Shown here in pieces: positions 1 through 64,000 of a DNA stretch of 64,000 nt. Each line of letters opens with the position of its first letter. Position 1 is the first letter of the stretch. The notes beneath the pieces were generated by a model. The model was not told where the DNA came from. It ran no database searches and was given only the letters and a program-made list of their open reading frames with translations. A program made the translations under genes and the position numbers. The DNA comes from Acanthamoeba sp. SK_2022b (Eukaryota; Discosea; Longamoebia; Acanthamoebidae), in NCBI GenBank assembly GCA_027943245.1, contig JANDJZ010000057.1, positions 93,825 through 157,824 of the forward strand. Direction: 5' to 3'.

Positions 1-20
1 CCCAGCAGCAAATCAGCCAT
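1..20 (-). CDS. pdxJ: Pyridoxine 5'-phosphate synthase, first codons only
   Basis: Only the first six codons and part of the seventh are present, reading MADLLLG on the minus strand; the gene continues beyond the left edge. PdxJ proteins start in this way, and pdxJ follows recO in E. coli and relatives, so order and N-terminus agree. PdxJ condenses 1-deoxyxylulose 5-phosphate with 3-amino-2-oxopropyl phosphate to pyridoxine 5'-phosphate. The start lies 71 bp after the recO stop, so it is probably the next gene of the rnc-era-recO operon. Too little is visible to check any domain. Confidence 0.75.
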
Positions 21-91
21 GACAACCTCTAAATACGATTTTCAGTGCCAGCAGTTTACACGCGGGCGCAGGGCGGCAAAAGGGGAAAAGG

Positions 92-823
92 TCAGGCGTC
101 GTCGACCGGCGTATTCGGCTGTTTGCGCACGAACTGGCGGAACAGTTCGCGGCTCTTCAACGGCTTGCCGCCGAGGTAGGGTTTCAGCGCCATACGGGTG
201 AAACGCTTGGCGGCGCGCAGCGTCTCGGCATCGGGAAACTGACGCTCCGCCAGCGCGCGCAGTTCGCGCCCGGTGAAGCTGTAATGATCCACCACCAGGC
301 TGGCGATAAAGCCTTTCTCTTCGCGGTAACGATAGGTCATGGCATCATCCACCGGCAGGCCGCTGCCGGCGCAGTGCAGGAAATCGAGGCCGTAGCCCAG
401 GTGGTGCAGCAAGGCCAGTTCGAACTGACGCAGCGCCTGCTCCGGCGAGCTGTCTTCCGCCGCCAGCGCCTGCAGGCATTGCAGATAGTCGAAGAACAGC
501 ACCGAGTAGTTGGTTTCCTGCTCCAGCACGCGCGCCAGCAGTTCGTTCACGTACAGGCCGCTGTAAAGCATCATGCCGCTGAGGGGTAAACCGAGGGAGA
601 CCGCTTCGGCGTTGCGCAGCGTTTTCACTTCGCCGCGGCCGCCCCAGCGCACTAACAGGGGGGTAAAGGGCTGCAGGCAACCCTTCAGATTGGAACGGCG
701 GCTGCGCGCGCCTTTCGCCAGCAAGCGCACCCGCCCATGACCTTCGGTAAACAGATCCAGCATCAGACTGGTTTCACTGTACGGCCGCCCATGCAGGACG
801 AAAGCGCGCTCCCAGCCGTCCAC
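92..823 (-). CDS. recO: DNA repair protein RecO
   Basis: The 243-residue protein has the length and N-terminus of RecO ([17 protein letters not shown]), an OB-fold followed by a helical domain. RecO helps RecR and RecF load RecA on SSB-coated single-stranded DNA during gap repair and recombination. The basic [12 protein letters not shown] stretch near residue 37 and the GGRGEVKTL strand of the OB-fold are visible. It begins 6 bp after era and precedes pdxJ, so it belongs to the rnc-era-recO-pdxJ transcription unit. Confidence 0.96.
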
Positions 824-829
824 GGATCG

Positions 830-2418
<1,589 letters not shown>

Positions 2419-2509
2419 TTACCAATAGATCAAGAATGCGTCAAAAACTTGCAGCATACGGAACAGGCCTGCTTCGCCGAAAGCCGATCCAAAGCTGTTT
2501 CGTTTGCAG

Positions 2510-2528
2510 TGGCTCCCAGCAGGAGCCA
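2510..2528 (-). promoter_or_regulatory. Stem-loop in the rnc leader
   Basis: Seven-bp arms TGGCTCC/GGAGCCA with a 5-base loop lie about 95 bp upstream of rnc, on the transcript side. In E. coli RNase III autoregulates by cutting stem-loops in the rnc leader (rncO). This hairpin is a candidate counterpart, but it is shorter than a typical RNase III target, so the assignment is tentative. Confidence 0.35.
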
Positions 2529-2598
2529 ACTTTTTATCGCTCGAGAAAGTATTCTACAACGAGTGGAAACATAATGCTGTGTTTATATCCCCTTAATC

Positions 2599-2627
2599 TT
2601 TCACGCCGCAGTAGGCTGCGGCGTGAA
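2599..2627 (-). repeat. Strong inverted repeat between lepB and rnc
   Basis: A GC-rich stem (TTTCACGCCGCA pairing with TGCGGCGTGAAA, 6-base loop) lies just after the lepB stop. It lacks a following U-tract in either direction, so it is not a clear intrinsic terminator. It may stabilise the lepB mRNA 3' end or serve as an RNase III site. Confidence 0.5.
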
Positions 2628-2650
2628 ATAGACAGAGAATAAGTCAGCGA

Positions 2651-3628
2651 TTAATGAATGCCGCCGATCCGGCTGAAACGCACGCCGGTAGGCCACTCAC
2701 CTTCCTGCTTTTCAAAGCTCATCCAGATGGCCGTGGCTTTACCCACCAGATTTTTCTCCGGCACAAAGCCCCAGTAGCGGCTGTCCGCGCTGTTGTCGCG
2801 GTTGTCGCCCATCATGAAGTAATGCCCGGCCGGCACCACCCACTCCGCCAGCGGTTTGCCCGGCTGTTGGTAGTAAGCGCCTACCTGATCCTGCGTGCCC
2901 GGCACGGTCAGGATGCGGTGGGTCACGTTGCCCAGGCTCTCCTGACGCTCGCGCAGACGAATGCCGCCCTGCGGCACGTTGTCGTTCAGCGGGATTTGGT
3001 AGAAGCCGTTGCTGGCCTCGCCCATGCCGCTGCGGCTGAACAGCTGCACGAAGTCGCTCGGCTGGGCGTCCGCGTAGGTCACCGCCAGCGCGGTATCGCA
3101 GGACTGCCCGCTGTTGCAGGACGGCTGCACCGTAACGCGCTTATTCACCGGATCGTAAGTAATACGATCGCCCGGCAGGCCAATTACGCGCTTGATATAA
3201 TCCAGCTTCGGATCCAGCGGATATTTAAATACCGCAATATCGCCGCGCTTCGGATGGCCGGTTTCAATGAGCGTGGTCTGGGTAATCGGATCTTTAATGC
3301 CGTAGGCATATTTCTCCACCAGAATGAAATCGCCAATCAACAGCGTCGGCATCATTGAGCCGGACGGGATCTGGAACGGTTCGTAAATAAACGAACGCAC
3401 CACAAAGACCAGCAGCAGCACCGGGAACACCGATGCGCCAGTCTCTACCCAACCAGGCTGCTTCGCCACTTTCGCCAGCGTTTTATCGTCTACGGCGCCC
3501 GCGGTCTGCTCGTTGACCGCCGCGATCTTCGCGCGGCGGGCCGGCGCCCATTTAAAGCGCTCGAAGCACCAGATGATCCCGGTGACCAGGGTGGCCAACG
3601 CCAGGATCAGGGCAAACATATTCGCCAT
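2651..3628 (-). CDS. lepB: Signal peptidase I
   Basis: The 325-residue protein matches LepB in length and layout: an N-terminal membrane segment (residues 4-22), a cytoplasmic loop, a second membrane segment (66-80) and a periplasmic catalytic domain. The nucleophile is Ser91 in IPSGSMMPT; the general-base lysine lies in YIKRVIGLPGD; the GDNRDNSADSRYWG box is intact. It cleaves signal peptides from exported proteins. It sits 32 bp downstream of lepA, the usual lepAB operon. Confidence 0.98.
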   Translation of the reverse strand: MANMFALILALATLVTGIIWCFERFKWAPARRAKIAAVNEQTAGAVDDKTLAKVAKQPGWVETGASVFPVLLLVFVVRSFIYEPFQIPSGSMMPTLLIGDFILVEKYAYGIKDPITQTTLIETGHPKRGDIAVFKYPLDPKLDYIKRVIGLPGDRITYDPVNKRVTVQPSCNSGQSCDTALAVTYADAQPSDFVQLFSRSGMGEASNGFYQIPLNDNVPQGGIRLRERQESLGNVTHRILTVPGTQDQVGAYYQQPGKPLAEWVVPAGHYFMMGDNRDNSADSRYWGFVPEKNLVGKATAIWMSFEKQEGEWPTGVRFSRIGGIH

Positions 3629-3660
3629 GCAAACTCCCTCGTTTCGCGAACTCGTCGCGG

Positions 3661-4408
3661 TTACTTGCCGTCTTTACCGACGTGCAGAATGGCCAGGAAC
3701 GCTTCCTGCGGCAGCTCGACGTTGCCGACCTGCTTCATGCGTTTCTTACCGTCTTTCTGTTTCTGCAGCAGCTTTTTCTTACGGCTGACGTCACCGCCGT
3801 AGCATTTCGCCAGCACGTTTTTACGCAACTGCTTCACGGTGGAACGCGCGATGATGTGCGTGCCGATCGCCGCCTGAATCGCGATGTCGAACTGCTGACG
3901 CGGGATCAGATCTTTCATCTTCTCCACCAGTTCACGGCCGCGATACTGCGAGTTGTCGCGGTGGGTGATCAGCGCCAGCGCATCCACGCGCTCGTTGTTG
4001 ATCAGCACGTCCACGCGCACCATGTCGGAAGCCTGGAAGCGCTTGAAGTTGTAATCCAGCGACGCATAACCGCGCGACGTGGACTTCAGGCGGTCGAAGA
4101 AGTCGAGCACCACTTCCGCCATCGGGATTTCATAGGTCAACGCCACCTGGTTGCCGTGGTAGACCATATTGGTCTGCACGCCGCGTTTCTCAACGCACAG
4201 GGTGATGACGTTGCCCAGGTATTCCTGCGGCATCAGCATGTGGCATTCGGCGATCGGCTCGCGCAGTTCCTGGATATTGTTCAACGGCGGCAGCTTGGAC
4301 GGGCTGTCGACGTAGATCACTTCTTTGCCGGTGGTTTCCACTTCGTAGACGACCGTCGGCGCGGTGGTGATCAGATCCAGATCGTATTCACGCTCCAGAC
4401 GCTCCTGA

Positions 4409-4452
<44 letters not shown>

Positions 4453-5460
4453 GAAGCCCAGCGCGGTGGAGCTTTCCGGCTCGTAGAACAGGGAGGCGTC
4501 GTTGAGGCTCAGTTTGCCCAGCGCATCGCGGAAGGATTCATAGTCGTCGGAGCTGATCGGGAACAGACCGGCGTACACCTGCGGCTTCACTTTCTTGAAG
4601 CCCGGCAGCGCTTTATCCGCCGGCTGACGCGCCTGCGTCAAGGTATCGCCCACCGGCGCGCCGAGGATGTCTTTAATCGCACAGACCAGCCAGCCTACTT
4701 CGCCGCAGTTCAGCACGTCGCGATCGACCTGCTTCGGCGTGAAGATGCCCAGGCGATCGGCGTTGTACACCTGGCCGGTGCTCATGACCTTGATCTTGTC
4801 GCCCTTGCGCAGCGTGCCGTTCTTGACGCGCACCAGAGAGACGACGCCCAGGTAGTTATCGAACCAGGAGTCGATGATCAGCGCCTGCAGCGGCGCATCC
4901 GGATCGCCCTGCGGCGGCGGGATGTCGCGCACCAGGCGCTCCAGCACTTCGGGCACGCCGACGCCGGTTTTGGCCGAGCAGCGCACCGCATCGGTAGCGT
5001 CGATACCGACGATGTCTTCGATTTCCTGTGCGGCGCGATCCGGATCGGCGGCCGGCAGGTCAATCTTGTTCAGTACCGGCACCACTTCCAGATCCATTTC
5101 GATCGCGGTGTAGCAGTTGGCCAGCGTCTGGGCTTCTACGCCCTGACCGGCATCCACCACCAACAGCGCGCCTTCGCAGGCCGCCAGCGAGCGGGAAACT
5201 TCATAGGAGAAGTCAACGTGGCCGGGGGTGTCGATAAAGTTGAGTTGATAGGTCTGCCCATCCAGCGCCTTATAATCCAGCGTCACGCTCTGCGCTTTGA
5301 TGGTGATGCCGCGCTCGCGCTCCAGATCCATGGAATCGAGCACCTGCGCGGCCATTTCACGGTCGGACAAGCCACCGCAGATTTGGATAATGCGGTCAGA
5401 CAGCGTCGACTTACCGTGGTCAATATGGGCAATAATGGAGAAATTTCGTATATGCTTCAT
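3661..5460 (-). CDS. lepA: Elongation factor 4 (LepA)
   Basis: The 599-residue translational GTPase has the G1 motif AHIDHGKST near residue 11, [14 protein letters not shown] and the LepA-specific C-terminal domain ending in [11 protein letters not shown]. LepA back-translocates or otherwise remodels stalled ribosomes and contributes to initiation and 30S assembly. It leads the lepA-lepB unit; its promoter must lie in the 518-bp upstream gap. A 617-codon antisense frame over this gene is only a compositional shadow. Confidence 0.98.
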
Positions 5461-5978
5461 TATAAAAGTTTTTCTGCCTTGGTATTTCTGAATTACTCGC
5501 CTATAGAAACCCGCATGGACCTAAAGCGACAGTGAATGGGTTAGGCCGTCTTGCACCTGAATCGCTGCATTCTACATGCCACACCACTGAAAACCTAGCG
5601 ATCGGTGCAGTGAAGGCATTCTATTATGCGCAGCTAAATGTTACAGGGCACCCCGGCGGGTGAAAACAGATGTTAACGCGGACGATACGGCCTGAACCCA
5701 AGGCTTGCAGGTGCTTCGTGGCCGTCAAACTCCGGCACTAATACATAACCGGCCGCAGCGCAATAAACCCTCTCCGAAATTATAAGAAAAGAATATTTGG
5801 ATCAACCTCTTAGAATTCCATTTCGCCCCTCTGCCTTTAGGAAAAACCCCATATACGCCACCACCGCCCCTCGGATAGAAAGGGCGTGAACTCCGCGAAA
5901 AAACATTATTCCGGGCACTACATCGGCAGCCCACCGGGGTTCAGCAGCATATCTGCGTACGTTGATTGGAAGGTGCAT
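5461..5978. other. Non-coding gap between lepA and the 5979 gene
   Basis: No convincing gene is seen here. The region must hold the lepA promoter (minus strand) and that of the divergent gene at 5979. A possible minus-strand -10 hexamer (CATAAT, near 5625) is present without an obvious -35. In E. coli lepA is followed upstream by rseC directly, so this gap and the next gene are an insertion relative to that order. Confidence 0.5.
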
Positions 5979-6815
5979 ATGATCGATAAAGGGCAAATGC
6001 TGAGCCGGCACGATTTTTCGAAGGTCAACTGGGGCATTCTGGCGGCGGCGGCGCTGCTGTTTAGCGTGGGGGCCGCGCTGTTGGTGCTGCCGCTGCTGAG
6101 CAGCATTGATGAAAGCGAAGTCATCACGCTGTTGCAGGCCGGAGCAGGCACGATTTTACTCGGCTGTACGCTGCTGGCGCTGCGGCACTATCTGCGCCCG
6201 ACGCTGACCTATCGCCTGTACGAGCATGGTGTGCGGGTCTTTGACGGCCACCATCACAAAGAGCGCTTCATCCCGTTTGAGAAAATCGGCGACATCTATC
6301 GCTTTCGCGGCGGCAAAGCTTTTGGCGGGCTGTTTGACGTCACGGCGTTCCGCGCCGGCGCGGATCAGCCCTGGTGTACGGTTTTCAGCAACGTCGCCCA
6401 TTCGTGGCGGCTGGCGGACGTGATCGTTGACCAACAGCTGCAGCAGCGCGGGCCGCTGGCATTGAATGCGCTCTATCAGGGGGAGGTGGTGCCGTTTCAC
6501 ACCGTTGAGGGCGACGCACGCTGGCTGTGGCAGCTGCTGCTGGGCAAACGGCAAGGTACGCCGACTGAAACGCTGCGGCTAAGCGCCACCTTGCTGGCCA
6601 CGGAACGGGGAAACGTGCCGCTCGAGCAGATCCGCGCGGTGGAAAACCATCCGCAGCTCGGCATCCGTTTGCTCGACGGCCAGGGAAATGTGCTGTTCGC
6701 GATTAACTACGATTCGCTGCTCAGCGCCGATCTGTTTATCGCGCTGTTGGAGCATATGATCCACAACCGCATCCCCGCCTATCACAACCCGGCGATGACG
6801 CGGCCGTCGGTTTAA
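5979..6815 (+). CDS. Membrane-anchored protein of unknown function
   Basis: I do not recognise this gene with certainty; a DUF6585-like family is possible. From the ATG at 5979, preceded by GGAAGG five bases away, it encodes 278 residues; the frame is open 31 codons further upstream and a second in-frame ATG with AAAGGG lies at 5997. Two hydrophobic helices (about residues 18-42 and 49-69) precede a soluble region with a VRVFDGHHHKERFIPFEKI segment that looks like a PH-type or YcxB-like strand pattern. It lies between lepA and rseC and is convergent with rseC, ending 4 bp inside its 3' end. Confidence 0.75.
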   Translation: MIDKGQMLSRHDFSKVNWGILAAAALLFSVGAALLVLPLLSSIDESEVITLLQAGAGTILLGCTLLALRHYLRPTLTYRLYEHGVRVFDGHHHKERFIPFEKIGDIYRFRGGKAFGGLFDVTAFRAGADQPWCTVFSNVAHSWRLADVIVDQQLQQRGPLALNALYQGEVVPFHTVEGDARWLWQLLLGKRQGTPTETLRLSATLLATERGNVPLEQIRAVENHPQLGIRLLDGQGNVLFAINYDSLLSADLFIALLEHMIHNRIPAYHNPAMTRPSV

Positions 6816-7288
6816 ATCAGCGGGGAGTTTTCCGCCTGCATGCGCATCGCGGTAGGCGGCAGCCCAATCTGCAGCACCACCGGCTGGTAATCGGCCTGCT
6901 CGCCCAGACGCCGGGCCAACCGGCGCGCCAGCATAAAGGCCGCCCCGCCGCCCAGCACGGCGCCGACTGCCGCCGAGGCGTCGCTGCCGAAACAATATTG
7001 CAGCAAGGTGCCGCCCAGCATCATGCCCAGCAGCGGCGTCAGGTAAACCAGCATGGCGGAGCGCAGCAGGCTGCCCTCCGCAATGCCAACCTCGACACGC
7101 TGCCCCGGTTCGAGCGGTTGATCGATATGCACCTGCAGCTGATGCTCGGTTTCCGGCACCAGCTCGTTCAACGCGCGCGCGCCGCAGCCGGAGCGCGCGG
7201 TACAGCTGCCGCAACCGGCCTTGGGTTCACAGCGCAGCAGCGCTACGCCCTGTTGCCACGAAACCACCGTGGCCCACTCTTTCATCAT
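6812..7288 (-). CDS. rseC: Sigma-E regulator RseC
   Basis: The 158-residue protein starts MMKEWATVVSWQ, as RseC does, and has the N-terminal cysteine cluster (Cys20, 26, 29, 35) followed by two membrane helices. RseC is an inner-membrane protein that modestly promotes sigma-E activity and is linked to SoxR reduction (RsxC/RseC). The start codon overlaps the rseB stop (TAATG). A longer frame upstream in rseB is not used. Its 3' end overlaps the convergent gene at 5979 by 4 bp. Confidence 0.95.
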   Translation of the reverse strand: MMKEWATVVSWQQGVALLRCEPKAGCGSCTARSGCGARALNELVPETEHQLQVHIDQPLEPGQRVEVGIAEGSLLRSAMLVYLTPLLGMMLGGTLLQYCFGSDASAAVGAVLGGGAAFMLARRLARRLGEQADYQPVVLQIGLPPTAMRMQAENSPLI

Positions 7289-8244
7289 TACGGCGATACC
7301 TTGAAAGAAATGCTGTCGGCGATGCGCTTGGCCGTAGCCGGCGGCAATTCGCCCACGATAGTGATTTCGTTGCCCGCGCGCACTTCGGTCTGAATGGTAC
7401 GGCGCCCCTGACGGTAGTATTGCTGCCCGGCTCCGCTGCCCGCCGGGCTGACGTTGACCGAGAAGCTGAACAGACCGTCGCTGTAAAGCCGGGATTCGAC
7501 CGGCACGGCAACGTTCGGCAATTTGCGGCGATTGCGCGCCACCTCGTCCACCCCGGCCGGCAGCCAGCCGGTGCTCCAACTGAGCTGGACGTTTTCCACC
7601 GCCGGCAGCGACAGCAGCGGCGGCAGGTTGGCTTTGAGCAGCCCCTGCATCGCGCCCTGCACGTCGGCGCCGACCGCGAAGGAGATCACCCGATATTGCT
7701 CCAGCGTTTCGCCGTCGCGGTCGAGCAGATCCACCCGCAGCGGCAGCTTGGTGTCCTCGTCCATCCAGACGATGTAGCTATAGCGGGAACCGTCGCGCGC
7801 CACCACGCGCAGCACTTCACACGGCCGATCGGCGATGCGGGTGCTGCCCACGGAGATGAAGTCGTAGTACTTGGCCAGACGGGTGAAATCGGCATAGACG
7901 ATCGCCGGCAGCGCATCGACGATGTGATCGCCGGTGAGCGTGAACGGCTCCAGGCCAGGCTCGAAGTAGCTGATCCCGCCGCCGCGCTGCAATACTTCGC
8001 GGCGCGGGCCGTCCATATGCAACAGCTGGCCGAGCGGCACGTTGCCGATCACCGCATGGCGATAGCGCAACGACTCGATTCCCTGCTTGCTGATGCTGAT
8101 GTAGGCGAGCTCGTAATTGAGAGAACGGCTGGCGCTGCTCATCTGTTGCAATAACGCCCCGGACGCAGTTGGCTGCGCCGGGGCGATGCTGGAATAGAGC
8201 AGGCTGCCCGTCAATAAACAAACGGAGAACCAGATTTGCTTCAT
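7288..8244 (-). CDS. rseB: Sigma-E regulator RseB, periplasmic
   Basis: The 318-residue protein has a signal peptide (cleavage likely after SSIAPA near residue 23) and the two-domain MucB/RseB fold. RseB binds the periplasmic part of RseA and shields it from DegS until lipopolysaccharide or misfolded porins displace it. Its ATG overlaps the rseA stop as TAATG and its stop overlaps rseC the same way, so rseA-rseB-rseC are translationally coupled. Confidence 0.97.
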   Translation of the reverse strand: MKQIWFSVCLLTGSLLYSSIAPAQPTASGALLQQMSSASRSLNYELAYISISKQGIESLRYRHAVIGNVPLGQLLHMDGPRREVLQRGGGISYFEPGLEPFTLTGDHIVDALPAIVYADFTRLAKYYDFISVGSTRIADRPCEVLRVVARDGSRYSYIVWMDEDTKLPLRVDLLDRDGETLEQYRVISFAVGADVQGAMQGLLKANLPPLLSLPAVENVQLSWSTGWLPAGVDEVARNRRKLPNVAVPVESRLYSDGLFSFSVNVSPAGSGAGQQYYRQGRRTIQTEVRAGNEITIVGELPPATAKRIADSISFKVSP

Positions 8245-8897
8245 TACTGCTGTTGCATTCCTAAAGACTGAGTTCCGGGAACCTGAATGGCAGCCTGTTG
8301 CGGGTTGCTTTGTTCAAGCTGCAGCTGATCCGAATGCAGGCGGCGTTGCAGTTCATAGTCCTGCAGCATGGCGTTGATACGCTTGCGCTGTTCCTGCACC
8401 TGCTGCTGTTGGCCGCTGCCGGTGGAGAAGCTGTCGGCCGGGACGCCCAGGCTGACCGGTGAGGCCTGGCCCATGATCGGCAGCGTGGTGAAGGCCGGCG
8501 ATTCGGACGCGTTCGATGACGCAGCAGGTTGGTTATAGTGCTGTACGCCGACGATCACCGCCAGCGACACGCAGGCCGCCATACCGATTTGCGTAATCTG
8601 GCTCGCCCAAGGACGCACTTTGTCCCAGAACGGCATTTTCTGCCAGGTATGAGGCTGCGGCTGAGATTCCTGAACGGCGGAAGGCACCAGCCGGGCGGGT
8701 TCTTTCTCAAGTGCAGCGGCTACGCGATCGGCGATGTCGAGATGCATCACTTGCCCGACATCACCTCGCAGTGTGTCACGTATCAGGTGATAGCTCTGCC
8801 AGCTTTGTTGAAGCGTTCGATCTTGCGACAGAGAACTCAACAGCTCGCTGTCGAACGATTCACCATCCATCAGAGCGGAAAGCTTTTCTTTCTGCAT
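8244..8897 (-). CDS. rseA: Anti-sigma-E factor RseA
   Basis: The 217-residue protein begins MQKEKLSALMDGE, the sigma-binding N-terminal domain of RseA, then has one membrane helix near residues 102-119 and a glutamine-rich periplasmic tail. RseA holds RpoE at the inner membrane and is destroyed stepwise by DegS, RseP and ClpXP during envelope stress. It lies 30 bp after rpoE and overlaps rseB by one base. Confidence 0.97.
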   Translation of the reverse strand: MQKEKLSALMDGESFDSELLSSLSQDRTLQQSWQSYHLIRDTLRGDVGQVMHLDIADRVAAALEKEPARLVPSAVQESQPQPHTWQKMPFWDKVRPWASQITQIGMAACVSLAVIVGVQHYNQPAASSNASESPAFTTLPIMGQASPVSLGVPADSFSTGSGQQQQVQEQRKRINAMLQDYELQRRLHSDQLQLEQSNPQQAAIQVPGTQSLGMQQQ

Positions 8898-8927
8898 GCC
8901 TAAGTACCCTTCCTGTGCCCGCCATTG

Positions 8928-9503
8928 CTAACGCTGGATCAGCGGTTGAACTTTATTATCGATAGCTTCCCGGGCGCGGAAAATACGCGAACGTACGGTT
9001 CCGACCGGGCAATCCATGATGGCAGCTATCTCTTCGTAGCTTAGACCATCCAACTCCCGCAGGGTAATCGCCATGCGAAGATCCTCAGGGAGCGACTCAA
9101 TGGTACGGAAAACTATCTGTCTCAGCTCTTCTGACAACATTAAGTTCTCAGGGTTCGAAATTTCTTTCAGTGCGCCCGCACTTTCGTAATTTTCCGCATC
9201 GTTAGCGTCCACATCACTGGATGGCGGACGGCGCCCCTGAGCAACCAGATAATTCTTTGCCGTGTTCACGGCGATTCGATACAACCAGGTATAAAAAGCG
9301 CTGTCGCCACGGAACGATTCCAGTGCGCGATAGGCCTTGATAAACGACTCCTGCACCACATCGGGCACATCGCCCTGCGGCACATAGCGGGAAACGAGAC
9401 TCGCCACCTTATGCTGATAGCGCACTACCAGTAGGTTAAACGATTTCTGATCGCCCTTTTGGACCCGCTCGACCAGAACTTGATCCGTTAACTGCTCGCT
9501 CAT
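8928..9503 (-). CDS. rpoE: RNA polymerase sigma factor RpoE (sigma-E)
   Basis: The start chosen gives MSEQLTDQVLVERVQKGDQ and 191 residues, the E. coli length; the open frame extends 25 codons further but without family support. Region 2 (DVVQESFIKAYRALESFRG) and region 4 (DGLSYEEIAAIMDCPVGTVRSR) are intact. Sigma-E transcribes envelope-stress genes such as degP, bam genes, rpoH and its own operon. It heads rpoE-rseA-rseB-rseC and is preceded by a matching sigma-E promoter at 9587-9614. Confidence 0.98.
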   Translation of the reverse strand: MSEQLTDQVLVERVQKGDQKSFNLLVVRYQHKVASLVSRYVPQGDVPDVVQESFIKAYRALESFRGDSAFYTWLYRIAVNTAKNYLVAQGRRPPSSDVDANDAENYESAGALKEISNPENLMLSEELRQIVFRTIESLPEDLRMAITLRELDGLSYEEIAAIMDCPVGTVRSRIFRAREAIDNKVQPLIQR

Positions 9504-9624
9504 CCGAGGTAAACTCTCCCCAAATCCGTCTCCACGCGTAAAATTGTACTGCCAGCCATACATTATTTTCCTGAGCAAGCACTCGCTTGGAGTTCATATA
9601 GAACACGAAGTTCCATATCGCCAT
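9436..9624 (-). CDS. Candidate leader ORF overlapping rpoE (rseD-like)
   Basis: A 62-codon frame starting MAIWNFVFYMNSKR runs in a different frame into the first 68 bp of rpoE. E. coli has a short leader gene, rseD, overlapping the start of rpoE and coupled to its translation; this frame has the same position. The upstream Shine-Dalgarno is weak, and part of the frame coincides with the sigma-E promoter, so transcripts from that promoter would lack its start. Treat it as a candidate only. Confidence 0.4.
   Translation of the reverse strand: MAIWNFVFYMNSKRVLAQENNVWLAVQFYAWRRIWGEFTSDERAVNGSSSGRAGPKGRSEIV
9587..9614 (-). promoter_or_regulatory. Sigma-E promoter of rpoE
   Basis: On the minus strand GGAACTT (9614-9608), 16 bases, then TCCAA (9591-9587) matches the sigma-E consensus GGAACTT-N16-TCTRA with one or two changes in the -10. 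It lies about 85 bp upstream of the rpoE start, consistent with the known autoregulation of this operon. Confidence 0.7.
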
Positions 9625-9717
9625 TGTTTTTTCTGTTGATGTCGCCCTATCCGTGGCTTTTGCCCGGACAGTTAGGCTAACATGAAATTCACTCTTCTTC
9701 TGCACACATCATACGTT

Positions 9718-11319
9718 ATGCAACCATCATCTGAACATGTTAGCGATGTACTGATCGTCGGCAGCGGCGCTGCGGGCCTGTCACTGGCGCTGCGCCTGGC
9801 GCAGCATTGCAAGGTTACCGTTCTCAGCAAGGGGCCGCTCAGCGAGGGCGCCACCTTTTATGCCCAGGGCGGGATCGCCGCGGTATTCGATGAGACGGAC
9901 AGCATTGCCTCACACGTTGATGACACTTTGATTGCCGGCGCCGGCCTGTGCGACAAAGAGGCCGTCGAATTCATCGCCGGCAACGCGCGCCACTGCGTGC
10001 AGTGGCTGATCGATCAGGGCGTGCTGTTCGACACCGAGGTCAACGCGCAGGGCGAGGAGCATTATCACCTCACGCGCGAAGGCGGCCACAGCCATCGCCG
10101 CATCCTGCACGCCGCGGACGCTACCGGTAAGGAAGTAGAGACCACGCTGGTGGGGAAAGCAAGCGCTCACCCCAATATTTGCGTGATGGAGCGCCGCAAC
10201 GCGGTTGACCTGATTACCTCGAACAAAATCGGCCTGCCGGGCACCCGCCGAGTGGTGGGCGCTTACGTCTGGAACCGCGAGCTGGAGCGGGTGGAAACCT
10301 ACCGCGCCAAAACGGTGGTGTTGGCCACCGGCGGCGCAGCTAAGGTATACCAATACACCACCAACCCGGACATCTCCTCCGGCGACGGCATCGCCATGGC
10401 CTGGCGCGCCGGCTGCCGGGTCGCCAACCTGGAGTTCAACCAGTTCCACCCGACCTGCCTGTTCCATCCTCAGGCGCGCAACTTCCTGCTGACCGAAGCG
10501 CTGCGCGGCGAAGGGGCTTACCTGAAGCGCCCGGACGGCAGCCGCTTTATGCCCGATTTTGACCCGCGCGGCGAACTGGCCCCGCGCGATATCGTCGCCC
10601 GCGCCATCGACCATGAAATGAAGCGCCTGGGCGCCGACTGCATGTACCTGGACATCAGCCACAAGCCGGCGGAGTTCATCACCCAGCACTTCCCGATGAT
10701 CCACGAGAAGCTGCTGACGCTGGGCTTCGATCTGACCCGGCAGCCGATCCCGATCGTCCCGGCGGCGCACTACACCTGCGGCGGCGTGATGGTCGATCAG
10801 CACGGCCGCACCGATCTCGACGGGCTGTACGCCATCGGCGAGGTCAGCTATACCGGCCTGCACGGCGCCAACCGCATGGCGTCGAATTCGCTGCTGGAGT
10901 GCCTGGTGTACGGTTGGTCGGCGGCGGAAGACATTCTGCAGCGCCTGCCGTTCCTTCAGCAGGCCAAACAGGTGCCGCACTGGGATGAAAGCCGAGTGGA
11001 CGATGCGGACGAACGGGTGGTGATTCAGCACAACTGGCACGAGCTGCGGCTGTTCATGTGGGATTACGTCGGCATCGTGCGCACCACCAAGCGGTTGGAG
11101 CGCGCCCTGCGCCGCATCAACACGCTGCAGGCGGAAATCGACGAGTACTACGCTCACTTCCGCATCTCCAACAACCTGCTGGAGCTGCGCAATCTGGTGC
11201 AGGTGGCCGAGCTTATCGTGCGCAGCGCCATGGCGCGCAAAGAGAGCCGCGGCCTGCACTACACGCTGGACTATCCGGATCTGCTGCCGGAAGCGCTGCC
11301 GACCATTTTACAGCCTTAA
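9718..11319 (+). CDS. nadB: L-aspartate oxidase
   Basis: The flavoprotein oxidises L-aspartate to iminoaspartate, which NadA converts to quinolinate for NAD synthesis. The FAD-binding [14 protein letters not shown] loop is at the N-terminus, and [10 protein letters not shown] and [15 protein letters not shown] are the family's active-site and FAD segments. The chosen ATG gives 533 residues beginning [14 protein letters not shown]; an in-frame ATG 12 codons upstream (9682) is possible, and neither has a strong ribosome site. It is divergent from rpoE, as in E. coli. Confidence 0.96.
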
Positions 11320-11357
11320 ACTCTGCGACAGGGCGCCTAATCGGCGCCCTTTTCTTT

Positions 11358-12137
11358 TCAGTAAAACAGGTAGAAGTCGGCGATCAACCGGCGGAAATCC
11401 TCGGTATAGCTGCCATCGGCCTGCTTGATCGCCAGCGCCTGCTCCCGCAGCGGCGTTTCCCGCCGCGTCAGCGCCAGCAGCACCCGGTGCAGCGGCGTAT
11501 CGGCCCGATCGCTGACGTTCACTTTCGCCGCCGTCTGCCAGCCGCTTTGCTGCGCCAGACGTTCGAATTCGGCGCCGATGTCGTGCGGCAGCACCACGCA
11601 GAACGTTCCCTGTTCCGCCAACAGCTGTGCCGCACAGGCCAACAGCGCATCGTGCGTCAGGGTTTCGGTGTAGCGCGCGTTGTGGCGCGCCTGGTCGCGG
11701 CAGGCCACCGCCGGCTCGAAATAAGGCGGATTACTGACGATCAGATCATACTCAGCGGCATGCTGCTGCGCATAATGGTGAATATCCTGCGCATGCACGC
11801 GGATGCGCTGCGGCCACGGCGACTCCGCCGCATTTTCGCGCGCCTGGCCGGCGGCGGCTTCATCCAGCTCCACCGCGTCAATGGTCACTTCGTCGCCGCT
11901 GCGCTGCGCCAGCATCAGCGCGATCAGCCCGCTGCCGCTGCCGATGTCCAGCACCCGGCGCGCCTGCCCCAGCGGCGCCCAGGCGCCGAGCAGCACCCCG
12001 TCGGTGCCCACTTTCATGGCGCAACGATCGTGGGCGACAAAGAATTGTTTAAAGGTAAAACCCCCGCGGCGCGGGGTAAAATCGGCTTTCGATCGCTTGC
12101 TCACACTCACCACCTGGCTATAAAACTGGCGTAGCAT
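11358..12137 (-). CDS. trmN6: tRNA1(Val) adenine-N6-methyltransferase
   Basis: The protein matches YfiC/TrmN6, which methylates A37 of tRNA1(Val). The GGFTFKQFFVAHDRCAMKVGTDG block, SAM motif VLDIGSGSGL and catalytic SNPPYF are present. The ATG at 12137 gives 258 residues but lacks a good ribosome site; a GTG 11 codons further in, behind AGGTGG, would give a length nearer to E. coli's 245. It is convergent with nadB and divergent from srmB, the E. coli arrangement. Confidence 0.9.
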   Translation of the reverse strand: MLRQFYSQVVSVSKRSKADFTPRRGGFTFKQFFVAHDRCAMKVGTDGVLLGAWAPLGQARRVLDIGSGSGLIALMLAQRSGDEVTIDAVELDEAAAGQARENAAESPWPQRIRVHAQDIHHYAQQHAAEYDLIVSNPPYFEPAVACRDQARHNARYTETLTHDALLACAAQLLAEQGTFCVVLPHDIGAEFERLAQQSGWQTAAKVNVSDRADTPLHRVLLALTRRETPLREQALAIKQADGSYTEDFRRLIADFYLFY

Positions 12138-12236
12138 AAGGCAATCTGATCGACGGGAAAAGAGCGGCTTTCCGCTTAAATAGGTGAAGATCGCGGCCAA
12201 CCCGTCTATAATCGGCGCCCCAAGTAGAGGTAGACC

Positions 12237-13559
12237 ATGACAGCAACCACTTTTTCCGAACTCGAACTCGATGATCGCCTGATCGACGCGCTGCGCGACA
12301 AAGGCTACGATCGCCCCACCGCCATTCAGGCCGCTGCGATCCCGCCGGCGATGGACGGGCGCGACGTCTTAGGTTCGGCTCCGACCGGCACCGGCAAAAC
12401 CGCCGCCTTCCTGCTGCCCGTGCTGCAGCACCTGCTGGACTTTCCACGCAAAAAATCCGGCCCGCCGCGCGTACTGATCCTGACGCCAACGCGTGAACTG
12501 GCGATGCAGGTCGCCGATCAGGCGCGTGAATTGGCTGCTCATACCTCGCTGGATATCGCCACCATCACCGGCGGCGTCGCTTACATGAACCACGCGGAAG
12601 TGTTCAGCGAAAACCAGGACGTGGTGGTCGCCACCACCGGCCGTTTGCTGCAATACATTAAAGAAGAGAACTTCGACTGCCGCGCGGTGGAAACCCTGAT
12701 CCTCGACGAAGCCGACCGCATGCTCGATATGGGCTTCGCGCAGGACATCGAAACCATCTCCGCCGAAACCCGCTGGCGCAACCAGACGTTGCTGTTCTCC
12801 GCCACGCTGGAAGGCGAAGCAATTCGCGAATTCGCCGAGCGCATCCTGAAAGAGCCGGTGGAAGTGGAAGCCGATCCATCGCGCCGCGAACGCAAAAAGA
12901 TCCTGCAGTGGTACTACCGCGCTGATGACGTGCAGCACAAAACCGCGCTGCTGATCCACCTGCTGAAGCAGCCGGACGTGCAGAAATCGGTGATCTTCGT
13001 GCGCAAACGCGAGCGCGTGCACGAGCTGGCCACCTGGCTGCGCGAAGCGGGCATCAACACCTGCTATCTCGAAGGCGAAATGGTGCAGGCCAAACGCAAC
13101 GAAGCGGTCAAACGCATGATGGATGGCCGGGTTAACGTGCTGGTCGCCACCGACGTTGCCGCACGCGGTCTGGATATCCTCGATATCACCCACGTGTTCA
13201 ACTTCGACATGCCGCGCACGGCGGACACCTACCTGCACCGCATCGGCCGTACCGGCCGCGCCGGGCGCAAAGGCACCGCCATTTCGCTGGTGGAAGCGCA
13301 CGACCATCTGCTGCTGGGCAAAGTGGGCCGTTACCTGAACGAGCCGCTGAAAGCGCGCGTGATCGACGAACTGCGGCCGAAAACCAAGGTGCCGAACGAG
13401 AAGAGCAACGGCAAGCCATCGAAGAAAGTGCTGGCCAAACGCGCGGAAGATAAAGCGAAGAACAAAGAAAAGGCCAAGGTGAAAGTGCGCCATCGCGACG
13501 CCAAAAACGTCGGCAAACGCCGTCAGGCGAAGGCCAAACCGGCCGGCGACGCGGAATAA
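12237..13559 (+). CDS. srmB: ATP-dependent RNA helicase SrmB
   Basis: The 440-residue DEAD-box helicase has the Q motif, motif I APTGTGKT, DEAD in LILDEADRMLDMGF, SAT, and HRIGRTGRAG in the second RecA-like domain. A lysine-rich C-terminal tail of about 60 residues fits SrmB, which acts early in 50S subunit assembly at low temperature. A TATAAT -10 lies near 12207. An intrinsic terminator follows the stop codon. Confidence 0.96.
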   Translation: MTATTFSELELDDRLIDALRDKGYDRPTAIQAAAIPPAMDGRDVLGSAPTGTGKTAAFLLPVLQHLLDFPRKKSGPPRVLILTPTRELAMQVADQARELAAHTSLDIATITGGVAYMNHAEVFSENQDVVVATTGRLLQYIKEENFDCRAVETLILDEADRMLDMGFAQDIETISAETRWRNQTLLFSATLEGEAIREFAERILKEPVEVEADPSRRERKKILQWYYRADDVQHKTALLIHLLKQPDVQKSVIFVRKRERVHELATWLREAGINTCYLEGEMVQAKRNEAVKRMMDGRVNVLVATDVAARGLDILDITHVFNFDMPRTADTYLHRIGRTGRAGRKGTAISLVEAHDHLLLGKVGRYLNEPLKARVIDELRPKTKVPNEKSNGKPSKKVLAKRAEDKAKNKEKAKVKVRHRDAKNVGKRRQAKAKPAGDAE

Positions 13560-13574
13560 CCACCGCTGCCTAAG

Positions 13575-13602
13575 AAAAAACCGCCTGTACAGGCGGTTTT
13601 TT
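13575..13602 (+). terminator. Intrinsic terminator after srmB
   Basis: AAAAAACCGCCT, a 4-base loop, then AGGCGGTTTTTT. The run of A before and T after the stem lets it work in both directions, ending srmB and the convergent phlAB unit. Confidence 0.9.
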
Positions 13603-13611
13603 TATGGGCGT

Positions 13612-14367
13612 TTACTGCTGCGCGTAGTGCGTGGCCAGGCGGTGCCCCTGCAGCCATTTATCCAGTTCGCGGAACTGCGCCTTCAGTTCGTCATTCTGCA
13701 AATGCGCCGGCGTTTGCGAGAAATAAAACTGGAACGCGACGCCCTGCTGGTTGCGCGCCCGGGCATCGGCCCCGGCCTGCAACAGCAGCAGCGCCAGGTG
13801 CGGCGCGTTAATCTTCGCCGCCAGATGCAGCGGAGTATCCCCCAGCCGGTCGCTCAAGGTGGTGTCCGCCCCGGCCGCCAGCAACATCCGCAGTTGCTCT
13901 TCACGCCCGGCCAGCACCGCCGCCGCAAGCGGCGTGGCGCCGGTAACGGCATTACGCACGTTCACCTGCGCCCCTTTGGCCAGCAGCAACCGCAGGTACT
14001 GCGCGTCTTGCAGCATCGCCGCGGTGTGCAGCGCGCTGTTGCCGTCCAGCCCCGCCGCCGCCGGGTCGGCGCCGAGATCCAGCAACGCCTGCACGCTATC
14101 CGGCTGCTGCGAAAGCACCGCCCACTGCAACAGCGTGACCTGCCGATCGCCCCGTTCGCGCAAGCGATCCTGCGTGGCCTGCGCATGGATACCCTGCGTA
14201 TCGCCACGCGCCACCGCCTGAGCCAGCGCCAGATTGCTGTGGCCGTCAAACGGCGAAATCTCCTGCCCCATCTGTTGCTCCTTAGCCATCATCAGTAAAC
14301 CGGTCACCGCGACCAGCGCCAGTAAGGCTATCGCCAGCGCCCGCCGCAAGCGACGCCCTTCAGGCAT
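13612..14367 (-). CDS. phlB: PhlB-like ankyrin-repeat accessory protein of phospholipase A
   Basis: The 251-residue protein has an N-terminal membrane anchor (residues 8-27) and at least four ankyrin repeats, seen as the recurring A..LLLAGAD pattern (for example MLLAAGADTTLSDRLGDTPLHLAA). Its start overlaps the phlA stop by 8 bp. In Serratia and Yersinia, phlB/yplB follow the phospholipase gene and are thought to protect the producer or help control the enzyme. The anchor with the repeats outside the cytoplasm would fit that, but this is inference. Confidence 0.85.
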   Translation of the reverse strand: MPEGRRLRRALAIALLALVAVTGLLMMAKEQQMGQEISPFDGHSNLALAQAVARGDTQGIHAQATQDRLRERGDRQVTLLQWAVLSQQPDSVQALLDLGADPAAAGLDGNSALHTAAMLQDAQYLRLLLAKGAQVNVRNAVTGATPLAAAVLAGREEQLRMLLAAGADTTLSDRLGDTPLHLAAKINAPHLALLLLQAGADARARNQQGVAFQFYFSQTPAHLQNDELKAQFRELDKWLQGHRLATHYAQQ

Positions 14368-15322
14368 TGGCCTTCGCCTCCCACGGCTTTTGTTCCGCCA
14401 TCGAGCTTATCACCTTGTCGATGCCGTGCGCCGTCAGGCTGCGATCCAGATGCTTGCTCGGCCGCCAGTCATCGATGCCGGTCAGGGTATCGTTGTTGGC
14501 CAGGGTGATGTTGTGGCCGATGGCGTCCGGGATCAGCGAGGTCGACTCCTGGGTGCTGGTCAGCATGTCATATTGTTCGCTGTAACGGCGAATACCGCCG
14601 GCTTCGGCATCTTTCTTCGCCGCCGCCGGATCGATACCCAGGCGATTCAGGGTGTAATCCGACACCCCGGCCGCGTTGAAGGTGACCGCGACAGTGCCGG
14701 TCGCCAGCGCCGCCGTGGCCGCCAGGCCGCCGCCGAGCGAATGGCCGGCGATCACCAGCGCATCGCCGAAGGCCGCCTTGGCGCTTTTGGCAGCGGCAAC
14801 CGCCTGATTGTACTGCACATCGTCATAGCCCGTCGCCTGCCGCACGTTGCTCAGCCAATCGCGCCAGTCGTTGGTGCCGGCGAACGCCAACACATACTGC
14901 TTGTCGTTGCTGTAAATCCCAGCCTGGAAACCGCTGCCCGCGTCGTGCAGGCTGGCGGGATCGATGCCGAAACCGAGCAGCGCGCTGTCGCTCAGGCGGT
15001 TGAACCCGGCGGCGCCCTGGCCATTGAGTGAGTAAACGTCCTTGGCCAACAGCGCCAACGCATAATCCCCCTCCTGCGATTGCTGCCCCCGCGTCACGCC
15101 CGGCGCTGCCGCCGCCGTCGGTACCGCCGCTGAGATATCGCCGACCAGCGTATTCAACAGATTCTGCGCGTTCAGCGTGTTCTGAGAGGGAGAGACCACC
15201 GGCGCCGGATTTGCCGGCGCTGCCGCGGGCTGCGCCGCCGTCGCCGTCTCGGCAGCGGCGCGAGGCGTAGGGATCGCGGCCACCGGGGATACTGCAGAGG
15301 TAAAACTTAAAGGCATACTCAT
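14360..15322 (-). CDS. phlA: Extracellular phospholipase A1 PhlA
   Basis: The 320-residue protein is the length of Serratia PhlA and has the class 3 lipase serine motif GHSLGG (Ser195) after an alanine/proline-rich N-terminus without a classical signal peptide. PhlA hydrolyses phospholipids at sn-1; its lysophospholipid product gives the hemolytic and cytolytic activity reported for S. marcescens. In S. liquefaciens it leaves through the flagellar export apparatus, which fits the missing signal peptide. AAGGAG precedes the ATG. A flagellar-sigma-like promoter lies 56 bp upstream. Confidence 0.93.
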   Translation of the reverse strand: MSMPLSFTSAVSPVAAIPTPRAAAETATAAQPAAAPANPAPVVSPSQNTLNAQNLLNTLVGDISAAVPTAAAAPGVTRGQQSQEGDYALALLAKDVYSLNGQGAAGFNRLSDSALLGFGIDPASLHDAGSGFQAGIYSNDKQYVLAFAGTNDWRDWLSNVRQATGYDDVQYNQAVAAAKSAKAAFGDALVIAGHSLGGGLAATAALATGTVAVTFNAAGVSDYTLNRLGIDPAAAKKDAEAGGIRRYSEQYDMLTSTQESTSLIPDAIGHNITLANNDTLTGIDDWRPSKHLDRSLTAHGIDKVISSMAEQKPWEAKANA

Positions 15323-15377
15323 GCCGACTCCTTGTCGATAGACTTTTTATTGAGCACCTGAATAGGTGCTGATTTAG

Positions 15378-15404
15378 CTATCGGCAGGTCGGATGAGTTC
15401 TGTA
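15378..15404 (-). promoter_or_regulatory. Sigma-28 (FliA)-like promoter of phlA
   Basis: On the minus strand TACAGAAC (15404-15397), 11 bases, GCCGATAG (15385-15378). The -10 element matches the FliA consensus GCCGATAA in 7 of 8 positions and the spacing is exact; the -35 matches TAAAGTTT only in part. Serratia phospholipase genes are known to be controlled by the flagellar cascade, which supports the call. Confidence 0.6.
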
Positions 15405-15505
15405 TTAGAAATGCTTATCTTTGTACAGAATGTGATCCACGTTCGGTTTTCGGCCGCCAAACGCCAGAAAGGGAGCCGAAGCTCCCTGATTGACTGCGCC
15501 GCAAA

Positions 15506-15889
15506 TTACAGGCTTTCGGTAAAGGTGCGGGCGATAACGTCGCGCTGCTGTTCCGGCGTCAGGGAGTTGAAGCGCACCGCATAGCCGGACACGCGGATGG
15601 TCAGCTGCGGGTATTTTTCCGGGTGCTTGACCGCGTCTTCCAGGGTTTCGCGACGCAGCACGTTGACGTTCAGGTGCTGACCGCCTTCCACGCGCACGGT
15701 CGGCTGCATTTCCAGCGGCACTTCACGGTATTCGATCTGGCCCAGGTCGCTCACCGCGACAACCTGATCTTCCGCGTAGTTGGCCTTGGCGCACACGCAG
15801 CGAGCTTCCGCTTTTTCATCGTCCAGCAGCCAGAAAGAATTCACCAGCGCCTGGTCATTCGCTTTGGTAATTTGAATACCGGTAATCAT
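15506..15889 (-). CDS. grcA: Autonomous glycyl radical cofactor GrcA
   Basis: The 127-residue protein is nearly identical at its C-terminal half to E. coli YfiD, including the [13 protein letters not shown] glycyl-radical loop also found in pyruvate formate-lyase. It can replace the oxygen-cleaved C-terminal part of PflB and restore activity under microaerobic conditions. The start MITGIQITK agrees with the family; an upstream in-frame ATG adds six unsupported residues. Two FNR-type sites upstream predict anaerobic induction. Confidence 0.97.
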
Positions 15890-16013
15890 TATGTTGCCTC
15901 CGTACAAGGGCGTAAAAATTCACGTCGTGAGAAAACCCAATTCTGGTTTCGGCCATTTGGTAAAACCATTGTTGTCTTGTTGTTCTGTATACCAGCCTGA
16001 CCGGGCCAGTTCC

Positions 16014-16027
16014 TTGATTAAAGTCAA
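16014..16027 (-). promoter_or_regulatory. FNR site of grcA, proximal
   Basis: TTGACTTTAATCAA on the minus strand matches the FNR palindrome TTGAT-N4-ATCAA at 9 of 10 specified bases. It lies about 125 bp upstream of the grcA start. In E. coli the corresponding yfiD site at -40.5 activates transcription. Confidence 0.75.
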
Positions 16028-16066
16028 TTTTTACCGGGTAGGCACAGGGCGTGAAGGGGCAAATTT

Positions 16067-16080
16067 ATGTTTTATATCAA
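16067..16080 (-). promoter_or_regulatory. FNR site of grcA, distal (weaker)
   Basis: TTGATATAAAACAT on the minus strand has one perfect FNR half-site and a poor second half. Its centre is 53 bp from the proximal site, the spacing of the -40.5 and -93.5 FNR sites at E. coli yfiD, where the distal site down-regulates in full anaerobiosis. Confidence 0.5.
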
Positions 16081-16235
16081 TTTTCCCACTGCGGCAAAAA
16101 CCAATTATTTTTGTAAATTTTCAAAAATAATTGCATAGGACACGGCGGCGAGAAATGAAAAGCGGGTTTCGCTGCGCGTGCCGAAACGGTAAGCTATAGG
16201 CCATGAATTGCTAAAGAAAACAAAGGAGAGCGTTT

Positions 16236-16919
16236 ATGGCCACCTCCCTCACCTGGCATGACGTGATCGGCAAAGAGAAAGAGCAGCCCTATTTTGTTGA
16301 AACGCTCGCCTTTGTTGCCGCTGAACGCCAGGCCGGTAAGACCATTTATCCACCGCAGAAGGACGTGTTCAACGCTTTCCGCTATACCGAGCTGGCGGAC
16401 GTCAAGGTCGTCATCCTCGGCCAGGATCCGTATCACGGCCCCAATCAGGCGCACGGCCTCTCTTTCTCGGTGCGCCCCGGCGTGCCGGCGCCGCCGTCGC
16501 TGGTGAACATGTATAAAGAACTGGCGACCGACATTCCCGGCTTCGAACGCCCGGATCACGGCTACCTGCAAAGCTGGGCCGAACAGGGGGTGCTGCTGCT
16601 CAACACCGTGCTGACGGTGGAAGGCGGCCGCGCGCACTCGCACGCCAACCTGGGCTGGGAAACCTTTACCGACAAAGTGATCGCCGCCCTGAACGAGAAC
16701 CGTGAAGGCGTGGTGTTCCTGCTGTGGGGCTCGCACGCGCAGAAGAAAGGCAACTTTATCGACCGCAACCGCCACCATGTGCTGAAGGCGCCGCACCCGT
16801 CGCCGCTCTCCGCGCACCGCGGTTTCCTCGGCTGCCGTCACTTCTCGCAGGCCAATCAGCTGCTGGAGCAGCAAGGGCTCACGCCGATCGACTGGATGCC
16901 GCGCCTGCCGCAGGCGTAG
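16236..16919 (+). CDS. ung: Uracil-DNA glycosylase
   Basis: The 227-residue enzyme has the family 1 water-activating motif [18 protein letters not shown] and the [16 protein letters not shown]-intercalation loop. It removes uracil from DNA to start base-excision repair. Length and ends fit E. coli Ung (229 residues). It is monocistronic, followed by a bidirectional terminator shared with the convergent grpE. Confidence 0.98.
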
Positions 16920-16928
16920 CACAGAGAC

Positions 16929-16955
16929 AAAAAAGGCACCCTCGGGTGCCTTTCT
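16929..16955. terminator. Bidirectional terminator between ung and grpE
   Basis: AAAAAAGGCACCC, 3-base loop, GGGTGCCTTTCTTT. A and T runs on the two sides serve both convergent genes. Confidence 0.88.
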
Positions 16956-16974
16956 TTATGCGTTGCCGGGGCGA

Positions 16975-17559
16975 TTACGCCTTGGCTTTGGAGACTGCAA
17001 CCATCGCCGGACGCAGCAGGCGGCCGTTCAGCGTATAGCCTTTCTGCATCACCATCATCACGTGGTTCGGTTGATGATCGGCGGATTCCATCATGCTCAT
17101 CGCCTGATGCACTTCCGGGTTAAACGGCACGTTGACGTCGCCGACGATTTCGATGCCGTACTTGCGCACCACGTCCAGCAGCGATTTCAGCGTCAGCTCG
17201 ATGCCTTCGATCATCGCGGCCAGTTCCGGGTTGTTTTTATCCGCCAGATCCAGCGCGCGCTCCAGGTTGTCGATCACCGGCAGCAGATCGCCGGAGAATT
17301 TCTCCAGGGCGAACTTGTGCGCTTTCTCGACGTCCAGTTCGGCGCGGCGGCGGATGTTTTCCGCTTCCGCTTTGGCGCGCAGCAGGCTGTCGCGCTCATG
17401 CTGCTGAGCTTCCGCCAGTTGGGCTTCCAGTTCGGCGATACGCGCATCGCGCAGATCGACGCCTTCCGCCGCTTCCGGCAGCGTATCATCGTGATGAGCG
17501 TGTTGTTCCATTTCTTCCGAGACTTGCTCGTTTGGCGTCTTCTGTTCTTTACTACTCAT
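16975..17559 (-). CDS. grpE: Nucleotide exchange factor GrpE
   Basis: The 194-residue protein has the acidic N-terminus, long coiled coil ([13 protein letters not shown]... about residues 40-90) and C-terminal beta domain ending [13 protein letters not shown] and [14 protein letters not shown]. GrpE releases ADP from DnaK. A near-perfect sigma-32 promoter lies 43 bp upstream. It is divergent from nadK, as in E. coli. Confidence 0.98.
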
Positions 17560-17601
17560 GAATATCTCCGCGTTTTAGCATTAATCTCGCAACTTGGCTT
17601 A

Positions 17602-17629
17602 TTATGGGGATCAAAACCGGGGTTTCAAG
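17602..17629 (-). promoter_or_regulatory. Sigma-32 heat-shock promoter of grpE
   Basis: CTTGAAA (17629-17623), 13 bases, CCCCATAA (17609-17602) on the minus strand matches the RpoH consensus CTTGAAA-N11-16-CCCCATNT almost exactly. Confidence 0.92.
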
Positions 17630-17684
17630 TCAACCGGTCACAATGTGGGGCATAAACGGGTCCCGGTGAGGAAAATCACAACAA

Positions 17685-18218
17685 ATGAATAAAAAATTCG
17701 CCTGTATTGGCATTGTTGGCCACCCGCGTCACCCTTCAGCGCTGGCAACCCACGAGATGCTGTTCCACTGGCTGGTCGCCCGCGGCTATTCGGTGATGGT
17801 CGAACGCCAGATCGCCCATGATTTGGGGCTGAAAGACGCCGTGACCGGCAGCCTGGCGGATATCGGCCAGCGCGCCGATCTGGCGGTAGTGGTCGGCGGC
17901 GACGGCAACATGCTCGGCGCCGCGCGCGTGCTGGCGCGTTACGACATCAAGGTGATCGGGGTCAACCGCGGCAACCTCGGCTTCCTCACCGATCTCGATC
18001 CCGACAACGCCCTGCAGCAGCTGGCGGACGTGCTGGAAGGCGAATACATCGACGAACAGCGTTTCCTGCTGGAAACCATCGTGCATAAAGAGCACCAGCA
18101 GTGCCGCATCAGCACCGCCATCAACGAAGTGGTGCTGCACCCCGGCAAAGTGGCGCACATGATCGAATTCGAAGTGTACATCGACGATCGCTTCGCCTTC
18201 TCGCAGCGCTCCGACGGC

Positions 18219-18254
<36 letters not shown>

Positions 18255-18563
18255 TCGCTCTCCGCCGGCGGGCCGATCCTCACCCCGTCGCTGGAGGCGA
18301 TCGCGCTGGTGCCGATGTTCCCGCACACTCTCTCCGCCCGGCCACTGGTGATCAACGGCGACAGCACCATCCGCCTGAAGTTTTCGCAGATCGGCAGCGA
18401 TCTGGAGATCAGCTGCGACAGCCAGATCGCACTGCCGATCCAGGAAGGGGAAGAAGTGCTGATCCGCCGCAGCGATTTCCACCTGAATCTGATTCACCCG
18501 AAGGACTACAGCTATTTCAACACGTTAAGCACCAAGCTGGGCTGGTCGAAAAAATTGTTCTAA
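17685..18563 (+). CDS. nadK: NAD kinase
   Basis: The 292-residue protein has the kinase signature [11 protein letters not shown] and the NE/D and [15 protein letters not shown] motifs of NadK, which phosphorylates NAD to NADP. Length equals E. coli NadK. It is divergent from grpE and is followed at 87 bp by the SOS gene recN. Confidence 0.98.
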
Positions 18564-18583
18564 AATCTACGCCGGCCACTTTA

Positions 18584-18599
18584 CTGTATATAAAACCAG
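18584..18599 (+). promoter_or_regulatory. LexA box 1 of recN
   Basis: CTGTATATAAAACCAG fits CTGT-N8-ACAG except for one base. Together with box 2, 22 bp further on, it gives the double-operator layout seen at E. coli recN. Confidence 0.85.
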
Positions 18600-18605
18600 T
18601 TTATA

Positions 18606-18621
18606 CTGTATGAAACTACAG
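18606..18621 (+). promoter_or_regulatory. LexA box 2 of recN
   Basis: CTGTATGAAACTACAG is a perfect CTGT-N8-ACAG LexA operator, 28 bp before the recN start codon. Confidence 0.92.
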
Positions 18622-18649
18622 TTATGTGTTTATACACAGGAAGGTTCCC

Positions 18650-20311
18650 ATGCTGGCGCAATTAACCATCAGCAACTTTGCTATCGTTCGTGAGTTGGAA
18701 ATCGATTTTCAACCGGGTATGACGGCGATCACCGGTGAAACCGGCGCCGGCAAATCCATCGCCATCGATGCGCTGGGGCTGTGCCTCGGCAACCGCGCCG
18801 ACGGCAACGTGGTGCGCCTGGGAGCCGCCCGCGCCGACATCTGCGCCCGCTTCTCGCTGGCGGACACCCCGTCCGCGCGCGAATGGCTGGAACAGAACCA
18901 GCTGGACGACAGCAACGAATGCCTGCTGCGCCGCGTGATCAACGCCGACGGCCGTTCACGCGGCTTTATCAACGGCACCGCCGTGCCGCTGTCGCAGCTG
19001 CGCGAGCTGGGGCAACGCCTGATCCAAATCCACGGTCAACACGCCCATCAGCTGCTGCTCAAGCCGGAGCACCAAAAAGCGCTGCTCGACGCCTACGCCG
19101 ACGAACCCGCCCTGCTGGCGGCGATGAGCCAGGCCTACCAACGCTGGCACCAGAGCTGCCGCGAGCTGGCGCACCATCAGCAGCAGTCCATCGAGCGCGA
19201 AGCACGCAAGCAGCTGCTGCAATACCAATTGAAAGAGCTGAACGAATTCTCGCCGCAGGCCGGCGAGTTCGAACAGACCGACGCCGAGTACAAACGCCTG
19301 GCCAACAGCGGCCAGCTGCTGACCCTCAGCCAGCAGACGCTGCAGCTGCTCGCCGACAGCGACGAGAACAACATGCTCAGCCAGCTCTACAGCGCCAAGC
19401 ACCTGCTACTTGAACTGGCCGGGCTGGACGACAAACTCGGCGGCCTGCTGGACATGCTGGAAGAGGCCTCTATCCAGATCAGCGAAGCCAGCGACGAGCT
19501 GCGCCACTACGCCGATCGCATGGATCTCGATCCCAATCGCCTGCACGAGCTGGAACAGCGCCTGTCGCGCCAAATCAGCCTGGCGCGCAAACACCAGGTT
19601 GCGCCGGAAGAGCTGCCGCAGCTGCATCAGCAGTTGCTGGATGAACAACAGCTGCTTTCACAGCAGGAAAGCGACCATGAGCACCTGAACGAGGCGGTCA
19701 CCCTGCATCACCAGCAGGCGCTGGCGCTGGCGGAGCAGCTGCATCAGAAACGCCTGCATTACGCCGCCGAGCTGACCACGCTCATTACCGACAGCATGCA
19801 GGCGCTCTCCATGCCGCACGGCAAGTTCAACATCGATGTGCGTTTCGAGCCGCAGCATCTGAGCGCCGAAGGGGCCAGCCGCACCGAGTTCTGCGTCTCC
19901 ACCAACCCGGGGCAGCCGCTGCAGCCGCTGGCGAAGGTCGCCTCCGGCGGTGAGCTGTCGCGCATCGCGCTGGCCATTCAGGTGATCACCGCCCGCAAGA
20001 TGGAAACCCCGGCGCTGATATTCGATGAGGTGGACGTGGGCATCAGCGGCCCGACTGCCGCCATTGTCGGCCGCCTGCTGCGCCAGCTCGGCGAATCCAC
20101 CCAGGTGATGTGCGTGACCCACCTGCCACAGGTGGCCGGGTGCGGGCATCAACACCTGTTCGTCAGCAAGCAGACCGACGGCACGGTCACCGAAACCCAG
20201 ATGGCGCCGCTGGATAAGCGCGCCCGGTTGCAGGAGCTGGCGCGCCTGCTCGGCGGCAGCGAAGTCACCCGCAATACGCTGGCGAACGCCAAAGAACTGC
20301 TGGCGGCATAA
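18650..20311 (+). CDS. recN: DNA repair protein RecN
   Basis: The 553-residue SMC-like ATPase has Walker A GETGAGKS near residue 30, a central coiled coil, and Walker [12 protein letters not shown] near the C-terminus. RecN aids double-strand break repair and is among the most strongly SOS-induced proteins. The ATG at 18650, behind AGGAAGG, gives [17 protein letters not shown] and the E. coli length; eight upstream in-frame codons are dismissed because they overlap the operator region. Confidence 0.98.
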
Positions 20312-20551
20312 AAAAGCTCAACTTTTTCACTTTCCTGCGGTCTGACAGTGACGCTGTTGACCCGAAAGATATCTAAAGTGCGGCGCGGCGGCGATTCGAA
20401 GCCTCCTCAACGGCCTGAAACAGGCCAAGCGCTTGAGGTGCTGAAAGAAAGCCAACGCGTCGCAACTTGAAAGATGAAGGGTATAAAGGTTTCCAACTGC
20501 CGCAAGGTCTATTATCATCGGCATCCTATGCCCTAAAGGAATGTGATTACT

Positions 20552-20890
20552 ATGCGCTGTAAAACGCTGACTGCCGCCGCTGTAGTTCTTGTGATGCTGA
20601 CTGCAGGCTGTTCTACTTTTGAAAAGGTGGTTTATCGTCCTGACATCAACCAGGGGAACTACCTGACGTCGACCGACGTGGCGAAAATTCAGAAAGGGAT
20701 GACCCAGCAACAGGTCGCTTACACATTGGGCACCCCAATGCTGCAAGACCCGTTCGGGACTCAGACGTGGTTCTATGTGTTCCGTCAGCAACCTGGCCAT
20801 GAAGACATCACCCAGCAGACGCTGACGCTGACCTTCGACAGCGCAGGCGTGTTGACCGATATCCAGAACAAACCGGCGCTGACCAAGTAA
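20552..20890 (+). CDS. bamE: Outer membrane assembly lipoprotein BamE
   Basis: The 112-residue protein starts [22 protein letters not shown], a lipoprotein signal peptide with the lipidated cysteine at residue 20, followed by the SmpA/OmlA fold ([25 protein letters not shown]). BamE stabilises BamD-BamA in the beta-barrel assembly machine. A GTG three codons upstream is closer to the AAAGGA ribosome site, so the true start could be 20543. It is convergent with rnfH. Confidence 0.97.
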
Positions 20891-20982
20891 TCGGCGCCGC
20901 CCGCTCTTCCGGCCCATGAGGGGGCATGATGTTCCTCATGACAGTCGCAGGCTGCAACGCGGAAGAGAAATCAGTTTCAGAT

Positions 20983-21017
20983 AAAAAATAAGGCGCTCAT
21001 AGCGCCTTATTTTTTTG
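20983..21017. terminator. Bidirectional terminator between bamE and rnfH
   Basis: AAAAAATAAGGCGCT, 3-base loop, AGCGCCTTATTTTTTT: a strong stem with A and T runs on either side, serving both convergent units. Confidence 0.92.
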
Positions 21018-21291
21018 CCTTTTCTGCCCGTTGCCGGCGCAGCTCTTTCGGATCGGCTATCAGCGGCCGGTAGATCTCCACCCGGTCGCCGTCGTTCAGC
21101 GTATCGCCCAGCTTGGCCGGGCGGCTGTAGATGCCGATTTTATTGCTCTTGAGATCGATATCCTGGCGCAGCTCCAGCAGGCCCGAAGTCTGGATCGCCT
21201 GCTCAACGCTGCTGCCCTCGGCCAGTTTCACCTTGCGCAGGTACTGACGCTCCGGCAAGGCGTACACCACCTCGACCTGGATGTCAGACAC
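21007..21291 (-). CDS. rnfH: RnfH/RatB family protein
   Basis: The 94-residue ubiquitin-fold protein (UPF0125, E. coli YfjF) shows the family block [29 protein letters not shown]. Its role is uncertain. The GTG start at 21291 overlaps the ratA stop (GTGTCTGA), so the two are translationally coupled, as in E. coli where the ratA-ratB pair lies next to smpB. The C-terminal lysines lie within the shared terminator. Confidence 0.92.
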
Positions 21292-21718
21292 TGTAGACCT
21301 CTTTCGCCCGCTGGGTAAATGCCTGCACCATGCTGCCCGCCAGCTCTTTGAACACCTTGCCAAACGCCAGCTCTATCAGTTTGTTGGTGAACTCGAAGTC
21401 CAGGTGCAGCTCCACCTTGCAGGCCTCTTCGCTCAGCGGCGTGAACTGCCAGCCGCCCATCAGCTTGCGGAACGGACCATCGACCAGCTGCATATTGATG
21501 CTCTGGTTATCCAGCAGCGTATTGCGTGTGGTGAAGGTCTTGCTGATACCGGCCTTGGCGACGTCCACTGCGGCCGTCATTTCGTTGGAGGTAGCGTTAA
21601 GCACCCGGCTGCCGGTGCAGCCTGGCAGAAAATCGGGATAAGAATGAACATCGTTAACCAACTGATACATCTGCTCGGCGCTGAACGGCACTAATGCAGA
21701 CCGACTGATCTGGGGCAT
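21284..21718 (-). CDS. ratA: Ribosome-associated START/coenzyme-Q-binding protein RatA (PasT)
   Basis: The 144-residue protein starts [24 protein letters not shown], as in E. coli RatA/PasT, a polyketide-cyclase/START fold. It is described both as a 70S-assembly inhibitor and as an aid to respiration and stress survival; the toxin label is contested. An 18-codon upstream extension is open but the ATG at 21718 fits the family. Divergent from smpB. Confidence 0.93.
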
Positions 21719-21879
21719 ATCATTTCCTGTGAGACATAAAACGTACAGATAATACCATTTATCTGGCGGCAAACAAAAAATCTGCTAAGGGATGGAGGCG
21801 CCAAAAATGCGAAAAATTGCGCAGGTGCTGAACGGGAAAGGATTTCTTTCGCTGAAGCATCCAGTATAATGAACGCACT

Positions 21880-22362
21880 ATGACAAAGAAAAAAGCACAC
21901 AAACCCGGTTCCGCCACCATTGCTCAAAACAAGCGCGCGCGTTTCGAATACTTCATTGAAGAAGAGTTCGAGGCGGGCCTGTCGCTGCAAGGGTGGGAAG
22001 TTAAATCGCTGCGTGCCGGCAAAGCCAACCTCAGCGACAGCTACGTGACGTTCCGTGACGGTGAAGCCTATCTGTTTGGCGCCACCATCACCCCGCTCAA
22101 CGTGGCTTCGTCGCATGTGGTGTGCGATCCGACGCGTACCCGTAAACTGCTGCTGAACCGACGCGAGCTGGACACCCTGCTCGGCCGCGTCAACCGCGAA
22201 GGTTACACCGTGGTGGCCTTGTCCCTGTATTGGAAAAATGCCTGGAGCAAGATCAAGATCGGCGTAGCCAAAGGCAAGAAAGAGCACGACAAACGCGATG
22301 ACATCAAAGATCGCGAATGGCAGACGGCGAAAGCCCGTATCATGAAGCACGCCAATCGTTAA
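21880..22362 (+). CDS. smpB: SsrA-binding protein SmpB
   Basis: The 160-residue protein has the SmpB beta-barrel segments ([21 protein letters not shown]) and the basic C-terminal tail that reads the empty ribosomal A site. It delivers tmRNA to stalled ribosomes. It directly precedes ssrA, the usual order. Confidence 0.98.
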
Positions 22363-22411
22363 GCCGCTGGCTTATCGAGGTAAACTTCTGGTATACTGCA
22401 TAAAGTTACTT

Positions 22412-22775
22412 GGGGCTGATTCTGGATTCGACGGGATTTGCGAAGCCCTAGGAGCATGCCGAGGGGCGGTTGGCCTCGTAAAAAGCCGCAAAAAAATAGT
22501 CGCAAACGACGAAAACTACGCTTTAGCAGCTTAATACCCTGCTTAGAGCCCTCTCTCCCTAGCCTCCGCTCTTAGGACGGGGATCAAGAGAGGTCAAACC
22601 CAAAAGAGATCGCGTGGACGTCCTGCCTGGGGCTGAAGCGTTAAACTCAATCAGGCTAGTCTGTCAGTAGCGTGTCCATCCGCAGCTGGCCGGCGAATGT
22701 AAAGATTGGACTAAGCATGTAGTGCCGACGGTGTAGTAATTTCGGACGGGGGTTCAAATCCCCCCAGCTCCACCA
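22412..22775 (+). ncRNA. ssrA: Transfer-messenger RNA (tmRNA)
   Basis: The 364-nt RNA begins GGGGCTGATTCTGGATTCGA and ends in a T-arm (GGTTCAAATCC) plus CCACCA-type acceptor. The tag reading frame is at 22502-22534, with resume codon GCA and encoding ANDENYALAA then TAA. It rescues stalled ribosomes with SmpB. A TATACT -10 lies at 22391-22396. The 3' end of ssrA is a favoured attachment site for islands, and an accessory region follows. Confidence 0.97.
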
Positions 22776-22817
22776 AATACGTCGCCAGTGAACCAGATAG
22801 ACCCGGCGATAATAGCG

Positions 22818-22850
22818 AAAAAGCCCACAACTTCGGTTGCGGGCTTTTTT
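22818..22850 (+). terminator. Terminator of ssrA
   Basis: AAAAAGCCCACAAC, CTTCGG loop region, GTTGCGGGCTTTTTT: a U-tailed stem with one mismatch, 43 bp after the tmRNA 3' end. Confidence 0.88.
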
Positions 22851-23005
22851 GTATCCGTAATCGTTCGAGTTTATCCGGCTAAATCTGGAGACTGTTGGTA
22901 TGCGGTTTGATATACGCTAAATTGATACCAATTACGTACAACCAATAGATGGAAGACTCCGTGCATAGCGTGGACTACATAAGTATAAAAACCAGAGCCC
23001 AGCAA

Positions 23006-23149
23006 ATGGCAGAATAGCAGCAAATTGCCTTAGAGAGCATTTTTGCAGCCGTCGAGGCCAATTGGTTTGCCCTTAAGCGAACAAGGATAACTGCGGACTA
23101 GCCAAGGATATCTGGCGATCTTAAGAAAGTTGTTTTCCGAGGTCTGTAG
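23006..23149 (+). pseudogene. Possible degenerate ORF, unidentified
   Basis: From an ATG at 23006 the frame reads MAE, stop, QQIALESIFAAVEANWFAL and onward to a second stop at 23099 and a third at 23147. The middle stretch has protein-like composition, but I do not recognise the family. It may be a fragment of a former island gene or chance. Confidence 0.25.
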
Positions 23150-23546
23150 TTATCCTAATTCAGGAAATTAAGGCAAGAATGGTGATTGAAGCATTAGTAT
23201 GGCAATAGTAGAGTGCATTCCAGTTTCAGTTAGTTGACGGATCAACGCACCCCAGTTTGGGTAGCTCGCAAGAAACTACTGTTTACAGTTAACCAAGGGA
23301 GTTCCAACCGTTTAGCTATACGCTTCTGAGGCAGACAACCTTGATTATGGAGAATAAATACCTCGATAAACCATACCCTTTTACTTATAAAAAAATACCC
23401 ATTAAGCAGATGACGATCATTATTTTCGAAAAAAAGCCACCCTAACAGACGTTTAGAATGTAATTTCTACAGCTGCGCCGTGATTAGGTAAACATATCAC
23501 TTCTGTTCAGATGGACGAATTCAGTAAGCCACTCTACTACCTAAGG

Positions 23547-24266
23547 TTACAACATAAAAGGTTGGTTAGAGCTAGTTTCAATTGGAAGATATCGTTCCTT
23601 ATCGCCTCGCAAGATATGCCCGTCCAGAAAAAGGCTACGTAGCTGAGCTGTCGACGATATGCGCATTTTTATCATGGCGTTCCGTTTGTGCGTGCTTATA
23701 GTTTTATATGCAACATTAAATTTCTTGGCCAAACACTTGATACTATCCCCTTCAATGATACCTGTAATTATAGCTATTTCACTAGGTGTGAGGTTTGACA
23801 TGGGAGGACCTATGTAAAACTGGGAATTATATGAGGCAAAATTCTCTCCATCAAAAAATCGTGTCAAAAAACTAACAAAGCAACTTATGTCAATTTTTTT
23901 TGGTATCTGCCAGCCAGCCTCCCCCCGCTCAAAATTATTGAATTTATTTATAAACATGGTCGGTTTTGAAGACCAGAGCAGACACTTTACTGACGGATGA
24001 TAAGTGGCCATGAAGTGAGTGAACTCTCCCCAGTTATTATAACTCTCATTCTGACCGAAGGCCTCCATCAAATAGACATCGGCAGGCCCTTTCCTCAGCG
24101 CCAAACACATTAGTGCGGATAGACTGGATACCACATCGGTAACATTTATTCTTTCAACAAAATATTTACTTAATACCTGAACCATACTCTCCCGATAAAA
24201 AACCACCGGATCCATCACTACAATATTTATCTTTCTGTTGTTTTTCTTCAAGATTGCGATGCCCAT
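23547..24266 (-). CDS. Atypical LuxR-family response regulator of the fim cluster
   Basis: The 239-residue protein has a receiver-like N-terminal half (IVVMDPVVFYRESM, residues 15-28) and a C-terminal LuxR helix-turn-helix (LTPSEIAIITGIIEGDSIKCLA). The residue expected to be phosphorylated is Glu68 (DVYLMEAF) rather than Asp, and the acidic pocket has a single Asp19, so normal phosphotransfer is unlikely. FimZ-like regulators of fimbriae have the same fold. It lies 126 bp downstream of fimH on the same strand and could be cotranscribed. GC is low. Its target is unknown; control of fim or of motility is plausible. Confidence 0.8.
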   Translation of the reverse strand: MGIAILKKNNRKINIVVMDPVVFYRESMVQVLSKYFVERINVTDVVSSLSALMCLALRKGPADVYLMEAFGQNESYNNWGEFTHFMATYHPSVKCLLWSSKPTMFINKFNNFERGEAGWQIPKKIDISCFVSFLTRFFDGENFASYNSQFYIGPPMSNLTPSEIAIITGIIEGDSIKCLAKKFNVAYKTISTHKRNAMIKMRISSTAQLRSLFLDGHILRGDKERYLPIETSSNQPFML

Positions 24267-24392
24267 GTAATAACCATATACTTATGACCCCGAGCGCAAG
24301 TAGTTTCGAGATTAAACGAGCCCTACATGATAATCATGTCGCGAATTTTTATCTGCTAAAGCGTTTTATCGAGGTATAAGATATAGATAATG

Positions 24393-25364
24393 CTACTCGT
24401 AAACGAACGTCACGCCAATAATGGACTGAACATTGCCTGCTACCACTTGCCCATTGATTCGTGCATAGGAAGCCGTTAGTCCCAAACTTTGGGGGCTGGT
24501 ACCGACCGTACCGAGAGAGACATTCTTATTGGTAGCTACAATGCCATTACGGTTAGACAGTTGTACGCCAACGCCAGTAGCCGGATTTGAAGATGACGTA
24601 TTGGTAAATATGGTGCTTGCCGTATCAGCAGTTGTGCCGGTCAGATAATAAGCCAGCTGTTGGTTTTGTCCGCAATGGACAGTCAGCGGTACAGCAGCCG
24701 TGCCGGGGTAATCCGGCAAGGTAACCGTCACATTGCGCGATGACACGTCGCAACCACCAGTGGGAACCACCACTGTGTTATTAGCATAAATATTCCATGT
24801 GAAACGGTCTATTGTGCCATTTTGTTGACCGGTTTGAGGGTTTGTTGAATATTTATACATATTTAATCTGGCAATCAAACTACCCTTATTAATTAATACT
24901 CCTGACGCCGCTGAAATAGGCTTCAGAAATAGCATAACATTCCATGGCTGATATGAACTGGTTGTAAATGCGGTCTCTTTGGTTCTATTAGTAACTGGCA
25001 GTGGATAGCTTGAATTATAATACTTCACCGTTCCTGTGAAATTTTCCAGCGCCCCACCATAGGCGCTGCCGTCATTTAAAGCCACCCAGTCAATATAGGA
25101 TTGTGGAAGTTCATTTCGACAACTTATGCTTGAGTTTAGGTCTACAACGAGGTTCTGACCAGCCTGTACGCTAGGCGTTAAGTTAGCATAAACAGTGAAA
25201 GTTCCTGCCCCTCCTCCAGAGCTAGAATTAATTACATTTCCTGTAGCATCCTTACAAGCAAAAGCATTAGCGCCGGATGAATATGCCATTAGGCATACAG
25301 AAGCCACGAGGGCAGCAACTTCTTTTTTCTTCAACACTTTATTTAGTTTTGAAACCAGTGTCAT
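24393..25364 (-). CDS. fimH: Type 1 fimbrial tip adhesin FimH
   Basis: From the ATG at 25364, behind GAGGAG, the protein has 323 residues: a long signal peptide ending SSGANA, mature N-terminus FACK, a lectin domain, and a pilin domain beginning at VVPTGGCDVS and ending GVTFVYE. The pilin half is very close to E. coli FimH. In the lectin half the counterpart of N46 and D54 are kept, but D47 is Glu, Y48 is Leu, and the loop bearing Q133/N135/D140 is longer and different. Mannose binding may therefore be altered. Last structural gene of the operon. Confidence 0.93.
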   Translation of the reverse strand: MTLVSKLNKVLKKKEVAALVASVCLMAYSSGANAFACKDATGNVINSSSGGGAGTFTVYANLTPSVQAGQNLVVDLNSSISCRNELPQSYIDWVALNDGSAYGGALENFTGTVKYYNSSYPLPVTNRTKETAFTTSSYQPWNVMLFLKPISAASGVLINKGSLIARLNMYKYSTNPQTGQQNGTIDRFTWNIYANNTVVVPTGGCDVSSRNVTVTLPDYPGTAAVPLTVHCGQNQQLAYYLTGTTADTASTIFTNTSSSNPATGVGVQLSNRNGIVATNKNVSLGTVGTSPQSLGLTASYARINGQVVAGNVQSIIGVTFVYE

Positions 25365-25380
25365 GACGTGACTCCTCAAT

Positions 25381-25884
25381 TTAGGCGTAAGTGTATGTGA
25401 CATTAATTACGGCCTGAATACTGCCTTGCTTGGCGTTGCCATTAACTGATAACGCACGAACCTGTAATGGCAGACTCGCTGACTGTGTGGAATCATCAAC
25501 CTGAACCGCCTTGGTTTTTCCGTTGTTTAGGTTATTGCCACTGGTGTCCTGCAATTCCAATTGAAGATTGGTTGCCCCACCTTGATTTTTGTAATATCCC
25601 GTGCTGTCCGTTGTCCCCGTGAATGTTGCCGTGACTCTCGAAGTGCCTATTGGACAATTGGTCAAATTCAGCGTTACCGGATGCCAGGCTGAACCCGAGC
25701 CGGCCTGTATATAATTAAATGTAAACAAGTCGCCCAAGTCTACCGTCGCCGATGGCGTTGATACGGTGCAGGGCTTGGCCACTACGCGTCCGTTGACCGT
25801 AATGGTCACGTCAGCTGCATGCGCGGCGAATGTTGTAGTAAAAAGCAACGCCCCCGCCAGCATAATGTTCTTGATAATGATCAT
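25381..25884 (-). CDS. fimG: Fimbrial tip adaptor FimG
   Basis: The 167-residue minor pilin has a signal peptide ending AAHA and mature ADVTITVNGRVVAKPCTV, closely like E. coli FimG, plus the paired cysteines and C-terminal VTYTYA strand of chaperone-usher pilins. FimG links FimH to FimF in the tip fibrillum. Spacing is 12 bp from fimF and 16 bp to fimH. Confidence 0.94.
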   Translation of the reverse strand: MIIIKNIMLAGALLFTTTFAAHAADVTITVNGRVVAKPCTVSTPSATVDLGDLFTFNYIQAGSGSAWHPVTLNLTNCPIGTSRVTATFTGTTDSTGYYKNQGGATNLQLELQDTSGNNLNNGKTKAVQVDDSTQSASLPLQVRALSVNGNAKQGSIQAVINVTYTYA

Positions 25885-25896
25885 CTTCAGACTTCC

Positions 25897-26421
25897 TTAC
25901 TGAAACTCTAAGGTGAAATTGGCCGTCGCTGTCACTGTTCCTGCCATCACGGGAGCGCGCGTTGCCATTAAGCGTGCATAAAAGCCCAACGTATTGGGCT
26001 GGCCCGCCGTCAATGTCGTCCACTTCAGGGAGTCCTGAGCCGCATTTAATGGAATCGGAGTCTTGTCGCGATCCAGTATTTGCACTCCAATACCGCTTGC
26101 GGCGTTTGTTCCAGCATCAATCTTTAACAGGGTAGTGTTGTCGTTGTCAGAGGTTCCGACATACCCCACGCGAACTGCCGTCGCGGAACTGCCGCACTTG
26201 TCGAAGACAATCTTGAAAGGTATGGATGGCGTGACGGCCCCAACCCGGTTGAATTGCTTGGCCGCATTGCTCAACAAATCCACCGTAAAATCCTGAGAGT
26301 CAACAGAGACCGAGCAGGCATTGTCTTTTAGATAACCTGTGATGGTGATAGTACTGTCCGCCGCATGGGCATATCCCGCAACCAACGGCAACAAACACAG
26401 GATTGGAAGGTATTTTCTCAT
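25897..26421 (-). CDS. fimF: Fimbrial tip adaptor FimF
   Basis: The 174-residue minor pilin has a signal peptide ending YAHA and mature ADSTITITGYLKDNACSV, matching E. coli FimF, and ends in the donor/beta-zipper strand ATANFTLEFQ. FimF joins the rod to FimG. It lies 21 bp after fimD. Confidence 0.94.
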   Translation of the reverse strand: MRKYLPILCLLPLVAGYAHAADSTITITGYLKDNACSVSVDSQDFTVDLLSNAAKQFNRVGAVTPSIPFKIVFDKCGSSATAVRVGYVGTSDNDNTTLLKIDAGTNAASGIGVQILDRDKTPIPLNAAQDSLKWTTLTAGQPNTLGFYARLMATRAPVMAGTVTATANFTLEFQ

Positions 26422-26442
26422 TGCGTCATCATCTCCTGCTTA

Positions 26443-29034
26443 TCACCGGCAAATGGCAGAGGCATAGCTCAAAGCCTGGTTTTGACTGTCAGCCGGCAAA
26501 CTGTACGTCGCCGTGCAGCGTTCATTTTCGCTATTGCCCCACCTCACGTTGACGGTACCTTTTGGCGCAAGGCCGGTAAGGTAAACTTGCCCGCCATCTG
26601 CCACGATGCTGCCTGACTGACCATCTCCGTAAGAGGCTACAGAGCCGAACGGGACTGGCTTGCCGTTGTTTGTCAATGTCATAAGAACCTTCAGCCCGAC
26701 TTTGGCCTTGAAGTCCGCACGCACGACGGCTCCCCGTGTAGGAACGACGCTTAATACCGGTTCCTCCAGTTCGACGTTGTTCGCCAGTGTATTCGTGTTC
26801 AAGGATATCCGATTCTCGCGGTAGTCCATCGCATAAGGGAGCACGGCATAACCACGCCAATCTGTACGCACCCCTGTTTGATTCTCGACAGAAACGTGTT
26901 TCGCCCCCGGCGCCTTGATAAGCACCATGGTGTCATTGAGTGGCTGGCTGAAGGTGATGCCATTTTCGTGGGCAAGTACGCCACCACTGGCACCATAGTA
27001 AATCTGCTTATAGTCACCGCTGTGGCTATAACCGACGTTGGCGTTGCCGTAAGCGCCGCGGTAATTCAGCGCGGCGTTACCCGTTGCGCCGCTGTTACCA
27101 TTACCGCCGCTGTTATAGCCCGATTGCACGCTATAACTCAGGTTGTTATCTTCCAGCAGCGTCCCGTAAAGGCCGGCCGTATTTGTCGTACGTCCCTTGA
27201 AGTCTGTCGACGTGTTGTAACTGGCATTGGCATTTCGGAATACTGACCGGGTATCCGAGCGCATCCAGTGGCTGAACGGAATATTAATGTTGAAAGCAAG
27301 CAGTTGGTCTTTATCGTCGGACCAGGCATTTTTGGACAGACTATAACTCAGGCTCCAGCTGATATCCTGAATGGTGCTGTTATAACCAATCTGCAGCTGT
27401 TCATCTGAACGGCTGGTATTCCAGTAGCTTTGATGACTGCCAGTCAGGTATATCGTCGATGTCCGTCCAACCTGTTGCGTCACCGTCGCCTGCAAACGAC
27501 CGCGCTTGCTGTAGTTCAGATTGTAATAATCCGTCAGCTTTGGTTTGATATTCACGATCCCGTCTTCACTAATCACGGAGTAACCGCTCATGCGTCGCCA
27601 CGCGGTGTCGGCCAGAGAATAGAAGCCCCGAGTAGAATAACGGTATCCGACCAGTTGGAAATTGGTCCCTAACTCATTGAGCGATTTGTTATAGAGAAAA
27701 CGCAGAGATTGTCCCTGATGCTTGCTGCCGTCAGGCAAGGTGGCATTCGCCTGCGTAATATCTGAAGATACCGCCCCGAGGTAGCCCAGGTTTTTTCCCA
27801 CCCCGAGGTTAAAGGCACGATAGTCGTTTGAGGCACGTGTGCCGCCATAGACCGTCCAGCCATCGGGTAATCCCCAAAGCGCCGTTCCCTGGAAAAACTT
27901 CGGCTTGTCTTGTTGTTCATTACCACTGCGGAACTGCCCTGCAGTCACCGCGTACTTCACCTGTCCTTCACGCTGCAACATCGGGACGGATGAGAAGGGA
28001 ACGGTAAAGACCTGAACGGAGCCATCCGCCTCTTTCACCGTCACCTGCAGATCGCCACTGTTTCCTGCCGCATACAGATCACCGATAGTGAATGCGCCGG
28101 CGGGTACCGTGGTCTGATATATTTCATATCCGTTCTGCTTGACCGATACGCGTGCGGTACCACGTGCTATTCCATGTATAACAGGAGCAAAGCCGCGTTG
28201 ACTGTCGGGCAGCATATTATCGTCTGTGGCAACCTGAAGGCCGCGGAAGTTGATACCTTCAAAGATATCACCCGCAGTATAGCCATCACCCATCGTCAGC
28301 CGGCTGCGCCAGGATACAATGTCACGTTCAAGCCAGGTATTGACATGTTGCCAGCGATTTTCGTTATATCCCGTGCCGCTGCTGTAACTCCAGGTTGAGT
28401 TATCCCGCAGGCGCCATGCCCCCAGGTTGAGACCCGTTTGCAGATTGAGATAGGCGTAATTGCGGGTGCCGCCATTGTGACTGCGCACTTCACTGCCGGT
28501 ATAGTTGTAATTGAGCAAACCGGCCGTAATACCATTATCCCAAAGCTCGGGAGCTATGTACCCTCTCGCCTGATTTCCCATGAAAGCCTGAGGAATGCTG
28601 ATGGAAAGACGCTGGCGACCGACATCGAATGAGCTTGCAGCATCAGCAATAAGCCGTGTGAAAGGCACGCAGGCCGTGCTCTTCATTACGGCAATATCTG
28701 GAATAGTCAAGGTATTGACGCCAAGTGAAGCCAGCTGAGAGCGAGTGAGACACGGTTCCAGCTTGCTACCGTCATCACTTTTATCAAAGGTGATGTCTCG
28801 CGTCGTCACGTAACCCTCGTTCATGTAAATGTCGACACGATAGGTACCCGGCGGCGCATCAAGCCCCTTTTCGAAACTGGAGAGATCGGCAACCGATGCC
28901 GGGTCGTCAGCCAGGAACCGGGGATTGAAGTAGTTGTCTGCGCGCGCGGAAAATGTCGAAGCCACCAAGAGCAATGCCAGCGGCGTAAGCATTGCTTTGT
29001 TTAGCGCCCGTTCCCGGATGTGGTATTTTTTCAT
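26443..29034 (-). CDS. fimD: Outer membrane fimbrial usher FimD
   Basis: The 863-residue usher has a signal peptide ending SARA, an N-terminal periplasmic domain (YFNPRFLADDP), a beta-barrel with plug (GFAPVIHGIARGTARVSV), and C-terminal domains with two cysteines in the last 25 residues. It receives FimC-pilin complexes and threads the growing fimbria through the outer membrane. The 117-bp gap from fimC and 21-bp gap to fimF keep it in the operon. Length is as expected. Confidence 0.97.
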   Translation of the reverse strand: MKKYHIRERALNKAMLTPLALLLVASTFSARADNYFNPRFLADDPASVADLSSFEKGLDAPPGTYRVDIYMNEGYVTTRDITFDKSDDGSKLEPCLTRSQLASLGVNTLTIPDIAVMKSTACVPFTRLIADAASSFDVGRQRLSISIPQAFMGNQARGYIAPELWDNGITAGLLNYNYTGSEVRSHNGGTRNYAYLNLQTGLNLGAWRLRDNSTWSYSSGTGYNENRWQHVNTWLERDIVSWRSRLTMGDGYTAGDIFEGINFRGLQVATDDNMLPDSQRGFAPVIHGIARGTARVSVKQNGYEIYQTTVPAGAFTIGDLYAAGNSGDLQVTVKEADGSVQVFTVPFSSVPMLQREGQVKYAVTAGQFRSGNEQQDKPKFFQGTALWGLPDGWTVYGGTRASNDYRAFNLGVGKNLGYLGAVSSDITQANATLPDGSKHQGQSLRFLYNKSLNELGTNFQLVGYRYSTRGFYSLADTAWRRMSGYSVISEDGIVNIKPKLTDYYNLNYSKRGRLQATVTQQVGRTSTIYLTGSHQSYWNTSRSDEQLQIGYNSTIQDISWSLSYSLSKNAWSDDKDQLLAFNINIPFSHWMRSDTRSVFRNANASYNTSTDFKGRTTNTAGLYGTLLEDNNLSYSVQSGYNSGGNGNSGATGNAALNYRGAYGNANVGYSHSGDYKQIYYGASGGVLAHENGITFSQPLNDTMVLIKAPGAKHVSVENQTGVRTDWRGYAVLPYAMDYRENRISLNTNTLANNVELEEPVLSVVPTRGAVVRADFKAKVGLKVLMTLTNNGKPVPFGSVASYGDGQSGSIVADGGQVYLTGLAPKGTVNVRWGNSENERCTATYSLPADSQNQALSYASAICR

Positions 29035-29151
29035 GTTATCCGTGCCTGCTCCATAAACCAGGTGACTTGTCGCTACCGCACGCCGTCATCAATGCCGGTG
29101 CTGCGTTACCTGCGTTATTGAATCCATTGTTTTAGTGAATGACTCAGATCG

Positions 29152-29853
29152 TTACTGCAAGGTGCCTTTCATCACAGACGTGAGCGCACCGTAATCATTA
29201 ATCGTGCGATATGTAATTGCACTGCCGGCATCGCCCGGCAGTTTCACCGTTGCCTCCCCCATAGGCGGGACCATGACATTGGCTAATGAACGTGTGCCGG
29301 CATTCAATTCCGTGACGGTCAGAAAATAGGGTGTTGGATTATTCAGTACCAGTGTGTTCGCATCGCGTTTAAACGTCAGTTTTCCGGGGGCCTGATCAGG
29401 CGCCATACTGAGATTTTGTGGGCGATACAACAATTTGATTCGGCTCGTTATCGCCAGTTGAAGCGTATTTTCTTTCTGTTTTGCCTTGTCCAGAGAGGGA
29501 ATGGCTTTGACGTTGACCCAGAAAAGACTTTCGCGGTCTTTAGGCAAGGCGTTATTGGTTGCATCAATAATACGCAGCGTATTTTCTTTTTTCCCCTGCA
29601 TGAGGAACAACGGCGGAGTAATAACGAACCGGCCTTCTTTTTGACCATCATCGTTCTCGACCCAGGATTGAATAAGAAAGGTGTCTTTATCATTATTGTT
29701 GCTCACACCCAGAGTGACCTGTTTCTGTTCTGCCGGATAAATAACGCGTGTTGCCCCAAGAGCCACGCCCGCTTCAGCATGCGGAGTACAAAATACGACT
29801 GCCAAAGCCAGCAGTGAACCCATGACGTTTCCGGTCGCTTTCATTTTAATCAC
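29152..29853 (-). CDS. fimC: Periplasmic fimbrial chaperone FimC
   Basis: The 233-residue protein has a signal peptide ending HAEA and the two-domain immunoglobulin chaperone fold: LGATRVIYPAEQKQ carries the conserved Arg, SRIKLLYRP the conserved Lys that anchor pilin C-termini, and NPTPYFLTV the second domain. The GTG start at 29853 has AGAGG at good spacing; an ATG three codons in is less well placed. It folds and delivers fimbrial subunits to FimD. Confidence 0.95.
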   Translation of the reverse strand: MIKMKATGNVMGSLLALAVVFCTPHAEAGVALGATRVIYPAEQKQVTLGVSNNNDKDTFLIQSWVENDDGQKEGRFVITPPLFLMQGKKENTLRIIDATNNALPKDRESLFWVNVKAIPSLDKAKQKENTLQLAITSRIKLLYRPQNLSMAPDQAPGKLTFKRDANTLVLNNPTPYFLTVTELNAGTRSLANVMVPPMGEATVKLPGDAGSAITYRTINDYGALTSVMKGTLQ

Positions 29854-29944
29854 GTTAACCTCTTGGGCGGATAACCGCCGTTTTAACCTTTTGCGCGCGC
29901 TTATCTCATCCGAGATAAAAGTTTCATACGCGAAAACGAATGTT

Positions 29945-30484
29945 TTATTGGTATGTCAAAGAGAACCAAGCCTGGGCATTTGCAGCACCACCGATAACCG
30001 TATTGCCGGTTGCCCGATATTTGGCAACAAATTGCAAGATACGCGTTCCTTTAGTCAGCGGTTTCCAAGACTGAGGTTCTGAATTAATGGGTATGAGTTG
30101 CCCCTGTTCATCGAACAGGGCGATGCCGACGCCAGACGCAATTCCCTCGCCTTCGCCAACCGACAGAACATCAGGGTTTTTGCCATCGGCTACGCCGTGA
30201 AAGACGATACCGACGCGATCGCTGACATTGGGATTACAATCCTGGAGATGCAAACTGAACGGCACCGGATCGGCGTCATCCCCTGCATCCTTGAAACGGT
30301 TACTGCTAACCTGTCCCATGCGAACAACCAGTTGCCTGTCACCCGCCTCAACCGTACAGGCTTCAGCGATGAGCTCCCCCTGAAAGCGCATCTGTCCTCC
30401 AGGAAGCGTGACGTTCCACTTGTTGCCGGCGATAGACAGAGGAGCAATGAAAAGCAGGCAGAGTCCCAGTCTGGTTTTGAGCAT
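29945..30484 (-). CDS. fimI: Fimbrin-like protein FimI
   Basis: The 179-residue pilin-like protein has a short signal peptide ([11 protein letters not shown]), the [17 protein letters not shown] first strand, and a C-terminal [10 protein letters not shown] strand. In E. coli FimI is the rod terminator placed between fimA and fimC, exactly its position here. A U-tailed hairpin between fimA and fimI would lower its expression relative to FimA. Confidence 0.9.
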
Positions 30485-30510
30485 CGCTTATTCCCTCTTC
30501 GATAGCTGAA

Positions 30511-30530
30511 AACAGGCCGTCCTGGCCTGA
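30511..30530 (-). terminator. Attenuator-like hairpin between fimA and fimI
   Basis: On the minus strand CAGGCC, 5-base loop, GGCCTG, then TTTTC. A short partial terminator here would let FimA, the major subunit, be made in excess over the downstream genes. Confidence 0.55.
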
Positions 30531-30553
30531 TTAAGCATCCTTGCAGACCGGTA

Positions 30554-31102
30554 TTACTGGTACTGAACTTTAAAGTTGGCGTTCGCGTTGGCAGTACCAG
30601 GAGTGGCAGCACCGGTGGCGATGTAACGCGCCTGGAATGGCAGAGTGTTGGTACCGTCAGTCAGAGTGGCAGCAGTACTGAAGGTTGCACCGTCGAATGC
30701 CAGCGCTTTGCCTGCACTGTCCAGCACCTGCACACCCACGTTGGTAGCACCACCCGCAGAGGAGCTTTCCAGTGCCAGAGCAGTTGGGTTCTCAGCATTG
30801 ACAGCAACACCAGAGAATGCAATGGCCGCTTTGGTAGCAACGGTGGTATCGCAATCGTTCAGCTGAATGTTGAAGCCTACAGCAGAGCTGGTTTTACCCG
30901 CCTCGCTCAGCGTGGCAGTTTTGACCTGGCCCAGCTGGACGGTTTGGTCTACAGAACCGGCATCAACGGCGCAAGCAGCGTTAACTACTTCACCTTTAAA
31001 GTGAACGGTACCACCGTTAACGGTAGTAGTTGCTGCATGAGCCAGGCCAGCAGTCATCAGAGAGGCGGCAATCAAGGTGTTGATAAGACGGATCTTACGC
31101 AT
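30554..31102 (-). CDS. fimA: Major type 1 fimbrial subunit FimA
   Basis: From the ATG at 31102 the 182-residue pilin has signal peptide [23 protein letters not shown], mature N-terminus [20 protein letters not shown], two cysteines about 40 residues apart, and C-terminal NFKVQYQ. It forms the helical rod of the type 1 fimbria. It is the first gene of fimAICDFGH and lies 115 bp from the invertible element. Codon use is richer in GC than the flanking non-coding DNA. Confidence 0.95.
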
Positions 31103-31217
31103 AAGTTCAAAACTCCATGTCTTGGTAAAAGGCCAATAATTGGCATAACAACTTGATTCAAATGAGCATTTTTTCTGTTTGTCTCGCGCCAAATCGAACA
31201 CGGAAAGACAAAAAAAG

Positions 31218-31240
31218 TAGTCAAAATGAACCAAATTGTA
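31218..31240 (+). repeat. Left inverted repeat of fim switch
   Basis: Twenty-three bases, TAGTC...TTGTA, identical in reverse complement to 31504-31526. The match stops exactly at both ends (mismatch at 31217/31527 and 31241/31503). Confidence 0.95.
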
Positions 31241-31503
31241 TCATTTGGAGTTAAATATTGTTTTTTGCATAATTACAGTTAAATGCTTCTAAATAAATAT
31301 GCATTGTAGTCAAACAAGCTGGAGAGGCGATTGATGGGATAATATAAGAATGGATAAAGTATGGATTGCGACTGCAAAGAATTTTGCACTCTCAGATGTT
31401 TCTGCTGCGGTTGGCTAGTTAGGTAACTAATAAAAGCGGATATTCTGTTAAAAAAAAGAATCCAAGAAGAATTGACTTGGCGCAAATTATAGACGAAACT
31501 AAT

Positions 31504-31526
31504 TACAATTTGGTTCATTTTGACTA
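31504..31526 (-). repeat. Right inverted repeat of fim switch
   Basis: Reverse complement of the left repeat over all 23 bases. It ends 6 bp from the recombinase stop codon. Confidence 0.95.
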
Positions 31527-31532
31527 ATTCCT

Positions 31533-32093
31533 CTACAATTCCTTTTGCCAAACCTCTGCAAACCGACGATGATTGCTCGAGGTATATAACACTGTGTGTT
31601 GAATGTTTCTATGTCCCAAATAGTCCTGTATCAGCCGCGTATCTGTCCCCCTGTTAGCCAAAGCATATCCGCATGAATGCCTCAACATATGTGGATTAAG
31701 AGAGACGGCGATACTTGCCAAGGAACCGAACTTCTTCATCATGTTATAAACTTGTTGGCGAGAAAGAGGACCGCCTTTTTGCGAGAGAAATATCCAAGGT
31801 GATTCGCAGCCACGCCATGTTACTCTTTCCTCTAGCCAAGCTTTTAGAAGCTTTATCTCTGAAGCCAAAAGTGGATGCGTTGTTTTTAAGCCGCTTTTTA
31901 GCCTGTTTACGTGCACGACTTTATCAATGAGATTGATATCCGAAAATTTTAAGTGGCAGAGCTCACTAACCCTGAAACCATGAATAAAACACATTTGAAT
32001 AAAACACTCATCTCGCTTAGGGAAACTTCCTTTACGAGATGCCTCAAGCAAGCGATCTATTTCATTTTGTGTAAGATATTTTCTTTTCTTCAC
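31533..32093 (-). CDS. FimB/FimE-type tyrosine recombinase
   Basis: The GTG at 32093, seven bases after GGAGG, gives 186 residues starting VKKRKYLTQNEIDRLL, aligned with FimB; an extension of 40 codons upstream is open but unsupported. All catalytic residues are present: Arg41, Lys66, His135, Arg138, His161 and Tyr170 (HMLRHSCGYALA, GHRNIQHTVLY). FimB and FimE invert the fimA promoter in E. coli; MrpI does so in Proteus. Here one recombinase is encoded, so it may switch both ways. It is transcribed toward the switch, the E. coli orientation. GC is low. Confidence 0.92.
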   Translation of the reverse strand: MKKRKYLTQNEIDRLLEASRKGSFPKRDECFIQMCFIHGFRVSELCHLKFSDINLIDKVVHVNRLKSGLKTTHPLLASEIKLLKAWLEERVTWRGCESPWIFLSQKGGPLSRQQVYNMMKKFGSLASIAVSLNPHMLRHSCGYALANRGTDTRLIQDYLGHRNIQHTVLYTSSNHRRFAEVWQKEL

Positions 32094-32670
32094 AGAAACA
32101 CCTCCATATTTTAGGCCGTGTGAAAAATTACCGTCGATTTTCAAGCTTCTTGATATCAATAGTATTATCTCAAGTGAAACATAGTTAGGCAATATAATTA
32201 AGGTATAAATCAAGATGGTTTAATCCGTGTATTAATATCACAGCCTATTTATTGAACGACATAACTTAATTGCGGACACCATCTATTTTTCAAGCTATCT
32301 TTTCCATGCATAATAACTTTTAAATAAAAAACGAATCACATTCCAATATGGAAACATCTGATTTCATCATGTCAATAAAAATGACTATACATACTACTTA
32401 TCACTCTCCCGTCTATTAAACCCGACTAAGAATGCATTTCACATCAGCATTGACCTGTTCGCGTCGTTGGCTAATACACTGCGACCTGGGTGATCCGCTA
32501 ATACGTTCTTCTATTTATCTCATATACTGAGCACAAAAAGATTGTGTGGTGTGTAAGTGGCTGAAGTGAAAATTTCAAAGCTCCTGTGCAAGTGTAAGCA
32601 TCCAGTAAATCGAATTATTCAATTTTAGAGATCTTTCGGCATATAGAATGTGTCCTTTAAAGAGATCATC

Positions 32671-32832
32671 ATGCGCAAAGCCCATTTTACTGAGCATCAG
32701 ATCATCCTCGTACTGAACTCCGTCGAAGCAGATTGGACCGTCAAAAATGTTTGCCGCGAAGCAGGAATATCTGAGGCCTCGTACTACAACTGAAAAGCAA
32801 AGCGCGGCGGGAATTCACCCTATGATATTAAA
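32671..32832 (+). pseudogene. IS3-family transposase orfA remnant
   Basis: From the ATG at 32671 the frame reads MRKAHFTEHQIILVLNSVEA and on through the helix-turn-helix GISEASYYN, where the usual tryptophan codon has become TGA (32791); KAKRGG then follows in frame before similarity ends. This is the N-terminal part of the OrfA of IS3-group elements (IS407-like, MRKSRFT-type). The rest of the element, including orfB, is absent. Confidence 0.85.
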
Positions 32833-33022
32833 TAAATAAAATATTTTAAGGAGGAAATAAAACGAGTATGCTTACATTTTCTGGTATTAGGTTTCTTTGT
32901 TGTGCAATTTCCTCGCGGTTATCGCTTTGTCCCTTCGTTATTCAAACGTCATCGTTCGCTTCCTTTCAGTGGCGATTACCCTTTGGTGAGCTGATACGTG
33001 CTTAAGCCACATTCCCAAATAT

Positions 33023-33046
33023 CCGGCATGCCCGCAGGCATGCCGG
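33023..33046. repeat. Perfect inverted repeat after the PepSY operon
   Basis: CCGGCATGCC, 4-base loop, GGCATGCCGG, 8 bp beyond the stop of the minus-strand PepSY gene. No clear U-tract follows; it resembles a REP-like element or a weak terminator. Confidence 0.6.
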
Positions 33047-33054
33047 ACGCTACC

Positions 33055-34716
33055 TCACCGCCCCTCTTTCTCTCCCAGGAAGAAATACCACAGCGGAATG
33101 GAAAGCAGCAGGGTGAACACCAGCGTATACAGCAGCACCATCAGGCTCTGCATGATCACCATCTGGGCACTCCAGGCGCCGATCGGCAGTTGGAATTGCT
33201 CGACGGTGCCGCCAAGGATCGCTCGGCCCATCACGCAGCCGACCGCCAGCGCCACGGTCGCCACCGCCGCGCGGAACTTACGCACCTCGGCGCGGCGGGC
33301 GGCCGCTTCCGGCGTTTCGTCCCGGTGGCTTTGCCGTTGGCCGCGCCAGCGCCACACGTCCACCAGCAGCAACGCCACGAGGCTCACGCCCATCACCGGC
33401 AGGCAATACCCCAGCGCCGATGCCACCAACAGCGTGACGGCACGCGCCGGCAGGGAAAGCGCCAGCCAGGCGGCGACCAGCGTATGCACCGGATGCTGCG
33501 CCCCCGCCGCCGGGCGGCGGATCCACCACATGCGGTAACCCAACGCGACCATCAAGCACAACCCAAGGCCAAACGCCGCCAGCAGCAGCTGATTTGGCAA
33601 GCCGAACAGAATGCCCATGTGGGCGTCGATGCCCCAGCGGGTCAGCTTGGCGATGAGTGGGAAGGTGTCGAACCGCACCTGATCGATGACGACGAAGCTT
33701 TGCGGTGCGATGGCAACCGCGTCCACCTGCGTCGGCCAGCTGCGATCCACTTCGGTTACCGTCCAGGCCTTGCCCTCGCCTTTCGGCTGGCGCAGCTCGA
33801 CCTTGGCGGCATCTATTCCGGCGGCGCGCGCGGCGTGCAACGCCCGCTCCCAGTCGCCGTTCAGCGCATTGCTCTGCGCGGCAGGGCCCATCTTCATGCC
33901 CGGCATCATCCCGCGGTGCTCGGCGTGCGGATCGGCCGGCGTCTGCGGCGCATCGGCCTGTAGGCTGGTGTTGACCTGCGGTGTCAGCCAGCCCAGGTTG
34001 GCCCGCAGCGCGTCGATGTTGCCGCCGGCCCACTGCGACCAGGTCAGCCCGGTAGCCGAGAAGAACAGCAGCCCGGCCAGCAACGCCACACCCAGCGTGA
34101 TATGCCAATGGCGGCTGGCGGCGAAGCCCCCTTTCGCCCTTTTCAGCTTGCGCTTCGGCCGCGTCGCCAGCCACAGCGCCACGCCGCCCAGCGCGGCCAC
34201 CCACAGCCAGGAGGCCGCCAGCTCGCTGTAGTTGCGCCCCAGATCGCCGAGCAGCAGGCTGCTGTGCAACTTATCCAGCCAGGTGCGCAGCGGCAGCACG
34301 CCGGAGGTGCCGTACACCGTCATATCGCCCTTGATCGCCAGGGTATAAGGATCGACAAACAGCGCGCGCGACTCGGAAGCACCCAGATCGGCACCCGCGA
34401 ACTGTACGCGCGTGGTGTCCATTGCGCCGGGTGCCGGGCGCACGGCGTAAATGCGCGCCTCGTCACCCACCGCGCGGCGGGCGGCGGCGATCTGGTCAGC
34501 CAGCGATCTCGCCTGCCCGTGCGGTTCGGTGAAAAGCGCATCGCGATACAGCGCCTCTTCAAGCTGCGGCGTCAACACATACAGCGTGCCGGTCAATGCA
34601 GCGACCAGAATAAAAGGAGCGACCAGCAGGCCGATATAAAAATGCAGCCGTCTGATCAGGTTCAGCATCGCGCCACGCGGCGATGCGGCAGGTGGAGTTT
34701 TGGTTATTGAAGACAT
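33055..34716 (-). CDS. PepSY-associated transmembrane protein
   Basis: The 553-residue inner-membrane protein has the PepSY_TM pattern: TM1 near residues 23-48 (LHFYIGLLVAPFILVAALTG), a periplasmic PepSY-like domain, TM helices near 160-185 and 205-230 (HWHITLGVALLAGLLFFSATG), a second periplasmic domain with a His/Met-rich stretch (HAEHRGMMPGMKMG), and further helices. Such proteins (PiuB-like) are tied to iron or copper reduction or uptake at the inner membrane. It follows the His/Met-rich DUF2946 gene by 71 bp, so copper is the likelier metal. Substrate is inferred only. Confidence 0.85.
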   Translation of the reverse strand: MSSITKTPPAASPRGAMLNLIRRLHFYIGLLVAPFILVAALTGTLYVLTPQLEEALYRDALFTEPHGQARSLADQIAAARRAVGDEARIYAVRPAPGAMDTTRVQFAGADLGASESRALFVDPYTLAIKGDMTVYGTSGVLPLRTWLDKLHSSLLLGDLGRNYSELAASWLWVAALGGVALWLATRPKRKLKRAKGGFAASRHWHITLGVALLAGLLFFSATGLTWSQWAGGNIDALRANLGWLTPQVNTSLQADAPQTPADPHAEHRGMMPGMKMGPAAQSNALNGDWERALHAARAAGIDAAKVELRQPKGEGKAWTVTEVDRSWPTQVDAVAIAPQSFVVIDQVRFDTFPLIAKLTRWGIDAHMGILFGLPNQLLLAAFGLGLCLMVALGYRMWWIRRPAAGAQHPVHTLVAAWLALSLPARAVTLLVASALGYCLPVMGVSLVALLLVDVWRWRGQRQSHRDETPEAAARRAEVRKFRAAVATVALAVGCVMGRAILGGTVEQFQLPIGAWSAQMVIMQSLMVLLYTLVFTLLLSIPLWYFFLGEKEGR

Positions 34717-34787
34717 GGCCTTTCTCGTTTTTCAAACTGTGCGCGCAGGCAAACCGTCCGCAGCGATACGGACGGCGTTACCCATGA

Positions 34788-35204
34788 TCAAGCAATAGGG
34801 AAAAACGGTTGGCCGGGCGGCCCGCGCGGGCTCGGCCGCAGAGTCAGGCGCCGAATGGGCGGAGAAACGATGCGCGGCGCGCAAGGCAGGCGCGCGATGC
34901 GCGCCATCAGCCACAGCAGCGGGACGAATGTCCACAGCAGCAGCGGCACGTGGATCAGCAGCTCGCAATAGCCGCAGAAAATCATCTCCGCAGGATCCAT
35001 GCCGTGGTGGCCGGCATGCTCGGCGGCGGGCATCGCCATCGCGTGCATGTCGTGCGGCATGGCGGCGTCAGGCTGCGCCATGCCGCCCATCATCGGGTGG
35101 TGCATCAGCGATTTCGACACCACCGGCGCCACAAACAGCAACAGCACCGCCATAATGGCGATGCAGGCGGTAAAGCGTTGCTGTAGCTGGCGTGGCACTC
35201 TCAT
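34788..35204 (-). CDS. DUF2946 family protein, probable copper handling
   Basis: The 138-residue protein has an N-terminal membrane helix (residues 11-30), a segment rich in His and Met (HHPMMGGMAQPDAAMPHDMHAMAMP within residues 35-60), then a CGYCELLIHVPLLL helix. DUF2946 proteins often accompany copper receptors and PepSY proteins. It precedes the PepSY gene on the same strand. No good ribosome site precedes the ATG, so the start is uncertain. Function is inferred from composition and context. Confidence 0.8.
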   Translation of the reverse strand: MRVPRQLQQRFTACIAIMAVLLLFVAPVVSKSLMHHPMMGGMAQPDAAMPHDMHAMAMPAAEHAGHHGMDPAEMIFCGYCELLIHVPLLLWTFVPLLWLMARIARLPCAPRIVSPPIRRLTLRPSPRGPPGQPFFPIA

Positions 35205-35316
35205 CGCGGCGGCGAATTAACCCGGTCGGTGGCGAACAAGCGGCCAGTGTAACCCGCGATGCGCGATGAGGTGAAAGAAAAGTCAGATTTGTCTTACGCC
35301 CCCCCAGCGGCGGCGA

Positions 35317-35775
35317 TCACAGCGCCCGCGAATAGACCCGCGAGGCCTCGCCCCACGGGTGATACCCGAGCCCGTTATAAACGAAGCCGCTGCGCTCGTA
35401 GTAGCCTTCCAGGTCGGTGCACAGGTGCAGCTGCGGGAAGCCCAGTCGGCGGGTTTCCGCCGCCACATGCTCAATCAGTTTGGCGCCGTAGCCACGGCCG
35501 CGCTGCGCTTCCTCTACGTAGAGCGCGCACAGCCAGGGATACAACTCCCCACGGCTGATAAAATCGTTGGTGATGAGCCCCGCGCAGCCGAGGATCTGGT
35601 CATTTTCCATCAGCAGGTACCACTGGGGCAGCGGGTTGGCGGCGCCGAGGCTGCGGTTGATGGCGTCTTCATACATCATCAGCGTCTCTGCCGTGGCCCA
35701 ATGCCGCTGAAAATACGCAATGGCGCGCGGCGCCAGCTCGGGCGCTTGCCGCACCGAAATCATGTCCATCGTCAT
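35317..35775 (-). CDS. GNAT family N-acetyltransferase
   Basis: The 152-residue protein has the GNAT fold, with the acetyl-CoA loop RGRGYGAKL near residue 92 and the C-terminal YYERSGFVYNG segment. Substrate is unknown. The start could be the first ATG (35775) or the one two codons later, which is better spaced from GGGA. It stands alone between the copper pair and a divergent methyltransferase gene. Confidence 0.85.
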   Translation of the reverse strand: MTMDMISVRQAPELAPRAIAYFQRHWATAETLMMYEDAINRSLGAANPLPQWYLLMENDQILGCAGLITNDFISRGELYPWLCALYVEEAQRGRGYGAKLIEHVAAETRRLGFPQLHLCTDLEGYYERSGFVYNGLGYHPWGEASRVYSRAL

Positions 35776-35869
35776 TCCCGTTATTCATGTTGTCAGCGTA
35801 GAATTATGCAGCAATATGCACGGTATGGCAGCGGCATTCCGCCGCCGTCATTCACCCCAAGGAGTCATC

Positions 35870-36604
35870 ATGACGCAAAACATCTATGACAATCAGGCCT
35901 TCTTCGACGGCTATGCGCAGCTCAGCCGCTCGCAGCACGGCCTGGACGGCGCGCCGGAATGGCCCGCCATCCGCCGCATCCTGCCGGATTTGCAGGGCAA
36001 AAGCGTGGTCGATCTCGGCTGCGGCTACGGCTGGTTCTGCCGCAGCGCGCGCGAACAGGGCGCAGCCAGCGTGCTGGGGCTGGACGTTTCGGAAAAAATG
36101 CTGGGCAAGGCGCGGGAGATGACCGCCGACGCGGGCATCGAGTACCGTCGGCAGGATTTGGCGCAGCTGCAGCTGCCGCCGGAAAGTTACGATCTTGCCT
36201 ACAGCTCGCTGACGCTGCACTACCTCGAGGATCTGGCCGCCCTGTTCGCCACGGTTTACGCCGCGCTGAAACCCGGCGGACAGTTTATCTTCACCGCCGA
36301 GCACCCGATCTACACCGCCCCGGCGCAGCAGGGCTGGCTGACCGACGGCAACGGGCAGAAATCCTGGCCGGTGAACGGCTACCAGCGAGAAGGCCAGCGC
36401 GTTTCCAACTGGCTGGCGGAAGGTGTCATCAAGCAGCACCGCACGCTCGGCGGCTATATCAACCCGCTGGCGCAGCAAGGCTTTATCATCCAGCATTTGA
36501 ACGAATGGGGCCCCAGCGCGCAGCAAATTGCCGCTAATCCGGCGCTGGACGAAGAGCAGGAGCGCCCGATGATCTTCATTCTCGCCGCCCGCAAACCCGC
36601 CTGA
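35870..36604 (+). CDS. SAM-dependent class I methyltransferase
   Basis: The 244-residue protein starts at 35870 behind AAGGAG and has motif I VVDLGCGYGWF, followed by GLDVSEKML and DLAYSSLTLHYL, typical of the Methyltransf_11 group. Target is unknown. It is divergent from the GNAT gene at 35317; an upstream open extension is not supported. Confidence 0.88.
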   Translation: MTQNIYDNQAFFDGYAQLSRSQHGLDGAPEWPAIRRILPDLQGKSVVDLGCGYGWFCRSAREQGAASVLGLDVSEKMLGKAREMTADAGIEYRRQDLAQLQLPPESYDLAYSSLTLHYLEDLAALFATVYAALKPGGQFIFTAEHPIYTAPAQQGWLTDGNGQKSWPVNGYQREGQRVSNWLAEGVIKQHRTLGGYINPLAQQGFIIQHLNEWGPSAQQIAANPALDEEQERPMIFILAARKPA

Positions 36605-36666
36605 TTGATCCGCAGTAAACCGTTCACACCACCACAGTTGGGGAGGCCACCTCCCCCCAACGGCTA

Positions 36667-37164
36667 TTATGCCGGCAACGCCACCCCATGTGCCGCGAAG
36701 TGCGTCAACGCCTCGCCCTCCATACGATAGCGCACCCACTCGCTCTGCGGCTGCGCGCCGATGCTGAGGTAGAAATCGATGGCCGGTTGGTTCCAGTCCA
36801 GCACGCTCCACTCCAGGCGGCCGCACTGCCGTTCGCACGCCAGTTGGGCGATGTGCCGCAGCAGCTTTTTACCGGCGCCCGCGCCGCGATGCTTCGGCGC
36901 CACGTACAGGTCTTCCAGATAGATGCCGTTTTTACCCAGCCAGGTGGAGTAACTCATAAAGAACACCGCATAACCCGCCGGCTCGCCGTTTACCGTACAA
37001 ATCAGCGCTTCGGAACAGCCGCCCGGCCCAAACAGGCTGCGTTCGATATCTTCCACGCTGGCCAGCACCTGCTCGCGCGCCTTTTCGTACACTGCCAGCT
37101 CGATAATCATATCCAGAATCAGTTGGGCGTCGCTTTTTTGCGCCGGGTAAATCTCGATGGTCAT
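36667..37164 (-). CDS. GNAT N-acetyltransferase, diamine/polyamine type
   Basis: The 165-residue protein resembles spermidine/spermine and thialysine acetyltransferases: YLEDLYVAPKHRGAGAGKKLL is the acetyl-CoA motif, and LEWSVLDWNQPAIDFYLSIGA the C-terminal motif of that group. The actual substrate is not known. It is divergent from the LysR gene at 37259, which may control it. Confidence 0.87.
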   Translation of the reverse strand: MTIEIYPAQKSDAQLILDMIIELAVYEKAREQVLASVEDIERSLFGPGGCSEALICTVNGEPAGYAVFFMSYSTWLGKNGIYLEDLYVAPKHRGAGAGKKLLRHIAQLACERQCGRLEWSVLDWNQPAIDFYLSIGAQPQSEWVRYRMEGEALTHFAAHGVALPA

Positions 37165-37258
37165 GGCAAATCCTGAGTGTGTTGATGACTGTGCTTGCCA
37201 GCATATCGCGCCTCAAATACTGTATGAACTGCATTTTCATCAACAGGTAATGAATATC

Positions 37259-38176
37259 ATGCATCTGGATTTGAAGCGTCTCGATCTCAACCTGCTGCTG
37301 GTGTTCGAAGCGGTCTATCGGCTGCGGTCGGTGACGCGCGCCGCGGCGGAGCTGGCCCTCAGCGCGTCGGCGCTGAGCCACGCACTGATCCGGCTGCGCA
37401 AGGCGCTGGCGGACGAGCTGTTCTACCGGGTCGGTAACGACATGCACCCGACGGTGTATGCCGACAGCCTGGCCCCGACCGTCAGCGAAAGTCTGGCGCT
37501 GCTGGCCAAAGGGCTGCATCCGCGCCCGCGCTTCGTCCCCGCCGAAAGCCGGGAGAGCTTCACCTTCGCCATTACCGATTACACCGCCTTCGCGGTGTTT
37601 CCCGCGCTGATGGCGCAAATGCAGCGCCTAGCGCCGGGGCTATCGTTCCAGCTGCGCTATTCCGAGCGCAAGGTGGCATTGAACGATCTGCTGGCGGGGC
37701 GCATCGACTTCGCGCTGGGCTTTACCGAAACCGACGGCGAAAGCTACCCGGAGATCGACGAGGTGAGCTGGCTGGAGGATGAGTATGTGGCGATTTGTTC
37801 ACCCGCCTTCAGCGTAAAATACGGCGAACTGACGCTGGAAAACTACCTGCAGGCGCGCCATCTGGTGGTGACGCCGTGGAACGAACAGCGCGGCGTCATT
37901 GACTACCAGCTCGATAAGCTGGGGCTGCAGCGCGATATCGCCATCCGCACGCCTTCGCTGCTGGGAGCGCCGTTCATCGTCGCCGACAGCGAACTGGTGA
38001 TGAGCATGCCGCGCTACGCCGCGCAAAAATTGCGGCAGGCGGCGGCGCTGGATATCCACCCCCTGCCGTTTCCGGTGCCGCCGTATCAGATTAAAATCTA
38101 CCTGCACCGCAAGAACGGCCGGCCGGAGGCCTGCCGCTGGTTGCGGCAACAGCTGCAGGCGCTGGCGGCGTTATAA
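37259..38176 (+). CDS. LysR-family transcriptional regulator
   Basis: The 305-residue protein has an N-terminal winged HTH (LDLNLLLVFEAVYRLRSVTRAAAEL) and a substrate-binding domain. The start at 37259 (MHLDLKR) is chosen for distance from AGG; an ATG three codons before is too close. It resembles NodD/PcpR-type regulators by the LDLNLL start. It is divergent from the acetyltransferase gene and convergent with the DUF1543 gene, overlapping its end by 6 bp. Confidence 0.9.
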   Translation: MHLDLKRLDLNLLLVFEAVYRLRSVTRAAAELALSASALSHALIRLRKALADELFYRVGNDMHPTVYADSLAPTVSESLALLAKGLHPRPRFVPAESRESFTFAITDYTAFAVFPALMAQMQRLAPGLSFQLRYSERKVALNDLLAGRIDFALGFTETDGESYPEIDEVSWLEDEYVAICSPAFSVKYGELTLENYLQARHLVVTPWNEQRGVIDYQLDKLGLQRDIAIRTPSLLGAPFIVADSELVMSMPRYAAQKLRQAAALDIHPLPFPVPPYQIKIYLHRKNGRPEACRWLRQQLQALAAL

Positions 38177-38686
38177 CGCGGGTTCGCCGATCGGCAGATA
38201 CCCCTGCCACAGCGGCCGGGCCGGTTTGCCGTGCGGGTTGGCCCGCAGATGCACGTGGTAGCCCTGCAGCGCCTGCAGCAGCAGGCAGTCGTCCACCTCG
38301 GCCAGGTCATCCTTGTGCTGCTGCGCGCTGTCCGTCAGCAGCACCCGTTTGGCTTTGTCCTTCGCCTCGTCGGCGGAACGCGCCACAAACAGGCCGAACT
38401 GGTGCAATTCCGCCAGCTCATCGCTGCGGTAGCCGCCCACGTTGACGAAAAACAGCTTCTCTTCACCGGCGAACGGCGCAGGCTCCAGGCTCACGTCGTA
38501 ACCGTCCGCCCAGTCGATGCGCGCATAGCCGTCGACATGCACCTTGCGCTTATCGCCGAACCACTTTTCACGCAGCAACGGATACGCCTCTTCCGGCCGA
38601 TCCGCCGCCGCGAACTGCACGTCGTGCAGCTCAATATTGGCGCCCGGCGCCGTACCGCCCACATAAAACATCAATAATCCCGGCAT
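38171..38686 (-). CDS. DUF1543 domain protein
   Basis: The 171-residue protein starts MPGLLMFYVGG behind AAGGAG and has the GTAPGANIELHDVQF pattern of DUF1543, duplicated in the second half (LFFVNVGGYRSDELAELHQFGLF). Function is unknown. An upstream extension of 25 codons is dismissed. It overlaps the 3' end of the LysR gene. Confidence 0.85.
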   Translation of the reverse strand: MPGLLMFYVGGTAPGANIELHDVQFAAADRPEEAYPLLREKWFGDKRKVHVDGYARIDWADGYDVSLEPAPFAGEEKLFFVNVGGYRSDELAELHQFGLFVARSADEAKDKAKRVLLTDSAQQHKDDLAEVDDCLLLQALQGYHVHLRANPHGKPARPLWQGYLPIGEPAL

Positions 38687-38806
38687 GTTATTCTGCTCTC
38701 CTTGGTGATAATCGCTATATAAAATAATACATAACGAAACTCGTGCCAACGGCAGCGCCATTCTGTGTTATCAATAGGTGAGGTTTAATCTGTTGTGGAG
38801 GAACGC

Positions 38807-38989
38807 ATGGCATTCAATATCGGTGATTTTGTTCAACGCACCACCGGCGGCCCAAAGATGACCGTGGTGGCGATCGACGGTGAAACCCTGGTTTGCAGCT
38901 GGAATGAACTGGGCAAAGAGCAGCGCACGGAGGTGCAGGCCAGCGATGTGGCGCTGTACCACGAAGACGGCGATTTCGGCGTCTGCTGA
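38807..38989 (+). CDS. YodC-like DUF2158 protein
   Basis: The 60-residue protein starts MAFNIGDFVQRTTGGPKMTV directly behind GGAGG. The GDFVQLKSGGPxMTV start and following C.W segment mark DUF2158 (E. coli YodC), a small SH3-like beta protein of unknown function. It is convergent with yjdJ. Confidence 0.88.
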   Translation: MAFNIGDFVQRTTGGPKMTVVAIDGETLVCSWNELGKEQRTEVQASDVALYHEDGDFGVC

Positions 38990-39021
38990 ATAACCGGGGC
39001 GCACCGCGCCCCGTTATCGCT

Positions 39022-39300
39022 TCAGGCGCGAATGTCCTGATAGGCCGGCGTGGTATCAAACTCATGCTTGGCGAACGGGCAGAGCGGAATGATTTTACGC
39101 CGCTCCGCGCGCATCTTCTCCACCACCAGCGCCACCAGCTTTTTACCGACGCCCTGCCCCTTCAATGACTCATCCACCCAGGTGTGATCGATAATGGTCA
39201 GCTTGTCGCCGCTCGGCACGAAAGAGATCTCGGCGATCAGCTTGCCCTGCTCGTCATTGATATAAAAACGCTTGTCGTCTACCAGTATTTTATGTTCCAT
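39022..39300 (-). CDS. yjdJ: YjdJ-type GNAT acetyltransferase
   Basis: The 92-residue protein matches E. coli YjdJ: a minimal GNAT fold with [16 protein letters not shown] and the conserved [11 protein letters not shown] end. The target is unknown. Its start codon is 2 bp after the yjdI stop, so the two are one operon, as in E. coli. Confidence 0.93.
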
Positions 39301-39301
39301 A

Positions 39302-39532
39302 TTATTTCTCCCTATATTTAAGTGCGCCGCTGGGGCAGGTGTCGATAACGCGTTTCACCTCCGCCGCGTCGGCATTGTCCGGCATAATCCACGGGCGGCG
39401 GTTCAGGGTAAAAATAGCCGCGTTGCCACGCACGCAGTTGGCGGAATGGCGGCATATCGCGCTGTTAAAATAAACGTCAATCTTGTCGCCGGAATAACGG
39501 CGGTAACCGGCGGCGGTCAATTCCTCGTCCAT
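39302..39532 (-). CDS. yjdI: YjdI family 4Fe-4S mono-cluster protein
   Basis: The 76-residue protein has the cysteine pattern [11 protein letters not shown] and [10 protein letters not shown] expected of the divergent mono-cluster ferredoxin family. It probably binds one iron-sulfur cluster with four ligands; role unknown. It precedes yjdJ. Confidence 0.93.
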
Positions 39533-39724
39533 TTTGGCCTCACATTGCCTGTTTTATTGTTTTTGCTCCAGGCTCAAGTATAGGCAATGCCACCGGCTTC
39601 ACCACGCGTCTCGCTCACCGAAAAAAGTGGCGCAACCGCCCGCCGCCGCTAGAAAAAAACGTAAATTGTTCTAATCTTTATTCAGTAAGACAACATCATT
39701 CCGACAGTGGCTAAGGAGTTCGAA

Positions 39725-40138
39725 ATGGGTGATAGCTCAAAAGACGGCGTAATTCTGCTGTCCCGCATATTACTGATGGTTCTGTTTATCATTTTCGGCT
39801 GGATGAAACTGGTCAACTTCGGTGCGACCGTCACGGCGATGGAAGGCTACGGCACGCCGATGCCTTATTTAGCGGCGATCGTTGCCGTGGTGGTGGAGTT
39901 TATTTTCGGCATCGCGCTTATTCTCGGTCTGTTTACTCGCCCTATCGCGGTCATTTTCGCCCTGTATGTGTTGGGCACCGCGTTTATCGGCCATCCGTTC
40001 TGGAAAATGACCGGCATGGAAATGATGGGCAATGAAATCAACTTCTTTAAAAACATCAGCATCATTGGCGGCTTGCTGTTGCTGGCGGTAACCGGCGCCG
40101 GCCGTTATTCGCTGGACTATAAAATATTTAATAAATAA
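39725..40138 (+). CDS. DoxX family membrane protein (YphA-like)
   Basis: The 137-residue protein has four membrane helices and the DoxX pattern LLSRILLMVLFIIFGWMKL and GIALILGLFTRP. The start MGDSSKDG is placed behind AAGGAG. DoxX proteins are linked to redox or sulfur metabolism in membranes; E. coli YphA is similar. A terminator follows directly. Confidence 0.88.
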   Translation: MGDSSKDGVILLSRILLMVLFIIFGWMKLVNFGATVTAMEGYGTPMPYLAAIVAVVVEFIFGIALILGLFTRPIAVIFALYVLGTAFIGHPFWKMTGMEMMGNEINFFKNISIIGGLLLLAVTGAGRYSLDYKIFNK

Positions 40139-40144
40139 TTCATC

Positions 40145-40175
40145 GATGGCCGGCGATATTCGCCGGCCATTTTAT
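40145..40175 (+). terminator. Terminator after the DoxX gene
   Basis: ATGGCCGGCGA, 3-base loop, TCGCCGGCCAT then TTTATTT. Confidence 0.88.
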
Positions 40176-40188
40176 TTCGGCTATCCCT

Positions 40189-40761
40189 TCAACGGCTGCG
40201 CTTGGCGTGGCGCTCAAAGTTTTCCGCCTTGGCCTGCGCCGATTTACGCAGCGTGACATAGCAGGCGCCCTCGCCGCCGTCGCGCGGTAAGGCGCGGCAA
40301 AATGCCTGTACCTGTTCAAACTGCGCCAGCCATTTGGCGACGTAACTGCGCACGATATTCGGATGGCTTTCGTTCTGCCGCCCGCGGCCGTGCACGATCA
40401 GCAGCGAACGCAGGTTTTGCGCCTCCGCCTGCACGATAAAGCGAAACAGCGCCTGCCGGCTGGCTTCGACCGACTGACGCAGCAGGTTCAGCGACGCCTG
40501 CGGCGGATAACGCCCGTTGCGCAGCTTGTCCAACACGCCCTGTTGAATGCCTTCCCCTTTAAACTCCAGCGGCTGTTCGCAGGGGATCACCTCGAGAAAA
40601 TCGGTACTGAGGAAGTTTTCCTGCATCAGCCGCTGCGCTTCGCGCCGCGCGCTTTTGTCCATCGCCTCCTGCGGCTTGAGGTACAGCGTCTGCCGTCCGC
40701 TCGCCAGCGGCACCACGTCCGCCATCGCCTGTTCAAAAAAGTCTTTTTCCTGCTCGCTCAT
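40189..40761 (-). CDS. smrA: Smr-domain DNA endonuclease SmrA
   Basis: The 190-residue protein begins MSEQEKDFFEQAMADVVPL and aligns with E. coli YdaL/SmrA, with the Smr domain motif LRSLLIVHGRGRQNESH and GGEGACYVTLRKSAQAKAENFERHAKRSR at the end. SmrA has nicking endonuclease activity in vitro. The start is behind AGGTGG; the longer upstream frame is not used. It is divergent from the gene at 40946. Confidence 0.93.
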   Translation of the reverse strand: MSEQEKDFFEQAMADVVPLASGRQTLYLKPQEAMDKSARREAQRLMQENFLSTDFLEVIPCEQPLEFKGEGIQQGVLDKLRNGRYPPQASLNLLRQSVEASRQALFRFIVQAEAQNLRSLLIVHGRGRQNESHPNIVRSYVAKWLAQFEQVQAFCRALPRDGGEGACYVTLRKSAQAKAENFERHAKRSR

Positions 40762-40945
40762 CTTCCACCTCTCTTGAACGGCAGCCTTTACGGCCGAGAA
40801 TGGGGTCGATTGTAAGACGCCTTGGCGCGGTTGCAAGCCGGGAATTGTCAGCGGCATTTGTCTCATTTGTCGTCAACGGGTGAGCTTGCGAACAGTTTTC
40901 GCTATACTGCTAAGCCATCATTGAGTGCCGCAAAGGATCGAGCCC

Positions 40946-41281
40946 ATGACAATGCGCGAGCTGGAAATCCAGTTTCAAAATGCGATGAATGAGTTGCAGA
41001 GCAGCTTCGAACGGCAACACCGCGAATGGCAGCAGAGCTACCAGGCGCTGCAGCAACTGCTGGAAGAAGCCAAACAGCGCGAAGCCGCACTGCGGGCGCA
41101 GAATGAACAACTGGCGCGCAAGCTGAGCACCGCCAGTTCGGTACCGGAACAGCATGCGCTGGTGAAGCAGATCAAAATGCTCGGCGCTCATCTGGACGCG
41201 CTGGCCAAAGACGCGGCCACCTTCAATCACCACCTGCGCCAACAGAGCGCGGTCGGTAATTTCAGCGGCGAACAGCATTGA
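40946..41281 (+). CDS. Coiled-coil protein, MbeD/MobD-like
   Basis: The 111-residue protein is almost all helix; residues 3-75 form a coiled coil rich in Gln, Glu and Leu. The start TMRELEIQFQNAMNELQSSF resembles the MbeD/MobD family of plasmid mobilization and exclusion proteins, but here the gene is chromosomal and no relaxase is near. The start is the ATG at 40946 behind AGGA; function in this setting is unknown. Confidence 0.7.
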   Translation: MTMRELEIQFQNAMNELQSSFERQHREWQQSYQALQQLLEEAKQREAALRAQNEQLARKLSTASSVPEQHALVKQIKMLGAHLDALAKDAATFNHHLRQQSAVGNFSGEQH

Positions 41282-41348
41282 TAGCGGGCGCTGTCGCACA
41301 GCGCCTCCCGCCCCTCTTCTGGCGTATTGAGAGTGTAATAAAGCCTAA

Positions 41349-41795
41349 ATGACCTGGATCATCCTCGCCGCCCTGATCGTCGTATTCATTATCGGTTACC
41401 GCATCCTGACGTCCGACACCCGCAAAGCCATCGATTCGCTGGCCCATCTGCTGAGGGTCAAACCGATGCTGATCGAATCGATGATCCAGGAAATGGGCGG
41501 CCGCCAAAGCCAGACCTTTATTCGCATGCTGAACAACGGCTACACCGAAGAGATGCACCAGGCGGCTTATCTGCTGTTCATCTACCTGACGTTCATCAAA
41601 CAGGCGGACGACGAACAGATTGCCCTGTGGCGCGACGTGCTGCTGCGCGCCGGGCTGTCGCCGGAGCTGCACGCCGAGCACACCGAAGCGGCGCTGTTTT
41701 ACTTCGCCGAGCTGGATATCGATGCGTTTGAACTGGCGCAGTTCCGTCGCGCCTACAACGAGCGTTTCAACCGCGAAGCGTTGGCCCACGGCTGA
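41349..41795 (+). CDS. YicN-like DUF1198 protein
   Basis: The 148-residue protein has one N-terminal membrane helix (residues 3-17) and a soluble helical domain, as in DUF1198 (E. coli YicN). RMLNNGYTEEMHQAAYLLFIY is typical. It lies 67 bp after the coiled-coil gene and may be cotranscribed. Function unknown. Confidence 0.8.
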   Translation: MTWIILAALIVVFIIGYRILTSDTRKAIDSLAHLLRVKPMLIESMIQEMGGRQSQTFIRMLNNGYTEEMHQAAYLLFIYLTFIKQADDEQIALWRDVLLRAGLSPELHAEHTEAALFYFAELDIDAFELAQFRRAYNERFNREALAHG

Positions 41796-41821
41796 TCGCG
41801 TCCCCCAAGGCGGGGGACCGA

Positions 41822-42160
41822 TTACAGGAACATGCTGAAGAGGTAGCGCGACAGCGCTTCGCGCGAGCTGAAGCCGTGTGCGATGCCGTAACGCAGGTTC
41901 GGGGCGTCGCCGCTTAAATCCAGGGGAAACTCCAGATACTGCTCGCTGGTGCGCACCGGGGAGGTTGGCGTGGCGAAATGCACGCTTCTCTCTTTCAACG
42001 CCGGGTGGATCACCAACGCGGTTCTGCCCATCCGCGCTTCGCGATTCACATACACGTAGTGTGCACCCTTGCGGTAGCCATAGGCCTGATCGGTGACATA
42101 ATCACGCTCAAAGCCGGTATTCTCCAACACTTTAGCCACTTCATCCGGCCGTAAATACAT
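41822..42160 (-). CDS. Small conserved protein, possibly DUF2002
   Basis: The 112-residue protein begins [22 protein letters not shown], with [19 protein letters not shown] as a strand-rich core. The pattern fits DUF2002 as far as I recall it, but I am not sure. It is convergent with the DUF1198 gene. No membrane segment or signal peptide is present. Confidence 0.7.
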
Positions 42161-42262
42161 CGATTCCTCCTCTCATTCTGGACCGCTGAGCGACCTTACC
42201 GTAATCATTCACCGAAACAATGATTTTCTGGGGAGGAATCCGGGTTTCGGACTATTCCTGAA

Positions 42263-43435
42263 TCAGCTCCGGCTGCGCTGCAGCAGGCGCAGAGTGAGCA
42301 ACACCCCGAGCGCCACCAGCAGCGCCGCCGCCAGATAGATCGACGGCACGCCCGCTTGCCCAATCAGCAGCCCGGCCAGCGGGCCGGTGATGCCCAGCGC
42401 CAGGTCGAGGAACGCCGAATAGGTGCCGAGCGCCGTGCCCTGATTCTGCGGCGGCACCTGTTTCACTGCTTCGACGCCCAGCGCCGGGAACACCAGCGAG
42501 AAACCGGCGCCGGCCAGCAACGCGCCGGTTTGCACCATCCAGGGCTCACCGGCCTGCCAGATCAACAGCAGCCCGACGATCTCGACCAGAAACGACACCA
42601 GCGTCACCTTCAGACCGCCGTGGCGGTTGATGACGTTGCTGAAGATCAGGCGGATGCCGACGAAGGCGCAGCTGAACAGCGTCAGCGAAAACGCCGCGCC
42701 GCTCCAGCCTTTGTCGGCATAGTAAAGCGTGATGAACGTGGCGATCACGCCGAAGCCGACGGTGCCCATCGCCAGCCCGAGGCCATAGGCCCAAATGCGA
42801 CCGAACACCGCGCGAAAGGCGATGCGTTGCCCGGCGGCGATCGAGACGTCCGGCTTGCCGCTCGCCAACAGCAGCGCCACCGCGACCGCCAGCACGATCA
42901 GTGCCGCCACCCCGGCCAAGCCCCACTGCTGATTCAGGTACACGCCGAGCGGCGCCCCGGCCGCCATCGCCCCGTAGGTGGCAACGCCGTTCCAGGAAAT
43001 CACCCGCGCGGTGTGCATCGCTCCAACCCGGCCGATACCCCACAGCGTGGAACCGGTGCTGGCGAAGCTTTCGCCGACGCCGAGAAACACCCGTCCCACG
43101 CACAGCAACAGCAGGCTGAGCCACGGGTAACCGTCAACGCCGAATGCCAGCGCGTAAAACAGGCCGCTGGCGCCGCAGCACGCCAGGCCGAACAGCACCA
43201 CCTTCTTCGGCCCCAGCTGATCGGCATAGCGCCCGGCGTGCGGGCGGCTGAACAGCGTGGCGAAGTACTGCGCGCTGATGATAAGGCCCGCCAGCACCGA
43301 GTTGTAGCCCAGATGCTCATGCACAAATCCCGGCAGCACCGCCAGCGGCAGGCCGATGGTCAGGTAGCAGACGAAGGTGAACATCACCACGGACAGAATG
43401 CGTCGGTTCAGCTGGAGATTATTTTCTGCGGTCAT
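42263..43435 (-). CDS. MFS transporter, YfcJ/YhhS family
   Basis: The 390-residue protein has 12 predicted membrane helices and the YfcJ/YhhS patterns YLTIGLPLAVLPGFVHEHLGY, GRYADQLGPKK and VISWNGVATYGAMAAGAPLG. These transporters export diverse substrates; the natural one is unknown. The ATG at 43435 starts MTAENNLQLNRR; 15 upstream codons are open but lack family similarity. It is convergent with nothing and lies 90 bp downstream of the LysR gene on the same strand. Confidence 0.9.
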   Translation of the reverse strand: MTAENNLQLNRRILSVVMFTFVCYLTIGLPLAVLPGFVHEHLGYNSVLAGLIISAQYFATLFSRPHAGRYADQLGPKKVVLFGLACCGASGLFYALAFGVDGYPWLSLLLLCVGRVFLGVGESFASTGSTLWGIGRVGAMHTARVISWNGVATYGAMAAGAPLGVYLNQQWGLAGVAALIVLAVAVALLLASGKPDVSIAAGQRIAFRAVFGRIWAYGLGLAMGTVGFGVIATFITLYYADKGWSGAAFSLTLFSCAFVGIRLIFSNVINRHGGLKVTLVSFLVEIVGLLLIWQAGEPWMVQTGALLAGAGFSLVFPALGVEAVKQVPPQNQGTALGTYSAFLDLALGITGPLAGLLIGQAGVPSIYLAAALLVALGVLLTLRLLQRSRS

Positions 43436-43525
43436 CGAAGGTGGCTCGCATCGGACGGGGTAGACAGAGATTGCCAGCATACCCCGATGGGATCTGATGA
43501 TAAATGAGAGAGTTATAACGAATTA

Positions 43526-44431
43526 TTATTTCGCTAACGATTTTGCCGCCACCCGCGCGCGCAGAAAATCGATAAACGCCCGTACCTTTTCCGGCACATG
43601 GCGGGTGTTCGGGTAGAGCGCATAGATGCTCTGCTCGGGGAAACGGTGATCCGGCAGCAACCGCTGCAGCCGGCCGGCGTCGATTTCGGGCTGCGCCAGC
43701 CACGCCGGCAGCAGCGCCACCCCGGCGCCATGCAGGGCGAACGCCAGCAATGCCGCGGCGCTGTCGCCGGTGAGCGTGGCAGCGTCCGCGACCTTGAACA
43801 GCACCGCTTCGCGCTGCGGCGTGGCCACCTGCCAGCTGAGCGGTGAACTGAGCCGGCTGTGGGCGATCCACTGCGCCTGCGCCAGATCCGTCAGCGAATG
43901 AATCGGTCGGTCGGCCAGATAACCCGGCGACGCCACCGGAAAAATGGCGAAGCTGTCGATCAGCGCCGCGCGGTGGCTGGAGTCCGCCAGCTGGCCCAGG
44001 CGGATCGCCACGTCAAAGCGCTCCGAGATCAGATCGGCATGATAAGAAGAAGAGACATGCTGGATGCGCAGCCGCGGATGCTGCCGCGAAAATGCCGCCA
44101 GCGCCGGCACCACCACCTGCGCGCCGTACTCCGGCGTGCTGGTGATGCGCAGCACGCCGCTCAGGCCGTGATGATCGCGACGCACGTCGTCCAGCACGTT
44201 TTCCGCCTCCTGCAGCAGCTGCAGGCTGCGCTGGTAAAAGCGTTCGCCGGCGTCGGTCAGCGACAGCCGCCGGGTGCTGCGCGCCAGCAGTGACACCCCC
44301 AGCTCGTTCTCCAGCTGTTTGACGTTAAAGCTCACCACCGCCTTGGTTTGCCCCAGCGCCGCCGCCGCCGCGGTAAAGCTGCCCGCTTCTACCACCGCCG
44401 CAAAGATCGCCAGGCGCTGCAGATTCAGCAT
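43526..44431 (-). CDS. LysR-family regulator
   Basis: The 301-residue protein has HTH LAIFAAVVEAGSFTAAAAALGQTKAVVS and the type 2 periplasmic-binding-like effector domain. It belongs to the CrgA/PA0477-like group by its ..SLLARSTRRLSLT linker. It is divergent from the MFS exporter at 44537 with 105 bp between, the usual layout of a LysR regulator and its target. The inducer is unknown. Confidence 0.9.
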   Translation of the reverse strand: MLNLQRLAIFAAVVEAGSFTAAAAALGQTKAVVSFNVKQLENELGVSLLARSTRRLSLTDAGERFYQRSLQLLQEAENVLDDVRRDHHGLSGVLRITSTPEYGAQVVVPALAAFSRQHPRLRIQHVSSSYHADLISERFDVAIRLGQLADSSHRAALIDSFAIFPVASPGYLADRPIHSLTDLAQAQWIAHSRLSSPLSWQVATPQREAVLFKVADAATLTGDSAAALLAFALHGAGVALLPAWLAQPEIDAGRLQRLLPDHRFPEQSIYALYPNTRHVPEKVRAFIDFLRARVAAKSLAK

Positions 44432-44536
44432 TTCGCCGCCCTTATTGTCAAAATCATTTTGACAGTGTAATCGCCCGCCGCCGATTTATCCGCACTTTTC
44501 CCCCCGATACACTGCTCGCCTTCAACCGGAGGCACC

Positions 44537-45919
44537 ATGTCTTATCGCAGCAAAGTGGCAATCGTCTATCTGCTCGGCTTTTTCGTCGATCTGATCAATA
44601 TGTTTATCGCCAACGTCGCCTACCCCGCCATCGGCCAGGCGATGCGGGCGTCGGTCAGCCAACTGGCGTGGGTCAGCAACGGCTATATTCTCGGCCTGAC
44701 GCTGGTGATCCCCCTCAGCGCCTGGCTGGCGCAGCGCATCGGCGGGCGGCGGGTGTTCCTGCTGTCGCTGGCGCTGTTCATGCTGGCCACCCTCGGTGCG
44801 GGCAACGCCGACAGCATCGGCGCGCTGATCGGCTGGCGCACCCTGCAAGGCATGGGCGGCGGCTTACTGATCCCCATCGGCCAAACGCTGACCTACCAGC
44901 TGTACCGCAGCCATGAACGCGCCGGGCTGTCGGCGGCCATCATGTTGGTGGGGCTGCTGGCGCCGGCGCTGTCACCGGCGCTGGGCGGCTGGCTCGTCGA
45001 TCGGCTGGACTGGCGCTGGGTGTTTTTCGCCAACCTGCCGCTGGCGGCCCTGGCCCTGGCGCTGGCGGCGCTGTGGCTGCGCGCGGAAACGTCGGCGGCG
45101 GTGCGTAAACCGCTCGACGGCAAAGGGCTGCTGAGTGCCTGCGCGGCGTTGACGCTGCTGCTGCTCGGCCTGACCCGGCTGAGCGAGACCGGTCATCAGG
45201 CTTCCGGCGCGGCGCTGCTGGCCGCCGGCCTGCTGGTGCTGGCCTATTATCTGCGCCATAGCCTGCGCACCCCGCAGCCGCTGCTGAACCTGCGGCTGGT
45301 CGCCGATCCGCTGCTGCGCAACGCCATGGCGGTTTATTTGTGCATTCCCGGCCTGTTCATCGGCGTCAGCCTGGTGGCGATGCTGTATCTGCAAAACCAG
45401 CTGGGGATGCCCGCCGCCCAGGTCGGCGGCCTGATGCTGCCCTGGGCGCTGGCGTCGTTCCTGGCCATCACGCTGACCGGCAAAACCTTTAATCGCCTCG
45501 GCCCGCGGCCGCTGCTGATCGCCGGCTGCCTGTTGCAAGGCGCCGGCATGCTGACGCTGGCGCAGATCGATCTGGCCGGCCAGCACGCATTGCAGATCGC
45601 CGCCTTCGCCCTGATGGGGTTTGGCGGCAGCCTGTGCAGCAGCACCGCGCAGAGCAGCGCGTTCCTGCAGATCCCCGACGCTCAGCTGGCGGACGCCAGC
45701 GCGCTGTGGAACATCAATCGCCAGCTCAGTTTTTGCCTCGGCGTGGCGCTGCTCAGCCTGCTGCTGAATTTGCTGCTGACCGGGCTGCCGCCCGCGGCGG
45801 CCTACCGCACCTGCTTCATTCTGGCGGGCGCCAGCGTATTTATCCCGCTGCTGCTGTGCCTGCGCCTCGCCAACCGCGCCATCGTGCGCCAACTCAACGC
45901 TCAACAGGATGCTTTATGA
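44537..45919 (+). CDS. MFS drug-resistance-type transporter, 14-helix (DHA2)
   Basis: The 460-residue protein resembles EmrB/QacA members, with motif A AQRIGGRRVFLLSLALFML, motif C (LVGLLAPALSPALGGWLVD) and about 13-14 hydrophobic helices. It probably exports toxic compounds in exchange for protons. It overlaps the next gene by 4 bp (ATGA) and is divergent from a LysR regulator. Substrate is not predictable. Confidence 0.9.
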   Translation: MSYRSKVAIVYLLGFFVDLINMFIANVAYPAIGQAMRASVSQLAWVSNGYILGLTLVIPLSAWLAQRIGGRRVFLLSLALFMLATLGAGNADSIGALIGWRTLQGMGGGLLIPIGQTLTYQLYRSHERAGLSAAIMLVGLLAPALSPALGGWLVDRLDWRWVFFANLPLAALALALAALWLRAETSAAVRKPLDGKGLLSACAALTLLLLGLTRLSETGHQASGAALLAAGLLVLAYYLRHSLRTPQPLLNLRLVADPLLRNAMAVYLCIPGLFIGVSLVAMLYLQNQLGMPAAQVGGLMLPWALASFLAITLTGKTFNRLGPRPLLIAGCLLQGAGMLTLAQIDLAGQHALQIAAFALMGFGGSLCSSTAQSSAFLQIPDAQLADASALWNINRQLSFCLGVALLSLLLNLLLTGLPPAAAYRTCFILAGASVFIPLLLCLRLANRAIVRQLNAQQDAL

Positions 45920-46296
45920 ACCCGTACTTTACCGAAGTGATCGACGCCCACATCGCCATTGAACGCTGGCTGGGCAAAGGGGCTGGAGAAGAACAGGCGC
46001 TGCTGGCGCGCTTTACGCCGGATTTCAGCATGATCGCGCTGAGCGGCGCTCCGCTGGATTTTGCCGCGCTGTGCGCCTTTTTCCGTGCGCATCGCGCCGC
46101 CAAACCGGGATTGGAAATCGAGATAGAAGAGATGAAGCTGGTGGCCGAATGGCCGACGGGCGCGGTAGTCAGCTACCGGGAAAAACAGAGCCTGCCGGGG
46201 CAAAGCGCCACGCTGCGCTATTCCACGGTGGTCTTTGAACGTCAGCCCAACGTACTCGGCTGGCGGCATTTGCACGAAACCGCCGCAGCGCAATAA
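45916..46296 (+). CDS. DUF4440/NTF2-like protein coupled to the MFS gene
   Basis: The 126-residue protein starts MNPYFTEVIDAHIAIERWL within the last bases of the transporter gene and has the NTF2-like pattern (FTPDFSMIALSGAPLDF ... SYREKQ ... WRHLHET). Such proteins are SnoaL-like folds of mostly unknown role. The overlap implies coupled translation with the exporter. A longer frame over the transporter is a shadow. Confidence 0.85.
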   Translation: MNPYFTEVIDAHIAIERWLGKGAGEEQALLARFTPDFSMIALSGAPLDFAALCAFFRAHRAAKPGLEIEIEEMKLVAEWPTGAVVSYREKQSLPGQSATLRYSTVVFERQPNVLGWRHLHETAAAQ

Positions 46297-46395
46297 TTAC
46301 AAAAAGCTGCCGGCCAAAAACAGTTCCCAACCGACGATCACCCCGCACAGGGTTACCGCACTGAAAATGACTTCAAACAGATAGCGATTGATCAT
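46297..46395 (-). CDS. Candidate 32-residue single-pass membrane peptide
   Basis: From an ATG at 46395, eight bases after GAGG, a 32-codon frame starts MINRYLFEVIFSAVTLCGVI and ends LAGSFL with a TAA. Almost the whole peptide is one hydrophobic helix with an N-terminal Arg, as in known small membrane proteins of enterobacteria. It lies downstream of asr on the same strand after its terminator. I do not recognise a named family; real expression is unproven. Confidence 0.5.
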   Translation of the reverse strand: MINRYLFEVIFSAVTLCGVIVGWELFLAGSFL

Positions 46396-46405
46396 CGTTC
46401 GTCGC

Positions 46406-46440
46406 CTCAAAAGAAGACACCCGGAATAACCGGGTGTCTG
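46406..46440 (-). terminator. Terminator after asr
   Basis: On the minus strand AGACACCCGG, 5-base loop, CCGGGTGTCT, then TCTTTT. A second hairpin (TGCGGAACC/GGTTCCGCA, 46458-46479) lies between it and the asr stop. Confidence 0.8.
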
Positions 46441-46457
46441 GAGTACGGGCTGGAGAG

Positions 46458-46479
46458 TGCGGAACCTTTCGGTTCCGCA
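46458..46479 (-). repeat. Hairpin just after asr
   Basis: Nine-bp arms with a 4-base loop, without a U-tract; likely an mRNA-stabilising stem preceding the terminator. Confidence 0.6.
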
Positions 46480-46491
46480 AACATCACTTAA

Positions 46492-46842
46492 TTAAGCTTT
46501 TTTACCGGCTTTTTTGTGGTGTTTTTTAGCGGCCTGAGCTTTCTGCACTGGCGCTTTTTTGTGGTGTTTTTTAGCAGCCTGGGCTTTCTGAGCTGGCGCT
46601 TTTTTGTGGTGCTTTTTAGCGGCCTGAGCTTTCTGGGCTGGCGCTTTTTTGTGGTGCTTAGCTTTCTTGTGGTGCGTTGCTTTAGCTGGTGCTTTTTCAG
46701 CAGCAGCCGCTGGCGCAGCGGTAGTGGTGGTCGCAGCTGGCGCGGTGGTGGTAGCCGGAGCAGTAGCTGCAGTATCAGCAGCGAAAGCAACAGAAGACAG
46801 ACCCATAGTGGCAGCAACGATCAGCGCTAATACTTTTTTCAT
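46492..46842 (-). CDS. asr: Acid shock protein Asr
   Basis: The 116-residue protein has a signal peptide ending SVAFA, an Ala/Thr-rich stretch (residues 24-55), then three copies of a basic 15-residue unit [15 protein letters not shown]. Length and composition match Asr, a periplasmic basic intrinsically disordered protein induced by acid that shields other proteins. It is preceded by an RstA-type box, as in E. coli. The repeats are encoded by 45-bp tandem DNA repeats, so unit number may vary between strains. Confidence 0.95.
46516..46650 (-). repeat. 45-bp tandem repeats in asr
   Basis: Three units of 45 bp, phase marked by GTGGTG at 46516, 46561, 46606 and 46651 on the plus strand. They differ by a few silent or conservative changes. 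Each encodes a lysine/histidine-rich 15-residue unit. Confidence 0.88.
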
Positions 46843-46944
46843 CTTTAAATCCTCAGAGTGTTGTTTCGGTAAGCTCCGGTGGAGCCGTTGAAACAGATAC
46901 TAGTGGAATCAAACTGCCGTTTCCGTGAGTGATTGGTTTCGCCG

Positions 46945-46958
46945 AGTAACCAAATGTA
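46945..46958 (-). promoter_or_regulatory. RstA box upstream of asr
   Basis: TACATTTGGTTACT matches the RstA recognition sequence TACATNTNGTTACA at all but the last base, about 103 bp upstream of the asr start. RstA activates asr in E. coli at low pH. Confidence 0.8.
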
Positions 46959-47041
46959 CAACGTTTGTGAACGGCGCTTGTGAACCGCATCGGCGGGTAT
47001 ATGCTGAAGGAAGACGCCCCTCGTACAGGCTCGCTCACGCT

Positions 47042-48016
47042 ATGAAAACCGTCTCGCTGAAACACGCGCCGGGCTGCTACGCCGGTCTGGCCCTCGCCGG
47101 TCTGCTGCTGCTGACGCTGCTCTACCTGTTCGTGCGGCACTGGGCCGAGTTTGTGCAGTATTGCATCAACTTCCAGATTTACATGCACCGCTATCTGGTG
47201 CTCTATCTGCTGCAGCAGCGCAACCAGCAATACAGCGGCGGGCTAATGCTGACGCTGGCCAGTTTCGCTTACGGCTTCCTGCACTCCATCGGCCCTGGCC
47301 ACGGCAAGTTCGTCATCACCACTTATCTGGCCACTCACCGCGAACGGCTGAACGCCAGCCGGGCGATCACCCTGCTGGGCAGCCTGATGCAAGGCGTGGT
47401 CGCCATTGTGTTCGTGGTGGTGCTGGCGGTGGCGCTCAACCTGTCGATGGGCGATCTCAGCCTCAGCCGTTATTGGGTGGAAAAAGGCAGCGCGGTCTTC
47501 ATCGCCGCCTTCGGCCTGATGGTGATCCTGCGCGCCAGCGGCTGGCGCTGGCGTCGGCGCCGCGCGCCGGTCATTCAGGCGCTGCACCCAGCGGACCACG
47601 CGCATAGCGCGGCGTGCGAGTGCGACCACCGGCATCAGCCCGGCGCAGCCGAACTGACCGGCGGCTGGCGCAACGCGCTGTGGCTGATCGTCTCCATCGG
47701 TATTCGTCCATGCAGCGGCGCCATCCTGATTCTGGTGTTCGCCAACGCCATCGGCATGTTCACCTGGGGGGTGATCTCCGCCATGAGCATGGCGCTGGGC
47801 ACCGGGCTGTCGATCATGATCCTCGCCACGCTGGTGCACCACGCGCGCGAGCGTTTTCTGGCCCATCAACCCGGCCTGACGGGCTACTATCTGGCACAGG
47901 CGTCGCGCATCGCCGTGATGCTCGGCGGCGTGATCCTGATCCTGTTCGCGCTGGTGCTGTTCAATTCGGTGATCCCGGTCAGCGCCAACGGCGATTTTAT
48001 CGCCGCCGGCTGCTAA
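47042..48016 (+). CDS. NicO-family nickel/cobalt transporter
   Basis: The 324-residue protein has six or seven membrane helices and the NicO pattern SFAYGFLHSIGPGHGKFVITTYLATH, a histidine-bearing helix, and a loop rich in His and Cys (HPADHAHSAACECDHRH) near residue 180-200. RcnA and related proteins export Ni and Co; this COG2215 branch may do either. It starts at 47042, about 90 bp from the RstA box. Direction of transport is inferred. Confidence 0.87.
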   Translation: MKTVSLKHAPGCYAGLALAGLLLLTLLYLFVRHWAEFVQYCINFQIYMHRYLVLYLLQQRNQQYSGGLMLTLASFAYGFLHSIGPGHGKFVITTYLATHRERLNASRAITLLGSLMQGVVAIVFVVVLAVALNLSMGDLSLSRYWVEKGSAVFIAAFGLMVILRASGWRWRRRRAPVIQALHPADHAHSAACECDHRHQPGAAELTGGWRNALWLIVSIGIRPCSGAILILVFANAIGMFTWGVISAMSMALGTGLSIMILATLVHHARERFLAHQPGLTGYYLAQASRIAVMLGGVILILFALVLFNSVIPVSANGDFIAAGC

Positions 48017-48107
48017 CGCCGGTAAATCGTCGTTTTTTTGCGTGATCGGCCACATAAATCTCGGCATGGTCTACACTTAAAAGACATGTGTCGAAATGGA
48101 GAGCTGA

Positions 48108-48416
48108 ATGTTTAAGAAAGCGGAAAGAACAGAACGCGATATCGATCAGGACGTCACTCTGTTGGCCGATACGCTGGATGAAGTGTTGCGCGAGTCCGGT
48201 GACAAGACCAAAGAGGAACTGAAAGAGCTGCACAGTAAGGCGAAAGGCGTGCTGCGCGACGCCCGGGCGCGGTTCAATGGCTCCCCCAGTCTGACACAGC
48301 ATGCGCGCGACGCGGTCGATCAAGCCGACAGCTATGTGCGTGACAAACCTTGGCAGGGCGTAGGGATCGGTGCCGCCGTCGGCATCGTGCTCGGCGTGCT
48401 GCTGGCCCGGCGTTAA
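48108..48416 (+). CDS. ElaB/YqjD-family (DUF883) protein
   Basis: The 102-residue protein has a helical N-terminal part and a C-terminal membrane helix (PWQGVGIGAAVGIVLGVLL) ending RR. YqjD and ElaB anchor ribosomes to the inner membrane in stationary phase. The pattern of alternating charged residues up to residue 75 fits. Promoter and ribosome site (GGAGA) precede the ATG. Confidence 0.9.
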   Translation: MFKKAERTERDIDQDVTLLADTLDEVLRESGDKTKEELKELHSKAKGVLRDARARFNGSPSLTQHARDAVDQADSYVRDKPWQGVGIGAAVGIVLGVLLARR

Positions 48417-48477
48417 CACCCCTGCAGTCATAAAGATAAAACAGATGTGCGTCTGGCCCGCGGAAATCGCGGGCCGT

Positions 48478-49911
48478 TTAATTGAGGCGTTTGAACAGCT
48501 GCGCCAGCCCCTGCACCGCCCGCTCCGTCTCCTCTTGCCGAGTAAAATTGGCGAAGCCCAGCAGCAATCCTTGCCCCGCGGGATGGTCGATTCGCCAGTC
48601 CGACAACGCCTGCGCCGCCAGCCCCTGTTGCCAGGCTTGCGCCGCCAACGGCGCATCCGCTACGCCGTCGTGCAGCCGGGCCAACAGCTGAATGCCGCCC
48701 TGTTGCGGCACCGCCGTCAGCCACGCCCCCAGCTGCCGTTCCAGCGCCTGCGTCAGCCACTCACGCCGCTGGCGGTACAGCGGCCGCATGCGTTTCAGGT
48801 GGCGGTAGAAATGCCCTTGCCGGATAAAATTCGCCACGCCGGCCTGCAGCAGCGGCGGGCAGCCGCAGCCACGTAGCCGGCTGCTGCGCGCAAAGGCCTC
48901 CGTCAGGCCGGCGGGCACCACCAGGTAGGCCATGCGCAGCGCCGGGAACAGCGTTTTGCTGAAGGTGCCGGCGTACAGCACCCGCCCCTGAACATCGAGG
49001 CTTTTCAGCGGCGGCAATGGCCGCCCGTGATAGCGAAACTCGCTGTCGTAGTCATCTTCCAGGATCCAGGCCCTGCGCTGCTGCGCCCAGTCGAGCAGCG
49101 CCATGCGCCGCGCCAGGCTGAGCGTGACGCCGAGCGGGCTTTGATGGGTTGGCGTCACCACCGCCAGCCGCGCCTCAGGCGCCGTCAGCCTACCGGCGGC
49201 CACGTCCATGCCTTGTTCATCCACCGGCACGGCGATCGGCCTGACGCCGGCGGCCCGCAGCAGCGGGCGCGTGACCGGATAGCCGGGATCTTCGATCCAT
49301 ACCGCGTCGCCGGCGTGCAACAGCGTCTCCACCACCCAGTCCAACAGCGCCGGATAACCGGCGCAGAGGAAAACCTGCTCCGGTCTGCAGCTGATGCCGC
49401 GCGACAAATGCAGATAATGGGCGATCGCCTCACGCAGCTCAGGCAGGCCGCCGGCCGGCGGCAGCGCCAGGGAAGCCACCGTGGAACCGCGCAGCTGGCG
49501 GGCGACAATGCGCTGCCATAACGCCCGGGGAAACGCGTCCAGCGCCGGCACGCCCAGTTGGAAAGGCTGCAGCATGCCCTGCGGCTGCAGCGGATCGGGC
49601 GCCATCGCCGCCAGCGGCGGCGCAGCGGATACCCCGCCCGGCGGCACGTGCGGCAACTGCGGCGAGACATAGGTGCCCGCCTGCCCACGGCTCTGCAAGA
49701 AACCTTCGGCAATAAGTTGCGCGTAGGCGCTTTCCACCGTGGCGCGCGCCACGCCCAGATCGCTCGCCAACCCGCGCACTGAGGGTAATCGGCTGCCCGC
49801 CGCCAGGCTGCCCTGGGCGATGGCGTCTTTAATCCGCAGGTAAATCTGCCGGTACAGCGGTTCCGCGAGCCGGTTGTCCAGCCGCAGCGAGGTCAGGAAA
49901 GATGGCATCAT
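48478..49911 (-). CDS. MocR/GntR-type transcriptional regulator with aminotransferase domain
   Basis: The 477-residue protein joins an N-terminal GntR HTH (residues 20-70, SRLPSVRGLASDLGVARATVESAYAQL) to a fold-type I aminotransferase domain with the PLP-binding Lys in FSKTLFPALR and DDYDSEF. Such regulators sense PLP or amino compounds. It is divergent from the AhpD-like gene at 50007 with 95 bp between that contain a possible operator at 49934-49955. Ligand unknown. Confidence 0.92.
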   Translation of the reverse strand: MMPSFLTSLRLDNRLAEPLYRQIYLRIKDAIAQGSLAAGSRLPSVRGLASDLGVARATVESAYAQLIAEGFLQSRGQAGTYVSPQLPHVPPGGVSAAPPLAAMAPDPLQPQGMLQPFQLGVPALDAFPRALWQRIVARQLRGSTVASLALPPAGGLPELREAIAHYLHLSRGISCRPEQVFLCAGYPALLDWVVETLLHAGDAVWIEDPGYPVTRPLLRAAGVRPIAVPVDEQGMDVAAGRLTAPEARLAVVTPTHQSPLGVTLSLARRMALLDWAQQRRAWILEDDYDSEFRYHGRPLPPLKSLDVQGRVLYAGTFSKTLFPALRMAYLVVPAGLTEAFARSSRLRGCGCPPLLQAGVANFIRQGHFYRHLKRMRPLYRQRREWLTQALERQLGAWLTAVPQQGGIQLLARLHDGVADAPLAAQAWQQGLAAQALSDWRIDHPAGQGLLLGFANFTRQEETERAVQGLAQLFKRLN

Positions 49912-49933
49912 GGCCTGGTTAAATAATCATTTT

Positions 49934-49955
49934 ATGGCCCTATAGCATAGACCAT
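49934..49955. promoter_or_regulatory. Possible MocR operator
   Basis: A 22-bp stretch, ATGGCCC...GACCAT, has partly palindromic ends (ATGGNC/GNCCAT) and a GGTCTAT-type repeat typical of MocR targets, in the middle of the 95-bp divergent region. Binding by the adjacent regulator is inferred. Confidence 0.35.
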
Positions 49956-50006
49956 AAGGCCGCTAAAGTAGCGGCATGATTTCGTTACTACCGATTGAGG
50001 TTGACC

Positions 50007-50438
50007 ATGATTAAGCAACGTTTGAACTATGCCGAGCTGGCGCCCGCCCCGTACAAAAATATGGTAAGCGCGCTGATGGCGCTGGAGAAAGGTGCCCTGG
50101 ACAAGGCGACCATCGAGTTGATGTTTATGCGCGTTTCGCAGATCAACGGCTGCGCCTACTGCCTGGATATGCACGGCAAAGCGCTGCGCGAAAGCGGCTT
50201 CAGCCATGCCAAGCTGGATACGCTGGCGGGCTGGCGCGTCAGCCATGAGTTCAGCGAGCGCGAACGCGCCGCGCTGGAATGGGCCGAGTCGGTGACGCTG
50301 ATCGCCGCCACCGGCGCACCGGACAGCGCTTTCGAGGCGCTGAAAGTGCACTTCAGCGATACCGAGATCGCCGATCTGACCTTCGCCATCAGCATCATGA
50401 ACGCCTTCAACCGGCTGGCCGTCAGCATGCGCCAGTAA
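50007..50438 (+). CDS. Carboxymuconolactone decarboxylase/AhpD-like protein
   Basis: The 143-residue protein has the CMD/AhpD fold and the redox motif CAYCLDMHGK near residue 52-61. AhpD-type proteins reduce peroxiredoxin or act on peroxides. It is likely controlled by the divergent MocR regulator. It starts MIKQRLNYAEL behind GAGG; four upstream in-frame codons are not needed. Confidence 0.88.
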   Translation: MIKQRLNYAELAPAPYKNMVSALMALEKGALDKATIELMFMRVSQINGCAYCLDMHGKALRESGFSHAKLDTLAGWRVSHEFSERERAALEWAESVTLIAATGAPDSAFEALKVHFSDTEIADLTFAISIMNAFNRLAVSMRQ

Positions 50439-50546
50439 TGCGCTCGATTCCCCCCTCTTCACTGAGAGGGGGAATTTCTCACCCGCAAAAATTTTTTCCC
50501 TCGCCTTTTCCAGCCCCGACGCGGCCTGCGCCTCCAACCCGACAAA

Positions 50547-50562
50547 ACACCATATATAGCGT
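50547..50562 (+). promoter_or_regulatory. NrdR box 1 of nrdHIEF
   Basis: ACACCATATATAGCGT fits the NrdR palindrome ACACAATATATAGTGT at most positions. With box 2 exactly 31 bp downstream it forms the usual two-box operator (about three helical turns). Confidence 0.78.
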
Positions 50563-50577
50563 GGTTGATAAAACAAA

Positions 50578-50593
50578 TATCAACATATAGTAT
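50578..50593 (+). promoter_or_regulatory. NrdR box 2 of nrdHIEF
   Basis: TATCAACATATAGTAT is a weaker NrdR box in phase with box 1. NrdR represses the class Ib and other ribonucleotide reductase genes. Confidence 0.65.
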
Positions 50594-50711
50594 TTTATGG
50601 GTCAACCGCAGGGAGTGTCGTTCGGTTGATAACGCCGTCAGAAACGCCAGGAACGATGCTCCGTTATCTGACTTGTCCGCCTTTCCTTCAGCCTAAAGGT
50701 AAATGCGAATC

Positions 50712-50942
50712 ATGAGCATTATTATTTACAGTAAGCCGGACTGTGTCCAGTGCAACGCCACCTATCGCGCATTTGATAAACAGGGGATTGATTATCAGGT
50801 GATCGATCTCACCCAGGATCAGCAGGCGCTGAACCACGTTAAATCCTTAGGTTATCAGCAAGTTCCGGTGATTATCACCGGTGACGATCACTGGTCCGGG
50901 TTCCGGCCGGACAAGATCGGCGCACTGGCGCTCACCTGCTGA
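50712..50942 (+). CDS. nrdH: Glutaredoxin-like electron donor NrdH
   Basis: The protein (76 residues from the ATG at 50712) has the CVQC redox site and the SGFRPD end of NrdH, which reduces the class Ib ribonucleotide reductase. An in-frame ATG three codons upstream (50703) lies closer to the AAAGG ribosome site, so the start is uncertain. First gene of nrdHIEF. Confidence 0.94.
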   Translation: MSIIIYSKPDCVQCNATYRAFDKQGIDYQVIDLTQDQQALNHVKSLGYQQVPVIITGDDHWSGFRPDKIGALALTC

Positions 50943-50951
50943 GGCCCGCCG

Positions 50952-51337
50952 ATGAATCCGCTGGTCTATTTCTCCAGCAGCTCGGAGAACACCCATCGGT
51001 TCGTTGAGAAACTGGGCCTGCCGGCGATCCGCATTCCGATCGCCGGAGCCCGCAGCAAATTGCTGATGGAACAACCCTATATCTTGATCGTGCCCAGCTA
51101 TGGCGGCGGCAGCGCCGTCGGCGCGGTGCCGATCCAGGTCATCCGCTTTCTCAACGTTCCGCAAAACCGTTCATACCTGCGCGGCGTCATCGCCGCCGGG
51201 AACACCAACTTCGGCGCAGCGTACGGCATCGCCGGCGACATCATCGCCAAAAAATGCCAGGTGCCTTTTTTGTACCGCTTCGAGCTGCTCGGCACCGCGC
51301 AAGACGTTGAAAACGTTCGACAGGGAGTAACCGCATT

Positions 51338-51356
<19 letters not shown>
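50952..51356 (+). CDS. nrdI: Flavodoxin-like NrdI
   Basis: The 134-residue flavoprotein has FMN-binding [16 protein letters not shown] at the N-terminus and [13 protein letters not shown]. NrdI supplies the oxidant for assembling the dimanganese-tyrosyl cofactor of NrdF. It is 9 bp after nrdH and overlaps nrdE by 19 bp. Confidence 0.96.
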
Positions 51357-54462
<3,106 letters not shown>

Positions 54463-54524
54463 GGGTTGGCTGGCCGTATCAGGAAAAGGCTTTCGCGGGA
54501 GCGCGACGTGTCGTGCTCCCGCGA

Positions 54525-54728
54525 CTATGTGTTTTGCTTGAAGGCCGCACGCAGCTCAAGCCGCCGCCAAATAGCGCGTTTCTCCGCGTCGCTGGCGGTC
54601 GGCCAGGCGGCGATCTCCGCCCGCGTGCGCCGACATCCCCGGCACCGCTGGGTTTCGTCGTCGATGCGGCACAGGCTGACGCAGGGCGATCTCACGCCGT
54701 GCTGGAATTGCTGATTGTCGCCCGCCAT
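54525..54728 (-). CDS. DUF1289 small cysteine-rich protein
   Basis: The 67-residue protein has the DUF1289 pattern SPCVSLCRIDDETQRCRGCRRT, four cysteines that may bind zinc or iron, followed by EIAAWPTASDAEKRAIW. Family function is unknown. It is convergent with nrdF. Confidence 0.9.
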   Translation of the reverse strand: MAGDNQQFQHGVRSPCVSLCRIDDETQRCRGCRRTRAEIAAWPTASDAEKRAIWRRLELRAAFKQNT

Positions 54729-54792
54729 AAACCGCCCTTGATGTGATGTGTGCCGCCACAGGATACCCGATCCTGCGGCGGCGCGTCGTCAA

Positions 54793-55533
54793 TCAGATGA
54801 TGCCGCCGTTGGCGCGCAGGGTTTGGCCGTTGATCCAGCCGCCGTCGTTCCCGGCGAGGAAGGCCACCGCCGCGGCGATATCTTCCGGCGTGCCCAGGCG
54901 CTCCAGCGGCGCCATCTTCGCCAGCCGCTCGATAAGCTCCGGGGTTTTACCGTCGAGGAACAGCCCGGTCGCGGTCGGCCCCGGCGCAACGGCGTTCACC
55001 GTGATATTGCGGCCGCGCAGCTCTTTTGCCAGCACGCTGGTCAGCGCCTCGATCGCCGCCTTGCTGGCGGCATACATGCCGTACCCCGGCTGCAGCAGCC
55101 CCACCACGCTGGAGGAGAAGTTGATGATGCGGCCGTTGTCGCGCAGGCGCTTCGCCGCCTCGCGCATCGTGTTGAAACTGCCTTTCAGGTTGATGTCGAT
55201 CAGGCGATCCGCGTCTTCATCGCGCATGTCCGCCACCTGTGCCAGCGCCATCACCCCGGCGTTGTTGACCAGCACGTCGACGCCGCCAAACGCCTGTTCG
55301 GCGCTGGCGAACAATCGGGAAACCGCAGCCGCATCGCTGACGTCGGCTTTGGCGCCGAGCGCGCGGCCGCCCGCCTGTTCTATCTTGCGCACCAGTTCAT
55401 CGGCCGGCGCCGGGTTGCCTGAATAGTTGATGATGACGGTAAAACCGTCGGCGGCCAGACGCTCGGCGATGGCTGCGCCGATGCCGCGCGATGCGCCGGT
55501 GACGATGGCGACGCGTTGAGTGGCGTGCTGCAT
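54793..55533 (-). CDS. Short-chain dehydrogenase/reductase (SDR)
   Basis: The 246-residue protein has the cofactor loop TGASRGIG, NNAGVMA, and the catalytic SSSVVG...YGMYAASK. It resembles 3-oxoacyl-ACP reductase-like classical SDRs. The ATG at 55533 is behind GGAGGAGAG. It is divergent from a LysR gene, which may regulate it. Substrate unknown. Confidence 0.92.
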   Translation of the reverse strand: MQHATQRVAIVTGASRGIGAAIAERLAADGFTVIINYSGNPAPADELVRKIEQAGGRALGAKADVSDAAAVSRLFASAEQAFGGVDVLVNNAGVMALAQVADMRDEDADRLIDINLKGSFNTMREAAKRLRDNGRIINFSSSVVGLLQPGYGMYAASKAAIEALTSVLAKELRGRNITVNAVAPGPTATGLFLDGKTPELIERLAKMAPLERLGTPEDIAAAVAFLAGNDGGWINGQTLRANGGII

Positions 55534-55634
55534 AAGTCTCTCCTCCTGGGTCAGTGAGTTGTCATCATGCACCTTTCGGTACGACGAATAATCCCCTATT
55601 CTTCGTTATCACTATCCGAAATAAACGAACAATT

Positions 55635-56528
55635 ATGGACAGAATCGACGCCATGCGCCTGTTCACCCGCGTGGTAGAACAACGCAGCTTTACCCAGGCG
55701 GCGCAGGATCTGAACCTGCCGCGCTCCACCGTGACCGACGCCATCAAACAGCTCGAAGCCCGGCTGCAGGTCAGGCTGCTGCAGCGTACCACCCGCCACG
55801 TCAGCCCGACGCTGGACGGCGAAGCCTACTATCAGCGCTGCCTGAGCATTCTGGCGGACATCGAAGAGGCGGAGATGGCGTTCGCCGGCGCCAAACCGCG
55901 CGGGCTGCTGCGCATCGAGGTGCACGGCACGCTGGCGCGCCATTTTCTGTTGCCCGACTTGCCTGATTTTTTGGCGCAATACCCGGATATCGAGCTCTAT
56001 ATGAGCGAAGGCGATCGGCTGGTGGACGCGCTGCGGGAAGGCATCGACTGCGTGGTGCGCGTCGGCAAACTGCGGGACAGCGACATGGTGGCGCGCCGCC
56101 TGGGCGAGCTGGAAGAGGTGACCTGTGCCGCCCCGGCCTACCTGCAGCGCTTCGGCACGCCGCAAAGCCTGGACGACCTGCGCCATCACCGCATGGTGGG
56201 TTTTCGCTCTTCGGCGACCGGCGCGCTGATGCCGCTGGCGTTCACGGTGGCGGGGCAAGCGCAGCCCATCACGCTGCCGGCGACGGTGTCGGTCAGCGCG
56301 GCGGAGAGCCTGGTCGCCGCCGCCCGCGCCGGGTTGGGCATCATTCAGGTGCCGCGTTATCACCTGCGCGGCGATCTGGCCGACGGCAGCCTGTTGCCGC
56401 TGCTGCCGGATTGGCCTTCTCCGCCGATGCCGGTCTCGCTGCTTTATCCGCGCAACCGCCAGCTCTCGCCGCGGGTGCGCGTGTTTCTCGATTGGTTCAG
56501 CCGGGTGTTCGCCGAGCGCAACCGGTAG
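55635..56528 (+). CDS. LysR-family regulator
   Basis: The 297-residue protein starts MDRIDAMRLFTRVVEQRSFTQAAQDL, a LysR HTH of the DsdC/PA2334 group, and has a normal effector-binding domain ending LDWFSRVFAERNR. The upstream ribosome site is weak; 27 open upstream codons are not supported. Divergent from the SDR gene. Confidence 0.92.
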   Translation: MDRIDAMRLFTRVVEQRSFTQAAQDLNLPRSTVTDAIKQLEARLQVRLLQRTTRHVSPTLDGEAYYQRCLSILADIEEAEMAFAGAKPRGLLRIEVHGTLARHFLLPDLPDFLAQYPDIELYMSEGDRLVDALREGIDCVVRVGKLRDSDMVARRLGELEEVTCAAPAYLQRFGTPQSLDDLRHHRMVGFRSSATGALMPLAFTVAGQAQPITLPATVSVSAAESLVAAARAGLGIIQVPRYHLRGDLADGSLLPLLPDWPSPPMPVSLLYPRNRQLSPRVRVFLDWFSRVFAERNR

Positions 56529-56540
56529 CGACCGAGTGCG

Positions 56541-57485
56541 TTACAGCGCGCCGTAATTCAGCGGCACCCAGTTGTACCCTTCGCCCTGGCGGTTCAGGTA
56601 GCCCAACCCTGGGAACGACAGGTGCGCGCCGCCCACCAGCTCGCTCTGCCGCGCGCTGTCGCCGAACACCCGCAGCCGTTGAGCGACCGCCGCCTTGGCG
56701 TCGCTGTCAAAACTGATAGCCACCTTCGGATGCGGCATCTGCACCGCCGCTACGTGGATCAAATCCCCCAGCAACAGCAGCTTTTTGCCCTGGCTCGTCA
56801 CCTGATAGACGCTGTGGCCCGGCGTATGCCCGTGGGCGGCAAAGGCGGCGATGCCCGGCGAAAGCTCGCCGTCGCCGTTGAATGGCTTAAAGTGCCCGGC
56901 CGCCTGATAAGGCTTGATCGCCGCCTGGGCTCTTTCGAAGTTGCTTTTATTTTCCGCGTTGGCCCGTTTCAGCTGGTCGGCGCTCAGCCAGAAGTCCGCG
57001 TCCTGGCTGGCGGCGCGCACCACCGCATTGGGGAATACCGCCTTGCCGTCGTGCGTCAGGCCGCCGAGGTGATCCGGGTGCATGTGGGTCAGGTAGATCT
57101 CATCTACCTGCTCCGGTTGGTAGCCCGCCGCGCGCAGGTTATCCACCAGCTTGCCCAGGCCGTCGCCCAGCAGCTGGCCGGCGCCGCTGTCGATCATCAC
57201 CAGCTTGTCGCCGGTATTGATCAGATAGGCATTGACCGAGGTGACCACCGGCAGGCTTTGATGCCGCTCGGCCAACCCGGTGGCGATCTGCTGCGGCGTG
57301 GTGTTGAGCAACAGCTTGTCCGCCGGCAGGCGAATGACGCCGTCGGACAACGCGGTCACTTCAAAGCCGCCCAGCATGATGCGGTAAAATCCCGGCGTCG
57401 GGGTTTTGGCCTGCGGCGCGGCGGCCCCGGCCTGTAATGACATAACGGCCAGCGCCGCGCCCAGCAGACAACGTTTCCAGAACAT
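56541..57485 (-). CDS. Exported MBL-fold metallo-hydrolase
   Basis: The 314-residue protein has a signal peptide (MFWKRCLLGAALAVMSLQAGAAA) and the zinc motif THMHPDHLGGL, with further ligands in AAHGHTPGHS and LIHVAAVQ. The nearest general type is the lactonase/organophosphate-hydrolase branch of MBL enzymes, but no substrate can be read from the sequence. It lies convergent with the LysR gene and divergent from the patatin gene. Confidence 0.88.
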   Translation of the reverse strand: MFWKRCLLGAALAVMSLQAGAAAPQAKTPTPGFYRIMLGGFEVTALSDGVIRLPADKLLLNTTPQQIATGLAERHQSLPVVTSVNAYLINTGDKLVMIDSGAGQLLGDGLGKLVDNLRAAGYQPEQVDEIYLTHMHPDHLGGLTHDGKAVFPNAVVRAASQDADFWLSADQLKRANAENKSNFERAQAAIKPYQAAGHFKPFNGDGELSPGIAAFAAHGHTPGHSVYQVTSQGKKLLLLGDLIHVAAVQMPHPKVAISFDSDAKAAVAQRLRVFGDSARQSELVGGAHLSFPGLGYLNRQGEGYNWVPLNYGAL

Positions 57486-57691
57486 GATGACTCCTTGCGA
57501 GAATTGGACAGCGCTAAGTATTGACGCAAAAGGCCCGATGCGCCTGTTTAATAAATGCCTTTGATAAATATATAAATAATATATTTATTATGAATAATTT
57601 TGTTTGCCGAGCCACACAACCCCAATCCATATTTTCTCGCTCGCCACTTGGTTATTTTTCTTACTCCCTAAACCAAGAGTGAGGAAATATC

Positions 57692-58663
57692 ATGAACTAT
57701 CAATTCGAAAATCTGGTCTTTGAAGGCGGCGGCGTAAAAGGCATCGCCTATGGCGGCGCGCTGGAATTGCTGGAAGCCAAAGGCATCATGCCGCAGATCA
57801 AGCAAACCTCCGGCGCCTCGGCGGGCGCCATCGCCGCGCTGCTGGTCGGCCTGGGCTGCAGCTCGGCGGACGTCACTAAAATTCTGTCGGCGATGGATTT
57901 TAAAAAATTCCTCGATTATAACGGCGGCTTTTTCGGTACGCTCCAGGACGCCTACCGCCTGTTCAATCAATACGGCATCGCGCCCGGCGATTATTTCTAT
58001 CAATGGTCGCGCGATATTATCAAGCAATATACCGGCAAGCCGGATATTACCTTCGAGCAGTTCGAAGCGATGAAGGCGGCGAAAGGGTTCAAGTCGATTT
58101 ACTTTATCGGCGCCAACCTCAACAGCGGCCAGCGCGAGGTCTATTCGCATCGCACCACGCCGCGCATGAAAGTGGCGGACGGCCTGCGCATTTCGATGTC
58201 GTTCCCGTTCGCCTTCGTGGCGAAGAACAATACCCTGGGCGATCTGTGCATCGACGGCGGCATGATCGACAACTACCCGGTGCGGCTGTTCGACTATGAC
58301 TTTTCCGCCACGCCGCCTTATATCGACAGTTCCAGCCAGCGCATCAACACCCGCACCCTGGGCCTTCGCCTGGACTCCGCCGGCGAAATCGCCCAGGCCG
58401 CCGGGCAGGCCGGCCCGCGCACGCCGGTCAACAACCTGTTTGATTTCACCCTGGCGGTGGCCAACGTGATGCTGGACATCCAAACCAAGGTGCACCTGGA
58501 CAGCGACGACTGGAAGCGCACCGTGTATGTCGACACGCTCGACGTCGGCACGCTGGAGTTCGGCATAAGCGAGGAGAAGAAACGCGCGCTGATCGAATCC
58601 GGCCGCCGCGGCGTAGAGCGCTACTTCGCCTGGTACGACGCCGCCATGAAACAGGCAGCGTAA
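57692..58663 (+). CDS. Patatin-like phospholipase
   Basis: The 323-residue protein has the patatin oxyanion loop GGGVKG (residues 12-17), the nucleophile Ser43 in GASAG and the catalytic Asp in DGGMIDN. Patatins use a Ser-Asp dyad to hydrolyse phospholipids or lipids. No signal peptide or secretion domain is seen, so it acts in the cytoplasm or leaves by another route. GAGG precedes the ATG. It is not preceded by a partner gene. Confidence 0.92.
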   Translation: MNYQFENLVFEGGGVKGIAYGGALELLEAKGIMPQIKQTSGASAGAIAALLVGLGCSSADVTKILSAMDFKKFLDYNGGFFGTLQDAYRLFNQYGIAPGDYFYQWSRDIIKQYTGKPDITFEQFEAMKAAKGFKSIYFIGANLNSGQREVYSHRTTPRMKVADGLRISMSFPFAFVAKNNTLGDLCIDGGMIDNYPVRLFDYDFSATPPYIDSSSQRINTRTLGLRLDSAGEIAQAAGQAGPRTPVNNLFDFTLAVANVMLDIQTKVHLDSDDWKRTVYVDTLDVGTLEFGISEEKKRALIESGRRGVERYFAWYDAAMKQAA

Positions 58664-58704
58664 CCGGTATTACCCCTGCCCGCGCGTACGGCCGGCGCGC
58701 GGGC

Positions 58705-58730
58705 AAAAAAAATCCCCGCGGGGGCGGGGA
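58705..58730 (-). terminator. Terminator of the 2HCT transporter gene
   Basis: On the minus strand TCCCCG, loop, CGGGGA followed by TTTTTTTT. The T-run is on the transporter's side of the stem. Confidence 0.85.
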
Positions 58731-58761
58731 AAGGCAAAGTAACGCTAAGGATTTATAGGAG

Positions 58762-60117
58762 TTATACGAAGAACTTGGCCAACACCAGCAGCGACAGCGA
58801 GACGTTGATAGCGCCCCCGATACGCGTCGCGATCTGGGCGAACGGCATCAGCGACATGCGGTTGCCGGCGGTGAGGATCGCGACGTCGCCGGTACCGCCC
58901 TGCCCACTCTGGCAGCAGGAGACGATCGCCACGTCGATAGGGTGCATGCCAATTTTCTTGCCGACGAAGAAACCGGTCGCCACCAGCGCGCTGACGGTTG
59001 TGACGATCACGATCAGATTCTGTACGGTGAACGCGTCCACCAGCTCCTGCCACGGCGTGATGGCCACGCCGACCGCGAACAGGATCGGATAAGTCACGGC
59101 GGTGCGGAAGAATTTGTACACCACCTGCGAGCCTTCCTGAATGCGCGGCGACACCCCGTGCGCCAGCTTCACCGCCACGGCGGCGAACAGCATGCCCACC
59201 GGCGCCGGCAGACCGATCAGGCGGTGCAGCAGCATGCCCACCATATACAGCAGGATGGCCAGCAGCGCGCCGCAGGCGATGGTGCTGACGTCCACCTTGC
59301 CGCTGATTTTTTCCACCGCGTTCATGTCGCTGTCGCCCTGCTTGCTCGGCATCAGGCTGCCTTCGCCGGTCAGGTGCGGATAACGCTTGCCCAGTTGGTT
59401 GAGCAGGCCGGCGATGACGATGGCAGTCAGGCTGCCGAGCATCACGATCGGCAGAATGCGCCCCAACGCCACGCCCTGCTCCATGTGCAGGATCGCCGCG
59501 TAGCCCATCGACAGCGGGATCGCCCCTTCACCCACGCCGCCGGCCATGATCGGCAGGATCAGGAAGAAGAAGATCTGGAACGGCTCCAGGCCCAGCGCCA
59601 TGCCGACGCCCATCCCCACCAGCATGCCGACGATCTCGCCGCACAGCATCGGAATGAAGATGCGCAGGAAGCCCTGGATCAGCACCTCGCGGTTCATGCT
59701 CATGATGCTGCCGACAATGATGCAGCAGATGTAGAGATAAAGAATGTTGGTCGATTTGTAGAACTTGGTGGTCGACTCCACCACCACGTCCGGCAGCAGA
59801 CCGTAGTGCACCAGCGCGGAAGGAATGAAGGTGGCGCAGATCGCCGCCGCGCCCATTTTGCCGATCAGCGGCAGGCGCTTGCCGAATTCGCCGCAGGCGA
59901 AACCGAAGAACGCCAGGGTAGCCACCATCACCACGATATCGCTCGGCAATTTGCCTTCCAGGCAGTCGAGCAGAATCAATACGCCGGCCAGAATAAAGAA
60001 CGGTAACGGAATAATCCCTACTTTATAATTGTCCAGTATCCGCCACCATTTCTCACGCAGAGGAATATCGGCGGCCTTGTCTTTGGCTACGAGGTAAGAA
60101 TCATCTGTTGTGCTCAT
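58762..60117 (-). CDS. 2-hydroxycarboxylate (citrate/malate) transporter
   Basis: The 451-residue protein has about 11 membrane helices and the two re-entrant loop motifs of the 2HCT family, MAGGVGEGAIPLS and GQGGTGDVAILT. Family members (CitS, MaeN, CimH) carry citrate, malate or related acids with Na+ or H+. It is divergent from a CitA/CitB-type two-component system with 326 bp between, so citrate or malate is the likely substrate. No citrate lyase genes are in the window. Confidence 0.92.
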   Translation of the reverse strand: MSTTDDSYLVAKDKAADIPLREKWWRILDNYKVGIIPLPFFILAGVLILLDCLEGKLPSDIVVMVATLAFFGFACGEFGKRLPLIGKMGAAAICATFIPSALVHYGLLPDVVVESTTKFYKSTNILYLYICCIIVGSIMSMNREVLIQGFLRIFIPMLCGEIVGMLVGMGVGMALGLEPFQIFFFLILPIMAGGVGEGAIPLSMGYAAILHMEQGVALGRILPIVMLGSLTAIVIAGLLNQLGKRYPHLTGEGSLMPSKQGDSDMNAVEKISGKVDVSTIACGALLAILLYMVGMLLHRLIGLPAPVGMLFAAVAVKLAHGVSPRIQEGSQVVYKFFRTAVTYPILFAVGVAITPWQELVDAFTVQNLIVIVTTVSALVATGFFVGKKIGMHPIDVAIVSCCQSGQGGTGDVAILTAGNRMSLMPFAQIATRIGGAINVSLSLLVLAKFFV

Positions 60118-60174
60118 AATCTGGCCTCTTATTAGTTTGTTCAGCCATCATAGAGAAGCGCACGGATTATCTGC

Positions 60175-60190
60175 TGTGATTATGTTCAAA
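60175..60190. promoter_or_regulatory. CRP-like site
   Basis: TGTGA-N6-TCAAA; the second half differs from TCACA by one base. It lies 58 bp upstream of the transporter start codon. CRP control of citrate uptake genes is known in enterobacteria. Confidence 0.5.
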
Positions 60191-60202
60191 GTTAAAAAGG
60201 GT

Positions 60203-60213
60203 TTTTAATGGTG
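60203..60213 (+). repeat. Direct repeat copy 1, possible response-regulator site
   Basis: TTTTAATGGTG, identical to 60262-60272. It may be a binding half-site for the adjacent response regulator; no experiment is known to me. Confidence 0.4.
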
Positions 60214-60261
60214 GTTATGGTTTCTATGGGGTTAATTAAGATTATGTAAAAACCGGCGTGG

Positions 60262-60272
60262 TTTTAATGGTG
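60262..60272 (+). repeat. Direct repeat copy 2, possible response-regulator site
   Basis: TTTTAATGGTG, second copy, 59 bp from the first. Confidence 0.4.
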
Positions 60273-60443
60273 TTAATACCGCTTTTATTTTAAAGCTTAT
60301 CAACTTTATCGCAGACGAACAATTCTCGTCCGGTTCACTCTAATCCCGTGTGAGGGATCACAAGTTGATCGGGCGCAATATTACAGACCCCGCTTCTCGT
60401 GATAGGGTAAGGCTTCAGGATCTCTTTACGGTGAAGCACCGCC

Positions 60444-62036
60444 ATGCGCCTCAAACTCTCATTTCAAATCAAGCTGTTTCTGTGCCTGGTGGCCTTCTCC
60501 TGCCTGCTGCTGACCTGTATCGGCGCCTATACCTATTACCAGCTGGATGCGCAGCTGCACCGCGATCTCGGCGCCCGCGCCCAGGTACAGGCGCGGGAAA
60601 TCGCCCTCATTCCTTCGCTGGTGGACGCAGTGGAGAACAACGACGCCGCCCGGATCGCCGCGCTGATGAAAAAAATCCGCGCCAGCAGCGACGCCAGTTA
60701 TATCGTCATCGGCGATAATCATGCCCGCCACCTTTATCATTCCGAATATGAAGGCCGCCTGGGCACGCCGATGATCGGCGGCGATAATAAAGAGGTGCTG
60801 GAAGGAAAAAGCATTATTTCCATTCGCAAGGGCGGCATTGGCGTTTCATTGCGCAGCAAGGCGCCGATCGTGGATGAAAATAATCGCGTGATCGGCATCG
60901 TTTCCGTCGGCTATTTGAAATCGCATATCGATAATTTAAATGCCAGGACGTTGACGCAAATTATCGGCTCTATCGTCCTGCTGCTGATCGCCCTGTTCGT
61001 CTTTTCCTGGCTGCTGTCGAAAAATCTCAAGCGCCAGATGTTCTGGCTGGAGCCGAAAGAGATCGCGCTATTGGTGCGCCAGCAAAAAGCGCTGCTGGAA
61101 GCCATCTATGAAGGGGTGATCGCCATCGATCCGCAGCTGCGGATCATCACCATCAACCATGCGGCGCGCGAGCTGCTGGATCTGCACCAGCCCGCCGCCG
61201 GCTTGCTGGGCCGGCCGATCGGCGACGTGATCCAGGCGCAGCCGAACTTCTTCGCCGCCGCGCAGCTGGGCCAGGATACGCATGACGAGGTGTGCCGCTT
61301 CAACCACGTGCGGGTGATCGCCAGCCGGGTGCGCATCATGCAGGAACAGGAGCTGCAAGGCTGGGTGATCAGCTTTCGCGACAAGAACGATATCAATACC
61401 CTGAGCAGCCAGCTCAGCCAGGTGAAACGCTATGCCGACAACCTGCGTATCATGCGCCACGAGCAGTTGAACTGGACCGCGACGCTGGCCGGGCTGCTGC
61501 ATATGCAGCGCTACGACGAGGCCATCCGCTACGTGGAGGCCCAGTCGGAGGGCGCGCAGGAGATCCTCGATTTCATCTCGCAGCGCTTCAGCTCGGCGGC
61601 GCTGTGCGGCCTGCTGCTGGGCAAATACTCCAGCGCCAGAGAAAAAGGCATTGAGCTGCGCTTCGATCCGGCCTGCCAGCTGCGGCAGATCCCGGCGGCG
61701 CTGAATGAGACCGAACTGATGTCGATCGTCGGTAACCTGTTGGATAATGCCGTGGAGGCGACGCTGCACTACCCGGCCCCGCACGAAGCGATCGAGCTTT
61801 ATATCAGCGACGGCAGCGACGAGCTGGTGATCGAGGTGGCGGATCGCGGCACCGGCATCGCCGAGGAGATTCGTGATACGCTGTTTGAACAGGGCGTCAC
61901 CACCAAAGCGGATAAAAGCGACCACGGTATCGGCCTGCATCTGGTCGCCAGCCACGTGGCGCAGGCGCACGGCAGCATAGAAGTGTCGGACAACGAGCCG
62001 CACGGCGCGATATTCTCTATATTTATCCCTAAATAA
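60444..62036 (+). CDS. CitA/DcuS-type sensor histidine kinase
   Basis: The 530-residue kinase has TM1 (residues 9-30), a periplasmic PAS-like ligand domain (about 32-165) with the HSEYEGRLGTP and GKS elements of CitA/DcuS sensors, TM2 (172-192), a cytoplasmic PAS (about 210-315), His339 in RHEQLN, and HATPase motifs DNAVEAT, DRGTGI and HGIGLHLV. It senses a C4/C6 carboxylate and phosphorylates the next gene product. It precedes the response regulator by 32 bp. Confidence 0.95.
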   Translation: MRLKLSFQIKLFLCLVAFSCLLLTCIGAYTYYQLDAQLHRDLGARAQVQAREIALIPSLVDAVENNDAARIAALMKKIRASSDASYIVIGDNHARHLYHSEYEGRLGTPMIGGDNKEVLEGKSIISIRKGGIGVSLRSKAPIVDENNRVIGIVSVGYLKSHIDNLNARTLTQIIGSIVLLLIALFVFSWLLSKNLKRQMFWLEPKEIALLVRQQKALLEAIYEGVIAIDPQLRIITINHAARELLDLHQPAAGLLGRPIGDVIQAQPNFFAAAQLGQDTHDEVCRFNHVRVIASRVRIMQEQELQGWVISFRDKNDINTLSSQLSQVKRYADNLRIMRHEQLNWTATLAGLLHMQRYDEAIRYVEAQSEGAQEILDFISQRFSSAALCGLLLGKYSSAREKGIELRFDPACQLRQIPAALNETELMSIVGNLLDNAVEATLHYPAPHEAIELYISDGSDELVIEVADRGTGIAEEIRDTLFEQGVTTKADKSDHGIGLHLVASHVAQAHGSIEVSDNEPHGAIFSIFIPK

Positions 62037-62068
62037 AACCCATAACCCGATTTTTTGAGCACCCGATT

Positions 62069-62755
62069 ATGTCACACCAAGCACTGGACGTTCTGATCGT
62101 GGAAGACGAGCCGCAACTGGCGACGCTGCACGCGGAGTTCATCGAGAAAAATTTCAACCTGCGGGTGGTGGCTTACGCCGCCACGCTGGCCGAAGCGCGG
62201 GCCAAAGCCAATGCGCATCAGCCGCGGCTGATCCTGCTGGATAACTTTCTGCCGGACGGCCAGGGCATCGAGCTGATGGAAGAACCGGCGGTGAAGAACC
62301 CCGCCTGCTCGGTGATCTTCATCACCGCCGCCAGCGACATGCATACCTGCAGCCAGGCGATCCGCAACGGCGCCTTCGACTACATCATCAAGCCGGTGTC
62401 TTACAAGCGGCTGCGCAATTCGCTCGAACGCTTCATGCAGTTTGTGCAGACCCAGCGCACCTTCAAGATTATCGATCAGGACAACGTCGATGCGCTGTAC
62501 AACCTGCAGTCGAAGCAGTTCTCCAGCGAGCCGAGCGCCAAAGGCATCGAAACCAATACCCTCGAGCTGGTACAGGCGCTGTTTATCGCCCAGCCGGCGG
62601 TGGCGCATGCGGTGGAAGACGTGGTGGAGCAGGTCGGCATCAGCAAGACCACCGCCCGCCGTTATCTGGAATATTGCGTCGCCACCCAGTTCGTGCGGGT
62701 GGAGATGCTGTACGGCAATATCGGCCATCCGCGGCGGCTATATCGCAAGGCCTGA
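62069..62755 (+). CDS. CitB/DcuR-type response regulator
   Basis: The 228-residue protein has a receiver with Asp58 (LLDNFLPDG), the acidic pair EDE and Lys in IIKPVSYKRL, then a CitB-type winged HTH (GISKTTARRYLEYC). It pairs with the kinase just upstream and probably activates the divergent transporter. Asn follows the phosphorylated Asp where Val/Ile is usual. Confidence 0.95.
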   Translation: MSHQALDVLIVEDEPQLATLHAEFIEKNFNLRVVAYAATLAEARAKANAHQPRLILLDNFLPDGQGIELMEEPAVKNPACSVIFITAASDMHTCSQAIRNGAFDYIIKPVSYKRLRNSLERFMQFVQTQRTFKIIDQDNVDALYNLQSKQFSSEPSAKGIETNTLELVQALFIAQPAVAHAVEDVVEQVGISKTTARRYLEYCVATQFVRVEMLYGNIGHPRRLYRKA

Positions 62756-62860
62756 GGCTGCCATCTGGCTGTCATATTACGGCGATAACATAGCGCCCGA
62801 CGATATCCCCCTCGATATCGGCACCTGTCGTTAAAACTGATGAAATACTGATGACTTTTG

Positions 62861-62884
62861 CCCGGCCTCTGGTCGGGTTTTTTA
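62861..62884 (+). terminator. Terminator of the two-component operon
   Basis: CCCGGCC, 3-base loop, GGTCGGG with one G-T pair, then TTTTTTATT. Confidence 0.85.
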
Positions 62885-63063
62885 TTATCCGAACGGCAGA
62901 CGCAGAAGCGAAATATCTCATTGCTTCACGCCACGTTATTTCCCCCAAAACCAATCCATTATGGCGAATAACGGCCGTCAATTTTGAGTCACGGGCCAAA
63001 TTACCATAACTAATTAAAACCTTGATGTAAACCACTAATATCCCATTTAAACGACATTCGGGG

Positions 63064-63091
63064 TTGTCTCAGATATTCACTGTGTTAGGGT
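63064..63091 (+). promoter_or_regulatory. proU main promoter
   Basis: TTGTCT, 16 bases, TAGGGT. The unusual -10 TAGGGT is the one known at the osmotically induced E. coli proU P2 promoter. It ends 71 bp before the proV start codon. Confidence 0.75.
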
Positions 63092-63161
63092 AAAAAGCTC
63101 TTTTATTTTGCTAAGGACAGCTCATATCGCTTTAATTAAACCAGAGGAAACAGCAAATTGC

Positions 63162-64000
63162 ATGGCAATTAAACTTGAAGTAAAGAACCTGTATAAGATA
63201 TTTGGCGAACACCCGGAACGCGCATTCAAACTGCTGGATAAAGGTCTGACAAAAGATCGGCTGTTTGAAAAAACCGGCTTATCGCTCGGCGTAAAAGACG
63301 CCACTCTGGCCATTGAAGAAGGCGAGATATTTGTCATCATGGGGCTCTCCGGTTCCGGCAAGTCCACCCTGGTACGCCTTCTCAATCGTCTGATAGAACC
63401 CACCCGCGGTCAGGTACTGATCGACGGTGAGGACATCGCCAAAATATCCGACACCGCGCTGCGTACCGTGCGGCGAAATAAGATCAGCATGGTATTTCAG
63501 TCATTCGCGCTAATGCCGCACATGAATGTCCTGAATAATACCGCCTTCGGTATGGAATTAGCCGGCATACCGCTGCAGGAGCGCCAGGAAAAAGCGCTGG
63601 ATGCCCTGCGCCAGGTCGGGCTGGAGAATTATGCGCTGTCTTATCCGGATGAATTATCCGGCGGTATGCGCCAGCGCGTGGGATTAGCCCGCGCCCTGGC
63701 CAATAACCCGGATATATTATTGATGGACGAAGCCTTCTCGGCGCTCGATCCGTTAATTCGTACCGAAATGCAGGATGAGCTGGTGAAATTACAGGCCCAG
63801 CATCAACGCACCATCGTGTTTATTTCCCACGATCTGGACGAAGCGATGCGCATCGGCGATCGCATCGCCATCATGCAGGGCGGTGAGGTGATCCAGGTCG
63901 GTACGCCGGACGAGATCCTGAATAACCCGGCCAACGACTATGTGCGCACCTTCTTCCGCGGCGTGGACATCAGCCATGTGTTCAGCGCCAAGGATATCGC
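63162..64000 (+). CDS. proV: Glycine betaine/proline ABC transporter ATPase ProV, 5' part
   Basis: The first 279 residues read [20 protein letters not shown] with Walker [13 protein letters not shown] signature [10 protein letters not shown] and Walker [13 protein letters not shown], ending in the [12 protein letters not shown] region; the CBS-domain C-terminus lies beyond the window. ProV powers uptake of glycine betaine and proline in the ProVWX osmoprotectant system. In E. coli it directly follows nrdHIEF; here it is separated from nrdF by about 8.7 kb. Confidence 0.97.

What the first reader, a model, noticed from the sequence alone, without database searches (positions are those of the whole stretch)
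31218..31526. Phase-variation switch with 23-bp perfect inverted repeats ahead of fimA
A FimB-like recombinase gene, a 309-bp segment bounded by perfect 23-bp inverted repeats, and fimA lie in a row in the E. coli fim order. The repeats are far longer than the 9-bp ones of E. coli fimS and the gene set has only one recombinase, so switching is predicted to be carried out by a single enzyme in both directions.
Basis: partly seen in the sequence, partly recalled or inferred. Interest (0 to 1): 0.92.

Follow-up and report, generated by a model that had tools for sequence, protein, structure and literature searches.

The report
Invertible fimbrial promoter switch in Serratia
A Serratia marcescens-like bacterium carries a repeat-bounded stretch of DNA in front of its type 1 fimbria genes, very probably an on/off switch of the kind known from E. 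coli and Proteus; it is a new example of a known device rather than a new one.

Summary
In detail: perfect 23-bp inverted repeats (31218-31240 / 31504-31526) bound a 309-bp element between a FimB-family tyrosine recombinase gene and fimA; none of 400 simulated sequences held a repeat that long. Best explanation: an ordinary fimS-type phase switch. The four catalytic residues are present, and a TTGACT -35-like box faces away from fimA at the position of the E. coli MG1655 fimS promoter, so the sequence was probably read OFF; its -10 box is weak. Repeat length is not distinctive: relatives share as little as 8 bp perfectly and a Providencia plasmid has 22 bp. One recombinase per switch is known from Proteus MrpI. 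The assembly holds two more FimB-like recombinases beside a second putative switch. No opposite-orientation copy was seen among 25 Serratia elements; by a junction test about 95% of matching E. coli genomes are OFF too. Unexpected: near-identical fim operons carry three different switch modules, and one boundary lies exactly at the fimA-side repeat.

The parts
31533..32093 (-). FimB-family tyrosine recombinase (DNA invertase), 186 aa, GTG start
   Evidence: Pfam Phage_integrase E 9.4e-48. NCBIfam PRK09870 259.8 bits against cut-off 221, the model that E. coli FimB matches best. R41, H135, R138 and Y170 align with FimB R47, H141, R144 and Y176. 55% identical to FimB and 46% to FimE.
31504..31526 (-). 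IR_L, recombinase-side inverted repeat
   Evidence: Perfect 23-bp match to IR_R; only pair reported in the assembly.
31218..31240 (+). IR_R, fimA-side inverted repeat
   Evidence: Also the point where near-identity with G011 begins.
31218..31526 (.). Putative invertible element, 309 bp outer to outer
   Evidence: 20 surveyed elements, this one included, measure 301-342 bp.
31472..31500 (+). Putative fim promoter inside the element, pointing away from fimA (OFF): TTGACT, 17-nt spacer, GAAACT
   Evidence: Best-scoring site at that end, 8.8 against 7.1 at the fimA end. The -35 position is shared by 25 of 26 elements and by 0 of 26 at the other end. The -10 box is weak and the plain consensus scan does not list the site.
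31146..31158 (-). IHF-like site (recalled consensus WATCAANNNNTTR) between IR_R and fimA
   Evidence: One of 3 pattern matches in the 1.4 kb scanned, the other two lying within fimA; the G001 sequence at the same place also fits (by eye). Weak evidence.
30554..31102 (-). fimA, major type 1 fimbrial subunit
   Evidence: NCBIfam FimA 176.6 bits against cut-off 140.
29945..30484 (-). fimI
   Evidence: NCBIfam FimI above cut-off.
29152..29853 (-). fimC, chaperone
   Evidence: Pfam PapD_N and PapD_C; best NCBIfam model FimC, below its cut-off.
26443..29034 (-). fimD, usher
   Evidence: Pfam Usher E 9.1e-217.
25897..26421 (-). fimF
   Evidence: NCBIfam FimF above cut-off.
25381..25884 (-). fimG
   Evidence: NCBIfam FimG above cut-off.
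24393..25403 (-). fimH, mannose-binding tip adhesin
   Evidence: Pfam FimH_man-bind E 1.2e-46.
23547..24266 (-). LuxR/GerE-type regulator at the end of the cluster
   Evidence: Pfam GerE E 2.6e-9.

Best explanation
This is a fimS-type phase-variation switch. The adjacent FimB-family tyrosine recombinase binds both 23-bp repeats, exchanges strands in the shared core (TGAACCAA) and inverts the 309-bp segment. The segment carries the fimA promoter. In the sequenced orientation the promoter points back towards the recombinase gene, so fimA is OFF; inversion would point it at fimA and turn on fimA-I-C-D-F-G-H. Shown by sequence: the recombinase with its catalytic residues, the paired repeats, the gene order and the conserved -35 position. 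Inferred: that inversion takes place and where strands are exchanged, that the promoter is active, that the phase is OFF, and that the adjacent enzyme works in both directions.
For: Repeats and order. Recombinase family and catalytic tetrad. Inverted repeat longer than in any of 400 simulations. In 26 of 26 elements (25 Serratia plus E. coli) the arms share a core of at least 8 bp, although the core differs between lineages: 9 hand-picked representatives, 7 cores, 4 of 200,000 permutations match as well. This is partly by selection, since 20 of the 26 were kept because their arms matched. The hexamer TTGA[CG][AT] lies at the same inner place at the recombinase end in 25 of 26 elements and at the fimA end in 0 of 26 (range chosen). 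E. coli MG1655 fimS has its promoter facing fimE at that place. The repeats resemble the E. coli sites beyond the 9-bp core (by eye).
Against: No opposite-orientation copy: each of the 20 surveyed Serratia elements has its best partner aligned forward, and the five plasmid elements lie the same way. The E. coli control tempers this: 4423 of the 4667 genomes with a match (of 5426) hold at least 80% of the OFF junction. The window's -10 box (GAAACT) is weak; the consensus scan finds no more promoter-like sites than shuffles (5 against a mean of 4.8) and does not list this one; the two ends of the window's element differ little in score (8.8 against 7.1). The E. coli fimS interior aligns better forward with 14 of 20 Serratia elements but better in reverse with 6 of 20, mostly at noise level.
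Confidence: 0.91

Rival explanations
1. The switch works, but its direction is set by more than one enzyme: the adjacent recombinase plus one or both of the two unlinked FimB-family recombinases of the second fimbrial locus act on it. (A variant of the best explanation, so the odds overlap.)
For: G000:C309 carries two recombinases (52% identical) at either end of a fimbrial operon, with a second 309-bp repeat-bounded element. Unlinked recombinases (HbiF, IpbA, IpuA, FimX) act on fimS in E. coli (PMC11316696 passage).
Against: The repeat cores differ by a base (TGAACCAA here, TGAACTAA there). MrpI is described as the sole recombinase for its switch (PMC9820224 passage). C309 is assumed, not shown, to be from the same cell.
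Confidence: 0.3
2. A frozen or very slow switch: the element once inverted but now stays in one orientation, and fimA is driven from elsewhere or is silent.
For: All 25 Serratia elements compared lie the same way; the window's -10 box is weak.
Against: Perfect arms and an intact recombinase. In the second locus the arms change together: G004 has TGAGCTAA in both arms where its 9 orthologues have TGAACTAA in both. E. coli, which does switch, also looks overwhelmingly OFF in assemblies.
Confidence: 0.08
3. Not a switch: the repeats are a chance or transcription-terminator feature.
For: AT-rich region, 33% GC.
Against: 0 of 400 simulations reached 23 bp; repeat pairs with related cores bound elements of similar size beside the same gene family in 20 of the 41 loci surveyed; no terminator-like site found.
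Confidence: 0.01

Closest known systems
E. coli fim switch (fimS, FimB/FimE)
   Same: Recombinase, element of about 310 bp and fimA in the same order; recombinase 55% identical to FimB; repeat sites alike beyond the core by eye; -35 box at the same inner position.
   Different: One adjacent recombinase instead of two; perfect repeat 23 bp instead of 9 bp; core TGAACCAA where E. coli has TTGGGGCCA.
Proteus mirabilis mrp switch (MrpI, sole recombinase, 252-bp element)
   Same: A single recombinase next to the element, described as switching either way (passages of PMC9820224 and PMC7444556).
   Different: Different fimbria (MR/P), shorter element. The mrp repeats were not compared here: the P. 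mirabilis locus fetched showed no repeat pair in the 2.1 kb searched and is probably not mrp.
Serratia marcescens plasmid-borne fim clusters (pE13, AGR_1573 unnamed1, pAM01, pET_P3, pTE4)
   Same: Same fim structural genes (fimD 98-99% DNA) with a FimB-type recombinase and element upstream.
   Different: Recombinase 80% or 63% identical at DNA level, element interior 32-57%, arms perfect over only 8-17 bp.
Providencia rettgeri plasmid pVCSW10.1 invertase locus
   Same: One invertase gene in the 5.5-kb stretch read, perfect 22-bp inverted repeats bounding a 324-bp element downstream of it, fimbrial genes further on.
   Different: Different fimbrial operon and repeat sequence; a helix-turn-helix regulator gene lies between element and fimbrial gene; the record holds 3 places that match the recombinase.

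Membership tests
fimS-type invertible promoter switch (E. coli fim) | FimB-family tyrosine recombinase with catalytic R, H, R, Y | tested here: met
   residue positions of FimB from PMC9820224 (passage).
fimS-type invertible promoter switch (E. coli fim) | Inverted repeats bounding an element of about 300 bp directly upstream of fimA | tested here: met
fimS-type invertible promoter switch (E. coli fim) | fimA promoter inside the element | tested here: inconclusive
   -35 box conserved in position in 25 of 26 elements; weak -10 in the window; consensus scan no better than shuffles.
fimS-type invertible promoter switch (E. coli fim) | Both orientations occur | tested here: inconclusive
   One orientation only in 25 Serratia elements; reads not available; in E. 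coli 4423 of 4667 matching genomes look OFF.
fimS-type invertible promoter switch (E. coli fim) | Two adjacent recombinases (FimB and FimE) | tested here: not met
   One on contig C730. So not a member of the two-enzyme fim form in the strict sense; it works like it.
Single-recombinase fimbrial switch (MrpI type) | One linked recombinase beside the element | tested here: met
   one match on C730.
Single-recombinase fimbrial switch (MrpI type) | That recombinase alone inverts in both directions | not testable with these tools
   Needs a mutant or a reporter assay.
Type 1 fimbriae (fim) | fimA-I-C-D-F-G-H with a mannose-binding FimH | tested here: met
   (fimC and fimD by Pfam and best NCBIfam models; the FimC model is below its cut-off).

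The most novel reading that the evidence does not exclude
The recombinase plus invertible element behaves as a replaceable module. Serratia fim operons that are nearly identical in their structural genes carry at least three different switch modules, and between the window and G011 (with pET_P3 and pTE4) the change from 99% identity to unrelated sequence falls exactly at the fimA-side recombination site. The recombinase could have made that exchange itself by joining two operons at their shared sites, after which the two arms became identical, giving the window's unusually perfect repeats.
Probability: 0.18. Interest if true: 0.55.

Novelty: new member of a known kind. Interest (0 to 1): 0.3.

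Why it matters
A 2013 paper states that fimbrial phase variation had not been described in S. marcescens (PMC3726613, passage read), and the listings of the searches made here show no later description. If the switch works, type 1 fimbriation could be mixed ON/OFF within a culture of strains that carry this operon, which would complicate fimA expression studies. The reach is limited: fimA-like DNA turned up in only 3 of 30 Serratia-genus genomes. The plasmid copies with different switch modules on almost the same operon are a natural set for asking what sets switching bias.

Tried and rejected
Looked for an opposite-orientation copy and found none: 20 elements from a survey of 41 loci and 5 plasmid elements; a 28-base pattern in viral contigs gave 0 matches. 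The 41 loci (L022-L062) are 6, 28 and 7; of the 54 matches listed, 32 were held as loci and the other 22 were not examined. Rows dropped: 4 of 41 (L037, L060, L061, L062), whose pairs were unlike the core; 17 of 41 had no pair at the threshold. pAM01 had no pair at the threshold and its element was read directly.

Considered that long repeats mark a new mechanism; rejected because arm identity within this switch family varies from 8 to 23 bp and a 22-bp case occurs elsewhere. Considered an integrase-type island because the cluster follows ssrA: no convincing direct repeat of the ssrA end was found at the far border. No PADLOC defence family matched the recombinase. The fimA DNA search gave 3 of 30 Serratia-genus genomes and 6 of 394 order-level genomes; the latter scored only 2 candidates per genome and is a lower bound. 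The P. mirabilis locus did not serve as an mrp yardstick. No structure prediction or fold search was run. The permutation test is weakened by the way elements were chosen (arms had to match to be kept) and by hand-picked lineages.

Full report
What is there. On the minus strand a 186-codon recombinase gene (31533-32093), a 309-bp element bounded by perfect 23-bp inverted repeats (31504-31526 and 31218-31240), and fimA (30554-31102) lie in a row, followed by fimI, C, D, F, G, H and a LuxR-type gene. The repeats match over 25 of 26 bases when extended, were reported nowhere else in the 44.9-Mb assembly with up to 3 mismatches, and exceed every one of 400 simulated sequences (longest 18).

What it is. 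The recombinase passes the NCBIfam model PRK09870 (259.8 bits, cut-off 221) and is below the cut-off of PRK09871 (208.6 against 222). E. coli FimB and FimE each pass both models, FimB scoring highest on the first and FimE on the second. It is 55% identical to FimB and 46% to FimE, and the four residues that PMC9820224 lists as essential in FimB (passage) are conserved. A search of 5.8 billion proteins gives 3519 relatives at E <= 1e-40; the best of the 120 listed is 100% identical and named from Serratia marcescens. The 2-kb stretch 18500-20500 is 99% identical to one genome of the genus, G014, and 98% to five others. The window is therefore a bacterial contig (C730) inside a larger assembly.

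How it compares with relatives. Loci L022-L062 (41; 6, 28, 7) were scanned for repeat pairs: 20 had a pair with a related core and were kept, the window's included, 17 had none and 4 had unrelated pairs. They cover 32 of the 54 matches. Five plasmid elements and E. coli fimS bring the set to 26. In 26 of 26 the two arms share a core of 8 bp or more, while the core differs between lineages: 7 cores in 9 lineages, matched as well in 4 of 200,000 permutations. Two cautions: the 20 surveyed elements were kept because their arms matched, and the lineages were chosen by hand. Perfect arm identity ranges from 8 bp (pE13, AGR_1573, pAM01) to 23 bp (the window). Length is thus not a defining trait. A Providencia plasmid stretch with one invertase has perfect 22-bp repeats round a 324-bp element.

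Which way it lies. A sigma-70 scoring scheme with recalled base frequencies puts the best promoter at the recombinase end, pointing away from fimA, in 20 of 21 elements scored, with a tie in G011. The -35-like hexamer TTGA[CG][AT] begins at position 40-65 of the 110-nt end segment at the recombinase end in 25 of 26 elements and at the fimA end in 0 of 26; the range was set; the exception, G024, has TTGACG there. E. coli MG1655, whose reference sequence I recall as OFF, has TTGAGA/TATGAT at the same place. The window (TTGACT at 31472-31477, GAAACT at 31495-31500) is therefore read as OFF. Against this, the window's -10 is poor, the plain consensus scan does not list the site and finds no excess over shuffles, and the margin over the other end is small (8.8 against 7.1). 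The E. coli fimS interior aligns better forward with 14 of the 20 Serratia elements and better in reverse with 6 (all of the second-locus type), only G011 standing clearly above noise (34 against 4).

Does it invert? No assembly shows the other orientation. Each of the 20 surveyed elements has its best partner aligned forward; every pair scoring 30 or more is forward and no reverse score exceeds 15, though in some unrelated low-scoring pairs the reverse is the higher. Of the plasmid elements pE13 and pAM01 align forward (271.5 against 32), and pET_P3 and pTE4 align forward with both and with G011; AGR_1573 is nearly identical to pE13 and lies the same way in the alignment. As a control, the MG1655 OFF junction was sought in 5426 E. 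coli genomes: 4667 have a match and 4423 of these cover at least 80% of it, so about 5% are ON or divergent; only 40 rows were listed. With such a bias 25 of 25 OFF is unsurprising, the more so as many of the 25 are close relatives; it neither proves nor refutes switching. Indirect support is that arms change together: G004 has TGAGCTAA in both arms where its nine orthologues have TGAACTAA in both.

One enzyme? C730 holds one such recombinase, but contig C309 of the same assembly holds two more (52% identical) at either end of a second fimbrial operon with its own 309-bp element (the operon's genes were recognised by eye from the translations). The cores differ by one base. MrpI of P. mirabilis is the recorded case of a sole recombinase that can switch its promoter either way (passages).

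Module exchange. The fim cluster lies directly after the tmRNA gene: synteny with G014, G011, G015 and G022 breaks at 22777-22891 and resumes at 32938-33051, with 1.3 to 10.9 kb of other DNA in its place. Almost the same operon occurs on five S. marcescens plasmids (5 of the 70 plasmid records matched cover at least 80% of the query) and in G001 and G011. Against the window, fimA to fimG agree at 95-100% DNA identity in G011 and the plasmids, except fimA of AGR_1573 (90%); G001 has 89-99%. The recombinases fall into three groups: the window; G001, pE13, AGR_1573 and pAM01 (80% to the window, 98-99% to G001); G011, pET_P3 and pTE4 (63% to the window, 100% to one another). More distant G024 (68%) is a fourth. 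Between the window and G011, identity is 29 or 30 of 30 bases in the nine bins from the inner edge of the fimA-side repeat onwards and 10 to 14 of 30 in the six bins inside the element. The stretch from the repeat to fimA is 99% identical in that pair but 75-80% with the second group. This shows that near-identical operons carry different switch modules and that one boundary coincides with the recombination site. Whether homologous recombination or the recombinase itself did it cannot be told from sequence.

Literature. [quoted passage not shown] marcescens. The listings (9 of 9 papers; 20 of 21; 4 of 4; 6 of 6; 15 of 212), and the empty searches, show no paper on such a switch in Serratia by title or abstract start. 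Only open-licence papers are held, so this is not proof of absence. Papers were seen as passages only: PMC3726613, PMC7444556, PMC11316696, PMC3419637, PMC11349298, PMC9820224.

Noticed in passing
G000:C309:276300-286200 (L070, L058): A second fimbrial operon in the same assembly with its own putative 309-bp invertible element, two FimB-family recombinases and two genes that look LuxR-like by eye; orthologous elements were found in nine other Serratia-genus genomes.
   Followed up: partly
window 22412-33051: The fim cluster sits directly downstream of ssrA (tmRNA), at a place where four near relatives carry other DNA of 1.3 to 10.9 kb.
   Followed up: partly
window 24800-25403: The signal and lectin part of fimH is only 49-61% identical in DNA to three relatives although fimG beside it is 79-97% identical, suggesting exchange or fast change of the adhesin tip.
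   Followed up: no
L003, L067, L086, L088, L089 at IR_L: In G001, G011, pE13, pAM01 and pET_P3 the stop codon of the recombinase gene (TGA) lies inside the left inverted repeat; in the window and G024 the stop comes 10 nt before the repeat motif used in the script.
   Followed up: yes
window (G000:C730): A Serratia marcescens-like contig within a 44.9-Mb, 1129-contig assembly, which is far larger than a bacterial genome; the tool's text speaks of introns for it.
   Followed up: no
G001:C44:9736-10284; L088 2870-3379: A second, 59% identical recombinase lies about 5.6 kb upstream of the switch in G001, and pAM01 has a shorter invertase gene at a like distance; on the window's contig only one recombinase was found.
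   Followed up: partly
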